Positions 1 through 36,049 of a stretch of DNA of 36,049 nt are shown here, piece after piece. Position 1 is the stretch's first letter; each line of letters begins with the position of its first letter. Both the position numbers and the translations under genes were made by a program. The notes under the pieces are model-generated. The model was not told the DNA's origin. It saw only the letters and a list, made by a program, of their open reading frames with translations, and did not search any database. Source of the DNA: a virus; IMG/VR virus record IMGVR_UViG_3300022752_005685, positions 1-36,049 of that record; one strand, 5' to 3'.

Positions 1-2
1 CG

Positions 3-251
3 CCCACGCCGGAAATCATCGCGTGGTGTGAGAATCTCGTCCGCACAATCAAGGACGGCGGCGTGTGGGGCATTCCACGCTCTGGCACAATGTTCCGCGT
101 CGATCACCAGAACAAGCGGCTGGTTTGCACCAGTCTTGGTTTTGCCGACGACAGTGATTTTCTCGCGACAAAGGCGAACTTTGCGCATATTGGCTGGGAC
201 GTTGTCATGGAGGACAAAGATGCCGAAGAAAAGAATAAACGACAAACATAA
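3..251 (+). CDS. Hypothetical protein, 5' truncated by the window edge
   Basis: The reading frame is open from the first complete codon at position 3 and ends in TGA at 249-251, so the true start lies outside the window. The visible 82 residues include WGIPRSGTMFRVD near the middle and end in a charged tail (EDKDAEEKNKRQT). An internal GTG at 63 could be read as a start, but the upstream frame has no stop and reads as ordinary protein (TPEIIAWCENLVRTIKDGG), so I treat the gene as partial. The next gene starts 32 bases before this stop. I do not recognise the family. It may be a small cytoplasmic phage accessory protein. Confidence 0.6.
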   Translation, partial: PTPEIIAWCENLVRTIKDGGVWGIPRSGTMFRVDHQNKRLVCTSLGFADDSDFLATKANFAHIGWDVVMEDKDAEEKNKRQT

Positions 252-429
252 TCCGCTCGTTACGCTGTTCCACATTCTGGCGAACGCGCTCCTCGACGAC
301 GAGACCGGCATCGACGCTACGGCGTTCAACGCGCTCATGCTTCTCGGGCAGTTCGTGAGCGTCGAGTCTGTCGACGAAATCACGAAGAAAGTGCGCGAGG
401 TCGATGGCCGCTACAAATTCGACCAGTAG
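220..429 (+). CDS. Small hypothetical protein (69 aa)
   Basis: ATG at 220 is preceded by GGAGG at 209-213, an ideal Shine-Dalgarno distance, and this decides the start within a longer open frame that begins at 28. The protein starts MPKKRINDKHNPL, then a hydrophobic helix-like stretch (VTLFHILANALLDD) and an acidic/basic helical C-terminus (SVDEITKKVREVDG). It overlaps the preceding partial gene by 32 bases in another frame. There are no cysteines, signal peptide or convincing membrane segment. No family is recognised. The good ribosome site makes translation likely. Confidence 0.6.
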   Translation: MPKKRINDKHNPLVTLFHILANALLDDETGIDATAFNALMLLGQFVSVESVDEITKKVREVDGRYKFDQ

Positions 430-592
430 ACCTTGCGGCAAGCCGAAGCGATCGCTATTCTTGGCGCCCATGCCACCTCTTCTGGCTGACGCAGCATCAG
501 CAATTACAAACGACAACGTTTTGTATGTCTTAGTGCTGATCTGTGGCTTATTTCTTCTCCACTTTCTTTTGTCTTATTTAGAGGACACATGA
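404..592 (+). CDS. Small single-pass membrane protein
   Basis: The C-terminal half is a clear transmembrane helix (NVLYVLVLICGLFLLHFLLSYL) followed by a short acidic end (EDT). The start is uncertain. ATG 404 has a GAGG only 3 bases upstream and gives 62 aa with a basic lead (KPKR). ATG 470 gives 40 aa but has no visible ribosome site. The stop overlaps the next start as ATGA (589-592), which suggests translational coupling and supports the gene being real. Holin-like or superinfection-related roles are possible for such peptides, but nothing here shows that. Confidence 0.5.
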   Translation: MAATNSTSRPCGKPKRSLFLAPMPPLLADAASAITNDNVLYVLVLICGLFLLHFLLSYLEDT

Positions 593-951
593 GCGCCGTA
601 GGCACGGATTTGCCGCCACGTAGTAAGCAGTTAATTCTTCTCGAAGTTCTGACGCTGTGGCACAGTAATTTATCGATAAGCCGCATTGCAAAAAAGTTGC
701 ACATTACGAGAGAGCGGCTTCGCGAGTACGCGGCACTAAATAAATTTCCGCCAAGACCAGATACCGCAAAAAAAGCGCCGCAAAAAGAAGTTGACCCAAC
801 GCCGGAAGAAATTCAAATTCGAGCCGCTGAAATTCGCGCCCGGCGCACACCAGAAGAAAATCGACGGCTCAGTGGCGGCCGTTACCGTCGCGTCGAAATA
901 CGGCAGTACGCATTCGACGGGCGGAACAATTCGTTTATGGAGATTTCGTGA
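589..951 (+). CDS. Putative helix-turn-helix DNA-binding protein (120 aa)
   Basis: Residues about 14-50 (KQLILLEVLTLWHSNLS, then SRIAKKLHITRERLREYA) read as a homeodomain/sigma-like helix-turn-helix: a helix, 'ISRIAKKLHI' as the first HTH helix and turn, and 'TRERLREYA' as recognition helix. The middle is a Pro/Lys-rich linker. The C-terminal 45 residues (IRAAEIRARRTPEENRRL, then RRVEIRQYAF) resemble a short basic tail seen in many small phage HTH proteins. It is coupled to the upstream membrane peptide by ATGA and to the next gene by TGATG. It may regulate phage transcription or bind DNA in another role; the target is unknown. Confidence 0.6.
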   Translation: MSAVGTDLPPRSKQLILLEVLTLWHSNLSISRIAKKLHITRERLREYAALNKFPPRPDTAKKAPQKEVDPTPEEIQIRAAEIRARRTPEENRRLSGGRYRRVEIRQYAFDGRNNSFMEIS

Positions 952-1193
952 TGAAACTAGTTATCGAGCACTCAGACAGAATCTACGCGTTTTTCGAGCC
1001 AGAGAAGCACCACGAAAAAGTCAACAAAGAATTTCGCGACAAGACAAAAGAGGTCGCCCCGTCAGTCTTGGATAAAGAATGCGACCTAAGCATTAGTTTG
1101 CCCAAAGGGTCGTATATGGTAATTCCCGTAAAAAAGAAAAAGTTGAAAGCAAAATGCCGCGCAAAGTCAAATACCTCGACAAGAACTACCTAA
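951..1193 (+). CDS. Small hypothetical protein (80 aa)
   Basis: ATG 951 overlaps the upstream TGA (TGATG), with GGAG at 939-942 serving as ribosome site. A GTG at 948 is in frame but less likely. The product begins MKLVIEHSDRIYAFFEPEKHHEKV, suggesting a small alpha/beta protein, and ends in a strongly basic tail (VKKKKLKAKCRAKS) that could contact nucleic acid. The last 40 bases overlap the next gene in another frame, so that tail is encoded in the overlap. No family is recognised. Confidence 0.5.
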   Translation: MKLVIEHSDRIYAFFEPEKHHEKVNKEFRDKTKEVAPSVLDKECDLSISLPKGSYMVIPVKKKKLKAKCRAKSNTSTRTT

Positions 1194-1498
1194 ACCAGAT
1201 TAATCATATTTCGACCAACGTCCTGAAATACAATCGGACAATCCCGCAGTCAGTGATTGACGCGTTGCCTGAAGACAAGTTTTTCCCGATTATGTTTACG
1301 ATGTTGCATGAGCACAAAGCCGGTAAACTATGTGACCCGCACATGCGCTGTATTATCGCCGTCCCGGTCAACGAAACTGACGACGATGAAAAACTGGAAA
1401 TGACTCAACTCATTCTGGACATGGATTATGCGCTATTCGACGCGTTGCCGGAAGTCGACGTTCCAGACAACGAACCAGAACCTGTAGGAACCGCATGA
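1154..1498 (+). CDS. Hypothetical protein (114 aa)
   Basis: The product starts MPRKVKYLDKNYLNQINHIS and ends in an acidic stretch (LPEVDVPDNEPEPVGTA). The centre (FFPIMFTMLHEHKAG, then HMRCIIAVPVN) has the hydrophobic pattern of a folded cytoplasmic domain. It overlaps the preceding gene by 40 bases and its stop overlaps the next start as ATGA, placing it in a translationally coupled run. No catalytic motif or known domain is visible. Confidence 0.6.
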   Translation: MPRKVKYLDKNYLNQINHISTNVLKYNRTIPQSVIDALPEDKFFPIMFTMLHEHKAGKLCDPHMRCIIAVPVNETDDDEKLEMTQLILDMDYALFDALPEVDVPDNEPEPVGTA

Positions 1499-1689
1499 GC
1501 CCTAGTGAGTCGGTGCAGATATCTAAATCAGACCTACAGAAAGTCATGAAAACGCTAGTTGGGATGAAGTACGGATTATTGGCGCTAACAATGCAGACAG
1601 AAGAGTCTATTGGCGCAATAAAACGAGTAATGGAGGCTACTGGCGTGCCCCCAATCTCTTTGCCTGCCGAAGGCTCTCTTCCTACGTAG
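1495..1689 (+). CDS. Small hypothetical protein (64 aa)
   Basis: It starts by ATGA overlap with the upstream gene. The sequence is helical and amphipathic (SKSDLQKVMKTLVGMKYGLL) with a Pro-rich end (GVPPISLPAEGSLPT). Its stop lies in a CTACGTAG palindrome at 1682-1689 and is followed by a non-coding gap with regulatory features, so it is probably the last gene of the first coupled cluster. The family is not recognised. Confidence 0.5.
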   Translation: MSPSESVQISKSDLQKVMKTLVGMKYGLLALTMQTEESIGAIKRVMEATGVPPISLPAEGSLPT

Positions 1690-1881
1690 TAGGAAAGTGA
1701 TTCGGTCAAATGGGACATTTTGACCAAATTTTGCGTCATAAACACTTGTCAAATAACGACTTAAGGTGGTCTCTTCGTTCCGGAGATTTTGTAACAACCC
1801 CCGTTTTTCTCGGGGAAAACACGACCTTGACCTGCCCAGAACGGCGGGTAGGCTATTCGATCTCAAGCAAGGAGGCGAGCA
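1690..1881 (+). promoter_or_regulatory. Intergenic regulatory region with inverted repeats and a candidate promoter
   Basis: This 192-base gap separates the first cluster from the SEC-C gene. It holds a 7-bp inverted repeat GGTCAAA (1704-1710) / TTTGACC (1719-1725), which could be an operator. A short hairpin CCCCG (1799-1803) / CGGGG (1811-1815) has a T-rich loop. A candidate sigma70-like promoter follows: TTGACC at 1827-1832, a 16-base spacer, and TAGGCT at 1849-1854, with a start of transcription near 1861. The -35 matches well and the -10 poorly. A strong ribosome site (AAGGAGG, about 1869-1875) precedes the next gene. Confidence 0.4.
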
Positions 1882-2376
1882 ATGCTCAAACGCGGGATTG
1901 GAACCCGGCGGAACGACCGCTGCGTGTGCGGTAGTGGCAAGAAGTTCAAGTACTGCTGCTCTCCGGCAGCCGCGCATCAGCCCGGCAGCCCGCAAAAGCG
2001 CACGCACTACATCGACACGGGCGAAGTTCCCGTTCGGTACGTCATTACGGACGAAAAGGGCACCAGTTTCTTTTCCACCAAAGACAACGCCATCATCGTC
2101 TTTAGGTCACGCGCCGACGCCATTGCCGTGGCCACGTTGGATGACTTTGCGGACTCGGAAACCGGCGAAATCAACGTAGCCGGCGTAGGTGAGACAAAGT
2201 GGAAACACCTGCAAGAAAAACTTCCTTTTGTAGAAGTTGAAAAAGCCGAAGATGCCATTGCACTGGTGAAAGAGCGCATGGAACACGTACGTGCTTGGCT
2301 TGAGGCTGAAGCACAGCGTGCCGAAAACGAAGCCGCCCAGACGACCACGCCACCGGAAGCGCCGGAGAATGGCTGA
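1882..2376 (+). CDS. SEC-C motif protein (164 aa)
   Basis: The N-terminus carries a SEC-C zinc-binding motif: RNDRCVCGSGKKFKYCC, with Cys14, Cys16, Cys25 and Cys26 in the C-x-C-x8-CC spacing found at the SecA C-terminus and in many unrelated small proteins. The remainder is an alpha/beta region (residues 35-115) and a long charged, probably coiled helix (EDAIALVKERMEHVRAWLEAEAQ) ending in a disordered Pro/Thr-rich tail. The zinc motif usually acts as a protein- or nucleic-acid-binding clip, so I infer an adaptor role. The start is fixed by a strong GGAGG site. The stop overlaps the next start (TGATG). Confidence 0.7.
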   Translation: MLKRGIGTRRNDRCVCGSGKKFKYCCSPAAAHQPGSPQKRTHYIDTGEVPVRYVITDEKGTSFFSTKDNAIIVFRSRADAIAVATLDDFADSETGEINVAGVGETKWKHLQEKLPFVEVEKAEDAIALVKERMEHVRAWLEAEAQRAENEAAQTTTPPEAPENG

Positions 2377-3446
2377 TGTCTGTCGGACTCGACGTTTTCG
2401 ACAGCGCCTATTTCAAGGCGATGAGTTGGCCATTGCCGATTGTTGCGTATCGCGAACGCAGTCCGTGTTTGATATCAATGGCGGCCACGTACGATTTGCC
2501 GCCGCACGACAAGAGCGTGCCGGCGGTTCGCGATTGCGTTAATTTTCGCCGCCAGCAGTTTTTGACGCGGGCGTACGAACTCTCGAAGCACGACCAGTAT
2601 TTTCTTGTGCGCGGGATTATTCCGAACCCGCACTATTTCGACGTCGATCGCGCCGTCTCTGCTTTTAAACTGTGCGCGTACTGTAAGCCGACGACGGTGA
2701 TCTATCCGCCGGCGATGCAGCGCAAGAAGCACAAGTTCAAGTCTTGCGGGCACACGAACTTTTGCCCGGCATGCTGGTGCTCTGTTGCAATGCGGCAGCA
2801 CCAGCAGTATCGCGAAGTGCTCAATGCGTTCTTGCGGCAGAATCAAACTGCGCGCGTGTACACGACGTTCTACACGACGGAGCAGTTTATTTCGCTACCC
2901 GATATCGCGGGGCTTGCGTTTGCCGATAAGGCAGCGCGTACGAAGGCTACGTTAACCGTTCAAAAAGAACTGCTGCGGTACAAACGATTTATTTCTGCGC
3001 AACGTAAACAACTTCAACGCACAACTGTTGGGTCGTATTGGCGGCTAGTCGGGTGGCCCGTTGACGGCGGCCTTGTGTTGCAATTTCGGCAGGTATTTTT
3101 AACGCTTCCCGGCCAGAAACCGCCAATCAGCGCGACAAATATCAAGGGTTCGCGTATTGTCAAAAAGAAAACGGTGTTGTCTGTCGGCGGCCAGAAATGG
3201 CAAGAAAGATTTCTAGACGATGCCGAAAACGAACTCGGGCAAGAGATGATCGAGTTCCTGCGATTTCCAAAAGAACTCCTCACCGAAGACTCGGACGTCG
3301 CCGCGTCGTATTTGAACGCGGCCGCGAAGCAGCGCATGGTTGGCGGCTACGGTAAGTTTCGTAGCGCCGGCAGCGGGCTTGTGAAGAAAATGCGGAAACG
3401 CGATAAAGAACAGCAGGCGCGTCGTGACAAGCAGAAGTCCGCGTGA
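2376..3446 (+). CDS. Cysteine-rich phage protein with faint resemblance to rolling-circle Rep proteins
   Basis: This 356-residue protein has a cysteine cluster: Cys100-x2-Cys103, then Cys124, Cys130-PA-Cys133 and Cys135 in 'CGHTNFCPACWCSVAMR'. That layout recalls the zinc-binding segment of plasmid rolling-circle Rep proteins. A beta-like strand (ARVYTTFYTTEQF, residues 159-171) and 'GSYWRLVGWPVDGG' (219-232) follow at Rep-like spacing. The histidine pair expected of an HUH endonuclease is missing: the position reads LQFRQ (235-239). A basic coiled end (KKMRKRDKEQQARRDKQKSA) closes the protein. I infer a nucleic-acid-binding protein and call no catalytic activity. It starts by TGATG overlap with the SEC-C gene. 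Confidence 0.5.
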   Translation: MSVGLDVFDSAYFKAMSWPLPIVAYRERSPCLISMAATYDLPPHDKSVPAVRDCVNFRRQQFLTRAYELSKHDQYFLVRGIIPNPHYFDVDRAVSAFKLCAYCKPTTVIYPPAMQRKKHKFKSCGHTNFCPACWCSVAMRQHQQYREVLNAFLRQNQTARVYTTFYTTEQFISLPDIAGLAFADKAARTKATLTVQKELLRYKRFISAQRKQLQRTTVGSYWRLVGWPVDGGLVLQFRQVFLTLPGQKPPISATNIKGSRIVKKKTVLSVGGQKWQERFLDDAENELGQEMIEFLRFPKELLTEDSDVAASYLNAAAKQRMVGGYGKFRSAGSGLVKKMRKRDKEQQARRDKQKSA

Positions 3447-3474
3447 AAACCGCCGCCGCCGCTCACGGGAGTCG

Positions 3475-4644
3475 ATGGCAAAATATGGCGTTAACACGCG
3501 GCAAATCTGGAATGAATACCCGGCCGTAAGAGCACGGCTTATTTATCTTTGCAATCTGCTGTTTGGCGGCGACAGCCACGAGTTTGCTGCCGCGGCAAAC
3601 TTGTGTTACCGACATTTGTCGCGCGTGCTGCTGGGCTACAACCGGCTGAGCGTAGCCATGGCGGCGCAGATTGTCGCACGCGTTGGTGTGCGCGCCGAGT
3701 GGTTATTGTCCGGCGCCGGAGAAATATTAGCGCGCCCTGAAGAGTGTGACGGTTTAATTCTGCCGTCTCGTATTCAAAGTTCTTTTCGCGTATTTGACGC
3801 GATTGCCAACGACTCGGGCATTGCGTTTTTTCCAGCCGCGCGGCTTTCGTTTATCGACGAGCCGATTCGGAATATCCAACCCTACGAAGACGCTGGTAGG
3901 GTTGTGTATTCCGCGCGCACTAACCGCAAGCCGATAGGATTTTTTTTAGGTAGTGACGCGTGTGCCCTGCCGCTGGTTCAGTGCGTGCTGCCGTTTTTCA
4001 CGAACGACTATGCCGACGTGCTTGTCGCGACGCTGACAGCCGTAGCGCACGACCTGCGAGAAGCACACGGGGCGACGCCTACAGATATCAATTCCGTGGC
4101 GCGGTTTGCCGCGAACCGCGGGATCGGCTACGGCGAGGCGCTTGGCTTCGTAGGCTTCACCGCGGACGCTGATCGGCAAAAGAGTCTGGTGGCGTGCGTG
4201 CACGACCGTGGCTTCCCCGTTTTCGTGTCAGCCGAGATTGGCGAGGTCGGCCGGCACACAGCCCCGAGCGTCCGCGGGGCCGAGATTGGCGCGGCGATTG
4301 GCGCGGCCGCGTACGTCGACCTACTCGCCTACACCGAACACATTCGGCACTTCTTTGGTTCGCCGGGCGGCGTTTTGATCGTCGCCGGAGAATGCCAGCG
4401 TGCCGCGCGTATGTTTCTAGAGCGGCTCGACGCCCTGAGACTTACCGAACCTGAACAGACTGGATTCACATTTGTCTTGTTTTCACGACAGGACGACAAC
4501 CTTCAAACAGAGATCACCATCCGTGGCGGCCGCGTCATCTTTTTAGACCCACCAACAATAACGACACTGAGTCAGTTATTTCAAACTTGCAACGACGTGT
4601 ATGCCGGGAAAATTACCCATGAGCGACGACAACTACCTGACTGA
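3475..4644 (+). CDS. XRE/CI-type HTH protein with deoxyhypusine-synthase-like C-terminal region
   Basis: Residues about 35-85 form a phage-repressor type helix-turn-helix. They end in GVRAEWLLSGAGEI, which matches the 'WLLxGxGxx' ending of CI/XRE domains. Residues about 150-370 resemble, in order, pieces of the NAD-binding deoxyhypusine-synthase fold: IGFFLGSDACALPLV, ADVLVATLTAVAHDLREAHG, SLVACVHDRGFPVFVSAEIG, GGVLIVAGE and GGRVIFLDPPTITTL. The catalytic Lys segment (EAxSWGK) is not seen, so enzyme activity is doubtful. ATG 3475 with GGGAG at 3467-3471 is preferred; a GTG at 3424 would add 17 Arg-rich residues. It could be a ligand-sensing regulator. The HTH is moderately certain; the second domain is inferred from patterns. 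Confidence 0.55.
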   Translation: MAKYGVNTRQIWNEYPAVRARLIYLCNLLFGGDSHEFAAAANLCYRHLSRVLLGYNRLSVAMAAQIVARVGVRAEWLLSGAGEILARPEECDGLILPSRIQSSFRVFDAIANDSGIAFFPAARLSFIDEPIRNIQPYEDAGRVVYSARTNRKPIGFFLGSDACALPLVQCVLPFFTNDYADVLVATLTAVAHDLREAHGATPTDINSVARFAANRGIGYGEALGFVGFTADADRQKSLVACVHDRGFPVFVSAEIGEVGRHTAPSVRGAEIGAAIGAAAYVDLLAYTEHIRHFFGSPGGVLIVAGECQRAARMFLERLDALRLTEPEQTGFTFVLFSRQDDNLQTEITIRGGRVIFLDPPTITTLSQLFQTCNDVYAGKITHERRQLPD

Positions 4645-5770
4645 ACAATTTGACACATTTATCGAAAACATTTCTGACCGCGCAGACCAAGAGAAACTAT
4701 TTTTCACAGCCGGCATCGTCGAACTGCTACGTCACACGAAGGCGCAGAAAACAGTTTTGGCGTTAGCAGAGTTGCTGGTGTCGTTACCGGCGGTTGATTG
4801 GGACCGCATTCCGTTCTCCATTACGAAGACGCTGCTGTCCAAGACTTACACGTCATTGGTGTGGTCGTGCGGTGTCCCGGTCAAGATGACCGACGAGATT
4901 TTGCTGCTGGGCTTGTTGGAATTTCTGCGCCGTTTTCAAACAGAACCGCCGACCGAGCAATTGCTCAAAGACATCGTTAAAAAGATTGCGACGGCGGTTG
5001 CAGATGAAATAAAGACCGAGAAGCCCCCGGCATTAAAAGCCAACCCAGTTCCGGAACTTTTTAACCACCGGCTATCGCAGCGGGTGTTCGAGCCAACGAA
5101 CGTTACGGACGATATTCTGGCGAAACTTGACGCCAAACTCGTGTATTTCTCCGCGCCGATTTCTGAGAAGTCGATGGGGCCAGAGATACGCGGCTTGGCT
5201 TTTGACAACGGCACCAACCGCTATTTCGTATTGCTCGAAAGCGGCGAGTTCATCACCGTTCCAAAAGACTACGAACACTTACGCATTGTAAAATGCGACG
5301 TGCTGTTTCCCGGCGCGCCGACGTCGTTGTTTCTTGCGCTTGGCGTTGCCGCGCCATTGTTAGAAACCTATGCTGTCATTTCAAAGCCGCAACTGGAGTT
5401 CATCATCAATGGTGGACTCGGCAAGATGTTGCATCCATTGCACGGCGGCGTCGCCGGCGTCGAGGATATCTCGGCGTTGGAGCATGCGTTTGACATCGGT
5501 CAAGAGTCGGCTATGATTGGCGTCCCGGGTGCGACGGGGCCGGTTGGTGCTACCACGCGGTTTCCCATTCCAGACACGGATTTGTTTGTCGTGCTGACCG
5601 CGAGTCGTGATGCGCATGGGCCGTACAGTACCGCGGAATTAATCCGCGCAGATGCCAAGGGCGCTGACACAGTCTTGATGCGGCACGAAACGCCGCGGCT
5701 GTATTCGTTGCGCGGCGTCTATTTGTTTCCCTTGAAAGACCGTTTGATTTCACTCGTAATCATTTTTTGA
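4619..5770 (+). CDS. Hypothetical protein (383 aa)
   Basis: The start is taken at ATG 4619; an in-frame ATG at 4601 lacks a visible ribosome site. The start overlaps the end of the HTH gene by 26 bases. The N-terminal 150 residues are mostly helical (TAGIVELLRHTKAQKTVLAL; LLGLLEFLRRFQTEPPTEQL). The C-terminal half is beta-rich with Gly/Pro turns (GVPGATGPVGATTRFPIP, then LFVVLTAS). There is no signal peptide, metal motif or nucleotide-binding motif. It is unrelated to any family I recognise. It may work with the upstream regulator because the two are translationally linked. Confidence 0.65.
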   Translation: MSDDNYLTEQFDTFIENISDRADQEKLFFTAGIVELLRHTKAQKTVLALAELLVSLPAVDWDRIPFSITKTLLSKTYTSLVWSCGVPVKMTDEILLLGLLEFLRRFQTEPPTEQLLKDIVKKIATAVADEIKTEKPPALKANPVPELFNHRLSQRVFEPTNVTDDILAKLDAKLVYFSAPISEKSMGPEIRGLAFDNGTNRYFVLLESGEFITVPKDYEHLRIVKCDVLFPGAPTSLFLALGVAAPLLETYAVISKPQLEFIINGGLGKMLHPLHGGVAGVEDISALEHAFDIGQESAMIGVPGATGPVGATTRFPIPDTDLFVVLTASRDAHGPYSTAELIRADAKGADTVLMRHETPRLYSLRGVYLFPLKDRLISLVIIF

Positions 5771-5777
5771 GTGGTAT

Positions 5778-6053
5778 ATGCCTTCAGACTTTGCTGATTT
5801 TGATGACTACGAACCGACACCCGAGGTGATGGAGCCTTATGAGGAGTACCTGACGGTGCGCGGTTTGTTGTGTATGCGTTTTGGAAAAGAGCATGGCGAC
5901 GAAATTTACTCGCTGCTCTATCGGGCGGCTAGAAAAGCCTCCGATGACATTGATGTAGTTGAAACAGTGCCCGGCATCATCTTCAACGATGAGGGTGGTG
6001 AATTCGTGGGGTTTGAAGGGCACCCCGAGGAACCAGAAGAAAACTTCAACTGA
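5778..6053 (+). CDS. Small acidic hypothetical protein (91 aa)
   Basis: The protein is strongly acidic (FADFDDYEPTPEVMEPYEEY at the start, HPEEPEENFN at the end), with a central helix (GDEIYSLLYRAARKASDDID). Such small acidic phage proteins sometimes mimic DNA or bind host proteins, but no specific family is recognised here. It lies 7 bases after the previous stop, and its own stop overlaps the exonuclease start (TGATG), so it is probably co-translated with the exonuclease. Confidence 0.6.
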   Translation: MPSDFADFDDYEPTPEVMEPYEEYLTVRGLLCMRFGKEHGDEIYSLLYRAARKASDDIDVVETVPGIIFNDEGGEFVGFEGHPEEPEENFN

Positions 6054-6631
6054 TGTACCTGTTTGTCGATACTGAGACAGGAGGTCTGACGCCGCAACAC
6101 AGTTTGCTCACTGTGTCGTGCATCGGTGTCGACGCGAAATTCACGATCATCCCCTCGCTGGATTCGCCGCTGGGGTTGTACATGAAGATCAAGCACGAAG
6201 AGTACGCGCTTACAGCAGGCGCGCTCTCCGTGAACAAAATAAACATCGCAGAGCACGACGCAGATGCGGTGCCGGTTAAACAAGCCAGCGCCATGCTCGT
6301 CGCTTTTATTGAGGAGATGATTGCAAAGTCCGGCAAGGCGCGGTTGATTCCAGCCGGGCACAACGTCGGCTTTGATATCAATTTCCTTCGGGCGTATTTG
6401 CTGACTGACGCGCAATGGGACAAGTACTTCACGTACCCAGCGTTGGACACAGCAGCCGTAGCGCGGTTTTTAAACGCAGCCGGGCTTCATGCCGGCGGTT
6501 ACTCTTTGACACGCTTGCGCGAGTTGTACGTGCCGCACATGGTCGGCCAGTTGCACAACGCCAAGACAGATAACGTCACCACGATTGAACTTGCAAACAA
6601 ATTTGCTAGCATGGTCGCCCGACGACATTAG
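6053..6631 (+). CDS. DnaQ-like 3'-5' exonuclease (DEDDh family)
   Basis: All three exonuclease motifs are visible: ExoI FVDTETGG with Asp6 and Glu8, ExoII GHNVGFDINFL with Asp108, and ExoIII HNAKTD with His168 and Asp173. This is the DEDDh arrangement of DnaQ/epsilon and RNase T enzymes, which remove nucleotides from 3' ends using two metal ions. At 192 residues it is a stand-alone exonuclease domain. The polymerase at 20083 has its own exonuclease domain, so this enzyme more likely acts in repair, end trimming or RNA processing than as that polymerase's proofreader. It is the last gene before the non-coding tRNA/repeat region. Confidence 0.88.
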   Translation: MYLFVDTETGGLTPQHSLLTVSCIGVDAKFTIIPSLDSPLGLYMKIKHEEYALTAGALSVNKINIAEHDADAVPVKQASAMLVAFIEEMIAKSGKARLIPAGHNVGFDINFLRAYLLTDAQWDKYFTYPALDTAAVARFLNAAGLHAGGYSLTRLRELYVPHMVGQLHNAKTDNVTTIELANKFASMVARRH

Positions 6632-6796
6632 CGGGAGGGCTGGCTCCCCGTTGCCGCGCCGAAAGTCGCTGCTTTTCCGGCGACTCCAGTGCCCCAGTCG
6701 GAGGTGGGTCATAACGCCGAAGTCGACAGCGCTCAAACAAGACGGACTCCTTTCAAGCGCGTGTCGAAAGTCGTAAACGCAAGGATGCACGCGCAG
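6632..6796 (+). other. Non-coding gap upstream of the tRNA, with small hairpins
   Basis: No convincing gene lies here. Directly after the exonuclease stop, GGGAG (6633-6637) can pair with CTCCC (6644-6648), but no T-tract follows. AGTCGC (6664-6669) can pair with GCGACT (6680-6685) around a 10-base loop. A short motif recurs: CGAAAGTCG appears near 6660 and near 6764, with a shorter relative CCGAAGTCG near 6718. The stretch could hold tRNA leader sequence, a processing signal or a small RNA. I see no strong promoter. Confidence 0.35.
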
Positions 6797-6868
6797 TTGC
6801 CCGATGGTGTAACGGTAGCACAAGGGATTTTGGTTCCCTTTGTCTAGGTTCAAATCCTAGTCGGGCAT
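6797..6868 (+). tRNA. trnQ: tRNA-Gln (anticodon UUG)
   Basis: A full 72-base cloverleaf can be drawn. The acceptor stem is TGCCCGA/TCGGGCA with a U1-A72 pair, typical of tRNA-Gln. The D stem is GTGT/GCAC, and the anticodon stem AGGGA/TCCCT encloses TTTTGGT with anticodon TTG at loop positions 3-5. A 5-base variable loop follows, then T stem CTAGG/CCTAG with loop TTCAAAT. The discriminator is T and CCA is not encoded, so the host must add it. It reads CAA, and possibly CAG, codons. It is the only tRNA in the window and sits just before the repeat array. Confidence 0.95.
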
Positions 6869-6874
6869 TTTCAT

Positions 6875-7383
6875 GGCATGGTCAGGTCAGGCAAAGTTGG
6901 GCAGGGTTTGGTATGGCGTGGATTTATTTGCCGCCCACTCGGGGTGTGGTCGTGGCACGGCAAGGCGCAGCATCGCAGGGTTCGGTCTAGTCCGGCAGGG
7001 CACGGCGTGGATTTATTTAACAACCAATTGGGGCGTGGTCGGCGCACGGTTCGGCCCGGCAAGGTTCGGTCTATTCCGGCAGGGCGGGGTTTGGCGCGGC
7101 ATGGATTTTTTTGATGTCTAATCAGGGTGTGGTCAGCGCAGGGTCCGGTATGGTCAGGCACGGTCTGGTGGGCCGAGGCGTAGTCCGGCGCGGCATGGTT
7201 TTATCTCACCTACAGTTGTGGCGTGGGCACGGTAGTCCGCGGCTCGGTTCGGTGCGGTCCGGTTATGTTCGGCATGGTTCGGCGAGGCATGGTTTTATTT
7301 GACGCACATTCGTGGTGTGGAGTCAGGTAGGGCAAGGCGCAGTATGGTCCGGTTTGGCAGGGTAGCGCATGGAGAGATTTTTT
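6875..7383 (+). repeat. Tandem array of six GG-pentamer modules (period about 94 nt)
   Basis: The + strand is very G-rich and largely built of GG followed by three other bases, repeated in 5-base phase (for example GGCATGGTCAGGTCAGG at 6875). Each module ends in a T-rich block after GG(C/G)-TGG: 6923-6929, 7012-7018, 7106-7112, 7199-7206, 7293-7300 and 7378-7383. The block ends are 89, 94, 94, 94 and 83 bases apart. An interruption of about 11 bases without GG phasing follows each block, then a GTGG-type restart. Modules 2 and 3 share a nearly identical stretch (GGTTCGGTCTA/T, then TCCGGCAGGGC). A period not divisible by three argues against coding. Confidence 0.85.
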
Positions 7384-7384
7384 A

Positions 7385-7747
7385 ATGTGCGCAAAGTCAA
7401 GGAAGAAAAACAAATCAAACATTTTCAATCAAGAGTGGCGGCCAGACAATTACAACCTACGTATGGCCAGCCCGTGTTGGGAAGAAAAGCGACAAGAGCG
7501 GTTGCAGATCGATGATTACATGTGTCAAACATGTTGTCACGACGGTACAGATTGGCCGCTTGAAGTGCACCATAAAACATATGAGAGATTTTGGCACGAG
7601 AACGTTCAAACAGATTTAATTACACTTTGTAGGCAGTGCCACAACGCGGTAACTGACGTTATCCGCCGCAGGCGATACGCCAAGCGGAAACTTGACGGTA
7701 ACTACATTGTTTTGTCAAAACAGACACGAAAGGCTGTTCCAAAATGA
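7385..7747 (+). CDS. HNH endonuclease (120 aa)
   Basis: A compact HNH/zinc nuclease. Cys47-x2-Cys50 is followed by 'LEVHHKTYERF' carrying the catalytic His62-His63, a central polar residue region (HENVQTDLITL), and Cys82-x2-Cys85-His86. This is the classic ββα-metal arrangement with two structural CxxC pairs. Members cut double-stranded DNA and serve as homing endonucleases, restriction enzymes or packaging nucleases. With no terminase nearby, a homing or DNA-processing role is more likely. The ribosome site GGAGAG lies inside the altered end of the last repeat module. The stop overlaps the next start as ATGA. Confidence 0.88.
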   Translation: MCAKSRKKNKSNIFNQEWRPDNYNLRMASPCWEEKRQERLQIDDYMCQTCCHDGTDWPLEVHHKTYERFWHENVQTDLITLCRQCHNAVTDVIRRRRYAKRKLDGNYIVLSKQTRKAVPK

Positions 7748-8448
7748 GTTGGAAGATTGCGCGATACGAACTTACGGGCGATTGCCCGTTGATTGTTAAG
7801 GCCCCGCAGATGGCTGATCGGTTGAATTCCTATGCGAAGGAGTTGTCGGCGATTTCGTCGAAGAAAAACAAGGTCGACGCTGATTATTTGGAGATGAGCC
7901 GGATTGAGTTTGCTGGCGGCATATACATGCACCCTGAACTAGGCCCGGTTCTTCCCGGCGATAACATCGTGGCGTCGATGATCGGCGGCGCGAAGAAGAA
8001 CAAGGAGGGCAAGATTGCCCAGAGCGCCGTTTTCCCGGCCGACCCCGGTTACTTCGCGCTTCAGTACGACGGCCCGCGCACGATTCAGGAAATGTTCGAG
8101 GATGACACGCCGCGGACAACGCCCGGCGCTGAGGGGTTTAGGTATACAGTGTCGGTTGTGCGTAACCGCAACCGGATTATTTCTACGCGCGGAATATTTC
8201 ACGACTGGTCGGCAATTGTCGACTTGGCTTACGAGTCGTCCATTGTGACGGTAAAGCAGGTGACGCGCTGGTTGGAGAAGGCCGGTACGCTTGTCGGGCT
8301 GTGTGAGCGCAGGCCGACGTTTGGTCGGTTCAGTGTCCGCGTGATTTCCGAGAACGTTGCAAACGTTGAGGGCGAAGACAATATTGCCATTGACGAAGCA
8401 GGCGAACCTAAGAAGCGCCGCTCAAAATCCCTTTTGAAGGCTGAGTAA
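7744..8448 (+). CDS. Conserved phage protein of unknown function (234 aa)
   Basis: It begins SWKIARYELTGDCPLIVKAPQMAD and has a basic C-terminal tail (KKRRSKSLLKAE). A distinctive segment near residues 174-200 reads EKAGTLVGLCERRPTFGRFSV, a G-[LI]-x4-P-x-[FY]-G-x-F-x-V pattern that I associate with an unnamed phage family. The gene at 14552 ends in a similar pattern. The preceding region (GIYMHPELGPVLPGDNIVAS) looks like a beta/loop scaffold. It is translationally coupled to the HNH nuclease. A RAMP-like fold is conceivable but not shown. Confidence 0.7.
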   Translation: MSWKIARYELTGDCPLIVKAPQMADRLNSYAKELSAISSKKNKVDADYLEMSRIEFAGGIYMHPELGPVLPGDNIVASMIGGAKKNKEGKIAQSAVFPADPGYFALQYDGPRTIQEMFEDDTPRTTPGAEGFRYTVSVVRNRNRIISTRGIFHDWSAIVDLAYESSIVTVKQVTRWLEKAGTLVGLCERRPTFGRFSVRVISENVANVEGEDNIAIDEAGEPKKRRSKSLLKAE

Positions 8449-8455
8449 ACACATT

Positions 8456-8480
8456 AAGTGCTGCGCAGCATTTTTTTTTT
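8456..8480 (+). terminator. Rho-independent terminator-like hairpin
   Basis: AAGTGCT (8456-8462) pairs with AGCATTT (8467-8473) around loop GCGC, and a run of ten T residues (8471-8480) follows or overlaps the stem end. The T-run is striking in this sequence. The hairpin sits in the 42-base gap after the 7744 gene, just before the ribosome site of the next gene, so it likely ends or attenuates transcription from upstream. The stem is short, so termination may be partial. Confidence 0.6.
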
Positions 8481-8490
8481 AGGAAATACA

Positions 8491-8745
8491 ATGCTCTGTT
8501 CAATTTGTTTCAACGAAATTCCAAAGATTAACGGCTGGGATTTTGGCAACAATGCCTTTCCGGTCAATCACGGCCGCTGCTGCAACGACTGCGACAACAA
8601 CGTCGTGATTCCAGCCCGGCTGACCATGATGGTGCGTAAGGTGTCGAACGAGACGCTTCAAGCCATGCAGCGCGAGCAGTTTGAAAGCATGCAGCGACTC
8701 GAAAGCATGCAGAGTCAGTTGGCGGCTGATTCCGGCGTTGAATAA
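8491..8745 (+). CDS. Small zinc-ribbon phage protein (84 aa)
   Basis: The N-terminal 50 residues hold two cysteine pairs: MLCSICFNEIPK and GRCCNDCDNNVVIPARL, with GWDFGNNAFPVNHG between them. This pattern is common in small phage proteins of unknown function. The remainder is a Gln/Met/Glu-rich amphipathic helix, probably a coiled coil (LQAMQREQFESMQRLESMQ), containing a small internal sequence repeat. The ATG at 8491 with AGGAA upstream is preferred. An in-frame GTG at 8458 lies inside the terminator hairpin. It probably acts as a protein- or nucleic-acid-binding adaptor. Confidence 0.72.
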   Translation: MLCSICFNEIPKINGWDFGNNAFPVNHGRCCNDCDNNVVIPARLTMMVRKVSNETLQAMQREQFESMQRLESMQSQLAADSGVE

Positions 8746-8765
8746 ATTCGCAAAACGTTTACAAT
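8738..8765 (+). promoter_or_regulatory. Candidate sigma70-type promoter
   Basis: TTGAAT at 8738-8743 and TACAAT at 8760-8765 are separated by 16 bases; the -10 matches the consensus at five of six positions and the -35 at four. Transcription would start near 8772, just upstream of GGAGG (8774-8778). It follows the T10 terminator-like hairpin and would restart expression for the 8806-10340 gene run, perhaps extending into the SbcCD genes. Confidence 0.5.
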
Positions 8766-8805
8766 ACCCGCACGGAGGCTGACGTTTGAGTTACGTTGTT
8801 TGCAA

Positions 8806-9051
8806 ATGGGATGCATAACCTCGCGCGGCGGCGATTGGCCGCCGAAGCCATATAAACACGTCGTTGTCCGCGAAACGCTGATTGAACGTGTAGAGAACGG
8901 CGAGGTGGTCAAAATTCGGGTTCCTGTTGAAGATTACGTGTGGATTCGTCCCGGAGATTCTCGGCCGTCGGCCGGTGGTGTTTCAACCCGCTGGGACGAA
9001 GAAGCCAGTCCGGGGCAGGAAAGCGCCATACGAAATCTGGAGGGCGAATAA
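8806..9051 (+). CDS. Small hypothetical protein (81 aa), uncertain start
   Basis: The body is convincing protein: WPPKPYKHVVVRETLIERVE, a beta-hairpin-like VVKIRVPVEDYVWIRPG, then a polar, probably flexible tail. The start is unclear. ATG 8806 and an in-frame TTG at 8800 lack a ribosome site at the right distance. The strong GGAGG at 8774-8778 instead fits TTG 8786 in another frame, which would encode a 10-residue peptide (SYVVCKWDA after the start) ending at 8818, across this start. Translation may therefore depend on coupling to that leader. The family is not recognised. Confidence 0.55.
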   Translation: MGCITSRGGDWPPKPYKHVVVRETLIERVENGEVVKIRVPVEDYVWIRPGDSRPSAGGVSTRWDEEASPGQESAIRNLEGE

Positions 9052-9054
9052 CGC

Positions 9055-9258
9055 ATGGATATCGTAAAGCGGCTGACGTTATGCGCGGCCCAACAACCGC
9101 GCACTGAAGCGGGCGGATTGATGATAGACGCCGCCAATTACATCGAGTCGCTGCGCCGCGAGATTCGTACGCAGCGGGCGGAAATAGGACAACTGGTCAA
9201 TGTGCGGAACATCTTGCTTGAGCAGGATCGCCCGCGGGTAGATGTGAACTTTATTTAA
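9055..9258 (+). CDS. Small helical phage protein (67 aa)
   Basis: Residues about 20-50 form a single predicted helix or coiled coil (LMIDAANYIESLRREIRTQ, then RAEIGQLVNVRN). The 'AAxxIExLRxEI' pattern recurs in many tiny phage proteins and also in the protein at 26859 (RAAADEILRLRAEV). It starts three bases after the previous stop, so the genes are coupled. No catalytic residues are visible. It probably oligomerises or binds a partner protein. Confidence 0.6.
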   Translation: MDIVKRLTLCAAQQPRTEAGGLMIDAANYIESLRREIRTQRAEIGQLVNVRNILLEQDRPRVDVNFI

Positions 9259-9273
9259 CTAGAAGGGATTCTC

Positions 9274-9468
9274 ATGTCAGCGTTAAAGGATGAACTGTTT
9301 TCTGTTTGGAAGCGCGCCCAGCGCGAACTCCGCGAAGAATGCGGACTCGACAAGCAGAAGTTCATGGCGGCTGAGATTTTTGCGTTGCGTACGCTCGCGA
9401 AGCAGATTCTTGACGCCGCCACGCCGAAAGCAAAAACGACAAAGTCTCGTTCTTTCGTGCGGCGCTAA
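9274..9468 (+). CDS. Small basic hypothetical protein (64 aa)
   Basis: An AGAAGGGA ribosome site lies just upstream of ATG 9274. The protein is helical (LKDELFSVWKRAQRELREE; FMAAEIFALRTLAKQIL) and ends in a basic, Ser/Thr-containing tail (PKAKTTKSRSFVRR) that could contact nucleic acid. It lies between two other small genes of the same transcript. No family is recognised. Confidence 0.6.
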   Translation: MSALKDELFSVWKRAQRELREECGLDKQKFMAAEIFALRTLAKQILDAATPKAKTTKSRSFVRR

Positions 9469-9470
9469 CT

Positions 9471-9683
9471 GTGGCGCCAGCGGTTTCTTTTTGTGGCAAA
9501 TATGCCGTCGGCGATCGCGTGCTTGTACGCGTTGGTCATCGCCCGCTTGTGCCGTTTACCGTAGTAGAGTGTTTAGAGCGAGAAGACCGCCCGCATTACA
9601 AATTTGACTGGGCAGAACACGGGTTTAATGCTATCTTAAACACCGTAGCAATTCCTGAAAGTTCTGTTGTGTCTCAGGCGTAA
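9471..9683 (+). CDS. Small SH3/KOW-like hypothetical protein (70 aa)
   Basis: The likely start is GTG 9471, two bases after the previous stop, with no strong ribosome site. The sequence KYAVGDRVLVRVGHRPLVPF followed by TVVECLEREDRPHYKF has the 'VGDxVxVxxxxxxxFTVVE' pattern of small SH3-like or KOW-like beta-barrels. Such barrels bind proteins or RNA. The resemblance is to a fold, not to a specific family, and the start is the weakest part of the call. Confidence 0.5.
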   Translation: MAPAVSFCGKYAVGDRVLVRVGHRPLVPFTVVECLEREDRPHYKFDWAEHGFNAILNTVAIPESSVVSQA

Positions 9684-9698
9684 TGCCGTGGGTGCAGT

Positions 9699-10340
9699 AT
9701 GAAATTTTCCTCGATGTCGCCGGTCGAGATACAGTTCATCCGGCTGTATGTCACGACACTGCGCCGCGACTATTATCTTGTTCGCTCCGTCATGGATTTG
9801 ATGAGCCCAAACGGACTGGGAATCAAGAGTTTCACCGACGCGACAAAAATGGCGCTGACGCTCGACGAAATGCACAGCGACTTCGAGACGCAGTTGAACC
9901 GCATTCGGCGAAAAGATCATATCCGCAAAATCAACCTACCGAGCGGCCCGACACCCGAAGAACTGACCAATTTATTTTCGTTGTCGTTTTTCAAAGTTGT
10001 GTCGGTTGTTGATACGGCTAAAAGCAACGAAAAAATTCCGATCAATGACGGCTGGTTTAGCGGCAAGCCAACCGAATGGAAAAAGACAGTAGACCTGTAC
10101 AAGAAGACACCAGAAGACTTCGGGTACAAAATGCCCGACCTGCTGTCGAACTTGTTCAATACGCTGATCAAATTTTTTCCGTTTGATAGCGCAGCAAAAA
10201 AATGGTACGAAGGCCCGTTCAATCCCACAAAAAAAGTGTGGCCAGTCGAAGACGAAGACGAGCAATACTTTGACGACGACGATGACGATTTTGGCATGTC
10301 GCAGTTCGACATGCTGTACGACCCCGACGAAGACGAGTAG
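9699..10340 (+). CDS. Hypothetical protein with very acidic C-terminus (213 aa)
   Basis: The N-terminal 150 residues are helical (VEIQFIRLYVTTLRRDYYLV; TKMALTLDEMHSDFETQLNR) and hold no known motif. The last 35 residues are strongly acidic and include an uninterrupted DDDDDD run (VEDEDEQYFDDDDDDFGM) and a final DPDEDE. Acidic tails of this kind are common in single-strand DNA-binding and DNA-mimic proteins, where they contact partner enzymes. It lies directly before the SbcD homologue, with which it may be co-transcribed. An interaction role is an inference. Confidence 0.65.
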   Translation: MKFSSMSPVEIQFIRLYVTTLRRDYYLVRSVMDLMSPNGLGIKSFTDATKMALTLDEMHSDFETQLNRIRRKDHIRKINLPSGPTPEELTNLFSLSFFKVVSVVDTAKSNEKIPINDGWFSGKPTEWKKTVDLYKKTPEDFGYKMPDLLSNLFNTLIKFFPFDSAAKKWYEGPFNPTKKVWPVEDEDEQYFDDDDDDFGMSQFDMLYDPDEDE

Positions 10341-10351
10341 GAGAGTTTGGC

Positions 10352-11530
10352 GTGCAGCCGCTTTTTGTGTTTTGCGCTGACCTCCATTTGGAGGACGGCG
10401 CGTGGTCGACAAAACCGGGCATTTACGGCGATGCCTATTACAGTTTTGCGCAGATTATTGATTATTGCATCGCGCACAATCTGCCGCTGATCCTTGGCGG
10501 CGACGTGCTGGAGAAGAAAAGCAACTCTGCGCGACCTATCGCCAAGTTGTGCGAAGGACTGTCGCGTATGCAGACGGCGCAGTTGAATGTGTACTACATT
10601 CAGGGCAATCACGAGTATGACCGCAACGCGCCGTGGCTGAGCGTGCATCCGTGGCCGATACACTTGCACGACACAGGTGCGCAATTCGGTGACGCCGGTA
10701 TTGGCGTGTGGGGCCTTGATTGGCTTCCACGCGGCGAGATTCAGGCCGCGTTCCAGACAGTGCCAGAAGATACAGATATTTTAATCACCCATCAGGTCTG
10801 GAAAGACTTCATGGGAAACATCGGCCGCACTGAGTGCGAACTAACAGATGTGCATCATGTGCACACCGTGTTAGCGGGCGATTTTCACGTCACCAAGGTG
10901 GCCGAAAGCGTCAATGCGCAGGGCAAGCCGATTAAGATGCTGTCGCCCGGCTCGACCGCCATGCAGGATATGGGCGAAGACCCGCACAAGTCGTTTTTCG
11001 TGATTTGCGAGCACGAAGGTCAGATTGTGTTTTCACCGCACAAATTGAAAACGCGCGGCGTGATTAACTACGTGGTCAAAGACGTTGAATTGCTTGACGA
11101 GTTGTGCGCCGGCAAGTTGGTGAAAGAAATCAACGCGCTTGTTGACGGCGCAATCGCCGCGGGGCACCACCCCGACATTCGCAAGCCGTTGGTGCGCGTC
11201 AAATTCGACAAGCAACTTCCCGACGCGTTCTTGCGGATCAATACGGCGATTGCCGATTTGGCCCACGTATTTTGCGAAGCCTTGACAGACAAGACAGGCC
11301 CGCGGCAGAACCAAAGCCGCGAGGCCGTCAAGAACGACTTGCTCTCCGCCCTATCTGATTTGGTGGGCGGAGAGAACGAAACATATCGACTGGCTGCGGC
11401 GGTATTGTCTGCCGAAGAGCCAGCAAAAGAGTTGGAAGCGCAGTTTGCCAAGTTTATGAACGAGGAACCCCATGCAACTTCTGAAACTGGAAGTGAGGAA
11501 CTGGGTTCACCATCGGCAGAGGACGTGTGA
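10352..11530 (+). CDS. sbcD: SbcD/Mre11-like nuclease subunit (T4 gp47-like)
   Basis: A calcineurin-type metallophosphoesterase with its motifs in order: CADLHLED (Asp10, His12), GGDVLE (Asp51), QGNHEYD (Asn86, His87), ITHQVW (His147) and LAGDFHV (Asp177, His179). These bind two metal ions in Mre11/SbcD nucleases, which process double-strand ends with the Rad50/SbcC ATPase encoded next. The start is GTG 10352 with GGAG upstream. The last 20 codons overlap the SbcC gene by 59 bases, so the acidic C-terminal tail is dual-coded. In T4 the equivalent pair (gp46/gp47) supports recombination-dependent replication and host DNA degradation. Confidence 0.92.
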   Translation: MQPLFVFCADLHLEDGAWSTKPGIYGDAYYSFAQIIDYCIAHNLPLILGGDVLEKKSNSARPIAKLCEGLSRMQTAQLNVYYIQGNHEYDRNAPWLSVHPWPIHLHDTGAQFGDAGIGVWGLDWLPRGEIQAAFQTVPEDTDILITHQVWKDFMGNIGRTECELTDVHHVHTVLAGDFHVTKVAESVNAQGKPIKMLSPGSTAMQDMGEDPHKSFFVICEHEGQIVFSPHKLKTRGVINYVVKDVELLDELCAGKLVKEINALVDGAIAAGHHPDIRKPLVRVKFDKQLPDAFLRINTAIADLAHVFCEALTDKTGPRQNQSREAVKNDLLSALSDLVGGENETYRLAAAVLSAEEPAKELEAQFAKFMNEEPHATSETGSEELGSPSAEDV

Positions 11531-13628
11531 GTTTACTCGCGGTCTCGTTGCCATTCTTGGTGAAAACGGCTCCGGCAAAAGCAGTCTTTTCGGAGCCATC
11601 CGTTGGCTCCTCACCGGCGAAAACCCGAACTACGGCGTGAAGGCTGACAACATCAGCCAATACGCTAAAGAAGGCGAGCCGTCCAATGCGACGCTCGAAT
11701 TCGAACACAATGGGCACATCGCCGTCGTTACCCGACATCTGCTGCCAGAAAAAGAGCAGGCGATTCTTACGATTGACGGTAAGGAAGTAGCCCGCGGTGA
11801 CAAGGCGGTAACGGCTGGGATCGAAAAACTGCTGGGCGTGGACTCGAAGTTCATCAGCAGGTTTATCATCGTTTCTCAGACCGAGATATTTTCTTTTATT
11901 GACGACAACCAGACAGACACCGACAAGTTTTTTCAGCGCCTGTTCAACACAGCCAAGGCAGACAAATGCCAAGACGTGATTGGAAAAGGTTTGTTGAAAC
12001 TCAACGTGCCTGAAATCCTAAAACCCAGTTCGCAAATAACACTGGAGCAAGCCGAGGTCGCCGAACAGATCGAGGATTTAGATAGCAAAATCACAGAGTT
12101 GCCATCGCTCGACGTTTTTTTACAGGTACAAGAACGCGACCAGAAACTGATCCAACAATGGGCAACCAGAGAAAAAGCAGGCACTGAACTGCAACGGTTG
12201 ACTCAGCAAGCGACTGAATATGGGAACAAGATTGAAGAGTTGGAGGAGACCTGCCGGCAATACGAAAAAGACTTAGAGGCTTTTTCAGCCGCGATGGATG
12301 GTCGAGAGGACTACCATCGCGAGGCCAAGATTGCGCTAGGTCACTGGGAAAACTACAAGAACATCGCAAAGGTCAAAGCCAAGATTCAAACGCAGCGCGA
12401 CGAGATTGCCTCCGAGCGCGCCAAGAATCCAGAACCGCCAATCCCAAGTGGCCCGTCCGCCGAGCAATGCCGGCGCGACGCGGAAAACATTCGTCGTCAG
12501 ATTCAAGACGCCGAGCGGTTCGTTGCCATGTTTGCCGAAGAAGGCGTGGCCGAGTGCCCGACCTGCCATACACCTTCGGCCCAGTTAGCGCAGCAGGTTA
12601 AAACACAGCAGGCGCAAATCGTTGAATTGCAGCGACTGCTATCCGACGCACAGACGGCCGCTGACGAGGCAGCCAATGTAGAAAGACTCCGCAGCCAGTG
12701 GGAGTTGCTTGATGAAAAATGGAAGGCCCGAGAAAGTCAACTCAATGAATCCGAACGGGATTTGACCGTAGTCAAACCGCCGGAATCTACCGAGGAAGAA
12801 CTTCAGCAGGCCGTATCTGACTTTGAGGATTTTCAGGCGGCGCAGAACGAACTGGCGCCGCTCATGCAATCGACGCGAGAACAGATCGCCAAACTGAACG
12901 GCGCGCTGACGACGGTAAAAGAGCGTATGGAAAAATTGTCCGAGGACATAAAAGCCATTACGACAACCGCCTCAGACGCCCACATGGCGGCCGCGCGTTT
13001 AAACGAATTGCGCAACAAGTGTTCTCAACGGCAGGTGCTTGAGCAACAAAAGGTAGAATTGGCCGCAAACCACCGGCGGCTACAGGAGCAGTACGACGCT
13101 ACAGTTAAACAGGAGAATGACGTTGTTAAATTGCGGAAATGGACCATCATCGCCGAACAGGCCCGAGAAGCCCTGAAAAACGCGCCCAGAATCGTGGCGC
13201 AGCGAAATCTGCAACGGCTGGAAACGGCTATTAACGAATTGTTGCAGATATTCAGTGTAAACTTTCAGGTACGGGTGGCGGATGACGGTTCACCAAATTT
13301 TATAGCAGAGTTTTACGATGGCAGACGACAACCAGCACAACGACTTTCCATTGGACAAAAGACAGTCTTGGCTCTTGCGTTTCGAGTCGCCGTCAACGCA
13401 ATGTTCGCAGAAGAAATTGGTTTGCTCGCATTGGACGAGCCGACTGCGTCGTTGGATCAACCGCGTATTCAAGCGTTAGCCCCGGTGCTTGAAAAGTTAC
13501 GAGACCTCTCGACAGCCAAAGGGTTACAATGTCTACTTGTGACCCACGCCGCGAGTCTGTCTCACCTTTTTGAGTCTACAATTGAGTTAGAACCGCCGGA
13601 GTTACGCAATGTACGTGCCGCAGGATGA
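11472..13628 (+). CDS. sbcC: SbcC/Rad50-like ATPase (T4 gp46-like)
   Basis: An SMC-type ATPase of 718 residues. The N-terminal Walker A is GENGSGKS (30-37). Two coiled-coil arms follow, with a zinc hook CPTC at Cys362-Cys365 near the middle. The C-terminal ATPase half has the signature motif RLSIGQKTVLAL, Walker B with the D-loop (LLALDEPTASLD) and a switch His in LLVTHAASL. ATP binding clamps DNA and controls the SbcD nuclease. The protein is shorter than bacterial SbcC (about 1,000 residues), mainly in the coils, as in phage gp46 proteins. GAGGAA upstream supports ATG 11472. It overlaps the next gene by 20 bases. Confidence 0.93.
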   Translation: MQLLKLEVRNWVHHRQRTCEFTRGLVAILGENGSGKSSLFGAIRWLLTGENPNYGVKADNISQYAKEGEPSNATLEFEHNGHIAVVTRHLLPEKEQAILTIDGKEVARGDKAVTAGIEKLLGVDSKFISRFIIVSQTEIFSFIDDNQTDTDKFFQRLFNTAKADKCQDVIGKGLLKLNVPEILKPSSQITLEQAEVAEQIEDLDSKITELPSLDVFLQVQERDQKLIQQWATREKAGTELQRLTQQATEYGNKIEELEETCRQYEKDLEAFSAAMDGREDYHREAKIALGHWENYKNIAKVKAKIQTQRDEIASERAKNPEPPIPSGPSAEQCRRDAENIRRQIQDAERFVAMFAEEGVAECPTCHTPSAQLAQQVKTQQAQIVELQRLLSDAQTAADEAANVERLRSQWELLDEKWKARESQLNESERDLTVVKPPESTEEELQQAVSDFEDFQAAQNELAPLMQSTREQIAKLNGALTTVKERMEKLSEDIKAITTTASDAHMAAARLNELRNKCSQRQVLEQQKVELAANHRRLQEQYDATVKQENDVVKLRKWTIIAEQAREALKNAPRIVAQRNLQRLETAINELLQIFSVNFQVRVADDGSPNFIAEFYDGRRQPAQRLSIGQKTVLALAFRVAVNAMFAEEIGLLALDEPTASLDQPRIQALAPVLEKLRDLSTAKGLQCLLVTHAASLSHLFESTIELEPPELRNVRAAG

Positions 13629-14550
13629 ATCCATTATTAAATTACATACTGCGGATGACGGTAAAGTTTGGTACGCTCGCGGTATCGGCGCTGTAAAGAA
13701 CTCAGACCAGATCGTCGACAGTTTTCTGCTGTCGCCGGTTGTTTCTGGCATGGGGTTAACTTTTCGCGTCTTGGGCGTGCAGCAAAACGCCGAACTGATC
13801 ACCGCTCTTTACCTACGCAGGTACAAGGGCGAGGTGCGGGCGATTGAAATTGCTGGGCCAAACATTCTGGATAGCCAGTACGAACTGCGCAATCCGGAAC
13901 TTGTTTTACAGCGTATGCGCACGGCGGCTGTAGCGCCGGCGTGTGGTGGCTGGCACGCGCTGACTATGCATGACTACCCAACGTACGCCATGCTCGCGCG
14001 TATGCTGCGCACGAATTATCAATACGACGAGTCGGTGCAGCAGTATTTGCACGTACACCCGGTCTACAAGGCGTTGACGTTCATTCCAACCTACGACCCA
14101 GAAACCGCGGCCAAAATGCTAATAAATATCATTGACCCGCGGTGGTATATCGACCGCCGCCGGCCAGACCGGTTAAAAAAACTGGAACTTTTTATGGGGC
14201 TGACGCCCGCCGTGCAGCACAAAGTTTCAGACAGCAAAAAATTGCTGACCAAAACACGGGAGTTTCGTTGTCTGACGGTGATCAATAGTTGGAAGACAAA
14301 ACCTGTAGAGCAGATAGATTTAAAAGAGCCAGCCAATTTTTTGTACCGCATCTATCAAAACAGCGGCGGAGGCGAACGCGGAGATTTGCGTGCATCGCAG
14401 GCTTTTTTGCGGTACGTTAACGACAACTGGCTGGCTGGGCTTGAAAATCGAAAAGGTGTTCGCGACGGGCTTTTTGCGCCGAACCTATTTTTCAAGACAC
14501 CCGCGGAAACGGAATCGTACGAGTATCACATGCAGCCGCCTAAGAAGTAA
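13609..14550 (+). CDS. Hypothetical protein (313 aa)
   Basis: It starts inside the end of the SbcC gene (20-base overlap), so it probably belongs to the recombination operon. It is a globular alpha/beta protein: beta-like LTFRVLGVQQNAELITALYL in the N-terminal third, then an aromatic-rich middle (HALTMHDYPTYAMLARML) and a basic segment (DRRRPDRLKKLELFMG). There are no Walker, metal or zinc motifs. The C-terminus is Tyr/Pro-rich. I do not recognise the family. Position alone suggests a role in replication or repair. Confidence 0.65.
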   Translation: MYVPQDESIIKLHTADDGKVWYARGIGAVKNSDQIVDSFLLSPVVSGMGLTFRVLGVQQNAELITALYLRRYKGEVRAIEIAGPNILDSQYELRNPELVLQRMRTAAVAPACGGWHALTMHDYPTYAMLARMLRTNYQYDESVQQYLHVHPVYKALTFIPTYDPETAAKMLINIIDPRWYIDRRRPDRLKKLELFMGLTPAVQHKVSDSKKLLTKTREFRCLTVINSWKTKPVEQIDLKEPANFLYRIYQNSGGGERGDLRASQAFLRYVNDNWLAGLENRKGVRDGLFAPNLFFKTPAETESYEYHMQPPKK

Positions 14551-14551
14551 C

Positions 14552-15049
14552 GTGCAAGAAATAACGATCACAATTCGATTCAATCGTGTGTGCTTGGGCG
14601 CGGCAAAAAAGCGGCGGCACGGACAAGTTCTATTCTGCTTCGAACGTGACCCGTCTGGGCGCGTTATGTTTATGTCGTCGGCGTGGCTGACGTGCATGCG
14701 ATATGCAGCCAAGATTGCCAACAGACATCACTCTAGCGTCAAAAAAATAGATTGGTGCCCGGTCGTTGTTGGCGAGCCGCGTAACGACTGGCGGCGGACC
14801 ATCCTGACGCCGAATCAAAACAACGACGGCATGCGCAGTCATTATGCGTTGCATGAAGCGTTTCGCCCGGGAGATACGGTGGTCATTTCCGCCGTGCTGC
14901 CCGATGAGATACCATTGGCGGACTTCAACCATTTGCTGACGTTGGTCGGCAAATACAGAGGCTTTTCGCCGTTTAACACTACGCAAGAGAAATATGGGAC
15001 ATTTGAAGTCATATCAATCGAACCAGTCGCAGGCCCGGGAAGCGACTAA
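14552..15049 (+). CDS. Conserved phage protein of unknown function (165 aa)
   Basis: A GTG at 14552 directly follows the previous stop, with a weak AAGAAG ribosome site. A longer frame from 14390 would overlap the upstream gene by 161 bases and is less likely. The protein starts with a beta-strand (QEITITIRFNRVCLG), then GRVMFMSSAWLTCMRYAAKI with a His-rich ANRHHSS, and ends in LVGKYRGFSPFNTTQEKYG followed by TFEVISIEP. That ending parallels the 7744 protein. I have the impression of a family seen widely in proteobacterial phages without a known function. A RAMP-like fold is possible. Confidence 0.65.
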   Translation: MQEITITIRFNRVCLGAAKKRRHGQVLFCFERDPSGRVMFMSSAWLTCMRYAAKIANRHHSSVKKIDWCPVVVGEPRNDWRRTILTPNQNNDGMRSHYALHEAFRPGDTVVISAVLPDEIPLADFNHLLTLVGKYRGFSPFNTTQEKYGTFEVISIEPVAGPGSD

Positions 15050-15050
15050 T

Positions 15051-16583
15051 ATGAATTTCGCCGGCTATCAGGTCGTCATAAACAAGATCGGAAACGTACT
15101 CAAAATCACAGGCGCCGGCGGAACCGCTTTAAATCCAGAACTTGCGGACCGGCTAACAAGAGATTTGCGATACGACCACATTGAGCAGTTGCACGGTCAA
15201 TCGCGCAAGAACCCGATCACTGGTCAGCGGATGTTTTTTCAAACCCGCGAATACAAACTGTACCGCATCGAAAACGGACACGTTGTGCTGCTCAGCGGTT
15301 ATTTGGCGCGCATGGTGAGCCGGCTCAAGAAACTGGGTTGCGCGTTCACGATCATAGATTCGACCCCAACGCGCAAGCGCCCGAACTGCTATGTTCCGCA
15401 GTGGGAAAATTTGGCCGGCAAGATTGAGTTTCGTCCGCGGCAGGAAGAATTAATGCGGCTTATTTCTCGCATGCCATGTGGAATTGTTAAAGCAGTGACG
15501 GGTTTCGGCAAAACCACATGTCTTGGCGCCGCGGCTATCTTGTTTCCCGAAGCGCGTATTGACGTAATCACAAAAAGCGTCGACGTTGCGGAGCGCATTG
15601 TGCGCAGCCTAAAACGTTTTGTGCCCAAAGTCGGCATGATCGGCGACGGCTTTAAACATCGCGAGCGCGTGACGGTTATTACAGCCGGCAGCCTTCAGCA
15701 CGCCGACGGCGAAGCAGACTTCATGTTTGCCGACGAGGTTCACCAACTTGCCACGGTTAACTTTTCTACGGCGCTTGCTGCGCGTTACCGCAACAGCCGC
15801 AACTTCGGCATGAGCGCGACGCCATACGCACGCATGGACAACGCGCACGCGATTCTGGAGCCGCTCTTCGGCCCGATGATCTTCGACCTCCCGTACCAGC
15901 AGGCGGTCGAACTGGGCCTCGTTGTGCCGGTGCAGGTGCGCTGGCTTCCAATCCGCTTGACACACAACCCCGCGGAGAGGTACAAGCACCGCGTCGCACG
16001 GAAGCGCTACGGCATCTGGACGAACCACGCCCGCAACAGCATTATCGCCAGTGCCGTGCGCGACTATCCCGAGAATTACCAAATTCTCATTCTGGTCGAG
16101 ACCATCGAGCACGCCGTGCACCTTGGCTCTCTTTTGCCAGAATTCACGCTTATGTATTCGCAGATGGCGCCCTATGACTGCACCGGTTATAAGCGTCTTA
16201 AACTTTTGCCGCAGGATTACAAGCCGCTCACAGACGTGCAGAAACACGACATGCGATCGGCGTTCGAGAGCGGCGAACTGCGAAAAGTAATCGCGACGGA
16301 TGTGTGGGCGACGGGTGTTGACTTTGAGCAATTAAACGTATTGGTGCGCGCCGATGACCGAGACAGTGACATTGTGGACGTACAGGGCCCGGGGCGTGTA
16401 AGCCGGACATATACGTCACCCGAAGGAGTGCGAAAAGAATACGGCGAAGTTATTGATTGCATGGACACATTTGACCCAACTTTTTATCGCAAGAGCACAG
16501 GACGCCGTGACAGTTACAAATTGTTGGGATGGGAGCAGAACTGGAATGAAGCCGCAAGGAGTTGGCGCAAAAAAGAGGAGTGA
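15051..16583 (+). CDS. SF2 DNA helicase (UvsW-like)
   Basis: Superfamily 2 motifs appear in order: motif I VTGFGKTT (149-156), motif II DEVH (228-231), motif III SATPY (from 255), and motif VI QGPGRVSR (445-452), preceded by IATDVWATGVD (motif V). The N-terminal 110 residues form an accessory domain. This arrangement matches the phage UvsW/RadD-like group, which unwinds branched DNA, drives branch migration and dissolves R-loops. ATG 15051 follows the upstream stop by one base with GGGAAG in front; the frame is open back to 14994 but overlaps the previous gene. It fits the T4-like recombination set nearby. Confidence 0.88.
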   Translation: MNFAGYQVVINKIGNVLKITGAGGTALNPELADRLTRDLRYDHIEQLHGQSRKNPITGQRMFFQTREYKLYRIENGHVVLLSGYLARMVSRLKKLGCAFTIIDSTPTRKRPNCYVPQWENLAGKIEFRPRQEELMRLISRMPCGIVKAVTGFGKTTCLGAAAILFPEARIDVITKSVDVAERIVRSLKRFVPKVGMIGDGFKHRERVTVITAGSLQHADGEADFMFADEVHQLATVNFSTALAARYRNSRNFGMSATPYARMDNAHAILEPLFGPMIFDLPYQQAVELGLVVPVQVRWLPIRLTHNPAERYKHRVARKRYGIWTNHARNSIIASAVRDYPENYQILILVETIEHAVHLGSLLPEFTLMYSQMAPYDCTGYKRLKLLPQDYKPLTDVQKHDMRSAFESGELRKVIATDVWATGVDFEQLNVLVRADDRDSDIVDVQGPGRVSRTYTSPEGVRKEYGEVIDCMDTFDPTFYRKSTGRRDSYKLLGWEQNWNEAARSWRKKEE

Positions 16584-17298
16584 TGCCTCTTATTTGGCTC
16601 ACGACTGGTATAAAAGTCTGAGCGACAAACAGTTAGCGGCGTACATTCGCTATCTGTTCATTTATTTCCGCGAAGGCGCCGGCGATTGGGATTCTGAAGC
16701 CCATACAGAACGGCGGCCGCATTGGGATGGCGGAAAAGATAGGTTCGGCACAAACTACAAATCGATCTGGGAAAAAATAGCAAAACTGATTAAAGCCAGT
16801 GACGCTAATCCCGGCCTTTGGGTCGCCGCCCATTTCTCTGATGCGTTTTATTCGGTGCGTCAATCAGAGAGCAAAAGTTTGACGGCAAATCAACCCGCGC
16901 TGTTATGCAGTTCGATGTCGTTGGCTGTGTATAAAGAGTACGAGCGAACTTTTGACGAGCAGACCAACAGGCAATACACTTTGGCTGAGGCGTCGGTGGC
17001 AACGCGCTACACAATCACAGAAGCGTTTAATTTGCCAGAAGACGACCACGTTCTGCTCGTGTTGTGCGATACGTCGCATGTAAATGCCACGCCCTTTTTC
17101 CGGCACGCATTTGCCACGTATTTGGACTGCCCGCGTGCGATCAAAAAATTTCTTTGGCCCGCGGCGGTCGAGTACGAAACGCGGCAAGCGCTTTACGACG
17201 CGTTTATCGAGAAGAACCAGACGCTCGATTGGATTGCGTCGCCAGAACTCAAAAAAGAAATAGTGGAAATTCGAAAGCATTGGAGCAGGTATGCCTAG
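16546..17298 (+). CDS. Hypothetical protein (250 aa)
   Basis: ATG 16546 lies within the last codons of the helicase gene (38-base overlap), with GGGAG about ten bases upstream. A later TTG at 16594 is an alternative. The protein is rich in aromatic residues (WYKSLSDKQLAAYIRYLFIY; HWDGGKDRFGTNYKSIWEKI), predicted largely helical, with a short beta-like LLVLCDTSHVNATPFF. There is no nuclease, ATPase or zinc motif. It sits between two helicases and overlaps both genes, which suggests co-expression. A helicase loader role would fit the place but has no sequence support. Confidence 0.6.
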   Translation: MKPQGVGAKKRSDASYLAHDWYKSLSDKQLAAYIRYLFIYFREGAGDWDSEAHTERRPHWDGGKDRFGTNYKSIWEKIAKLIKASDANPGLWVAAHFSDAFYSVRQSESKSLTANQPALLCSSMSLAVYKEYERTFDEQTNRQYTLAEASVATRYTITEAFNLPEDDHVLLVLCDTSHVNATPFFRHAFATYLDCPRAIKKFLWPAAVEYETRQALYDAFIEKNQTLDWIASPELKKEIVEIRKHWSRYA

Positions 17299-18991
17299 TC
17301 ACGGAAGATTCAGTAATGTGCCCATGGACGACGTGGCACTGACGTTCGCCGAAATGAAGGCGCTTGTCCGCGGCTTGGTACGGTTTCCCACTGTTTTCAA
17401 GTCTGCGTTGCGCGTCAAATTCGCCCCTGAACTGTTCAACGGCGAAAACGAGCAGGGACTTTATTTGTTCCTGATCGTGTACGGCACGTTATACGAACGA
17501 TATACCAACGTCACGAAAGACATGTTTCTTTCGGAGATCGAATCTATGGTGCAGGCGAACACGCTGGCCATGGGACCGGTCGAGGCCGATTTCTTGTTCG
17601 GCGAGTCTGAAAACGCAGATGGCTTCATCGATTTTGCGTTTTCTGCGCCGGCTCGCGAATTGGATGCGCAAGAGCAACGTGCCGAAAAGATGTACGTGGA
17701 AAACATTCTGCGTCGATTTCTCAACGCTCGGTTGCTCAAGCCGCAACTAAAACAACTCGTTAGCCACAGCAACGACAATACGTCGCCGGTTGATTTCCAG
17801 CGGCTGCTCGACCAGTTCAACAAGCAGGCGCAGGATATCAAGTTTGTGGGCAACGAGGCTGTTAACGCCGCTCACATGCCCGACTACGGCGACACAGACA
17901 AGTTGATTTTGCCGCCGCAATTCACGCCGACGACTATCGGCTGGATTGACAATTACATCGGCGGATTTCGCGCCGGTGACATGCTCGGTTTGCTTGGTCC
18001 GTACGCCGGCGGCAAGACAACGATGCTGACGACGATCGCTATCCGGTTGGCGCAGCAATATGCCGCTAATAGTCATCAAAAGTTGGCTGTCTACATCTGT
18101 TACGAGGACGGCGCGCAGAAACTCAACTACACGTTCTATTCTGCGGCAGCCCACATTGAACGCGCAGCGTTTATCAACAAGACGCCCGCAGAAGTGTGGG
18201 CGGGACTTTCAACGCGGGACAACTTGAAACCGTACGAGCGCCGCATTCCAGTCAACGCAAACGCAGAAATCCTTTTGTGCGAACGCGATCGCTGGACGGC
18301 TGTGCAGAGTTGGTACAACACCAATTTCGTGTTCCTCGATTTCTCCGCGAATCCCGATACGGGTGGCCGCGGCAACGGCGGTGTTCACGAAATTGTCGCC
18401 ACGCTTGAAAATCTTATTGCGCAGACAGGAATGGAAATTGGTTTGGTGTGCATTGACTACGCCAGTTTGCTTCTCAATCGCGAAATGGCCAAGAACCCAA
18501 ACACTAAATATCAAGAACAGATTTGGCGGCAGTTGCAACAGTTGCCCGACGAACTGAAAACGCTTGTTGCTATTCCGTTCAAGTGCACAGTTGTGCTGGC
18601 GCATCAGTTGGCTGGCAGTGATATCAAAAACATCCCGGCCTACCGTCACGTTTCGCATTTCGACGCGCAGGGCTCCAAGTCTTTTGCCGAGAATTTGCAT
18701 GCGTGCATGTGTTTGAACAAGCCCGACACCGAATACCACGTTTCGACGATTAACTGGTCGAAGATTCGTTTCGGTCGCCCGGCTACGCCGTACGGTCTGG
18801 TTCAGATAGATGAAGACGTTGTCGACGTCAGACAGGTCGACGGCGAGTACTACGTTAACGATTTGGCAAAACGAATTATGCGCCGTGATGACACAGCACC
18901 CACAGCGCACAACAATGTCGTCGTAGGGCCGAATGAATCGACTCGTCGTCGCGTCATGCCGAACGTAGACACATTTAGCGACATGCTGTAG
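17291..18991 (+). CDS. DnaB-like replicative helicase
   Basis: The C-terminal half is a RecA-fold hexameric helicase domain: GGFRAGDMLGLLGPYAGGKT with Walker A GPYAGGKT (from residue 236), an acidic 'YICYEDG' as in DnaB motif H1a, Walker B LVCIDYASLL (about 386-395), and VVLAHQLAGSD as motif H3. A final 'SKSFAENLHACMCLNK' segment resembles the arginine-finger end. The first 200 residues form a separate helical domain. It should unwind the fork 5' to 3' and act with the primase encoded next. ATG 17291 has GGAG in front and overlaps the upstream stop by 8 bases. Confidence 0.87.
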   Translation: MPSHGRFSNVPMDDVALTFAEMKALVRGLVRFPTVFKSALRVKFAPELFNGENEQGLYLFLIVYGTLYERYTNVTKDMFLSEIESMVQANTLAMGPVEADFLFGESENADGFIDFAFSAPARELDAQEQRAEKMYVENILRRFLNARLLKPQLKQLVSHSNDNTSPVDFQRLLDQFNKQAQDIKFVGNEAVNAAHMPDYGDTDKLILPPQFTPTTIGWIDNYIGGFRAGDMLGLLGPYAGGKTTMLTTIAIRLAQQYAANSHQKLAVYICYEDGAQKLNYTFYSAAAHIERAAFINKTPAEVWAGLSTRDNLKPYERRIPVNANAEILLCERDRWTAVQSWYNTNFVFLDFSANPDTGGRGNGGVHEIVATLENLIAQTGMEIGLVCIDYASLLLNREMAKNPNTKYQEQIWRQLQQLPDELKTLVAIPFKCTVVLAHQLAGSDIKNIPAYRHVSHFDAQGSKSFAENLHACMCLNKPDTEYHVSTINWSKIRFGRPATPYGLVQIDEDVVDVRQVDGEYYVNDLAKRIMRRDDTAPTAHNNVVVGPNESTRRRVMPNVDTFSDML

Positions 18992-18999
18992 GAGTTTTT

Positions 19000-20079
19000 A
19001 TGGCAATGACAAAATCGTCAATGCCGCGGGTAAACCCGTTAAATCCAAACCTGTATGCGCTGCTGGAGCACAAGTTTGGCGAAGTGAAGATTGCAAATGC
19101 CGGGTCTGCCGCAAATGTGCAGCGTTTCGCCGACCCACTCCACCCCGGCAGGATTATTACGCAGGCGCACTGGTGGGGCGAGTATTATTGCGTCTGCTGC
19201 CCCTTCTGTAATGACGTGGGGCACAAACTCTGGATCAATCATCTGTATGGTGCAGACTACAACCCGAAGACCGGCAGACGAACAGACACGTTTCTGGCGC
19301 ACTGCTACAAGAACGGCTGTATCGCACAAGAAGGTCGCGCCGAACAACTGGAAGACATGATCTTTGGCCCCGGCCGCTGGGCTAACAGAAAAATGCCGAT
19401 TCGCACGGGCGACATGTCGCCAGTCGATGAAGACCTAAGCCCGCCCGGCGACATTCTAAAATTGACAGATTTGCCGGCGCATCATCCAGCCGTTGAGTAC
19501 CTCACTGACCGCGGTTTTGATATCAATGAGTTGTCGGAGGTTTTTAACGTCGGGGTATGCGTCGACGCTGTACCGCGTTACAAAATCATGAACGGCCGGA
19601 TATACATTCCGGCGGCGTTCAACGGTAAGTTGGTGGCGTGGCAGGGTCGTTTAACACGCAACCCGGCCAGCAAACAAGAACCCAAGTACTACACGCAAGG
19701 CCGCAAGAGCCGCGCGCTGTACAACTACGACACCGCCCGCGGCGAAAAAGCCGTAGTCTTGGTTGAGGGTGCGCCAAGTGTCTGGCGGCTCGGCCGGGCC
19801 GGCGTGGCGCTTTTCGGCAAAACGCTCTCGTATTGGCAGGAAAATACGATCGCTACGACGTGGGCTGGAAAACCGGTTTTCGTTGTGCTAGATTGCGACG
19901 CCCAAAAGGAGTTGGAGCACGCGGTCATGCAGTTGTGCCAGCATAACCTGCACGTCGTACCGGTTGTCTTACCGGATGCGCGCGACCCAGCCGACTATTC
20001 ACGGTCTGATCTGCGTGACATTCTGTCCGCAGCCGCCAGCGCCGTAAACGTGCAGGCTGATCTTTCATTTTTAGGATAA
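19000..20079 (+). CDS. DNA primase (zinc ribbon plus TOPRIM)
   Basis: The N-terminal zinc-binding region has Cys64, Cys66, Cys67 and Cys70 (CVCCPFC), with Cys102 and Cys107 downstream. It corresponds to the DnaG/T7 gp4-type DNA-recognition domain. The TOPRIM catalytic core is in VVLVEGAPSVWRLGRAGVAL with Glu256, and FVVLDCDAQ with Asp298 and Asp300 as metal ligands. At 359 residues it is a compact phage primase without a fused helicase; the DnaB-like partner is directly upstream. It makes RNA primers for the polymerase at 20083. AGGAG before ATG 19000 is strong. Confidence 0.87.
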   Translation: MAMTKSSMPRVNPLNPNLYALLEHKFGEVKIANAGSAANVQRFADPLHPGRIITQAHWWGEYYCVCCPFCNDVGHKLWINHLYGADYNPKTGRRTDTFLAHCYKNGCIAQEGRAEQLEDMIFGPGRWANRKMPIRTGDMSPVDEDLSPPGDILKLTDLPAHHPAVEYLTDRGFDINELSEVFNVGVCVDAVPRYKIMNGRIYIPAAFNGKLVAWQGRLTRNPASKQEPKYYTQGRKSRALYNYDTARGEKAVVLVEGAPSVWRLGRAGVALFGKTLSYWQENTIATTWAGKPVFVVLDCDAQKELEHAVMQLCQHNLHVVPVVLPDARDPADYSRSDLRDILSAAASAVNVQADLSFLG

Positions 20080-20082
20080 GCA

Positions 20083-23000
20083 ATGGCTTCCGCTGTGTCT
20101 TTGAACCACAGGCATGCCAGCGCACTATACGACAACACAGGAGCGGAACTCACCGCAAACCTGTTTCCGATGGTGCCGCTTGATTCAGCCGGTATGCCTC
20201 CCGCAGGCGCCGACTTTATTGCTCACGCTGTCGCGCTCGGTGACGACCCGACAGTCGTGACTGTGAAGAACAAGAAGAAACTTCCAGTCGGTGAAAAACT
20301 GGAGCATCTGTATCGGGCTGCGCTGTACGACCCGGCGTTTTCAATTCCGATCATGTTGAAAACGGGTTTGGAGGTTGTGCAGTTTCTGCCGGGCCACCTG
20401 ATCAAATACGGCGAAGGTGACGACCCGATCTACGGTCCGAAACCGGCCCGCGTCATGATTGTCAGTAAGATTCCCGGCGCCACAGAACTGCGCGATCGAA
20501 GCGCTGTAACTGGCCCGGTCATGGAACCTTTTTTCAAGGCGCTTCGTCACTGTGGTTTCAACCCCGCCGATTACGCGGAGTGGTACATCACGTATGCGTG
20601 CAAGCACGGTTCGCCGACGCCGGACACGCCGGCTGTGCCCGCTGCGTGGATTAAGAATTGCGCGGTGTTGCTGGCACAAGAAATTCGGCTCGTGCAGCCC
20701 GACTACATTTTGTGTCTGGGTAACGAGGCTACGAAGGCTGTTTTGAACACGACGGCAAGCGTATCTGATCTGGCCGGTCGCGCCACAACGCTCAAGACGT
20801 ATGACGCCGACGGCAATGTACGCGATGTCAAAGTCATGTCGATGATGCACCCGGGTTACGTCGTACGAAAACCCGAAGCCTACGAAGACTTTCGCGGTCA
20901 GTTGGCGCGGTTTAAAGATTTGATCGAAGACAAAGAAACCGTCGCCGAAGAAGTTGATCACGCAGACATCTACACAGAAGACATGTTGCGCGCCACGGTC
21001 GACGCCATGCTGGCTGACCACGATCCAAATGCCAACATCATTGCCGTCGACTGCGAATGGCACGGCGATTATCCGACAGAAGAAGGCGCGTATCTGCGGA
21101 CGATTCAGATATCAAACAAAGACAAGTGGGCACGAACGATCGTGCTTCGACATCAAGGAGGAGCCGATGCGTTCAAACCAAATCTGGAGGCGGCGCGCGA
21201 ACAACTTTTGCGGTTGCTCAAAAGCACCCCTGACAGGCACGTACGTGCGGGCGGTCACTTTTTCCGTGCTGACTTGCCATGGCTTATTAATTTTGGCGTG
21301 GATTTACGTCCGGAGTATGCCCCCGCCGCCGACCCAGATGACCGCACGCACGGCGGCTGGGATACCAGTCTCATGTACCACGCCGTAAACGAGTGCGCTA
21401 AATACGGCCTCGATGTTTGCTCGATGCGGTTTACGAGCGCGCCCACGTATTGGGACGAATTGAACGAGTGGCGTAAACGACACCGCGCCGAAAACAAACT
21501 CAAAGCCGGCGACATGGCCGGATACGGCGACTGCCCGGCGCACGTGTTGCACCCGTACGGCGCGTACGACGCCGACGTCACGCGCCGCATCATGATGCAT
21601 TTCTATGGCACGAACGGCCAAGATGGAGCCATCGCCCGCGACCAGCACGGGCACGATTGCTGGCTGCCTTATTGGACCGCACACAACGCGTCTCTAGCGT
21701 TTCTTGAGATGGAACTCACCGGACTCGTTATAGACCGCAAACGGGCCGACGAGTTGACGACATTGTTCATGAACACGCAAGAACGCTTGTTGGCTGAAAT
21801 TCGGCAGGAACTCAATTGGCCGGACTTTAATCCAAAGAGTCAGCCGCAGTTATCGGTGGCGCTGTTCGGCGAGAAGTTTTCCAATCGGTACACAAATCCG
21901 CCTAACGTCCCGGAGAATGCAAACCTATTGAATTTGCGTCCCGTGAAAACAACCGGCAAGCGTCCGGTGTTGTGGCATGAAATGGGTTGGCGCGGTGTAA
22001 ATCAAGAGACAGCCACACCGAGCACAGACAAGGAAAGTCTGGGCATTCTTGGGCACATCAACGCTACGGCCGCTAAAATCCGCGACTACAAGTTTATCAG
22101 TCAGGTTTTACAGTCGGTGTTGCGGAAGCCCTCCACCACGGATGACGGAGAATACGAAGTCGATGAAAACGGCAATTACGCATATGAAAAAGGTCTTGTC
22201 GGCTGTGTCCACTCCGACGGTAAAGTACGTACTCACTTTTTTCAAACAAAAGAAACTGGCCGCGCATCGTCCTCACGACCTCCTCTGCAAAACCTCTCGT
22301 CCCGGCGAGAGAACGATTACGAGCGCATCCTCCAAGACCAGTACCAGCACCCCGTCCGATCGATCCTTCGCGTCCCGCCCGGGCATGTCGGCATCGAAGC
22401 GGACCTCACTGGTGCGGAACTGGCGGTCCTAGCGTGGCTAGCCCAAGACGAGAATATGATTGATCATATTCGCCGCAATCTTTTGCCAGACACCCACCCC
22501 GATCATTACGACATCCACTCGCGACAGGCGGTGAAAACATTTAATCTCACCGACATCGTGCCGACGTCAAAAGGCATGAAGGCTGCCGGCAAGAAAGGTT
22601 TACGTGTCGCTGCCAAGAACGTGAACTTCGGTATTCCGTACGGTCGCGGCGCAGAAGCCCTTGCTCGTCAATGTAAAGAAGAGGGCGTTGACGTTACGGC
22701 CGATCAGTGCCAAGCGATGATCGAGGCTTATTTCACGTCTTACCCAAAGACGCGCACGTTCTTAGCCGAATGCCGCGCGCGGTCTCAAAACCCCGGTTGG
22801 CTGATGGGGCCATATGGTCGCATTCGGCGTTTCGTTCCGTCAAAAGACAAAGCGATTCGCGGCGAGCAAGAACGACAAGCACAGAACTTCCCAATTCAAG
22901 GTGGAGTCGCTGATGCCGTGTCTATTGCGCTGGCAAATTTCTATCGGTATCGCGAGGAGCACCCCGAGATTGATTACAAGATTGGGTTGCAGATTCACGA

Positions 23001-23241
23001 CGCCATTGTGTTGATTGTTCCGATTGAGCACGCTGAACAAGTGTACAAAGAGGTAATCCCGCAATGCATGATTGAAAATGTGCCGTTCTATCCGCGCAAA
23101 CTTGACGGCTCGCTGATTAAGGCTGGCCCGTATCATTTTGGTTCGTCACGCGAAGTGTTTGTCCACTGGGGCGAAACGTTGAATGACGCCGAAGCAAAAG
23201 CGCTGGGTCTGCATTGGTTGGCCGAGAATTCTGGGGCTTGA
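20083..23241 (+). CDS. UDG-like / 3'-5' exonuclease / family A DNA polymerase fusion
   Basis: Three domains are visible in 1,052 residues. Residues about 120-285 resemble a family 4-type uracil-DNA glycosylase fold (VMIVSKIPGATE; PDYILCLGNEATKAVL; MMHPGYVVRKP), as in the SPO1-type phage polymerases. The exonuclease domain has AVDCEWHG (Asp323, Glu325) and YGAYDAD (Tyr492, Asp496). The polymerase palm has motif A ADLTGAELAVLAW (Asp774), motif B RVAAKNVNFGIPYG (Arg841, Lys845, Phe849, Tyr853) and motif C QIHDAIVL (His972, Asp973, Ala974). The usual Glu after Asp in motif C is Ala. It is the likely replicative polymerase. The glycosylase-like part lacks a canonical GEAPG motif and may only bind DNA. 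Confidence 0.92.
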   Translation: MASAVSLNHRHASALYDNTGAELTANLFPMVPLDSAGMPPAGADFIAHAVALGDDPTVVTVKNKKKLPVGEKLEHLYRAALYDPAFSIPIMLKTGLEVVQFLPGHLIKYGEGDDPIYGPKPARVMIVSKIPGATELRDRSAVTGPVMEPFFKALRHCGFNPADYAEWYITYACKHGSPTPDTPAVPAAWIKNCAVLLAQEIRLVQPDYILCLGNEATKAVLNTTASVSDLAGRATTLKTYDADGNVRDVKVMSMMHPGYVVRKPEAYEDFRGQLARFKDLIEDKETVAEEVDHADIYTEDMLRATVDAMLADHDPNANIIAVDCEWHGDYPTEEGAYLRTIQISNKDKWARTIVLRHQGGADAFKPNLEAAREQLLRLLKSTPDRHVRAGGHFFRADLPWLINFGVDLRPEYAPAADPDDRTHGGWDTSLMYHAVNECAKYGLDVCSMRFTSAPTYWDELNEWRKRHRAENKLKAGDMAGYGDCPAHVLHPYGAYDADVTRRIMMHFYGTNGQDGAIARDQHGHDCWLPYWTAHNASLAFLEMELTGLVIDRKRADELTTLFMNTQERLLAEIRQELNWPDFNPKSQPQLSVALFGEKFSNRYTNPPNVPENANLLNLRPVKTTGKRPVLWHEMGWRGVNQETATPSTDKESLGILGHINATAAKIRDYKFISQVLQSVLRKPSTTDDGEYEVDENGNYAYEKGLVGCVHSDGKVRTHFFQTKETGRASSSRPPLQNLSSRRENDYERILQDQYQHPVRSILRVPPGHVGIEADLTGAELAVLAWLAQDENMIDHIRRNLLPDTHPDHYDIHSRQAVKTFNLTDIVPTSKGMKAAGKKGLRVAAKNVNFGIPYGRGAEALARQCKEEGVDVTADQCQAMIEAYFTSYPKTRTFLAECRARSQNPGWLMGPYGRIRRFVPSKDKAIRGEQERQAQNFPIQGGVADAVSIALANFYRYREEHPEIDYKIGLQIHDAIVLIVPIEHAEQVYKEVIPQCMIENVPFYPRKLDGSLIKAGPYHFGSSREVFVHWGETLNDAEAKALGLHWLAENSGA

Positions 23242-23265
23242 TTCTTTCGCGTCGTGTGCTAGACT
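23238..23265 (+). promoter_or_regulatory. Candidate extended -10 promoter for the 23356 gene
   Basis: TTGATT at 23238-23243 (partly overlapping the polymerase stop), a 16-base spacer, and TAGACT at 23260-23265 with a TGC extended -10 element at 23257-23259. Transcription would start near 23272, leaving an 84-base leader before ATG 23356. The separate promoter fits the distinct, apparently expression-optimised codon use of the genes that follow. Confidence 0.55.
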
Positions 23266-23280
23266 ACGGTCAACGACGCG
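23248..23280 (+). promoter_or_regulatory. Inverted repeat spanning the -10 box (possible operator)
   Basis: CGCGTCGT (23248-23255) and ACGACGCG (23273-23280) form a perfect 8-bp inverted repeat around 17 bases that include the -10 box TAGACT. Half-site centres are 25 bases apart, compatible with a dimeric repressor or activator. In RNA the arms could pair, but no T-tract follows directly, so a terminator for the polymerase gene is less likely. Confidence 0.45.
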
Positions 23281-23355
23281 GGAGCCTCACGAGCATCCCG
23301 TACTTTTTTAACCACGCGGGGTACGATACCTCGCACAACTAGAAAGAGGCTTAAA

Positions 23356-24732
23356 ATGCCACGTTACGATTCTGAAAATCTTGCTGCCATCGACCCCGAA
23401 TTCCGTCGGCAGCACAATCTTGATAACGGCCCCCGCAAGAATAGCCCGTACACATACGGCAAAAACGTTCTGATTGCGGCTGGCAACGAACTCATGGCCA
23501 ACGGGCTTTGCCTGCGGCTTATGCCCATGTACGAAGAGGGCGGCCGGGAGTTTGTTCAATTCCGCGAAGGCCACGATGACGTCGCGATTGGCGACTGGTG
23601 CCGGTTGCGCACGGTAGCCCACTGGGTTGGCAATCCGGGCGTGTGCATGATCCTCACCGACGGCTCTCCGGAAATGGACATCCGTGAGAACCCGTACAAC
23701 TTGTTGTACAACGTTGCGTGGAAGAACAAGGAAACTCCGGGCATCGGCCGCTTGTACAGCGAACTGCTCCAGAAGCCGAAGGTCATGAAGTCTCACATCG
23801 GCTCGCTGACCAAGCCCGAAAAGATTTTGTTCGTGTCTGCCAGCATCGTCACCACCGACGACCGCGGGCAGGTTGTATTGAGCCAGTTCCTTGACGACCC
23901 GAAGAAGAACGCCCGGGTGATCGGTCTCAAGTTCAGCGCGCTTCAGTCGTTGTTCTCGATCCTCAAGGTTCGTGACTCGGACACTAACGAGTACCTGACC
24001 GGCGACATGTTGTCGTTTGGTCCGGCTAAGTTGTTGACCATTCTGCCTGAAGCGTTTCAGAGCAAGGAGCAGAAGGTAGCCGGCGTTGGCGAACACGGTC
24101 AGGAGGCGTTCTTCTGCCCGAAGTACGCTCGCGGCCAAAAGGACTCGCAATACATCGTCGGCTACCCGCCGCCGGATCGCCGCAGCGCGTTCACCCACTT
24201 CGCGATCGTTCACGACACGTATAACGGCCAGCAGATTTCGCTGGAGCCGTATGCGGATCGAATCGCGGAAGAGGCGCAGTCGTGGGATCAGGCGCTCAAC
24301 GTGCTGTCGTACGAAGAGCAGGCTGAAAAGTTGGCTGGTGCGTTCCCCCGCGAGGCTCTTGAGTTCGCGTGGCGGGAGTATCCGCAGTACTTGACGGCGC
24401 TTGGTCGCAACACCACGACGTCGGCACCCGTCGCGTCGTCCGACTTTGTCGACGACGAGAACGACGAGGCGGTGCAGGCGTTTCAGCAGCGGCCGTCGCG
24501 CCCGTCGGCTCACAAGCCGGCCCCGAAGGCCGCCGACCCCGTTGGCGCACCGTGGGGCGACGCGACTCCCGAAGGCGAAATCAGCGCCGAGGAAGCCGCT
24601 GGCGTGGGCGATCTGTTCTCTGCGACGTCAACATCGCCGCCGCCACCGGAAGTGGAGCCGGCCGGCGAGAAGTTGAAGGCGGCTGACATTCTTGCGCGCG
24701 CTCGCGCCAAGGCCGCCAAGTTGAAGAAGTAG
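23356..24732 (+). CDS. Abundant-looking phage protein, candidate single-strand DNA-binding protein
   Basis: 458 residues. The first 340 form a folded domain (PRKNSPYTYGKNVLIAAGNE; FVSASIVTTDDRG; LQSLFSILKVRD), and the last 110 are a disordered Ala/Pro/Asp-rich linker with APWGDA. The C-terminus is basic (ILARARAKAAKLKK), unlike the acidic tip of classical SSB. It has its own promoter with an operator-like repeat, GAGG upstream of ATG 23356, a strong hairpin behind it, and codon use biased to AAG, AAC and GCC. Location between polymerase and recombinase suggests an ssDNA-binding or structural replication protein. That is inference; I do not recognise the family. Confidence 0.6.
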   Translation: MPRYDSENLAAIDPEFRRQHNLDNGPRKNSPYTYGKNVLIAAGNELMANGLCLRLMPMYEEGGREFVQFREGHDDVAIGDWCRLRTVAHWVGNPGVCMILTDGSPEMDIRENPYNLLYNVAWKNKETPGIGRLYSELLQKPKVMKSHIGSLTKPEKILFVSASIVTTDDRGQVVLSQFLDDPKKNARVIGLKFSALQSLFSILKVRDSDTNEYLTGDMLSFGPAKLLTILPEAFQSKEQKVAGVGEHGQEAFFCPKYARGQKDSQYIVGYPPPDRRSAFTHFAIVHDTYNGQQISLEPYADRIAEEAQSWDQALNVLSYEEQAEKLAGAFPREALEFAWREYPQYLTALGRNTTTSAPVASSDFVDDENDEAVQAFQQRPSRPSAHKPAPKAADPVGAPWGDATPEGEISAEEAAGVGDLFSATSTSPPPPEVEPAGEKLKAADILARARAKAAKLKK

Positions 24733-24741
24733 TTTCTTTTG

Positions 24742-24792
24742 CCGCCATAGGGCCGTGGGCAGCGCGCGCTTTTCGCCCCGGTCCTGTGGCGG
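24742..24792 (+). terminator. Strong hairpin behind the 23356 gene (terminator or attenuator)
   Basis: Positions 24742-24754 (CCGCCATAGGGCC) can pair over 13 consecutive positions with 24780-24792 (GGTCCTGTGGCGG) if two G-U pairs are allowed. The stem continues inward with GGGC (24757-24760) / GCCC (24775-24778), enclosing AGCGCGCGCT. TTATTT follows. It lies between the stop at 24732 and the small gene at 24811. It could end or weaken transcription, or stabilise the upstream mRNA, and so raise the 23356 product relative to the downstream genes. Confidence 0.65.
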
Positions 24793-24810
24793 TTATTTCA
24801 TAGAGGCAAC

Positions 24811-24939
24811 ATGACTGTTGAAGAAGCAACAAATATCTTAAAGCACTACAAGAGCATAAAACTACACCGCGCTGATACTCGGTGGAAGTGGATAAAGCAA
24901 CAACTGGCAGAAGCCAAAAAGAAACACACCGCTAATTAG
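24811..24939 (+). CDS. Tiny basic protein (42 aa)
   Basis: ATG 24811 has AGAGG at 24802-24806. The peptide is MTVEEATNILKHYKS, then IKLHRADTRWKWIKQQLAEAKKK, ending KHTAN. It looks like a basic amphipathic helix with a Trp-Lys-Trp centre. It lies after the hairpin and 12 bases before the recombinase gene, so it probably shares that gene's transcript. No family is recognised. Its length, clean ribosome site and fit to the gap support it as a real small gene. Confidence 0.55.
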   Translation: MTVEEATNILKHYKSIKLHRADTRWKWIKQQLAEAKKKHTAN

Positions 24940-24951
24940 ATAGGATGAATC

Positions 24952-26328
24952 ATGGGTCGTAAGAGAAAAAATGCTGATACGGAAGTCAGCGTGTTCGACG
25001 TCAACGGCGAACACCCTGTAATCACCGAAGTCCTCAAGGCAACTGCCGAGGATAACGACCCGCTTATCGGGTTGCCGCTGCCGTCTTTGGCGGCGCGCTA
25101 TTTATTGCAAGCGAACATCTTTCCGTTGTCTCGCTTTACACAACTCCGCGGCGAGTTTAGTTCTGGTAAGTCCGCGCTATTGATCGAGATTATGCGCTGG
25201 TTCCACATGTACGGCGGCGGCGGCATTCTCATCGATACCGAGAACAAGGGTAGCCCCACGATGATGGCCGGCATTTTCGGCCACAACCCGCAGTATATCG
25301 GCCGCACCAAGGTGACCACGGCCGCAAGCGTTGAAGAGTGGCAGAGCAAGTACATGGGGTACTGCAAGGCGATTCATGCGCAAATCGACGCGGCGAATGC
25401 GCCGGATCGAGTGATTCCGATTTGCATCGGCGTCGACTCGATATCGGCCGTCGAGGTTGATCGTCGCGTTGAAAAGGTGGCTGACGAGGGTCACGCCGCG
25501 GCTGGCCACCCCTACCTCGCCCGTAATCTCTCTGACTTCATGCGGACGGCTCTCGTACCCACGTTGCGGCATTATCCAATCGCGCTGATTGCAACGAATC
25601 ACCTCAAGGAGGAAATTAACTCCATGGGATTCGGTCCGCCAAAGAAGTACGCTCCGGGCGGTGCCAGCCTCGATTACTACCCGACGTTGATCATCGACAT
25701 GCAGAAGGCGTCGCGCAACGGCATCATCGCCGGCCGCGCTGAGGGTCAGGCTGTGCGGTTGACGGCTACCAAGAACAATCTTGGCGCCCCCGGCCGGAAG
25801 TTGACTGTGAACCTCATGTGGTACACCGACATCATCGAGGTTGTGGATGCCAACGGGAACAAGACGTATCGGAACCAGCAGTACCATTACTGGGACTGGA
25901 ATACGGCTACGACGCGGCTGTTGATCGATTTGCAGGCGGCCGATAAGAAGCCGCAGCCCGGCATCGATCCGAAGTTGCCGGCTTTGTTGAAACAGGTCTG
26001 CGATCTGGAATACAAGCACGGCACTAAGAACGCTGAAACGCCGCTTGTTTATTCTTCTGCGCTTGGCATTACCAAGCAGAACGCTGTTTCGGAGGTCGAG
26101 GCTTCCGTGGCGCTGGAAGAGAACAAGAACGTGTTGAGCGTGCTGCACGGCCTGCTCGGTGTCAACGAGTACACCATCTGTGATCCGGCTAAGAAGTACC
26201 GCGCACAGGTGACGGAAGAGTTGAAGAAGCAGCAGATGACCGACGTGCCCGAATTGATGGCTGCGGCCAGCCTTTCCGGCGACACGCTGATTCCCGAAGA
26301 CTTTGATCCGCTCGGTCAAGTTGATTGA
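24952..26328 (+). CDS. RecA/UvsX-like recombinase
   Basis: The RecA core is clear: Walker A GEFSSGKS (67-74), an IDTENKGSP strand like the RecA 'DAExxxD' region, Walker B CIGVDSISAVEV (about 160), and LIATNHLKEEI followed by YAPGGASLDYYPTLIIDMQ, which matches the L2 loop and 'GGxALxFYAxxRLDI' segment. It should form filaments on single-stranded DNA and carry out strand exchange for recombination-dependent replication. The C-terminal 130 residues (from about 330) are longer than in RecA and unrecognised. Codon choice is strongly biased (AAG, CTG/TTG, GCC), suggesting high expression. Confidence 0.9.
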   Translation: MGRKRKNADTEVSVFDVNGEHPVITEVLKATAEDNDPLIGLPLPSLAARYLLQANIFPLSRFTQLRGEFSSGKSALLIEIMRWFHMYGGGGILIDTENKGSPTMMAGIFGHNPQYIGRTKVTTAASVEEWQSKYMGYCKAIHAQIDAANAPDRVIPICIGVDSISAVEVDRRVEKVADEGHAAAGHPYLARNLSDFMRTALVPTLRHYPIALIATNHLKEEINSMGFGPPKKYAPGGASLDYYPTLIIDMQKASRNGIIAGRAEGQAVRLTATKNNLGAPGRKLTVNLMWYTDIIEVVDANGNKTYRNQQYHYWDWNTATTRLLIDLQAADKKPQPGIDPKLPALLKQVCDLEYKHGTKNAETPLVYSSALGITKQNAVSEVEASVALEENKNVLSVLHGLLGVNEYTICDPAKKYRAQVTEELKKQQMTDVPELMAAASLSGDTLIPEDFDPLGQVD

Positions 26329-26355
26329 TATTTAATTTGCATCAAGGACGAAGCA

Positions 26356-26883
26356 ATGATCGTAATTGATCTTGAAACGTGGGAATATGAACGCGCGTCT
26401 GACGTCGGTATTCGGCGTTATACGGCAAACTGGGGGAAAGTCGACGCGCCGTGGTATCAGGACCCGGAACGGCTTGAAGACGACCGTACAGCGAGTGTTG
26501 CCGCCGCAGTAGCCGAACTCGCTGTGGCTAAATATCTAAATCGATATTGGCACGGTCACGTCTGGCACGCGACAGAACATCAGCGGTACGACATGTATCC
26601 GGACATCGGCACTAACACCGAGGTTCGTCGCATTCGTATCAGCCAAGGCGTGCCGATTCGCAAGAAGCAGAACCTAATCCCGAATCTTGTGGTATGGGCC
26701 GCGTTTCCTGTTCCGCGAGAATTTCGGCAGGTTGAGATTCGTGGTTGGGTGCATCAAGAAATTGGCTGGCGCGAAGGCGTTCCGGCGAAATACGACCCGA
26801 ATTCAACGCGATTGTTTCCGTTGGACAAACTCAATTCCCCGACGCAAAAAGTGACGAAATGTCAACATGCGATTTTGACATAG
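26356..26883 (+). CDS. Probable PD-(D/E)XK-fold protein (175 aa)
   Basis: The order of elements fits a restriction-endonuclease-like fold: a helix with Glu54 (AAAVAELAVAKYLNRYW), an Asp at 83 (DMYPDIGTNT), a strand with Glu89-Val-Arg91 (TEVRRIRI), then hydrophobic strands (NLVVWAAFPV; QVEIRGWVHQEIGW). Many phage proteins of this shape are predicted nucleases acting on single-stranded or branched DNA. The E-x-R in place of E-x-K is a common variant. The substrate is unknown. It overlaps the next gene by 25 bases and lies right after the recombinase. Confidence 0.6.
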   Translation: MIVIDLETWEYERASDVGIRRYTANWGKVDAPWYQDPERLEDDRTASVAAAVAELAVAKYLNRYWHGHVWHATEHQRYDMYPDIGTNTEVRRIRISQGVPIRKKQNLIPNLVVWAAFPVPREFRQVEIRGWVHQEIGWREGVPAKYDPNSTRLFPLDKLNSPTQKVTKCQHAILT

Positions 26884-27293
26884 TTGCGCAACTAGAAGCG
26901 TCGATAACGCAATGTCGCGCGTTGGACCGTTCGGTATTGCTGCGAGCAGCCGCCGACGAGATTCTTCGACTACGTGCAGAGGTCGCAATATTAATGAATG
27001 AATTCGGATTGGTGAAAAACACTGGTTACAACATGACAGATATCGACATCGACGGTTTGCGGCTGGTGTGCACGTGTGGCGCTTGTCCGGAACAATACGA
27101 CGTTTTTGACGGCGACGTACAGGTCGGCTATTTGAGATTACGGCACGGCTGGTTTCGCGCCGACGTCCCTGTTGCCGGCGGTGAAACAGTGTACGAGTCA
27201 TACCCGAAAGGCGACGGCATCTTTGAAGATGACGAGCGTCTCATTGAATTAACAAAAGCCATCAAGGCGATCAAAGAACACATCAAAGGATGA
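26859..27293 (+). CDS. Hypothetical protein with coiled N-terminus (144 aa)
   Basis: ATG 26859 is chosen because longer frames (from 26745) overlap the PD-(D/E)XK gene heavily. Residues 10-45 form a helix or coiled coil (RSVLLRAAADEILRLRAEVA) like that of the small 9055 protein. Residues about 60-144 are a compact beta-rich domain with two Cys (CTCGACPEQYDVFDG), a repeated Tyr/Gly pattern and an acidic-basic helical end (LTKAIKAIKEHIKG). A fusion of two small phage modules is plausible. No function is recognised. Confidence 0.6.
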   Translation: MSTCDFDIVAQLEASITQCRALDRSVLLRAAADEILRLRAEVAILMNEFGLVKNTGYNMTDIDIDGLRLVCTCGACPEQYDVFDGDVQVGYLRLRHGWFRADVPVAGGETVYESYPKGDGIFEDDERLIELTKAIKAIKEHIKG

Positions 27294-27299
27294 CGTGGA

Positions 27300-27605
27300 A
27301 TGCAATTTGAAGAACTAGAAAATTTGGTGGCAGAGTGGGCACGCGCACGCAGAATTATCCCCAACAGCAACCCGACGGCTCAGTTGATGAAGACAATGTC
27401 GGAGTTGGGCGAACTCGCCGACGCCACGCTCAAGCGCGACGATGACGCAATCGTAGACGGTGTAGGCGATGTGCTAGTGACGTTGATTTTGTACTGTCGG
27501 CTTCACGGCGTGTGCCCCGTGAAATGTCTGGGTGCAGCCTACAACACAATTAAAGACCGCAAGGGAACTTTGACGCCAGAGGGCATCTTCGTCAAGGAAG
27601 AGTAA
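27300..27605 (+). CDS. MazG-like nucleotide pyrophosphohydrolase (101 aa)
   Basis: The all-alpha NTP pyrophosphatase motif is present: SELGELADA with Glu35 and Glu38, then IVDGVGDVLVTL with Asp53 and Asp57 as the second metal pair. The 'YNTIKDRKG' ending is also typical of phage and bacterial MazG-like proteins. Such enzymes split NTPs or dNTPs to monophosphates. In phages they may clean non-canonical nucleotides or reduce (p)ppGpp-type signals, which is inference here. The size fits a single MazG domain. It starts six bases after the previous stop. Confidence 0.82.
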   Translation: MQFEELENLVAEWARARRIIPNSNPTAQLMKTMSELGELADATLKRDDDAIVDGVGDVLVTLILYCRLHGVCPVKCLGAAYNTIKDRKGTLTPEGIFVKEE

Positions 27606-27612
27606 TCGACGC

Positions 27613-28197
27613 ATGGACCGCGATCAGTTTTTTAACCACCTGTTTGACGAACGTGCCCGCGAACATACCGACGGCTTTCAGCGGCAACTGTCGTATGAAA
27701 GTCGTATTGTTCGGCGTGTGTTTAACGAGTGTGGTGTGAAAGTTCCCAGTTGGGGAAAACTTGTAAACCTCTGCAAAGACGAAACCGGCACGCACGAGAT
27801 GAGTTGTGCGTGGTTTAACTCCGCGTTCCCGCGTTTTCCTGCCCGGCTGTGCGGTAAACGTATTGGCTATTGCGGTTACCGCCGCGATGACGCTGGCAAT
27901 AAAACGAGCCTGAGTCTGTATCAGTTGACGATTGGAGAGTTGTTAACAGCAAAGAACAACATCCTTGTCCGGGCGATATCAAAAGCGTTGCACGTCAAAG
28001 AAGTCGACCCAGAGCGCCCATTTGTTCTTGTTTTTCCAATTGTCAGAAAATTCTTTGTCGCGCATAATCTTGACGTAGCGCCTGCACGTGGCACAATGCC
28101 TCGCGTGTCGTGGCGGTTCGAAGAAAACCTCGTCATAAATATCGAACAGTCAGCCTCGTTTTTTTCGGCTGTTGGCCCCGATTGGTTTCAGGACTAG
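27613..28197 (+). CDS. Hypothetical protein (194 aa)
   Basis: A mixed alpha/beta protein starting DRDQFFNHLFDERAREHTD, with scattered Cys (NECGVKV; VNLCKDE; HEMSCAWF; ARLCGKRIGYCGYRR) that do not form a clear zinc motif. The C-terminal half (RPFVLVFPIVRKFFVAHNLD, then VSWRFEENLVINIEQ) looks like a beta-sandwich or a substrate-binding domain. No family is recognised. It lies 7 bases after the MazG-like gene and 9 bases before the next, so it belongs to the same transcript. Confidence 0.6.
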   Translation: MDRDQFFNHLFDERAREHTDGFQRQLSYESRIVRRVFNECGVKVPSWGKLVNLCKDETGTHEMSCAWFNSAFPRFPARLCGKRIGYCGYRRDDAGNKTSLSLYQLTIGELLTAKNNILVRAISKALHVKEVDPERPFVLVFPIVRKFFVAHNLDVAPARGTMPRVSWRFEENLVINIEQSASFFSAVGPDWFQD

Positions 28198-28206
28198 GAG
28201 AAGGTC

Positions 28207-29346
28207 GTGGTTAGGCCGTCGGCACAAAGGTCGCGAAGTGTGTTTGCGCCAGTGCTCGCGGTCTCTTTCAGCGCCAAGCAGTTTGAAGACTGTCGTGACT
28301 TTCTGGCACAACGCACAGCCGATACCGAGTCCATTCCGATTGTCGACGAGGCGCAGTTGTTCATGGCGGCGGACGGCCGAATCGCCGAGAACGATTACCG
28401 CTTTAACGCAATTGGGTTCTCCGCAGTTGCTAGCGCGCTGTCGCAGGGGTTGAATGGCGTCTTCAACGACTTGAGCGGCGAGGCGCGCGCCCGGTACGAC
28501 ATCAGCGCCTCCAGCGGCGACCTGTCTGCTGCCGTCGGCGTGTATAACGCTGTGCTGAAAGCGCGTTTCGAGTTTTTGCGCGAGCGGACGTTACTGGTCA
28601 ACCATCGCGAAAAAACAATCGACGGGTTTCTTGGCTTAGACCACCGGCTGCTCGACAATTCCGTCTTTTTCAACATGGTGTCTGACGAGATTCAACTCAA
28701 GCAACCCACCGCAGAGTTCTATCGGTCTGAAATCATTGGACGCGAATTGCGCATCTACTACATCGACACCAAAACCAAGCGCAATGATATTTATGTCGAT
28801 CCACGCCACATTTTCGCTGGCGGCTGGTATTTCTCAAACCGAGAAGATACCGGTTTTGCAATTCGGGCCGCGCTATGCGTTATGACCAAATTTGGCCCTG
28901 CAATCGAAAACAAACGACGAGGCATGCACATCAGGCACACAGGCGCCGACCTGCTGGGACGCGCCGCTATTCTGATCGGCAAGACCGTTGAGCGCGAAAT
29001 CGATATGGATGTGGTGGCTAAGAACATCAACAGGCTTGTATCGACGTCGCTCAACTTTTCAGATTCAAAGAATGTCCTTGAAGCCGCTACGGCCAATTGG
29101 GTCGACTATCTTGGCCGTTTCAAAGTGTCGCGCGAAGACGCCCGGCAGATATGCAAAAACGCTGCGATGGTTGGCGCGGATATCGATCCTCGCAACCCGC
29201 TCGATGTGTATACGAAGGAGGTCATGACTTCGCGGTCGCTATATGACATGTTCTGTTCAATTTTGCGTTATTCGAGAAATCAGTATCACACTACACGAGA
29301 TGCACTACAGAGTGCCGCAATGCAATTATTGATTCCCAACAGTTAG
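28207..29346 (+). CDS. Hypothetical protein resembling the DUF932/DUF945 phage family
   Basis: GTG 28207 is the likely start, with AGGAGAAGG just upstream. The middle part has the order expected for DUF932-like phage and plasmid proteins: an early GFLGLDHRLLDNSVFFNMV, then FYRSEIIGRELRIYYIDTK, then IFAGGWYFSNREDTGFAIRA with the 'GG-x-x-x-SN-x-E-x-G' turn, and a Cys shortly after (ALCVMTKFG). The C-terminal 100 residues are helical. The family's biochemical role is poorly known. The match is by pattern and needs a profile search. Length (379 aa) is in the usual range. Confidence 0.5.
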   Translation: MVRPSAQRSRSVFAPVLAVSFSAKQFEDCRDFLAQRTADTESIPIVDEAQLFMAADGRIAENDYRFNAIGFSAVASALSQGLNGVFNDLSGEARARYDISASSGDLSAAVGVYNAVLKARFEFLRERTLLVNHREKTIDGFLGLDHRLLDNSVFFNMVSDEIQLKQPTAEFYRSEIIGRELRIYYIDTKTKRNDIYVDPRHIFAGGWYFSNREDTGFAIRAALCVMTKFGPAIENKRRGMHIRHTGADLLGRAAILIGKTVEREIDMDVVAKNINRLVSTSLNFSDSKNVLEAATANWVDYLGRFKVSREDARQICKNAAMVGADIDPRNPLDVYTKEVMTSRSLYDMFCSILRYSRNQYHTTRDALQSAAMQLLIPNS

Positions 29347-29363
29347 TTTCAAAGGAGTAATTT

Positions 29364-30260
29364 ATGGGTCGCAAATCCAACGCGATGTCGATTATGCAAG
29401 CCGACTTTGTTCCAACGCAGGAAAACGAAGACGGCATTTCCGGTCGGCTGAATGAGCACTCGCTTACGGCCGAACTGCGCGATGTCGTTACGGAGATCGA
29501 CCAGATTTTTGGTGATGTTCAGGTTGCAAGCCTGACCGCGTTTTGGCGGGTTGGCAAACTGATCACCGACGTCAAAAACGATCCCGAAACGTACCTGACC
29601 GAAGAGCAGCGGACGGCGCATGTCGACGGCGCCTCGCTCATCATTTCTATTTTTGCGCCTATCTATACCGCTGACCAATTGCGCGGCGCCGTAAATTTCT
29701 ATGAGCGATATCCGAGCGAGCAAGAAATTACTCGGCTCTTGTCGCTCCGCTGCCCCGAGCGCCCGCGTTGGCGGATGACTGTTTCGCACGTGCAGTTGCT
29801 TGCACAAATCAACGACGCCGATCAGCGCTCGACGCTGGAGGAAAAGTGCGCGGACGAGGCTTTAACTGCGCGTAATTTGGCTCAGGAATTACAAGAGATT
29901 CGCGGTAAGCGCAAGAACAGCGGCCGGAAGCATCAGGCGCCCAAGGGTTTAAAGCAGCAACTGCTTGATCTGCTGAACTACCAGAAGCGTTTTATTGCGC
30001 GTTCTGAAAAACTCTGGCTGGCCGAAAGTGAAGACAATATCTACGACGATATCGCAAACACGCCGCCAGAAAAACTTGACGCTGTAATCGTTGGTCTGTT
30101 TGCAGAAATGCGGCAGAATTTTGAAACGATGTCCGACATGGTAGCCGACCACATCGCGATGTGCGCCAAGGTCAACGAAGAGGTCATCGAAAAACTCGAC
30201 GCGGAAGAAGACGAAAGTGCGCCCGCCGCGACAAAACGGAAATCAGACATCACCCGATAA
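29364..30260 (+). CDS. Hypothetical protein with DUF1016-N-like features (298 aa)
   Basis: A strong AAAGGAG site precedes ATG 29364. Residues about 56-70 (ASLTAFWRVGKLITDVKND) and 'QLLAQINDADQRSTLEEKC' followed by a helix (ALTARNLAQELQEIRGK) recall the YhcG/DUF1016 N-terminal domain or a ParB-like helical module. A basic linker (KRKNSGRKHQAPKG) separates it from an all-helical C-terminus ending in an acidic then basic tail. No nuclease residues are seen. It could be a DNA-binding scaffold; the assignment is tentative. Confidence 0.5.
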   Translation: MGRKSNAMSIMQADFVPTQENEDGISGRLNEHSLTAELRDVVTEIDQIFGDVQVASLTAFWRVGKLITDVKNDPETYLTEEQRTAHVDGASLIISIFAPIYTADQLRGAVNFYERYPSEQEITRLLSLRCPERPRWRMTVSHVQLLAQINDADQRSTLEEKCADEALTARNLAQELQEIRGKRKNSGRKHQAPKGLKQQLLDLLNYQKRFIARSEKLWLAESEDNIYDDIANTPPEKLDAVIVGLFAEMRQNFETMSDMVADHIAMCAKVNEEVIEKLDAEEDESAPAATKRKSDITR

Positions 30261-30269
30261 GAGACATCA

Positions 30270-30818
30270 ATGTTTACCATCAAAAACGTACCAGTCGTCA
30301 TTGAACCCGGCGTGGGCGCAATTGAGGCTGAGTTCGCAGTAACAAACCCAACAAAGCGCCGGCGGTCTTTTCCAGTGCATTTGTTCCGTGTGGATTGGTC
30401 TAAGGAGACGCTGGCGGCTGCGCCGATGATTCCGTCGACGCGCACGCCGCATATGTTTTCTTTGACGCGCAACCCAGACGAATCGGTTGCTTTGATTGTG
30501 TACGACAACATGGGGCGGTTAACGTTCGTCTTCACCCGCGACAGTACCGGTAAAGCGTGGGAAAAGAAAGACGTTGCAGCCGAACACGCCGGCAAGACAG
30601 TGACGCAGTTTTCTGTGCGGTTTTCGTTCGGGTCTTCCGGCTCGCGCGATAACTTCATGGCCGCCGTAGACCGTGTCATCGCGCAGGTGCATGCAAACCA
30701 GACGCCCAATCGTGATGACGTGGAAACCGCGTTCAAACTTTTGTCGCGGTCGCGCGTCAGCCCAGTAGTTATGCCGATCGCCGCGGCTAAAAGCACGATG
30801 AAAGAAGTGAAGATATGA
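30270..30818 (+). CDS. Hypothetical protein (182 aa)
   Basis: Mostly beta-strand in character (MFTIKNVPVVIEPGVGAIEA; ESVALIVYDNMGRLTFVFTR) with a helical C-terminus (DDVETAFKLLSRSRV). There is no signal peptide or membrane segment and no catalytic signature. It overlaps the next gene by ATGA (30815-30818), so translation is coupled. The family is not recognised. Confidence 0.6.
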   Translation: MFTIKNVPVVIEPGVGAIEAEFAVTNPTKRRRSFPVHLFRVDWSKETLAAAPMIPSTRTPHMFSLTRNPDESVALIVYDNMGRLTFVFTRDSTGKAWEKKDVAAEHAGKTVTQFSVRFSFGSSGSRDNFMAAVDRVIAQVHANQTPNRDDVETAFKLLSRSRVSPVVMPIAAAKSTMKEVKI

Positions 30819-31255
30819 AAGCCGAAATAGCCAAAAAATGGGTTAGAGCGCTGCGATCAAAGAAGTATCGGCAGGCAAAAGGTGTTTTGAAAATCACTGG
30901 CAAATCGGGTGTTACGCGACACTGTTGTCTCGGTGTATTGTGCGAACTCTATCAGCAGGAACAGCGGTGCAATAAAAAGCCCGCAATTCCCACGCACGAA
31001 ATGCCCGGGCAAGAAGCGTCGGCTGATTTGCCTAAACGCAGTTGCGTGACATCTTTTGGCAAGGATGAAAACTTCATGCTTTTGCCGTCGCGCGTGCAAA
31101 AGTGGGCCGGGCTTAAAAGCGACAACGGGTATCTATTTAATGATGACGTCGCTCACGACGGTTCATTTCATTCTGATCTTGCTACGTTAAATGACGCCGG
31201 CATGTCGTTTGCCGGCATTGCAGATGTCATTGAGGATAACGTAAAACTCCTGTAA
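30815..31255 (+). CDS. Conserved small phage protein of unknown function (146 aa)
   Basis: The pattern is familiar from many phages and prophages: WVRALRSKKYRQAKGVLKI, then HCCLGVLCELY with paired Cys, a variable centre, LPSRVQKWAGLKSDNGYLF, and LATLNDAGMSFAGIADVIE at the end. I recognise the sequence type but know of no named function. The conserved Cys pair and short beta/alpha elements suggest a compact domain. It starts by ATGA overlap with the upstream gene. Confidence 0.75.
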   Translation: MKAEIAKKWVRALRSKKYRQAKGVLKITGKSGVTRHCCLGVLCELYQQEQRCNKKPAIPTHEMPGQEASADLPKRSCVTSFGKDENFMLLPSRVQKWAGLKSDNGYLFNDDVAHDGSFHSDLATLNDAGMSFAGIADVIEDNVKLL

Positions 31256-31270
31256 TAGAACGGATTCTGT

Positions 31271-31966
31271 ATGGCGGACGGAGCCGCTGAAGTTTGTATC
31301 TGCATATTGTTCTACGGCGCAGAAGAACAACACTTCAAACTCGCCCAACGAGTTTTGAACGAGCCTATGCGTTGCCTAGCCAAGCGGAATATTGAATTCC
31401 GTTTTGGCTGCAACGCTGTGGGCGCAGCCACGACAGACTTTCTCCTCTGCCAGATAGCCGAGCACTTTCAGAATGCGACGCTGTTCCACAGCCCTGAAAA
31501 CATTTTGAAGTACCCCATGATGCGGCGCATGTTTCACGAGTCGCCGATCCGTCCCCCGATCACGATGTGGTTTGATCACGATTCGTATCTCAAGCCCGGC
31601 ATCGACGTCGATGATTGGCTGCGCCGCGTCGTCAAACACTTCGATGGCTGCGATATGGTCGGCTCTGTCCAGAAGTCAAAGTTGACAGATGATCAGGTTG
31701 AGTGGGCGAAGCCGCAATGGTGGTTTACCGATAGCGACAAAACGTACATGTCGTATGCGATCGGCGGCTGGTGGGCGGTTAAAACAGACTTATTGCGCCG
31801 GTATGACTGGCCGGCTGAGGATTTCCAGCAAAAGGGCGGCGATGTTGTTTTGGGCGCGCTGCTCAAACACCAAGAACGTTGCCTGTGCCATTTCCGCGAA
31901 GGAGTTCACGTCAACGCCAACGAAGCAGGAGTCGAGGCCGCCGCGGCGAGGACTATTGAATCATGA
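31271..31966 (+). CDS. GT-A type glycosyltransferase (family 2-like)
   Basis: A single GT-A domain of 231 residues. The N-terminal beta strand (EVCICILFYGAEEQHFKLAQ) leads to the nucleotide-sugar site, and the metal-binding DxD equivalent is Asp102-His-Asp104 in TMWFDHDSYLKPG. Later, AIGGWWAVKTDLLRRYDWP and QQKGGDVVLGALLKHQ match the acceptor-side part of phage GT-2-like proteins. It transfers a sugar from an activated donor. In phages the acceptor may be a modified DNA base, a protein or a host surface polymer; none is identified here. Its stop overlaps the next start as ATGA. Confidence 0.8.
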   Translation: MADGAAEVCICILFYGAEEQHFKLAQRVLNEPMRCLAKRNIEFRFGCNAVGAATTDFLLCQIAEHFQNATLFHSPENILKYPMMRRMFHESPIRPPITMWFDHDSYLKPGIDVDDWLRRVVKHFDGCDMVGSVQKSKLTDDQVEWAKPQWWFTDSDKTYMSYAIGGWWAVKTDLLRRYDWPAEDFQQKGGDVVLGALLKHQERCLCHFREGVHVNANEAGVEAAAARTIES

Positions 31967-32370
31967 ATACTGTCGTATCTCGTTTAGATATCAAAACAAC
32001 GCGCGACCGCTGGCCAAAAGAGATTCCATTTGCGCCAGCGCTTGTCGTGGCCAAAACTCCCGGCCGGCCAGAAGACTGGTTTGTTGTGGACGGTTTTGTT
32101 TCTGCTAGCAATCCGCCTAGTTTTGCGTCTACCGCCAGCGACCAGTATTTACGCATCCCGCTTTTTGAGTACACGCTGAGCCCGAAAGCAGATATTGCAT
32201 TTGCAGCCACGGTGCAGATCGGGCTGGCGTGCGCTGGTTACATCCACAAGCCGATCAAGGCTATGCACGTAGTAACCGGCGAACCTGTTGACCTTCTTTA
32301 CGATGACGGTATAAATACCCCTATAGGCATTCGTTACTGGCTTGGCTTTGCTTTTGCCACGGAGAAATAA
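31963..32370 (+). CDS. Hypothetical protein (135 aa)
   Basis: It starts by ATGA overlap with the glycosyltransferase, so the two are co-translated. The sequence is beta-rich with Pro/Gly turns (IPFAPALVVAKTPGRPEDWF; VDGFVSASNPPSF; IKAMHVVTGEPVDLLYDDG). There are no catalytic motifs or membrane helices. The tight link to the glycosyltransferase makes a partner or acceptor role possible but unproven. The family is not recognised. Confidence 0.55.
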   Translation: MNTVVSRLDIKTTRDRWPKEIPFAPALVVAKTPGRPEDWFVVDGFVSASNPPSFASTASDQYLRIPLFEYTLSPKADIAFAATVQIGLACAGYIHKPIKAMHVVTGEPVDLLYDDGINTPIGIRYWLGFAFATEK

Positions 32371-32371
32371 C

Positions 32372-33007
32372 ATGACCAACAAAACCACGATCGTTGACGC
32401 TGTATCTACGCCCGTTACTTCCGCGCCGTCTCTATCCGCCGGCGACTCGTCCGTCAAGATTAATACGACGCAGGTGGAAAAAGTGCTTCAGGAAATGGCG
32501 ATGAAGGCAATCTCTTCAGCGCAGCAACAGCAGGGCGCGACCCAAGAGACGGTCGAGCGTGTGAACCCGTCTGTTTTCTTGAAGGACATGACCACCGAAA
32601 TCGAGCGGCTGTATCAGCGCTTCGACACGCTCAAAGTGCTCGCCGCTGAAATCAATGGCATGTCGACGAACGAGCAATTTCCGCCGCAAGTCATTTTCAA
32701 AGGCTTGACGCTAGATTTCGCTATCAGCAAAAACGGCGAAGTGAAAGACCACAGCGTCAAAATGCAGGCGATAAGCGGTATTGGCGATGTTGCAAACCTG
32801 ATGTCGAATGAGTTCGGCTTTATTATCGCGTCGCTGCGGGAACTGTCGAAACAAGTCGCTGATCTTGCGCAAAAGACAAACGATCGTTGCACCGAAGCGT
32901 TCAAGGAGTGGGAGGCTAGCAACAAGAACAAGCAAGTCGTCCCGGCTGACGACTCTACTGTTGCGTTAAATTCAGCCGCAGAAGAAACACCGTCGCATGT
33001 CGGTTAA
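32372..33007 (+). CDS. Hypothetical protein, helical (211 aa)
   Basis: ATG 32372 with GGAGAA directly upstream is chosen over an in-frame ATG at 32342 that overlaps the previous gene. The N-terminus is Ser/Thr/Val-rich and probably disordered. The middle has long helices (KVLQEMAMKAISSAQQQQG; FLKDMTTEIERLYQRFDTLK; IASLRELSKQVADLAQKTND), consistent with an oligomeric coiled protein. A short beta segment (VIFKGLTLDFAISKNGEV) lies between them. It overlaps the next gene by 11 bases. The family is unknown. Confidence 0.6.
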   Translation: MTNKTTIVDAVSTPVTSAPSLSAGDSSVKINTTQVEKVLQEMAMKAISSAQQQQGATQETVERVNPSVFLKDMTTEIERLYQRFDTLKVLAAEINGMSTNEQFPPQVIFKGLTLDFAISKNGEVKDHSVKMQAISGIGDVANLMSNEFGFIIASLRELSKQVADLAQKTNDRCTEAFKEWEASNKNKQVVPADDSTVALNSAAEETPSHVG

Positions 33008-33848
33008 GAAGTTCAGTCGAAAACAGATTCTTGCGCGTCGGACGCAGTTCTATCGTGTTCTGCGCAACTATGTAGATCAGACCATTTCCGGCGACGTCAT
33101 TTACGAGATTACTGAAAACCTCCACGCGGCCATGCCGCCGACGGTTTTTCGTAACGCTATTTTTGAGACCATACGGCTGCTGGCTGGTACGCAACTAACC
33201 AACAAGATGGCCGCGAAACTGGCGTGGCGTCTTGCCGGCAATATTGACCGCCTGTCTGAAAACGAGCCGGTTCTTCCTTGGACGCGGCAAACCGCGGACG
33301 AGGTTGTTCCGGTCTGTGTCGAAGCCGTAGTGCCGATGAAGCGAAAGGACACGCACGGCTATCTTTTCCATTGCCGCGCACTGGCCGGTACGCCGTGCGC
33401 CGAGTCGTTTACGCAATTTTTCTCCGCAAACAGTTGTCGCGCTATTTCTCGTGTCATCGGCTTCTCGACAAATTCGTGGGGGCCATACCAGTACGGCGGT
33501 ATTGGTATGCACTTTGTAAACCTCATGTTCTTCGCGCACATAGAAGCGGCCAGATCGCGCGACAAACCTGTGTTTCATCGCGTGAGCGTCACCAGCAGCA
33601 TGCTTAAAGCGAATAAAGAACTGCTCGAAGTTCGCTGCCGCGTAAAGCCTTGCCCGCCGCCAAACAGTTTTCAGCACTCTTGCGTAAATTGTCCTATCGG
33701 CTACAACGAGTGCCCGTTCGCGACGCACGCCAAGACATATGTCGAGCAGCACTGTCGGCAGTGTGATTCCGATTCGTTTTTTGATCCGGACAACCCGTCT
33801 ACGATGTGCGTAAACTGTTACCGCTCTAACCGCCATATCGCGCACTAA
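32997..33848 (+). CDS. Protein with C-terminal cysteine-rich zinc module (283 aa)
   Basis: The N-terminal 220 residues are mixed and basic (KKFSRKQILARRTQFYRVLR), including a Tyr/Gly segment (SWGPYQYGGIGMHFVNLMFF). The C-terminus holds several Cys/His groups: CVNCPIGYNECPFATH, HCRQCDSDSFFDPDNP and MCVNCYRS, which could bind two zinc ions. Such ends usually contact nucleic acid or proteins. No enzyme motif is visible. It overlaps the upstream gene by 11 bases, which suggests coupling. The family is unknown. Confidence 0.6.
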   Translation: MSVKKFSRKQILARRTQFYRVLRNYVDQTISGDVIYEITENLHAAMPPTVFRNAIFETIRLLAGTQLTNKMAAKLAWRLAGNIDRLSENEPVLPWTRQTADEVVPVCVEAVVPMKRKDTHGYLFHCRALAGTPCAESFTQFFSANSCRAISRVIGFSTNSWGPYQYGGIGMHFVNLMFFAHIEAARSRDKPVFHRVSVTSSMLKANKELLEVRCRVKPCPPPNSFQHSCVNCPIGYNECPFATHAKTYVEQHCRQCDSDSFFDPDNPSTMCVNCYRSNRHIAH

Positions 33849-33873
33849 CGATTAATGTTCACGGAGGAACAGC

Positions 33874-34527
33874 ATGGCAGATATCGGATTCCGTAAAAAG
33901 GGCGACACAGGCCCGATGTACAACCCGGAAAGAGATTATGCGTACATCACGCCAACGCTCATGCGGTCGGCAATCGAAAAACTCGAAACGGACAATTCGC
34001 TGGCTGTAACCAAATGGCGCGAACAGGAAAAGATTACCGCAGAGGAGTTGAACGCTGCGGTAGCCGCGCTGGCAAACGCGCAGCGTGACTTCGTAAATGC
34101 CGCCGACCCTGTTGCGAGTTTTGAGCAGGCGTTGATGCGGCATAATTTTTACGACTGCCGTCACGCCGTACGGCAGTACATCTTCGCGACGATCGGCGAG
34201 GTTTTTTGCGCCGCGTGGTTTAAAGCCGTCCGCGAGGTTTCAATCGTGGGCGAAGAATCGCCGGCGCAAAACGACATGGCGCGGTTTTGCGCCACTGTTC
34301 GTGAGTTCGTCAATAAAAACCGAGGCGTTACGCACGACGCCAACTTTGTGGCAGAACACTTGCGTATGCAGCAGGATGTTTTGCGTGCGCGCGAACAGGT
34401 ACTCGTTGCAGAACTTCGGGCGCGTGTCGTAGAGTTAGAGAAGTGCAACGGCCAATTAAAAGCATGTGCCGACAAGAAGCCTTCTATTTTTACGCGCGTA
34501 CTTAACGCGATTAGAAAGAAACGATAA
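33874..34527 (+). CDS. Hypothetical helical protein (217 aa)
   Basis: Strong GGAGGAA before ATG 33874. The sequence is predominantly helical (ITAEELNAAVAALANAQRDF; ARFCATVREFVNKNRGV; LRAREQVLVAELRARVVELE), with a C-terminal coiled coil and a basic end (IFTRVLNAIRKKR). There is no obvious membrane helix or catalytic motif. Its stop overlaps the start of the RuvC-like gene (TAATG), so co-translation is likely. It may be a scaffold or DNA-binding partner; this is unproven. Confidence 0.6.
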   Translation: MADIGFRKKGDTGPMYNPERDYAYITPTLMRSAIEKLETDNSLAVTKWREQEKITAEELNAAVAALANAQRDFVNAADPVASFEQALMRHNFYDCRHAVRQYIFATIGEVFCAAWFKAVREVSIVGEESPAQNDMARFCATVREFVNKNRGVTHDANFVAEHLRMQQDVLRAREQVLVAELRARVVELEKCNGQLKACADKKPSIFTRVLNAIRKKR

Positions 34528-35165
34528 TGCCGAAATACAGGATGTATAAAGACCCGGAATCGTTTATGGCAAAGTTGGCGCCACGGCCGGCCGACGCTAC
34601 CCGATTTCTTGGTCTTGATCTTGGCAGCAATTGCGGCGTTGCCATATACGACTATTTGCCCGGTAAAAAACTGTTGCAGGAGCGGCTGCAACTGTTTCAG
34701 TGGGATTTGTCGCCGCAGGGGTTGGAATCGGGCGCCGCCAGATTTGTCCGTTTACGTGCGTTCTTGAACGTCACGCAGCCCGAAGTCATTGGTTACGAAG
34801 ACGTAAAGTATTCTCCGCCCCGCGAGTTTTTCGTCAACAAGAAGTTTGGTATCCCAGCCGTCCTGTCACGAGTTGCCACGGCGTCAGAGGTTCTCGGCGG
34901 CATGAAGGTCACCGTGGCGACGTGGGCAGAAGAAAACAATCTCGTATCGAACGGCTACGCGATTTCTACGATTAAAAAATATGCAACCGGCAACGGTAAA
35001 GCCAGTAAAGAAGAGATGATTATCGCGGCAAACAAATCGCTTGGCGCTGCGTTTGACTCGTCTAAATACAAATCGACGGGTATCGACAACGTTGTAGACG
35101 CCGCGTTTGTGCTGCTATTGTTAATCCAGAAAGTGCACGCCGGGATGCCGCAGCCGAAAAAGTGA
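34527..35165 (+). CDS. RuvC-like Holliday-junction resolvase
   Basis: An RNase H-fold nuclease: FLGLDLGSNCGVAIYD with Asp31 as the first catalytic acid, VIGYEDVKY with Glu91, and GIDNVVDAAFVLLLL with Asp187 and Asp191. The GNGKASKEEMI segment matches the 'GxGxAxKxxV' loop of RuvC. Known members cut four-way junctions with two metal ions. Late phages use such enzymes to clear branches before packaging. It fits with the RecA-like, SF2-helicase and SbcCD proteins. It starts on the stop of the preceding gene (TAATG). Length (212 aa) is close to RuvC. Confidence 0.85.
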   Translation: MPKYRMYKDPESFMAKLAPRPADATRFLGLDLGSNCGVAIYDYLPGKKLLQERLQLFQWDLSPQGLESGAARFVRLRAFLNVTQPEVIGYEDVKYSPPREFFVNKKFGIPAVLSRVATASEVLGGMKVTVATWAEENNLVSNGYAISTIKKYATGNGKASKEEMIIAANKSLGAAFDSSKYKSTGIDNVVDAAFVLLLLIQKVHAGMPQPKK

Positions 35166-35168
35166 CGT

Positions 35169-35813
35169 ATGAGCAATCTCGTTCCGTTTACCAAAGTCGA
35201 AGTTATTACAGACGCAGACGAGATTGCTACGCGTTCGTGCGCTGAAACACTGCGCGGCCTTAACAAGCAAATAGCGCTTTTTACTCCTGCGTTGATGATT
35301 ACGTCAGGCGGATTTGACCGCGACCCTGTGTTGGAGTTCGATGCGCGATTCCCGGCCGAGTCTGCTGATTTGCGCCCGTTCTGTATCGACCTGAAGGCTG
35401 ATACGAACGAGATATTTTTCTCCGGTTTGGGTCTACATCGTTTGCCGGAAAAACAACGGCCTGTCAACTGGGACAAACGTATTTACGGCATTGCGCAGCA
35501 GCGAGAGGAAGAGTGTTTCGCGTTTTTGTCCGGCATAGCGTTTTCAGATTCGAAGCGGAATTATTTCGCCAGCACGTTTGCCTACGACATCACCATCCCC
35601 GACCCTACGTCTCGTTTTAACGAAATATTGCCGGTGAAGGTGTTTGGTGTGATCTCCAACCAATTTATTGCACTGCTAGAAAAAAAACTTTCTGGCCCGC
35701 CGGCAGTGCGACACGTGCCTGTACCAAACGAGCGCGCGGCGCTAAACTTCTTACAGCAAAACGGCATTCTCAGTTCGTTTGATGGAAACGACCCCTTAAT
35801 TGTGTGCGAGTAA
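35169..35813 (+). CDS. Hypothetical protein (214 aa)
   Basis: It starts three bases after the resolvase stop. The sequence has alternating strands and helices (NLVPFTKVEVITDADEIATR; KQIALFTPALMITSGGFDRD; EEECFAFLSGIAFSDSKRNY), ending ILSSFDGNDPLIVCE. There is no Walker, zinc or membrane motif. No family is recognised. Close spacing to the resolvase suggests the same transcript. Confidence 0.6.
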   Translation: MSNLVPFTKVEVITDADEIATRSCAETLRGLNKQIALFTPALMITSGGFDRDPVLEFDARFPAESADLRPFCIDLKADTNEIFFSGLGLHRLPEKQRPVNWDKRIYGIAQQREEECFAFLSGIAFSDSKRNYFASTFAYDITIPDPTSRFNEILPVKVFGVISNQFIALLEKKLSGPPAVRHVPVPNERAALNFLQQNGILSSFDGNDPLIVCE

Positions 35814-35814
35814 T

Positions 35815-36049
35815 ATGTCCGAAGAACGTCAGCAAGATTTTTTTCATGTCGTCATTTTGAGCGCTGACGGCACGTTCGCCGCGGAGCAATTTCAAACCGC
35901 GGAAGCGCTGGCGGCCCGGCTTAAAGAACTTGTAAACCGAGACGTATCCGTTGCTTGTTACCGCGGGCAGCGTTTGAATATTTCAAAGCCGCCAGCACGA
36001 TACCTGATGACACCAGACGGCAACGTCCCGCTGTTCGACGAGCCGTCGG
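35815..36049 (+). CDS. Hypothetical protein, 3' truncated by the window edge
   Basis: The ATG at 35815 follows the previous stop (35811-35813) by one base. The open frame runs to the window end: SEERQQDFFHVVILSADGTF, AAEQFQTAEALAARLKELVN, then RDVSVACYRGQRLNISKPPA, ending TPDGNVPLFDEPS. The order strand-helix-strand suggests a small alpha/beta protein. The 78 visible residues show no known motif. The frame has no stop, so the gene continues beyond the window. Confidence 0.6.
   Translation, partial: MSEERQQDFFHVVILSADGTFAAEQFQTAEALAARLKELVNRDVSVACYRGQRLNISKPPARYLMTPDGNVPLFDEPS

Follow-up and report, generated by a model that had tools for sequence, protein, structure and literature searches.

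The window, i.e., the entire 36,049-nucleotide stretch of viral DNA analysed here (IMG/VR record IMGVR_UViG_3300022752_005685), carries a long intergenic repeat array on its plus strand (6875–7371), flanked by a tRNA-Gln gene and an HNH nuclease gene, the position that a preliminary description of this DNA had given it (Table 1). The HNH stop codon and the start codon of the next gene, labelled vipr for the family to which we assign it below, overlap in an ATGA (7744–7747). Elsewhere in the window, the ORF at 20083–23241 encodes both a uracil-DNA-glycosylase-like domain (residues 117–266) and a family A DNA polymerase showing a 3′–5′ exonuclease match.

Table 1 Features of the array locus; Y, C or T; NN, the variable dinucleotides of successive units, with the last one of each tract in brackets.
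Feature	Position	Strand	Details
tRNA-Gln (TTG)	6798-6868	+	ARAGORN, Rfam; ends 6 bases 5′ of tract 1
Putative vrRNA tract 1	6875-6919	+	9 units; NN = AT CA CA AA TG AG TT AT (GT)
Putative vrRNA tract 2	6954-7008	+	11 units; NN = AC AA GC AT AG TC CT CC AG AC (GT)
Putative vrRNA tract 3	7043-7102	+	12 units; NN = AC TC CC AA TC CT CC AG GG TT GC (AT)
Putative vrRNA tract 4	7137-7196	+	12 units; NN = AG CC AT CA AC CT GG GA GT CC GC (AT)
Putative vrRNA tract 5	7226-7290	+	13 units; NN = AC AG GC TC TC GC CC TA TC AT TC GA (AT)
Putative vrRNA tract 6	7326-7370	+	9 units; NN = AG AA GC AT CC TT AG AG (AT)
Inter-tract element (GGCRTGGWTTTATTT, ~11 variable bases, GGNGTGG)	6915-6953, 7004-7042, 7098-7136, 7192-7230, 7286-7324	+	alignment
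Last T-rich block (GAGATTTTTT)	7374-7383	+	directly before HNH start codon
HNH nuclease gene, 120 aa	7385-7747	+	PHROG HNH E 6.9e-10
vipr gene, 234 aa, phrog_4652	7744-8448	+	RAMP-fold guide protein (predicted)

The array advances in GG-N3 steps on one strand and falls into six modules, and the strand-asymmetric, G-rich character reported for it is borne out by counting. Fifty GG pairs lie five bases apart, compared with 14.7 ± 5.0 (maximum 37) in 2000 first-order Markov shuffles of the array stretch itself, while the best score in the rest of the window is 7; between 6869 and 7384, 87 GG dinucleotides stand against 15 CC. Two computations that the preliminary description had proposed both returned a signal, with self-identity of the array peaking at lag 5 and at lag 94 (0.52) and GC skew reaching its window maximum (0.26) at 7001–7500. 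The T-rich ends of the modules start at 6920, 7009, 7103, 7197, 7291 and 7374, reproducing exactly the described spacing of 89, 94, 94, 94 and 83 bases. The repeat unit proved sharper than the GG-NNN originally read: the pentamer phase stands, and position 3 is C or T in 66/66 units (35/31), making the unit GGYNN (GGY-NN). These units are distributed over six tracts of 9–13 each. Position 1 is G in 54 and position 2 in 63 of them, so that 12/66 lack the first G, next to no base preference is seen at positions 4 and 5 (0.10 and 0.09 bits), and the leaders contain one-base phase shifts. Tracts 2 and 3 (6954–7102) have four consecutive dinucleotides in common (TC CT CC AG) in a similar context, as if tracts duplicate and then diverge in NN.

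A conserved T-rich element follows each tract. It belongs to an inter-tract element whose copies share 81% mean identity in the alignment and which we propose to combine the tail of one tract with the leader of the next. Folding of this element was no better than that of shuffles; stems can be drawn by eye, with energies equal to those of the shuffled sequences. An Rfam search of 6500–7800 returned no RNA family apart from tRNA, no hammerhead reached the gathering threshold in 19 array loci, and DNA similarity to phage records was confined to the tRNA-Gln. In the closest relatives (L125, 58%, and L126, 52%), the order array, HNH, vipr is repeated and T-rich blocks again separate the tracts, the NN letters of which differ from those in the window. 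Thus, of the tRNA/HNH position for which related genomes were to be searched, the HNH side recurs, whereas adjacency to tRNA-Gln does not: since both relatives have a tRNA-Thr instead, located further away, tRNA-Gln is not a conserved part of the locus.

The gene at 7744–8448, absent from the preliminary description, holds the key to the array. Its product is 33% identical over 200 residues to Vipr of Escherichia phage SUSP1 (E 2e-33) and matches the solved structure of that protein (PDB 36pp, chain 36pp_D) with an E-value of 1.5e-25 as a single sequence and 4.3e-43 as a profile. An AlphaFold2 model of the window protein (mean pLDDT 91.7, pTM 0.83) found its best solved matches among Csm3/Cas7 subunits (6ifl_F, E 1.8e-5, probability 1.00), a distant likeness with TM-scores of 0.3–0.46. 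The C-terminal AG..vG..RP..GRF is conserved; 11 sequences were used for the alignment of relatives, as a 63-sequence alignment had no sufficiently conserved stretch. PHROG lists phrog_4652 as of unknown function; the family apparently corresponds to Vipr, and its annotation could be updated.

VIPR, described as an older relative of CRISPR, pairs the RAMP protein Vipr with vrRNAs of 9–16 YNNGG repeats and a 3′ tail (PMC13142463, bioRxiv 2026.04.26.720920). Its hallmarks are an ancestral RAMP (RRM core, G-loop, thumb) and, beside vipr, repeats in which GGY is conserved and NN variable, the 3′ tail being invariable and of conserved structure; an accessory-protein gene (vap, with vap1–6 distinguished) also belongs to the locus (PMC13142463). 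The vrRNA is bound by Vipr. Within every pentamer, only NN base-pairs with the double-stranded DNA target, GGY remaining unpaired, and a single target base is left out between successive dinucleotides, N1N2 x N3N4 x ... (PMC13142463). We file the window as VIPR because of the homology to SUSP1 Vipr, the Cas7-like model and the same style of array; the window's tracts also lie inside the published range of unit numbers. Judged by sequence and predicted fold, the array very probably comprises six vrRNA (guide-RNA) genes of a phage-borne VIPR system whose Vipr is encoded at 7744–8448. The preliminary description, which knew of no named element with this layout, is thereby superseded on that point (PMC13142463, 2026). 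Its suggestion that spacing matters more than sequence, its "structured RNA" and its "protein-phasing array" came close: the GGY scaffold of VIPR is read by protein as a register, and the NN letters form the guide.

The association between array and gene was found from both directions. A gene-blind scan of IMG/VR for GGYNN units, eight in a row, yielded at least 120 loci, whose arrays mostly keep to one strand and to intergenic space, frequently with several blocks surrounding a single gene. Among the loci listed, an iterated profile seeded with the window protein detected a relative in 88/121 sequences, and 84 of the 111 sequences with long arrays encode Vipr, usually beside the array; some of those lacking it are short records or break off close to the array. 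In the reverse test, IMG/VR was searched with protein patterns only and arrays were sought within 2.5 kb of the best 80 Vipr relatives, 67 of which had a GG-pentamer array on the same strand and 3 on the other strand. With the window protein, tblastn gave matches in 129 of 50,697 phage records; a single-protein search for close relatives returned none. The VIPR preprint is hence supported independently, as a repeat-only scan recovers the RAMP gene and a gene-only search recovers the repeat.

These distributions bear on the roles originally considered for the array, namely a replication origin, an R-loop or a two-layer G-quadruplex. Such an element would accord with the G-rich strand asymmetry and with a contig that also encodes an SF2 helicase and further replication functions, although the helicase, once termed nearby, is encoded ~7 kb off (14994–16583), among the replication genes. 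Since arrays of this kind accompany vipr on its own strand in divergent phages, frequently as several blocks surrounding the gene, we set origin, R-loop and G-quadruplex aside as hardly tenable; a guide function, moreover, explains a GGY register with random NN. It is likewise very unlikely that the locus is a decayed VIPR whose array and genes are disused relics. The units without the first G and the phase shifts in the leaders could be taken as signs of decay, but similarly imperfect units occur in the expressed arrays of SUSP1, and the reading frames of Vipr and the HNH protein are intact, as are their conserved residues. A class 1 CRISPR-Cas system was also considered and rejected: the array has no constant long repeat, and the window proteins scanned gave no cas match.

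With the array read as VIPR, the part played by the HNH gene has two competing explanations. An HNH gene lies immediately upstream for 51 of the 168 Viprs in our tree, a proportion that is not a natural frequency because resemblance to the HNH clade guided the choice of the second set of loci. On this tree (FastTree, n = 168, with many weak inner branches), the HNH label changes 3 times, compared with 43 changes when labels are shuffled; the HNH-associated Viprs thus form essentially one clade, and a single origin of the pairing is conceivable. The HNH motif (cysteines, HH pair, D..LC..CH) is conserved, as is the place of the gene in the locus, where it is a candidate for the accessory (vap) role. 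No HNH gene was present directly upstream of vipr in SUSP1 and the other cultured phages inspected; a Bradyrhizobium plasmid does have one there. Repression is the only mode demonstrated for phage VIPR, the SUSP1 system repressing without a nuclease, and of the seven VIPR types only III and V, which are over-represented in the defence islands of hosts, encode predicted nucleases (PMC13142463). The HNH protein may therefore be a passenger, i.e., a homing-type or separate nuclease beside a VIPR system that only represses transcription, a reading we regard as quite possible: HNH genes are common in phages, and Viprs outside the clade, including that of SUSP1, do without one directly upstream. Speaking against a passenger, the gene occupies the same place beside 51 widely differing Viprs, with overlapping genes and an intact motif, and the pair recurs on the plasmid. 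We tentatively put forward the HNH–Vipr clade as a putative phage RNA-guided DNA cutter with a noncontiguous code, used against rivals. Should HNH be the effector, two small proteins and short guides reading a gapped code would make up a compact RNA-guided DNA cutter, and the clade could serve to examine how repression turned into destruction on the way to CRISPR.

In the working that we propose, the six vrRNAs would be cut from one common transcript, with the T-rich blocks serving as their tails and the tRNA-Gln possibly marking the 5′ boundary of the precursor. Vipr would then bind the vrRNAs, reading the GGY scaffold as its register and leaving NN as the guide letters. If the HNH protein is brought to the Vipr-bound site, it could cut the DNA there, and members of the HNH clade would destroy the DNA of rival phages or satellites, beyond mere repression.

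Targets were sought with the 1-nt skip of the preprint (PMC13142463). In the phage's own genome and 1.8 Mb of loci, guide matches were no better than those of shuffled guides. Against IMG/VR, nine units of tracts 5 and 3 found no exact match, and patterns of 8 units from tracts 4, 2 and 3 found 4, 14 and 5 matches, respectively, with mostly unfitting outer units; against GTDB (84,980 genomes), 10 units of tract 4 found none and those of tract 5 two, again with unfitting outer units. No target thus stood clearly above chance for tracts 2–5 in IMG/VR or for tracts 4 and 5 in the GTDB genomes, which says little, since the phage is uncultivated. Under the 1-nt-skip rule, the best partial match agrees with tract 4 at 22/24 bases; it lies at 5462–5497 of another locus (L206), close to the beginning of a phage ORF (5408–6163). 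We consider it a weak target candidate, suggestive at best; by our estimate, considering how many hits were inspected, it would arise by chance with a probability of a few per cent.

A separate observation concerns arrays elsewhere. In eight or more array loci, the vrRNA tracts are interleaved with tRNA-like minihelices of ~41 nt, each consisting of a 5–7 bp acceptor stem and a T-arm without an anticodon arm; their stems differ in sequence yet stay paired. They occur in L039 (minus strand, near 6894, 7014 and 7187), L192 (6204, 6379 and 6799) and Gordonia phage MakoManhole (L123; 1651, 2984 and 3102), and also in L008, L137, L144, L179 and L197. Searched with loosened stem criteria, 170 kb around arrays contained 15 minihelices, compared with 6 in 3.5 Mb elsewhere, a ~50-fold difference in density; of these 6, three or four are also near a vipr gene. 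The main text of the VIPR preprint makes no mention of tRNA (PMC13142463). The minihelices, reported by neither ARAGORN nor Rfam, might serve as tails or as sites at which tRNA-maturing enzymes process the RNA.

G-rich pentamers on one strand are also a property of immunoglobulin switch regions. These, however, have neither the GGY register nor a linked RAMP gene, and no kinship is suggested. The RAMPs of class 1 CRISPR systems (Csm3/Cas7) resemble Vipr of the window in predicted fold and in binding a guide RNA with periodically unpaired positions, whereas the window lacks CRISPR repeats and a cas operon, its code would be noncontiguous and the structural likeness is distant. Closer in gene arrangement is the Bradyrhizobium japonicum plasmid pUSDA123-1 (CP126019.1, 341076 onward), on which the end of the HNH gene meets the start of vipr; it is a plasmid of a cultured bacterium, compared by the gene pair alone. 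The nearest known system is the VIPR of Escherichia phage SUSP1, likewise phage-borne, with a homologous Vipr and, next to vipr and on its strand, GGY-NN tracts of comparable length; its intergenic arrays, as read from the genome, are of the same style, imperfect units included. The two differ in that the window gathers its six tracts into a single block with putative T-rich tails, while SUSP1 has a structured tail, and in that the HNH gene of the window lies upstream of vipr, while the vap1 gene of SUSP1 lies downstream. An unexplained phage repeat is thus tied to VIPR, a system known so far from one 2026 preprint (PMC13142463), of which the window possibly holds a nuclease-bearing phage variant.
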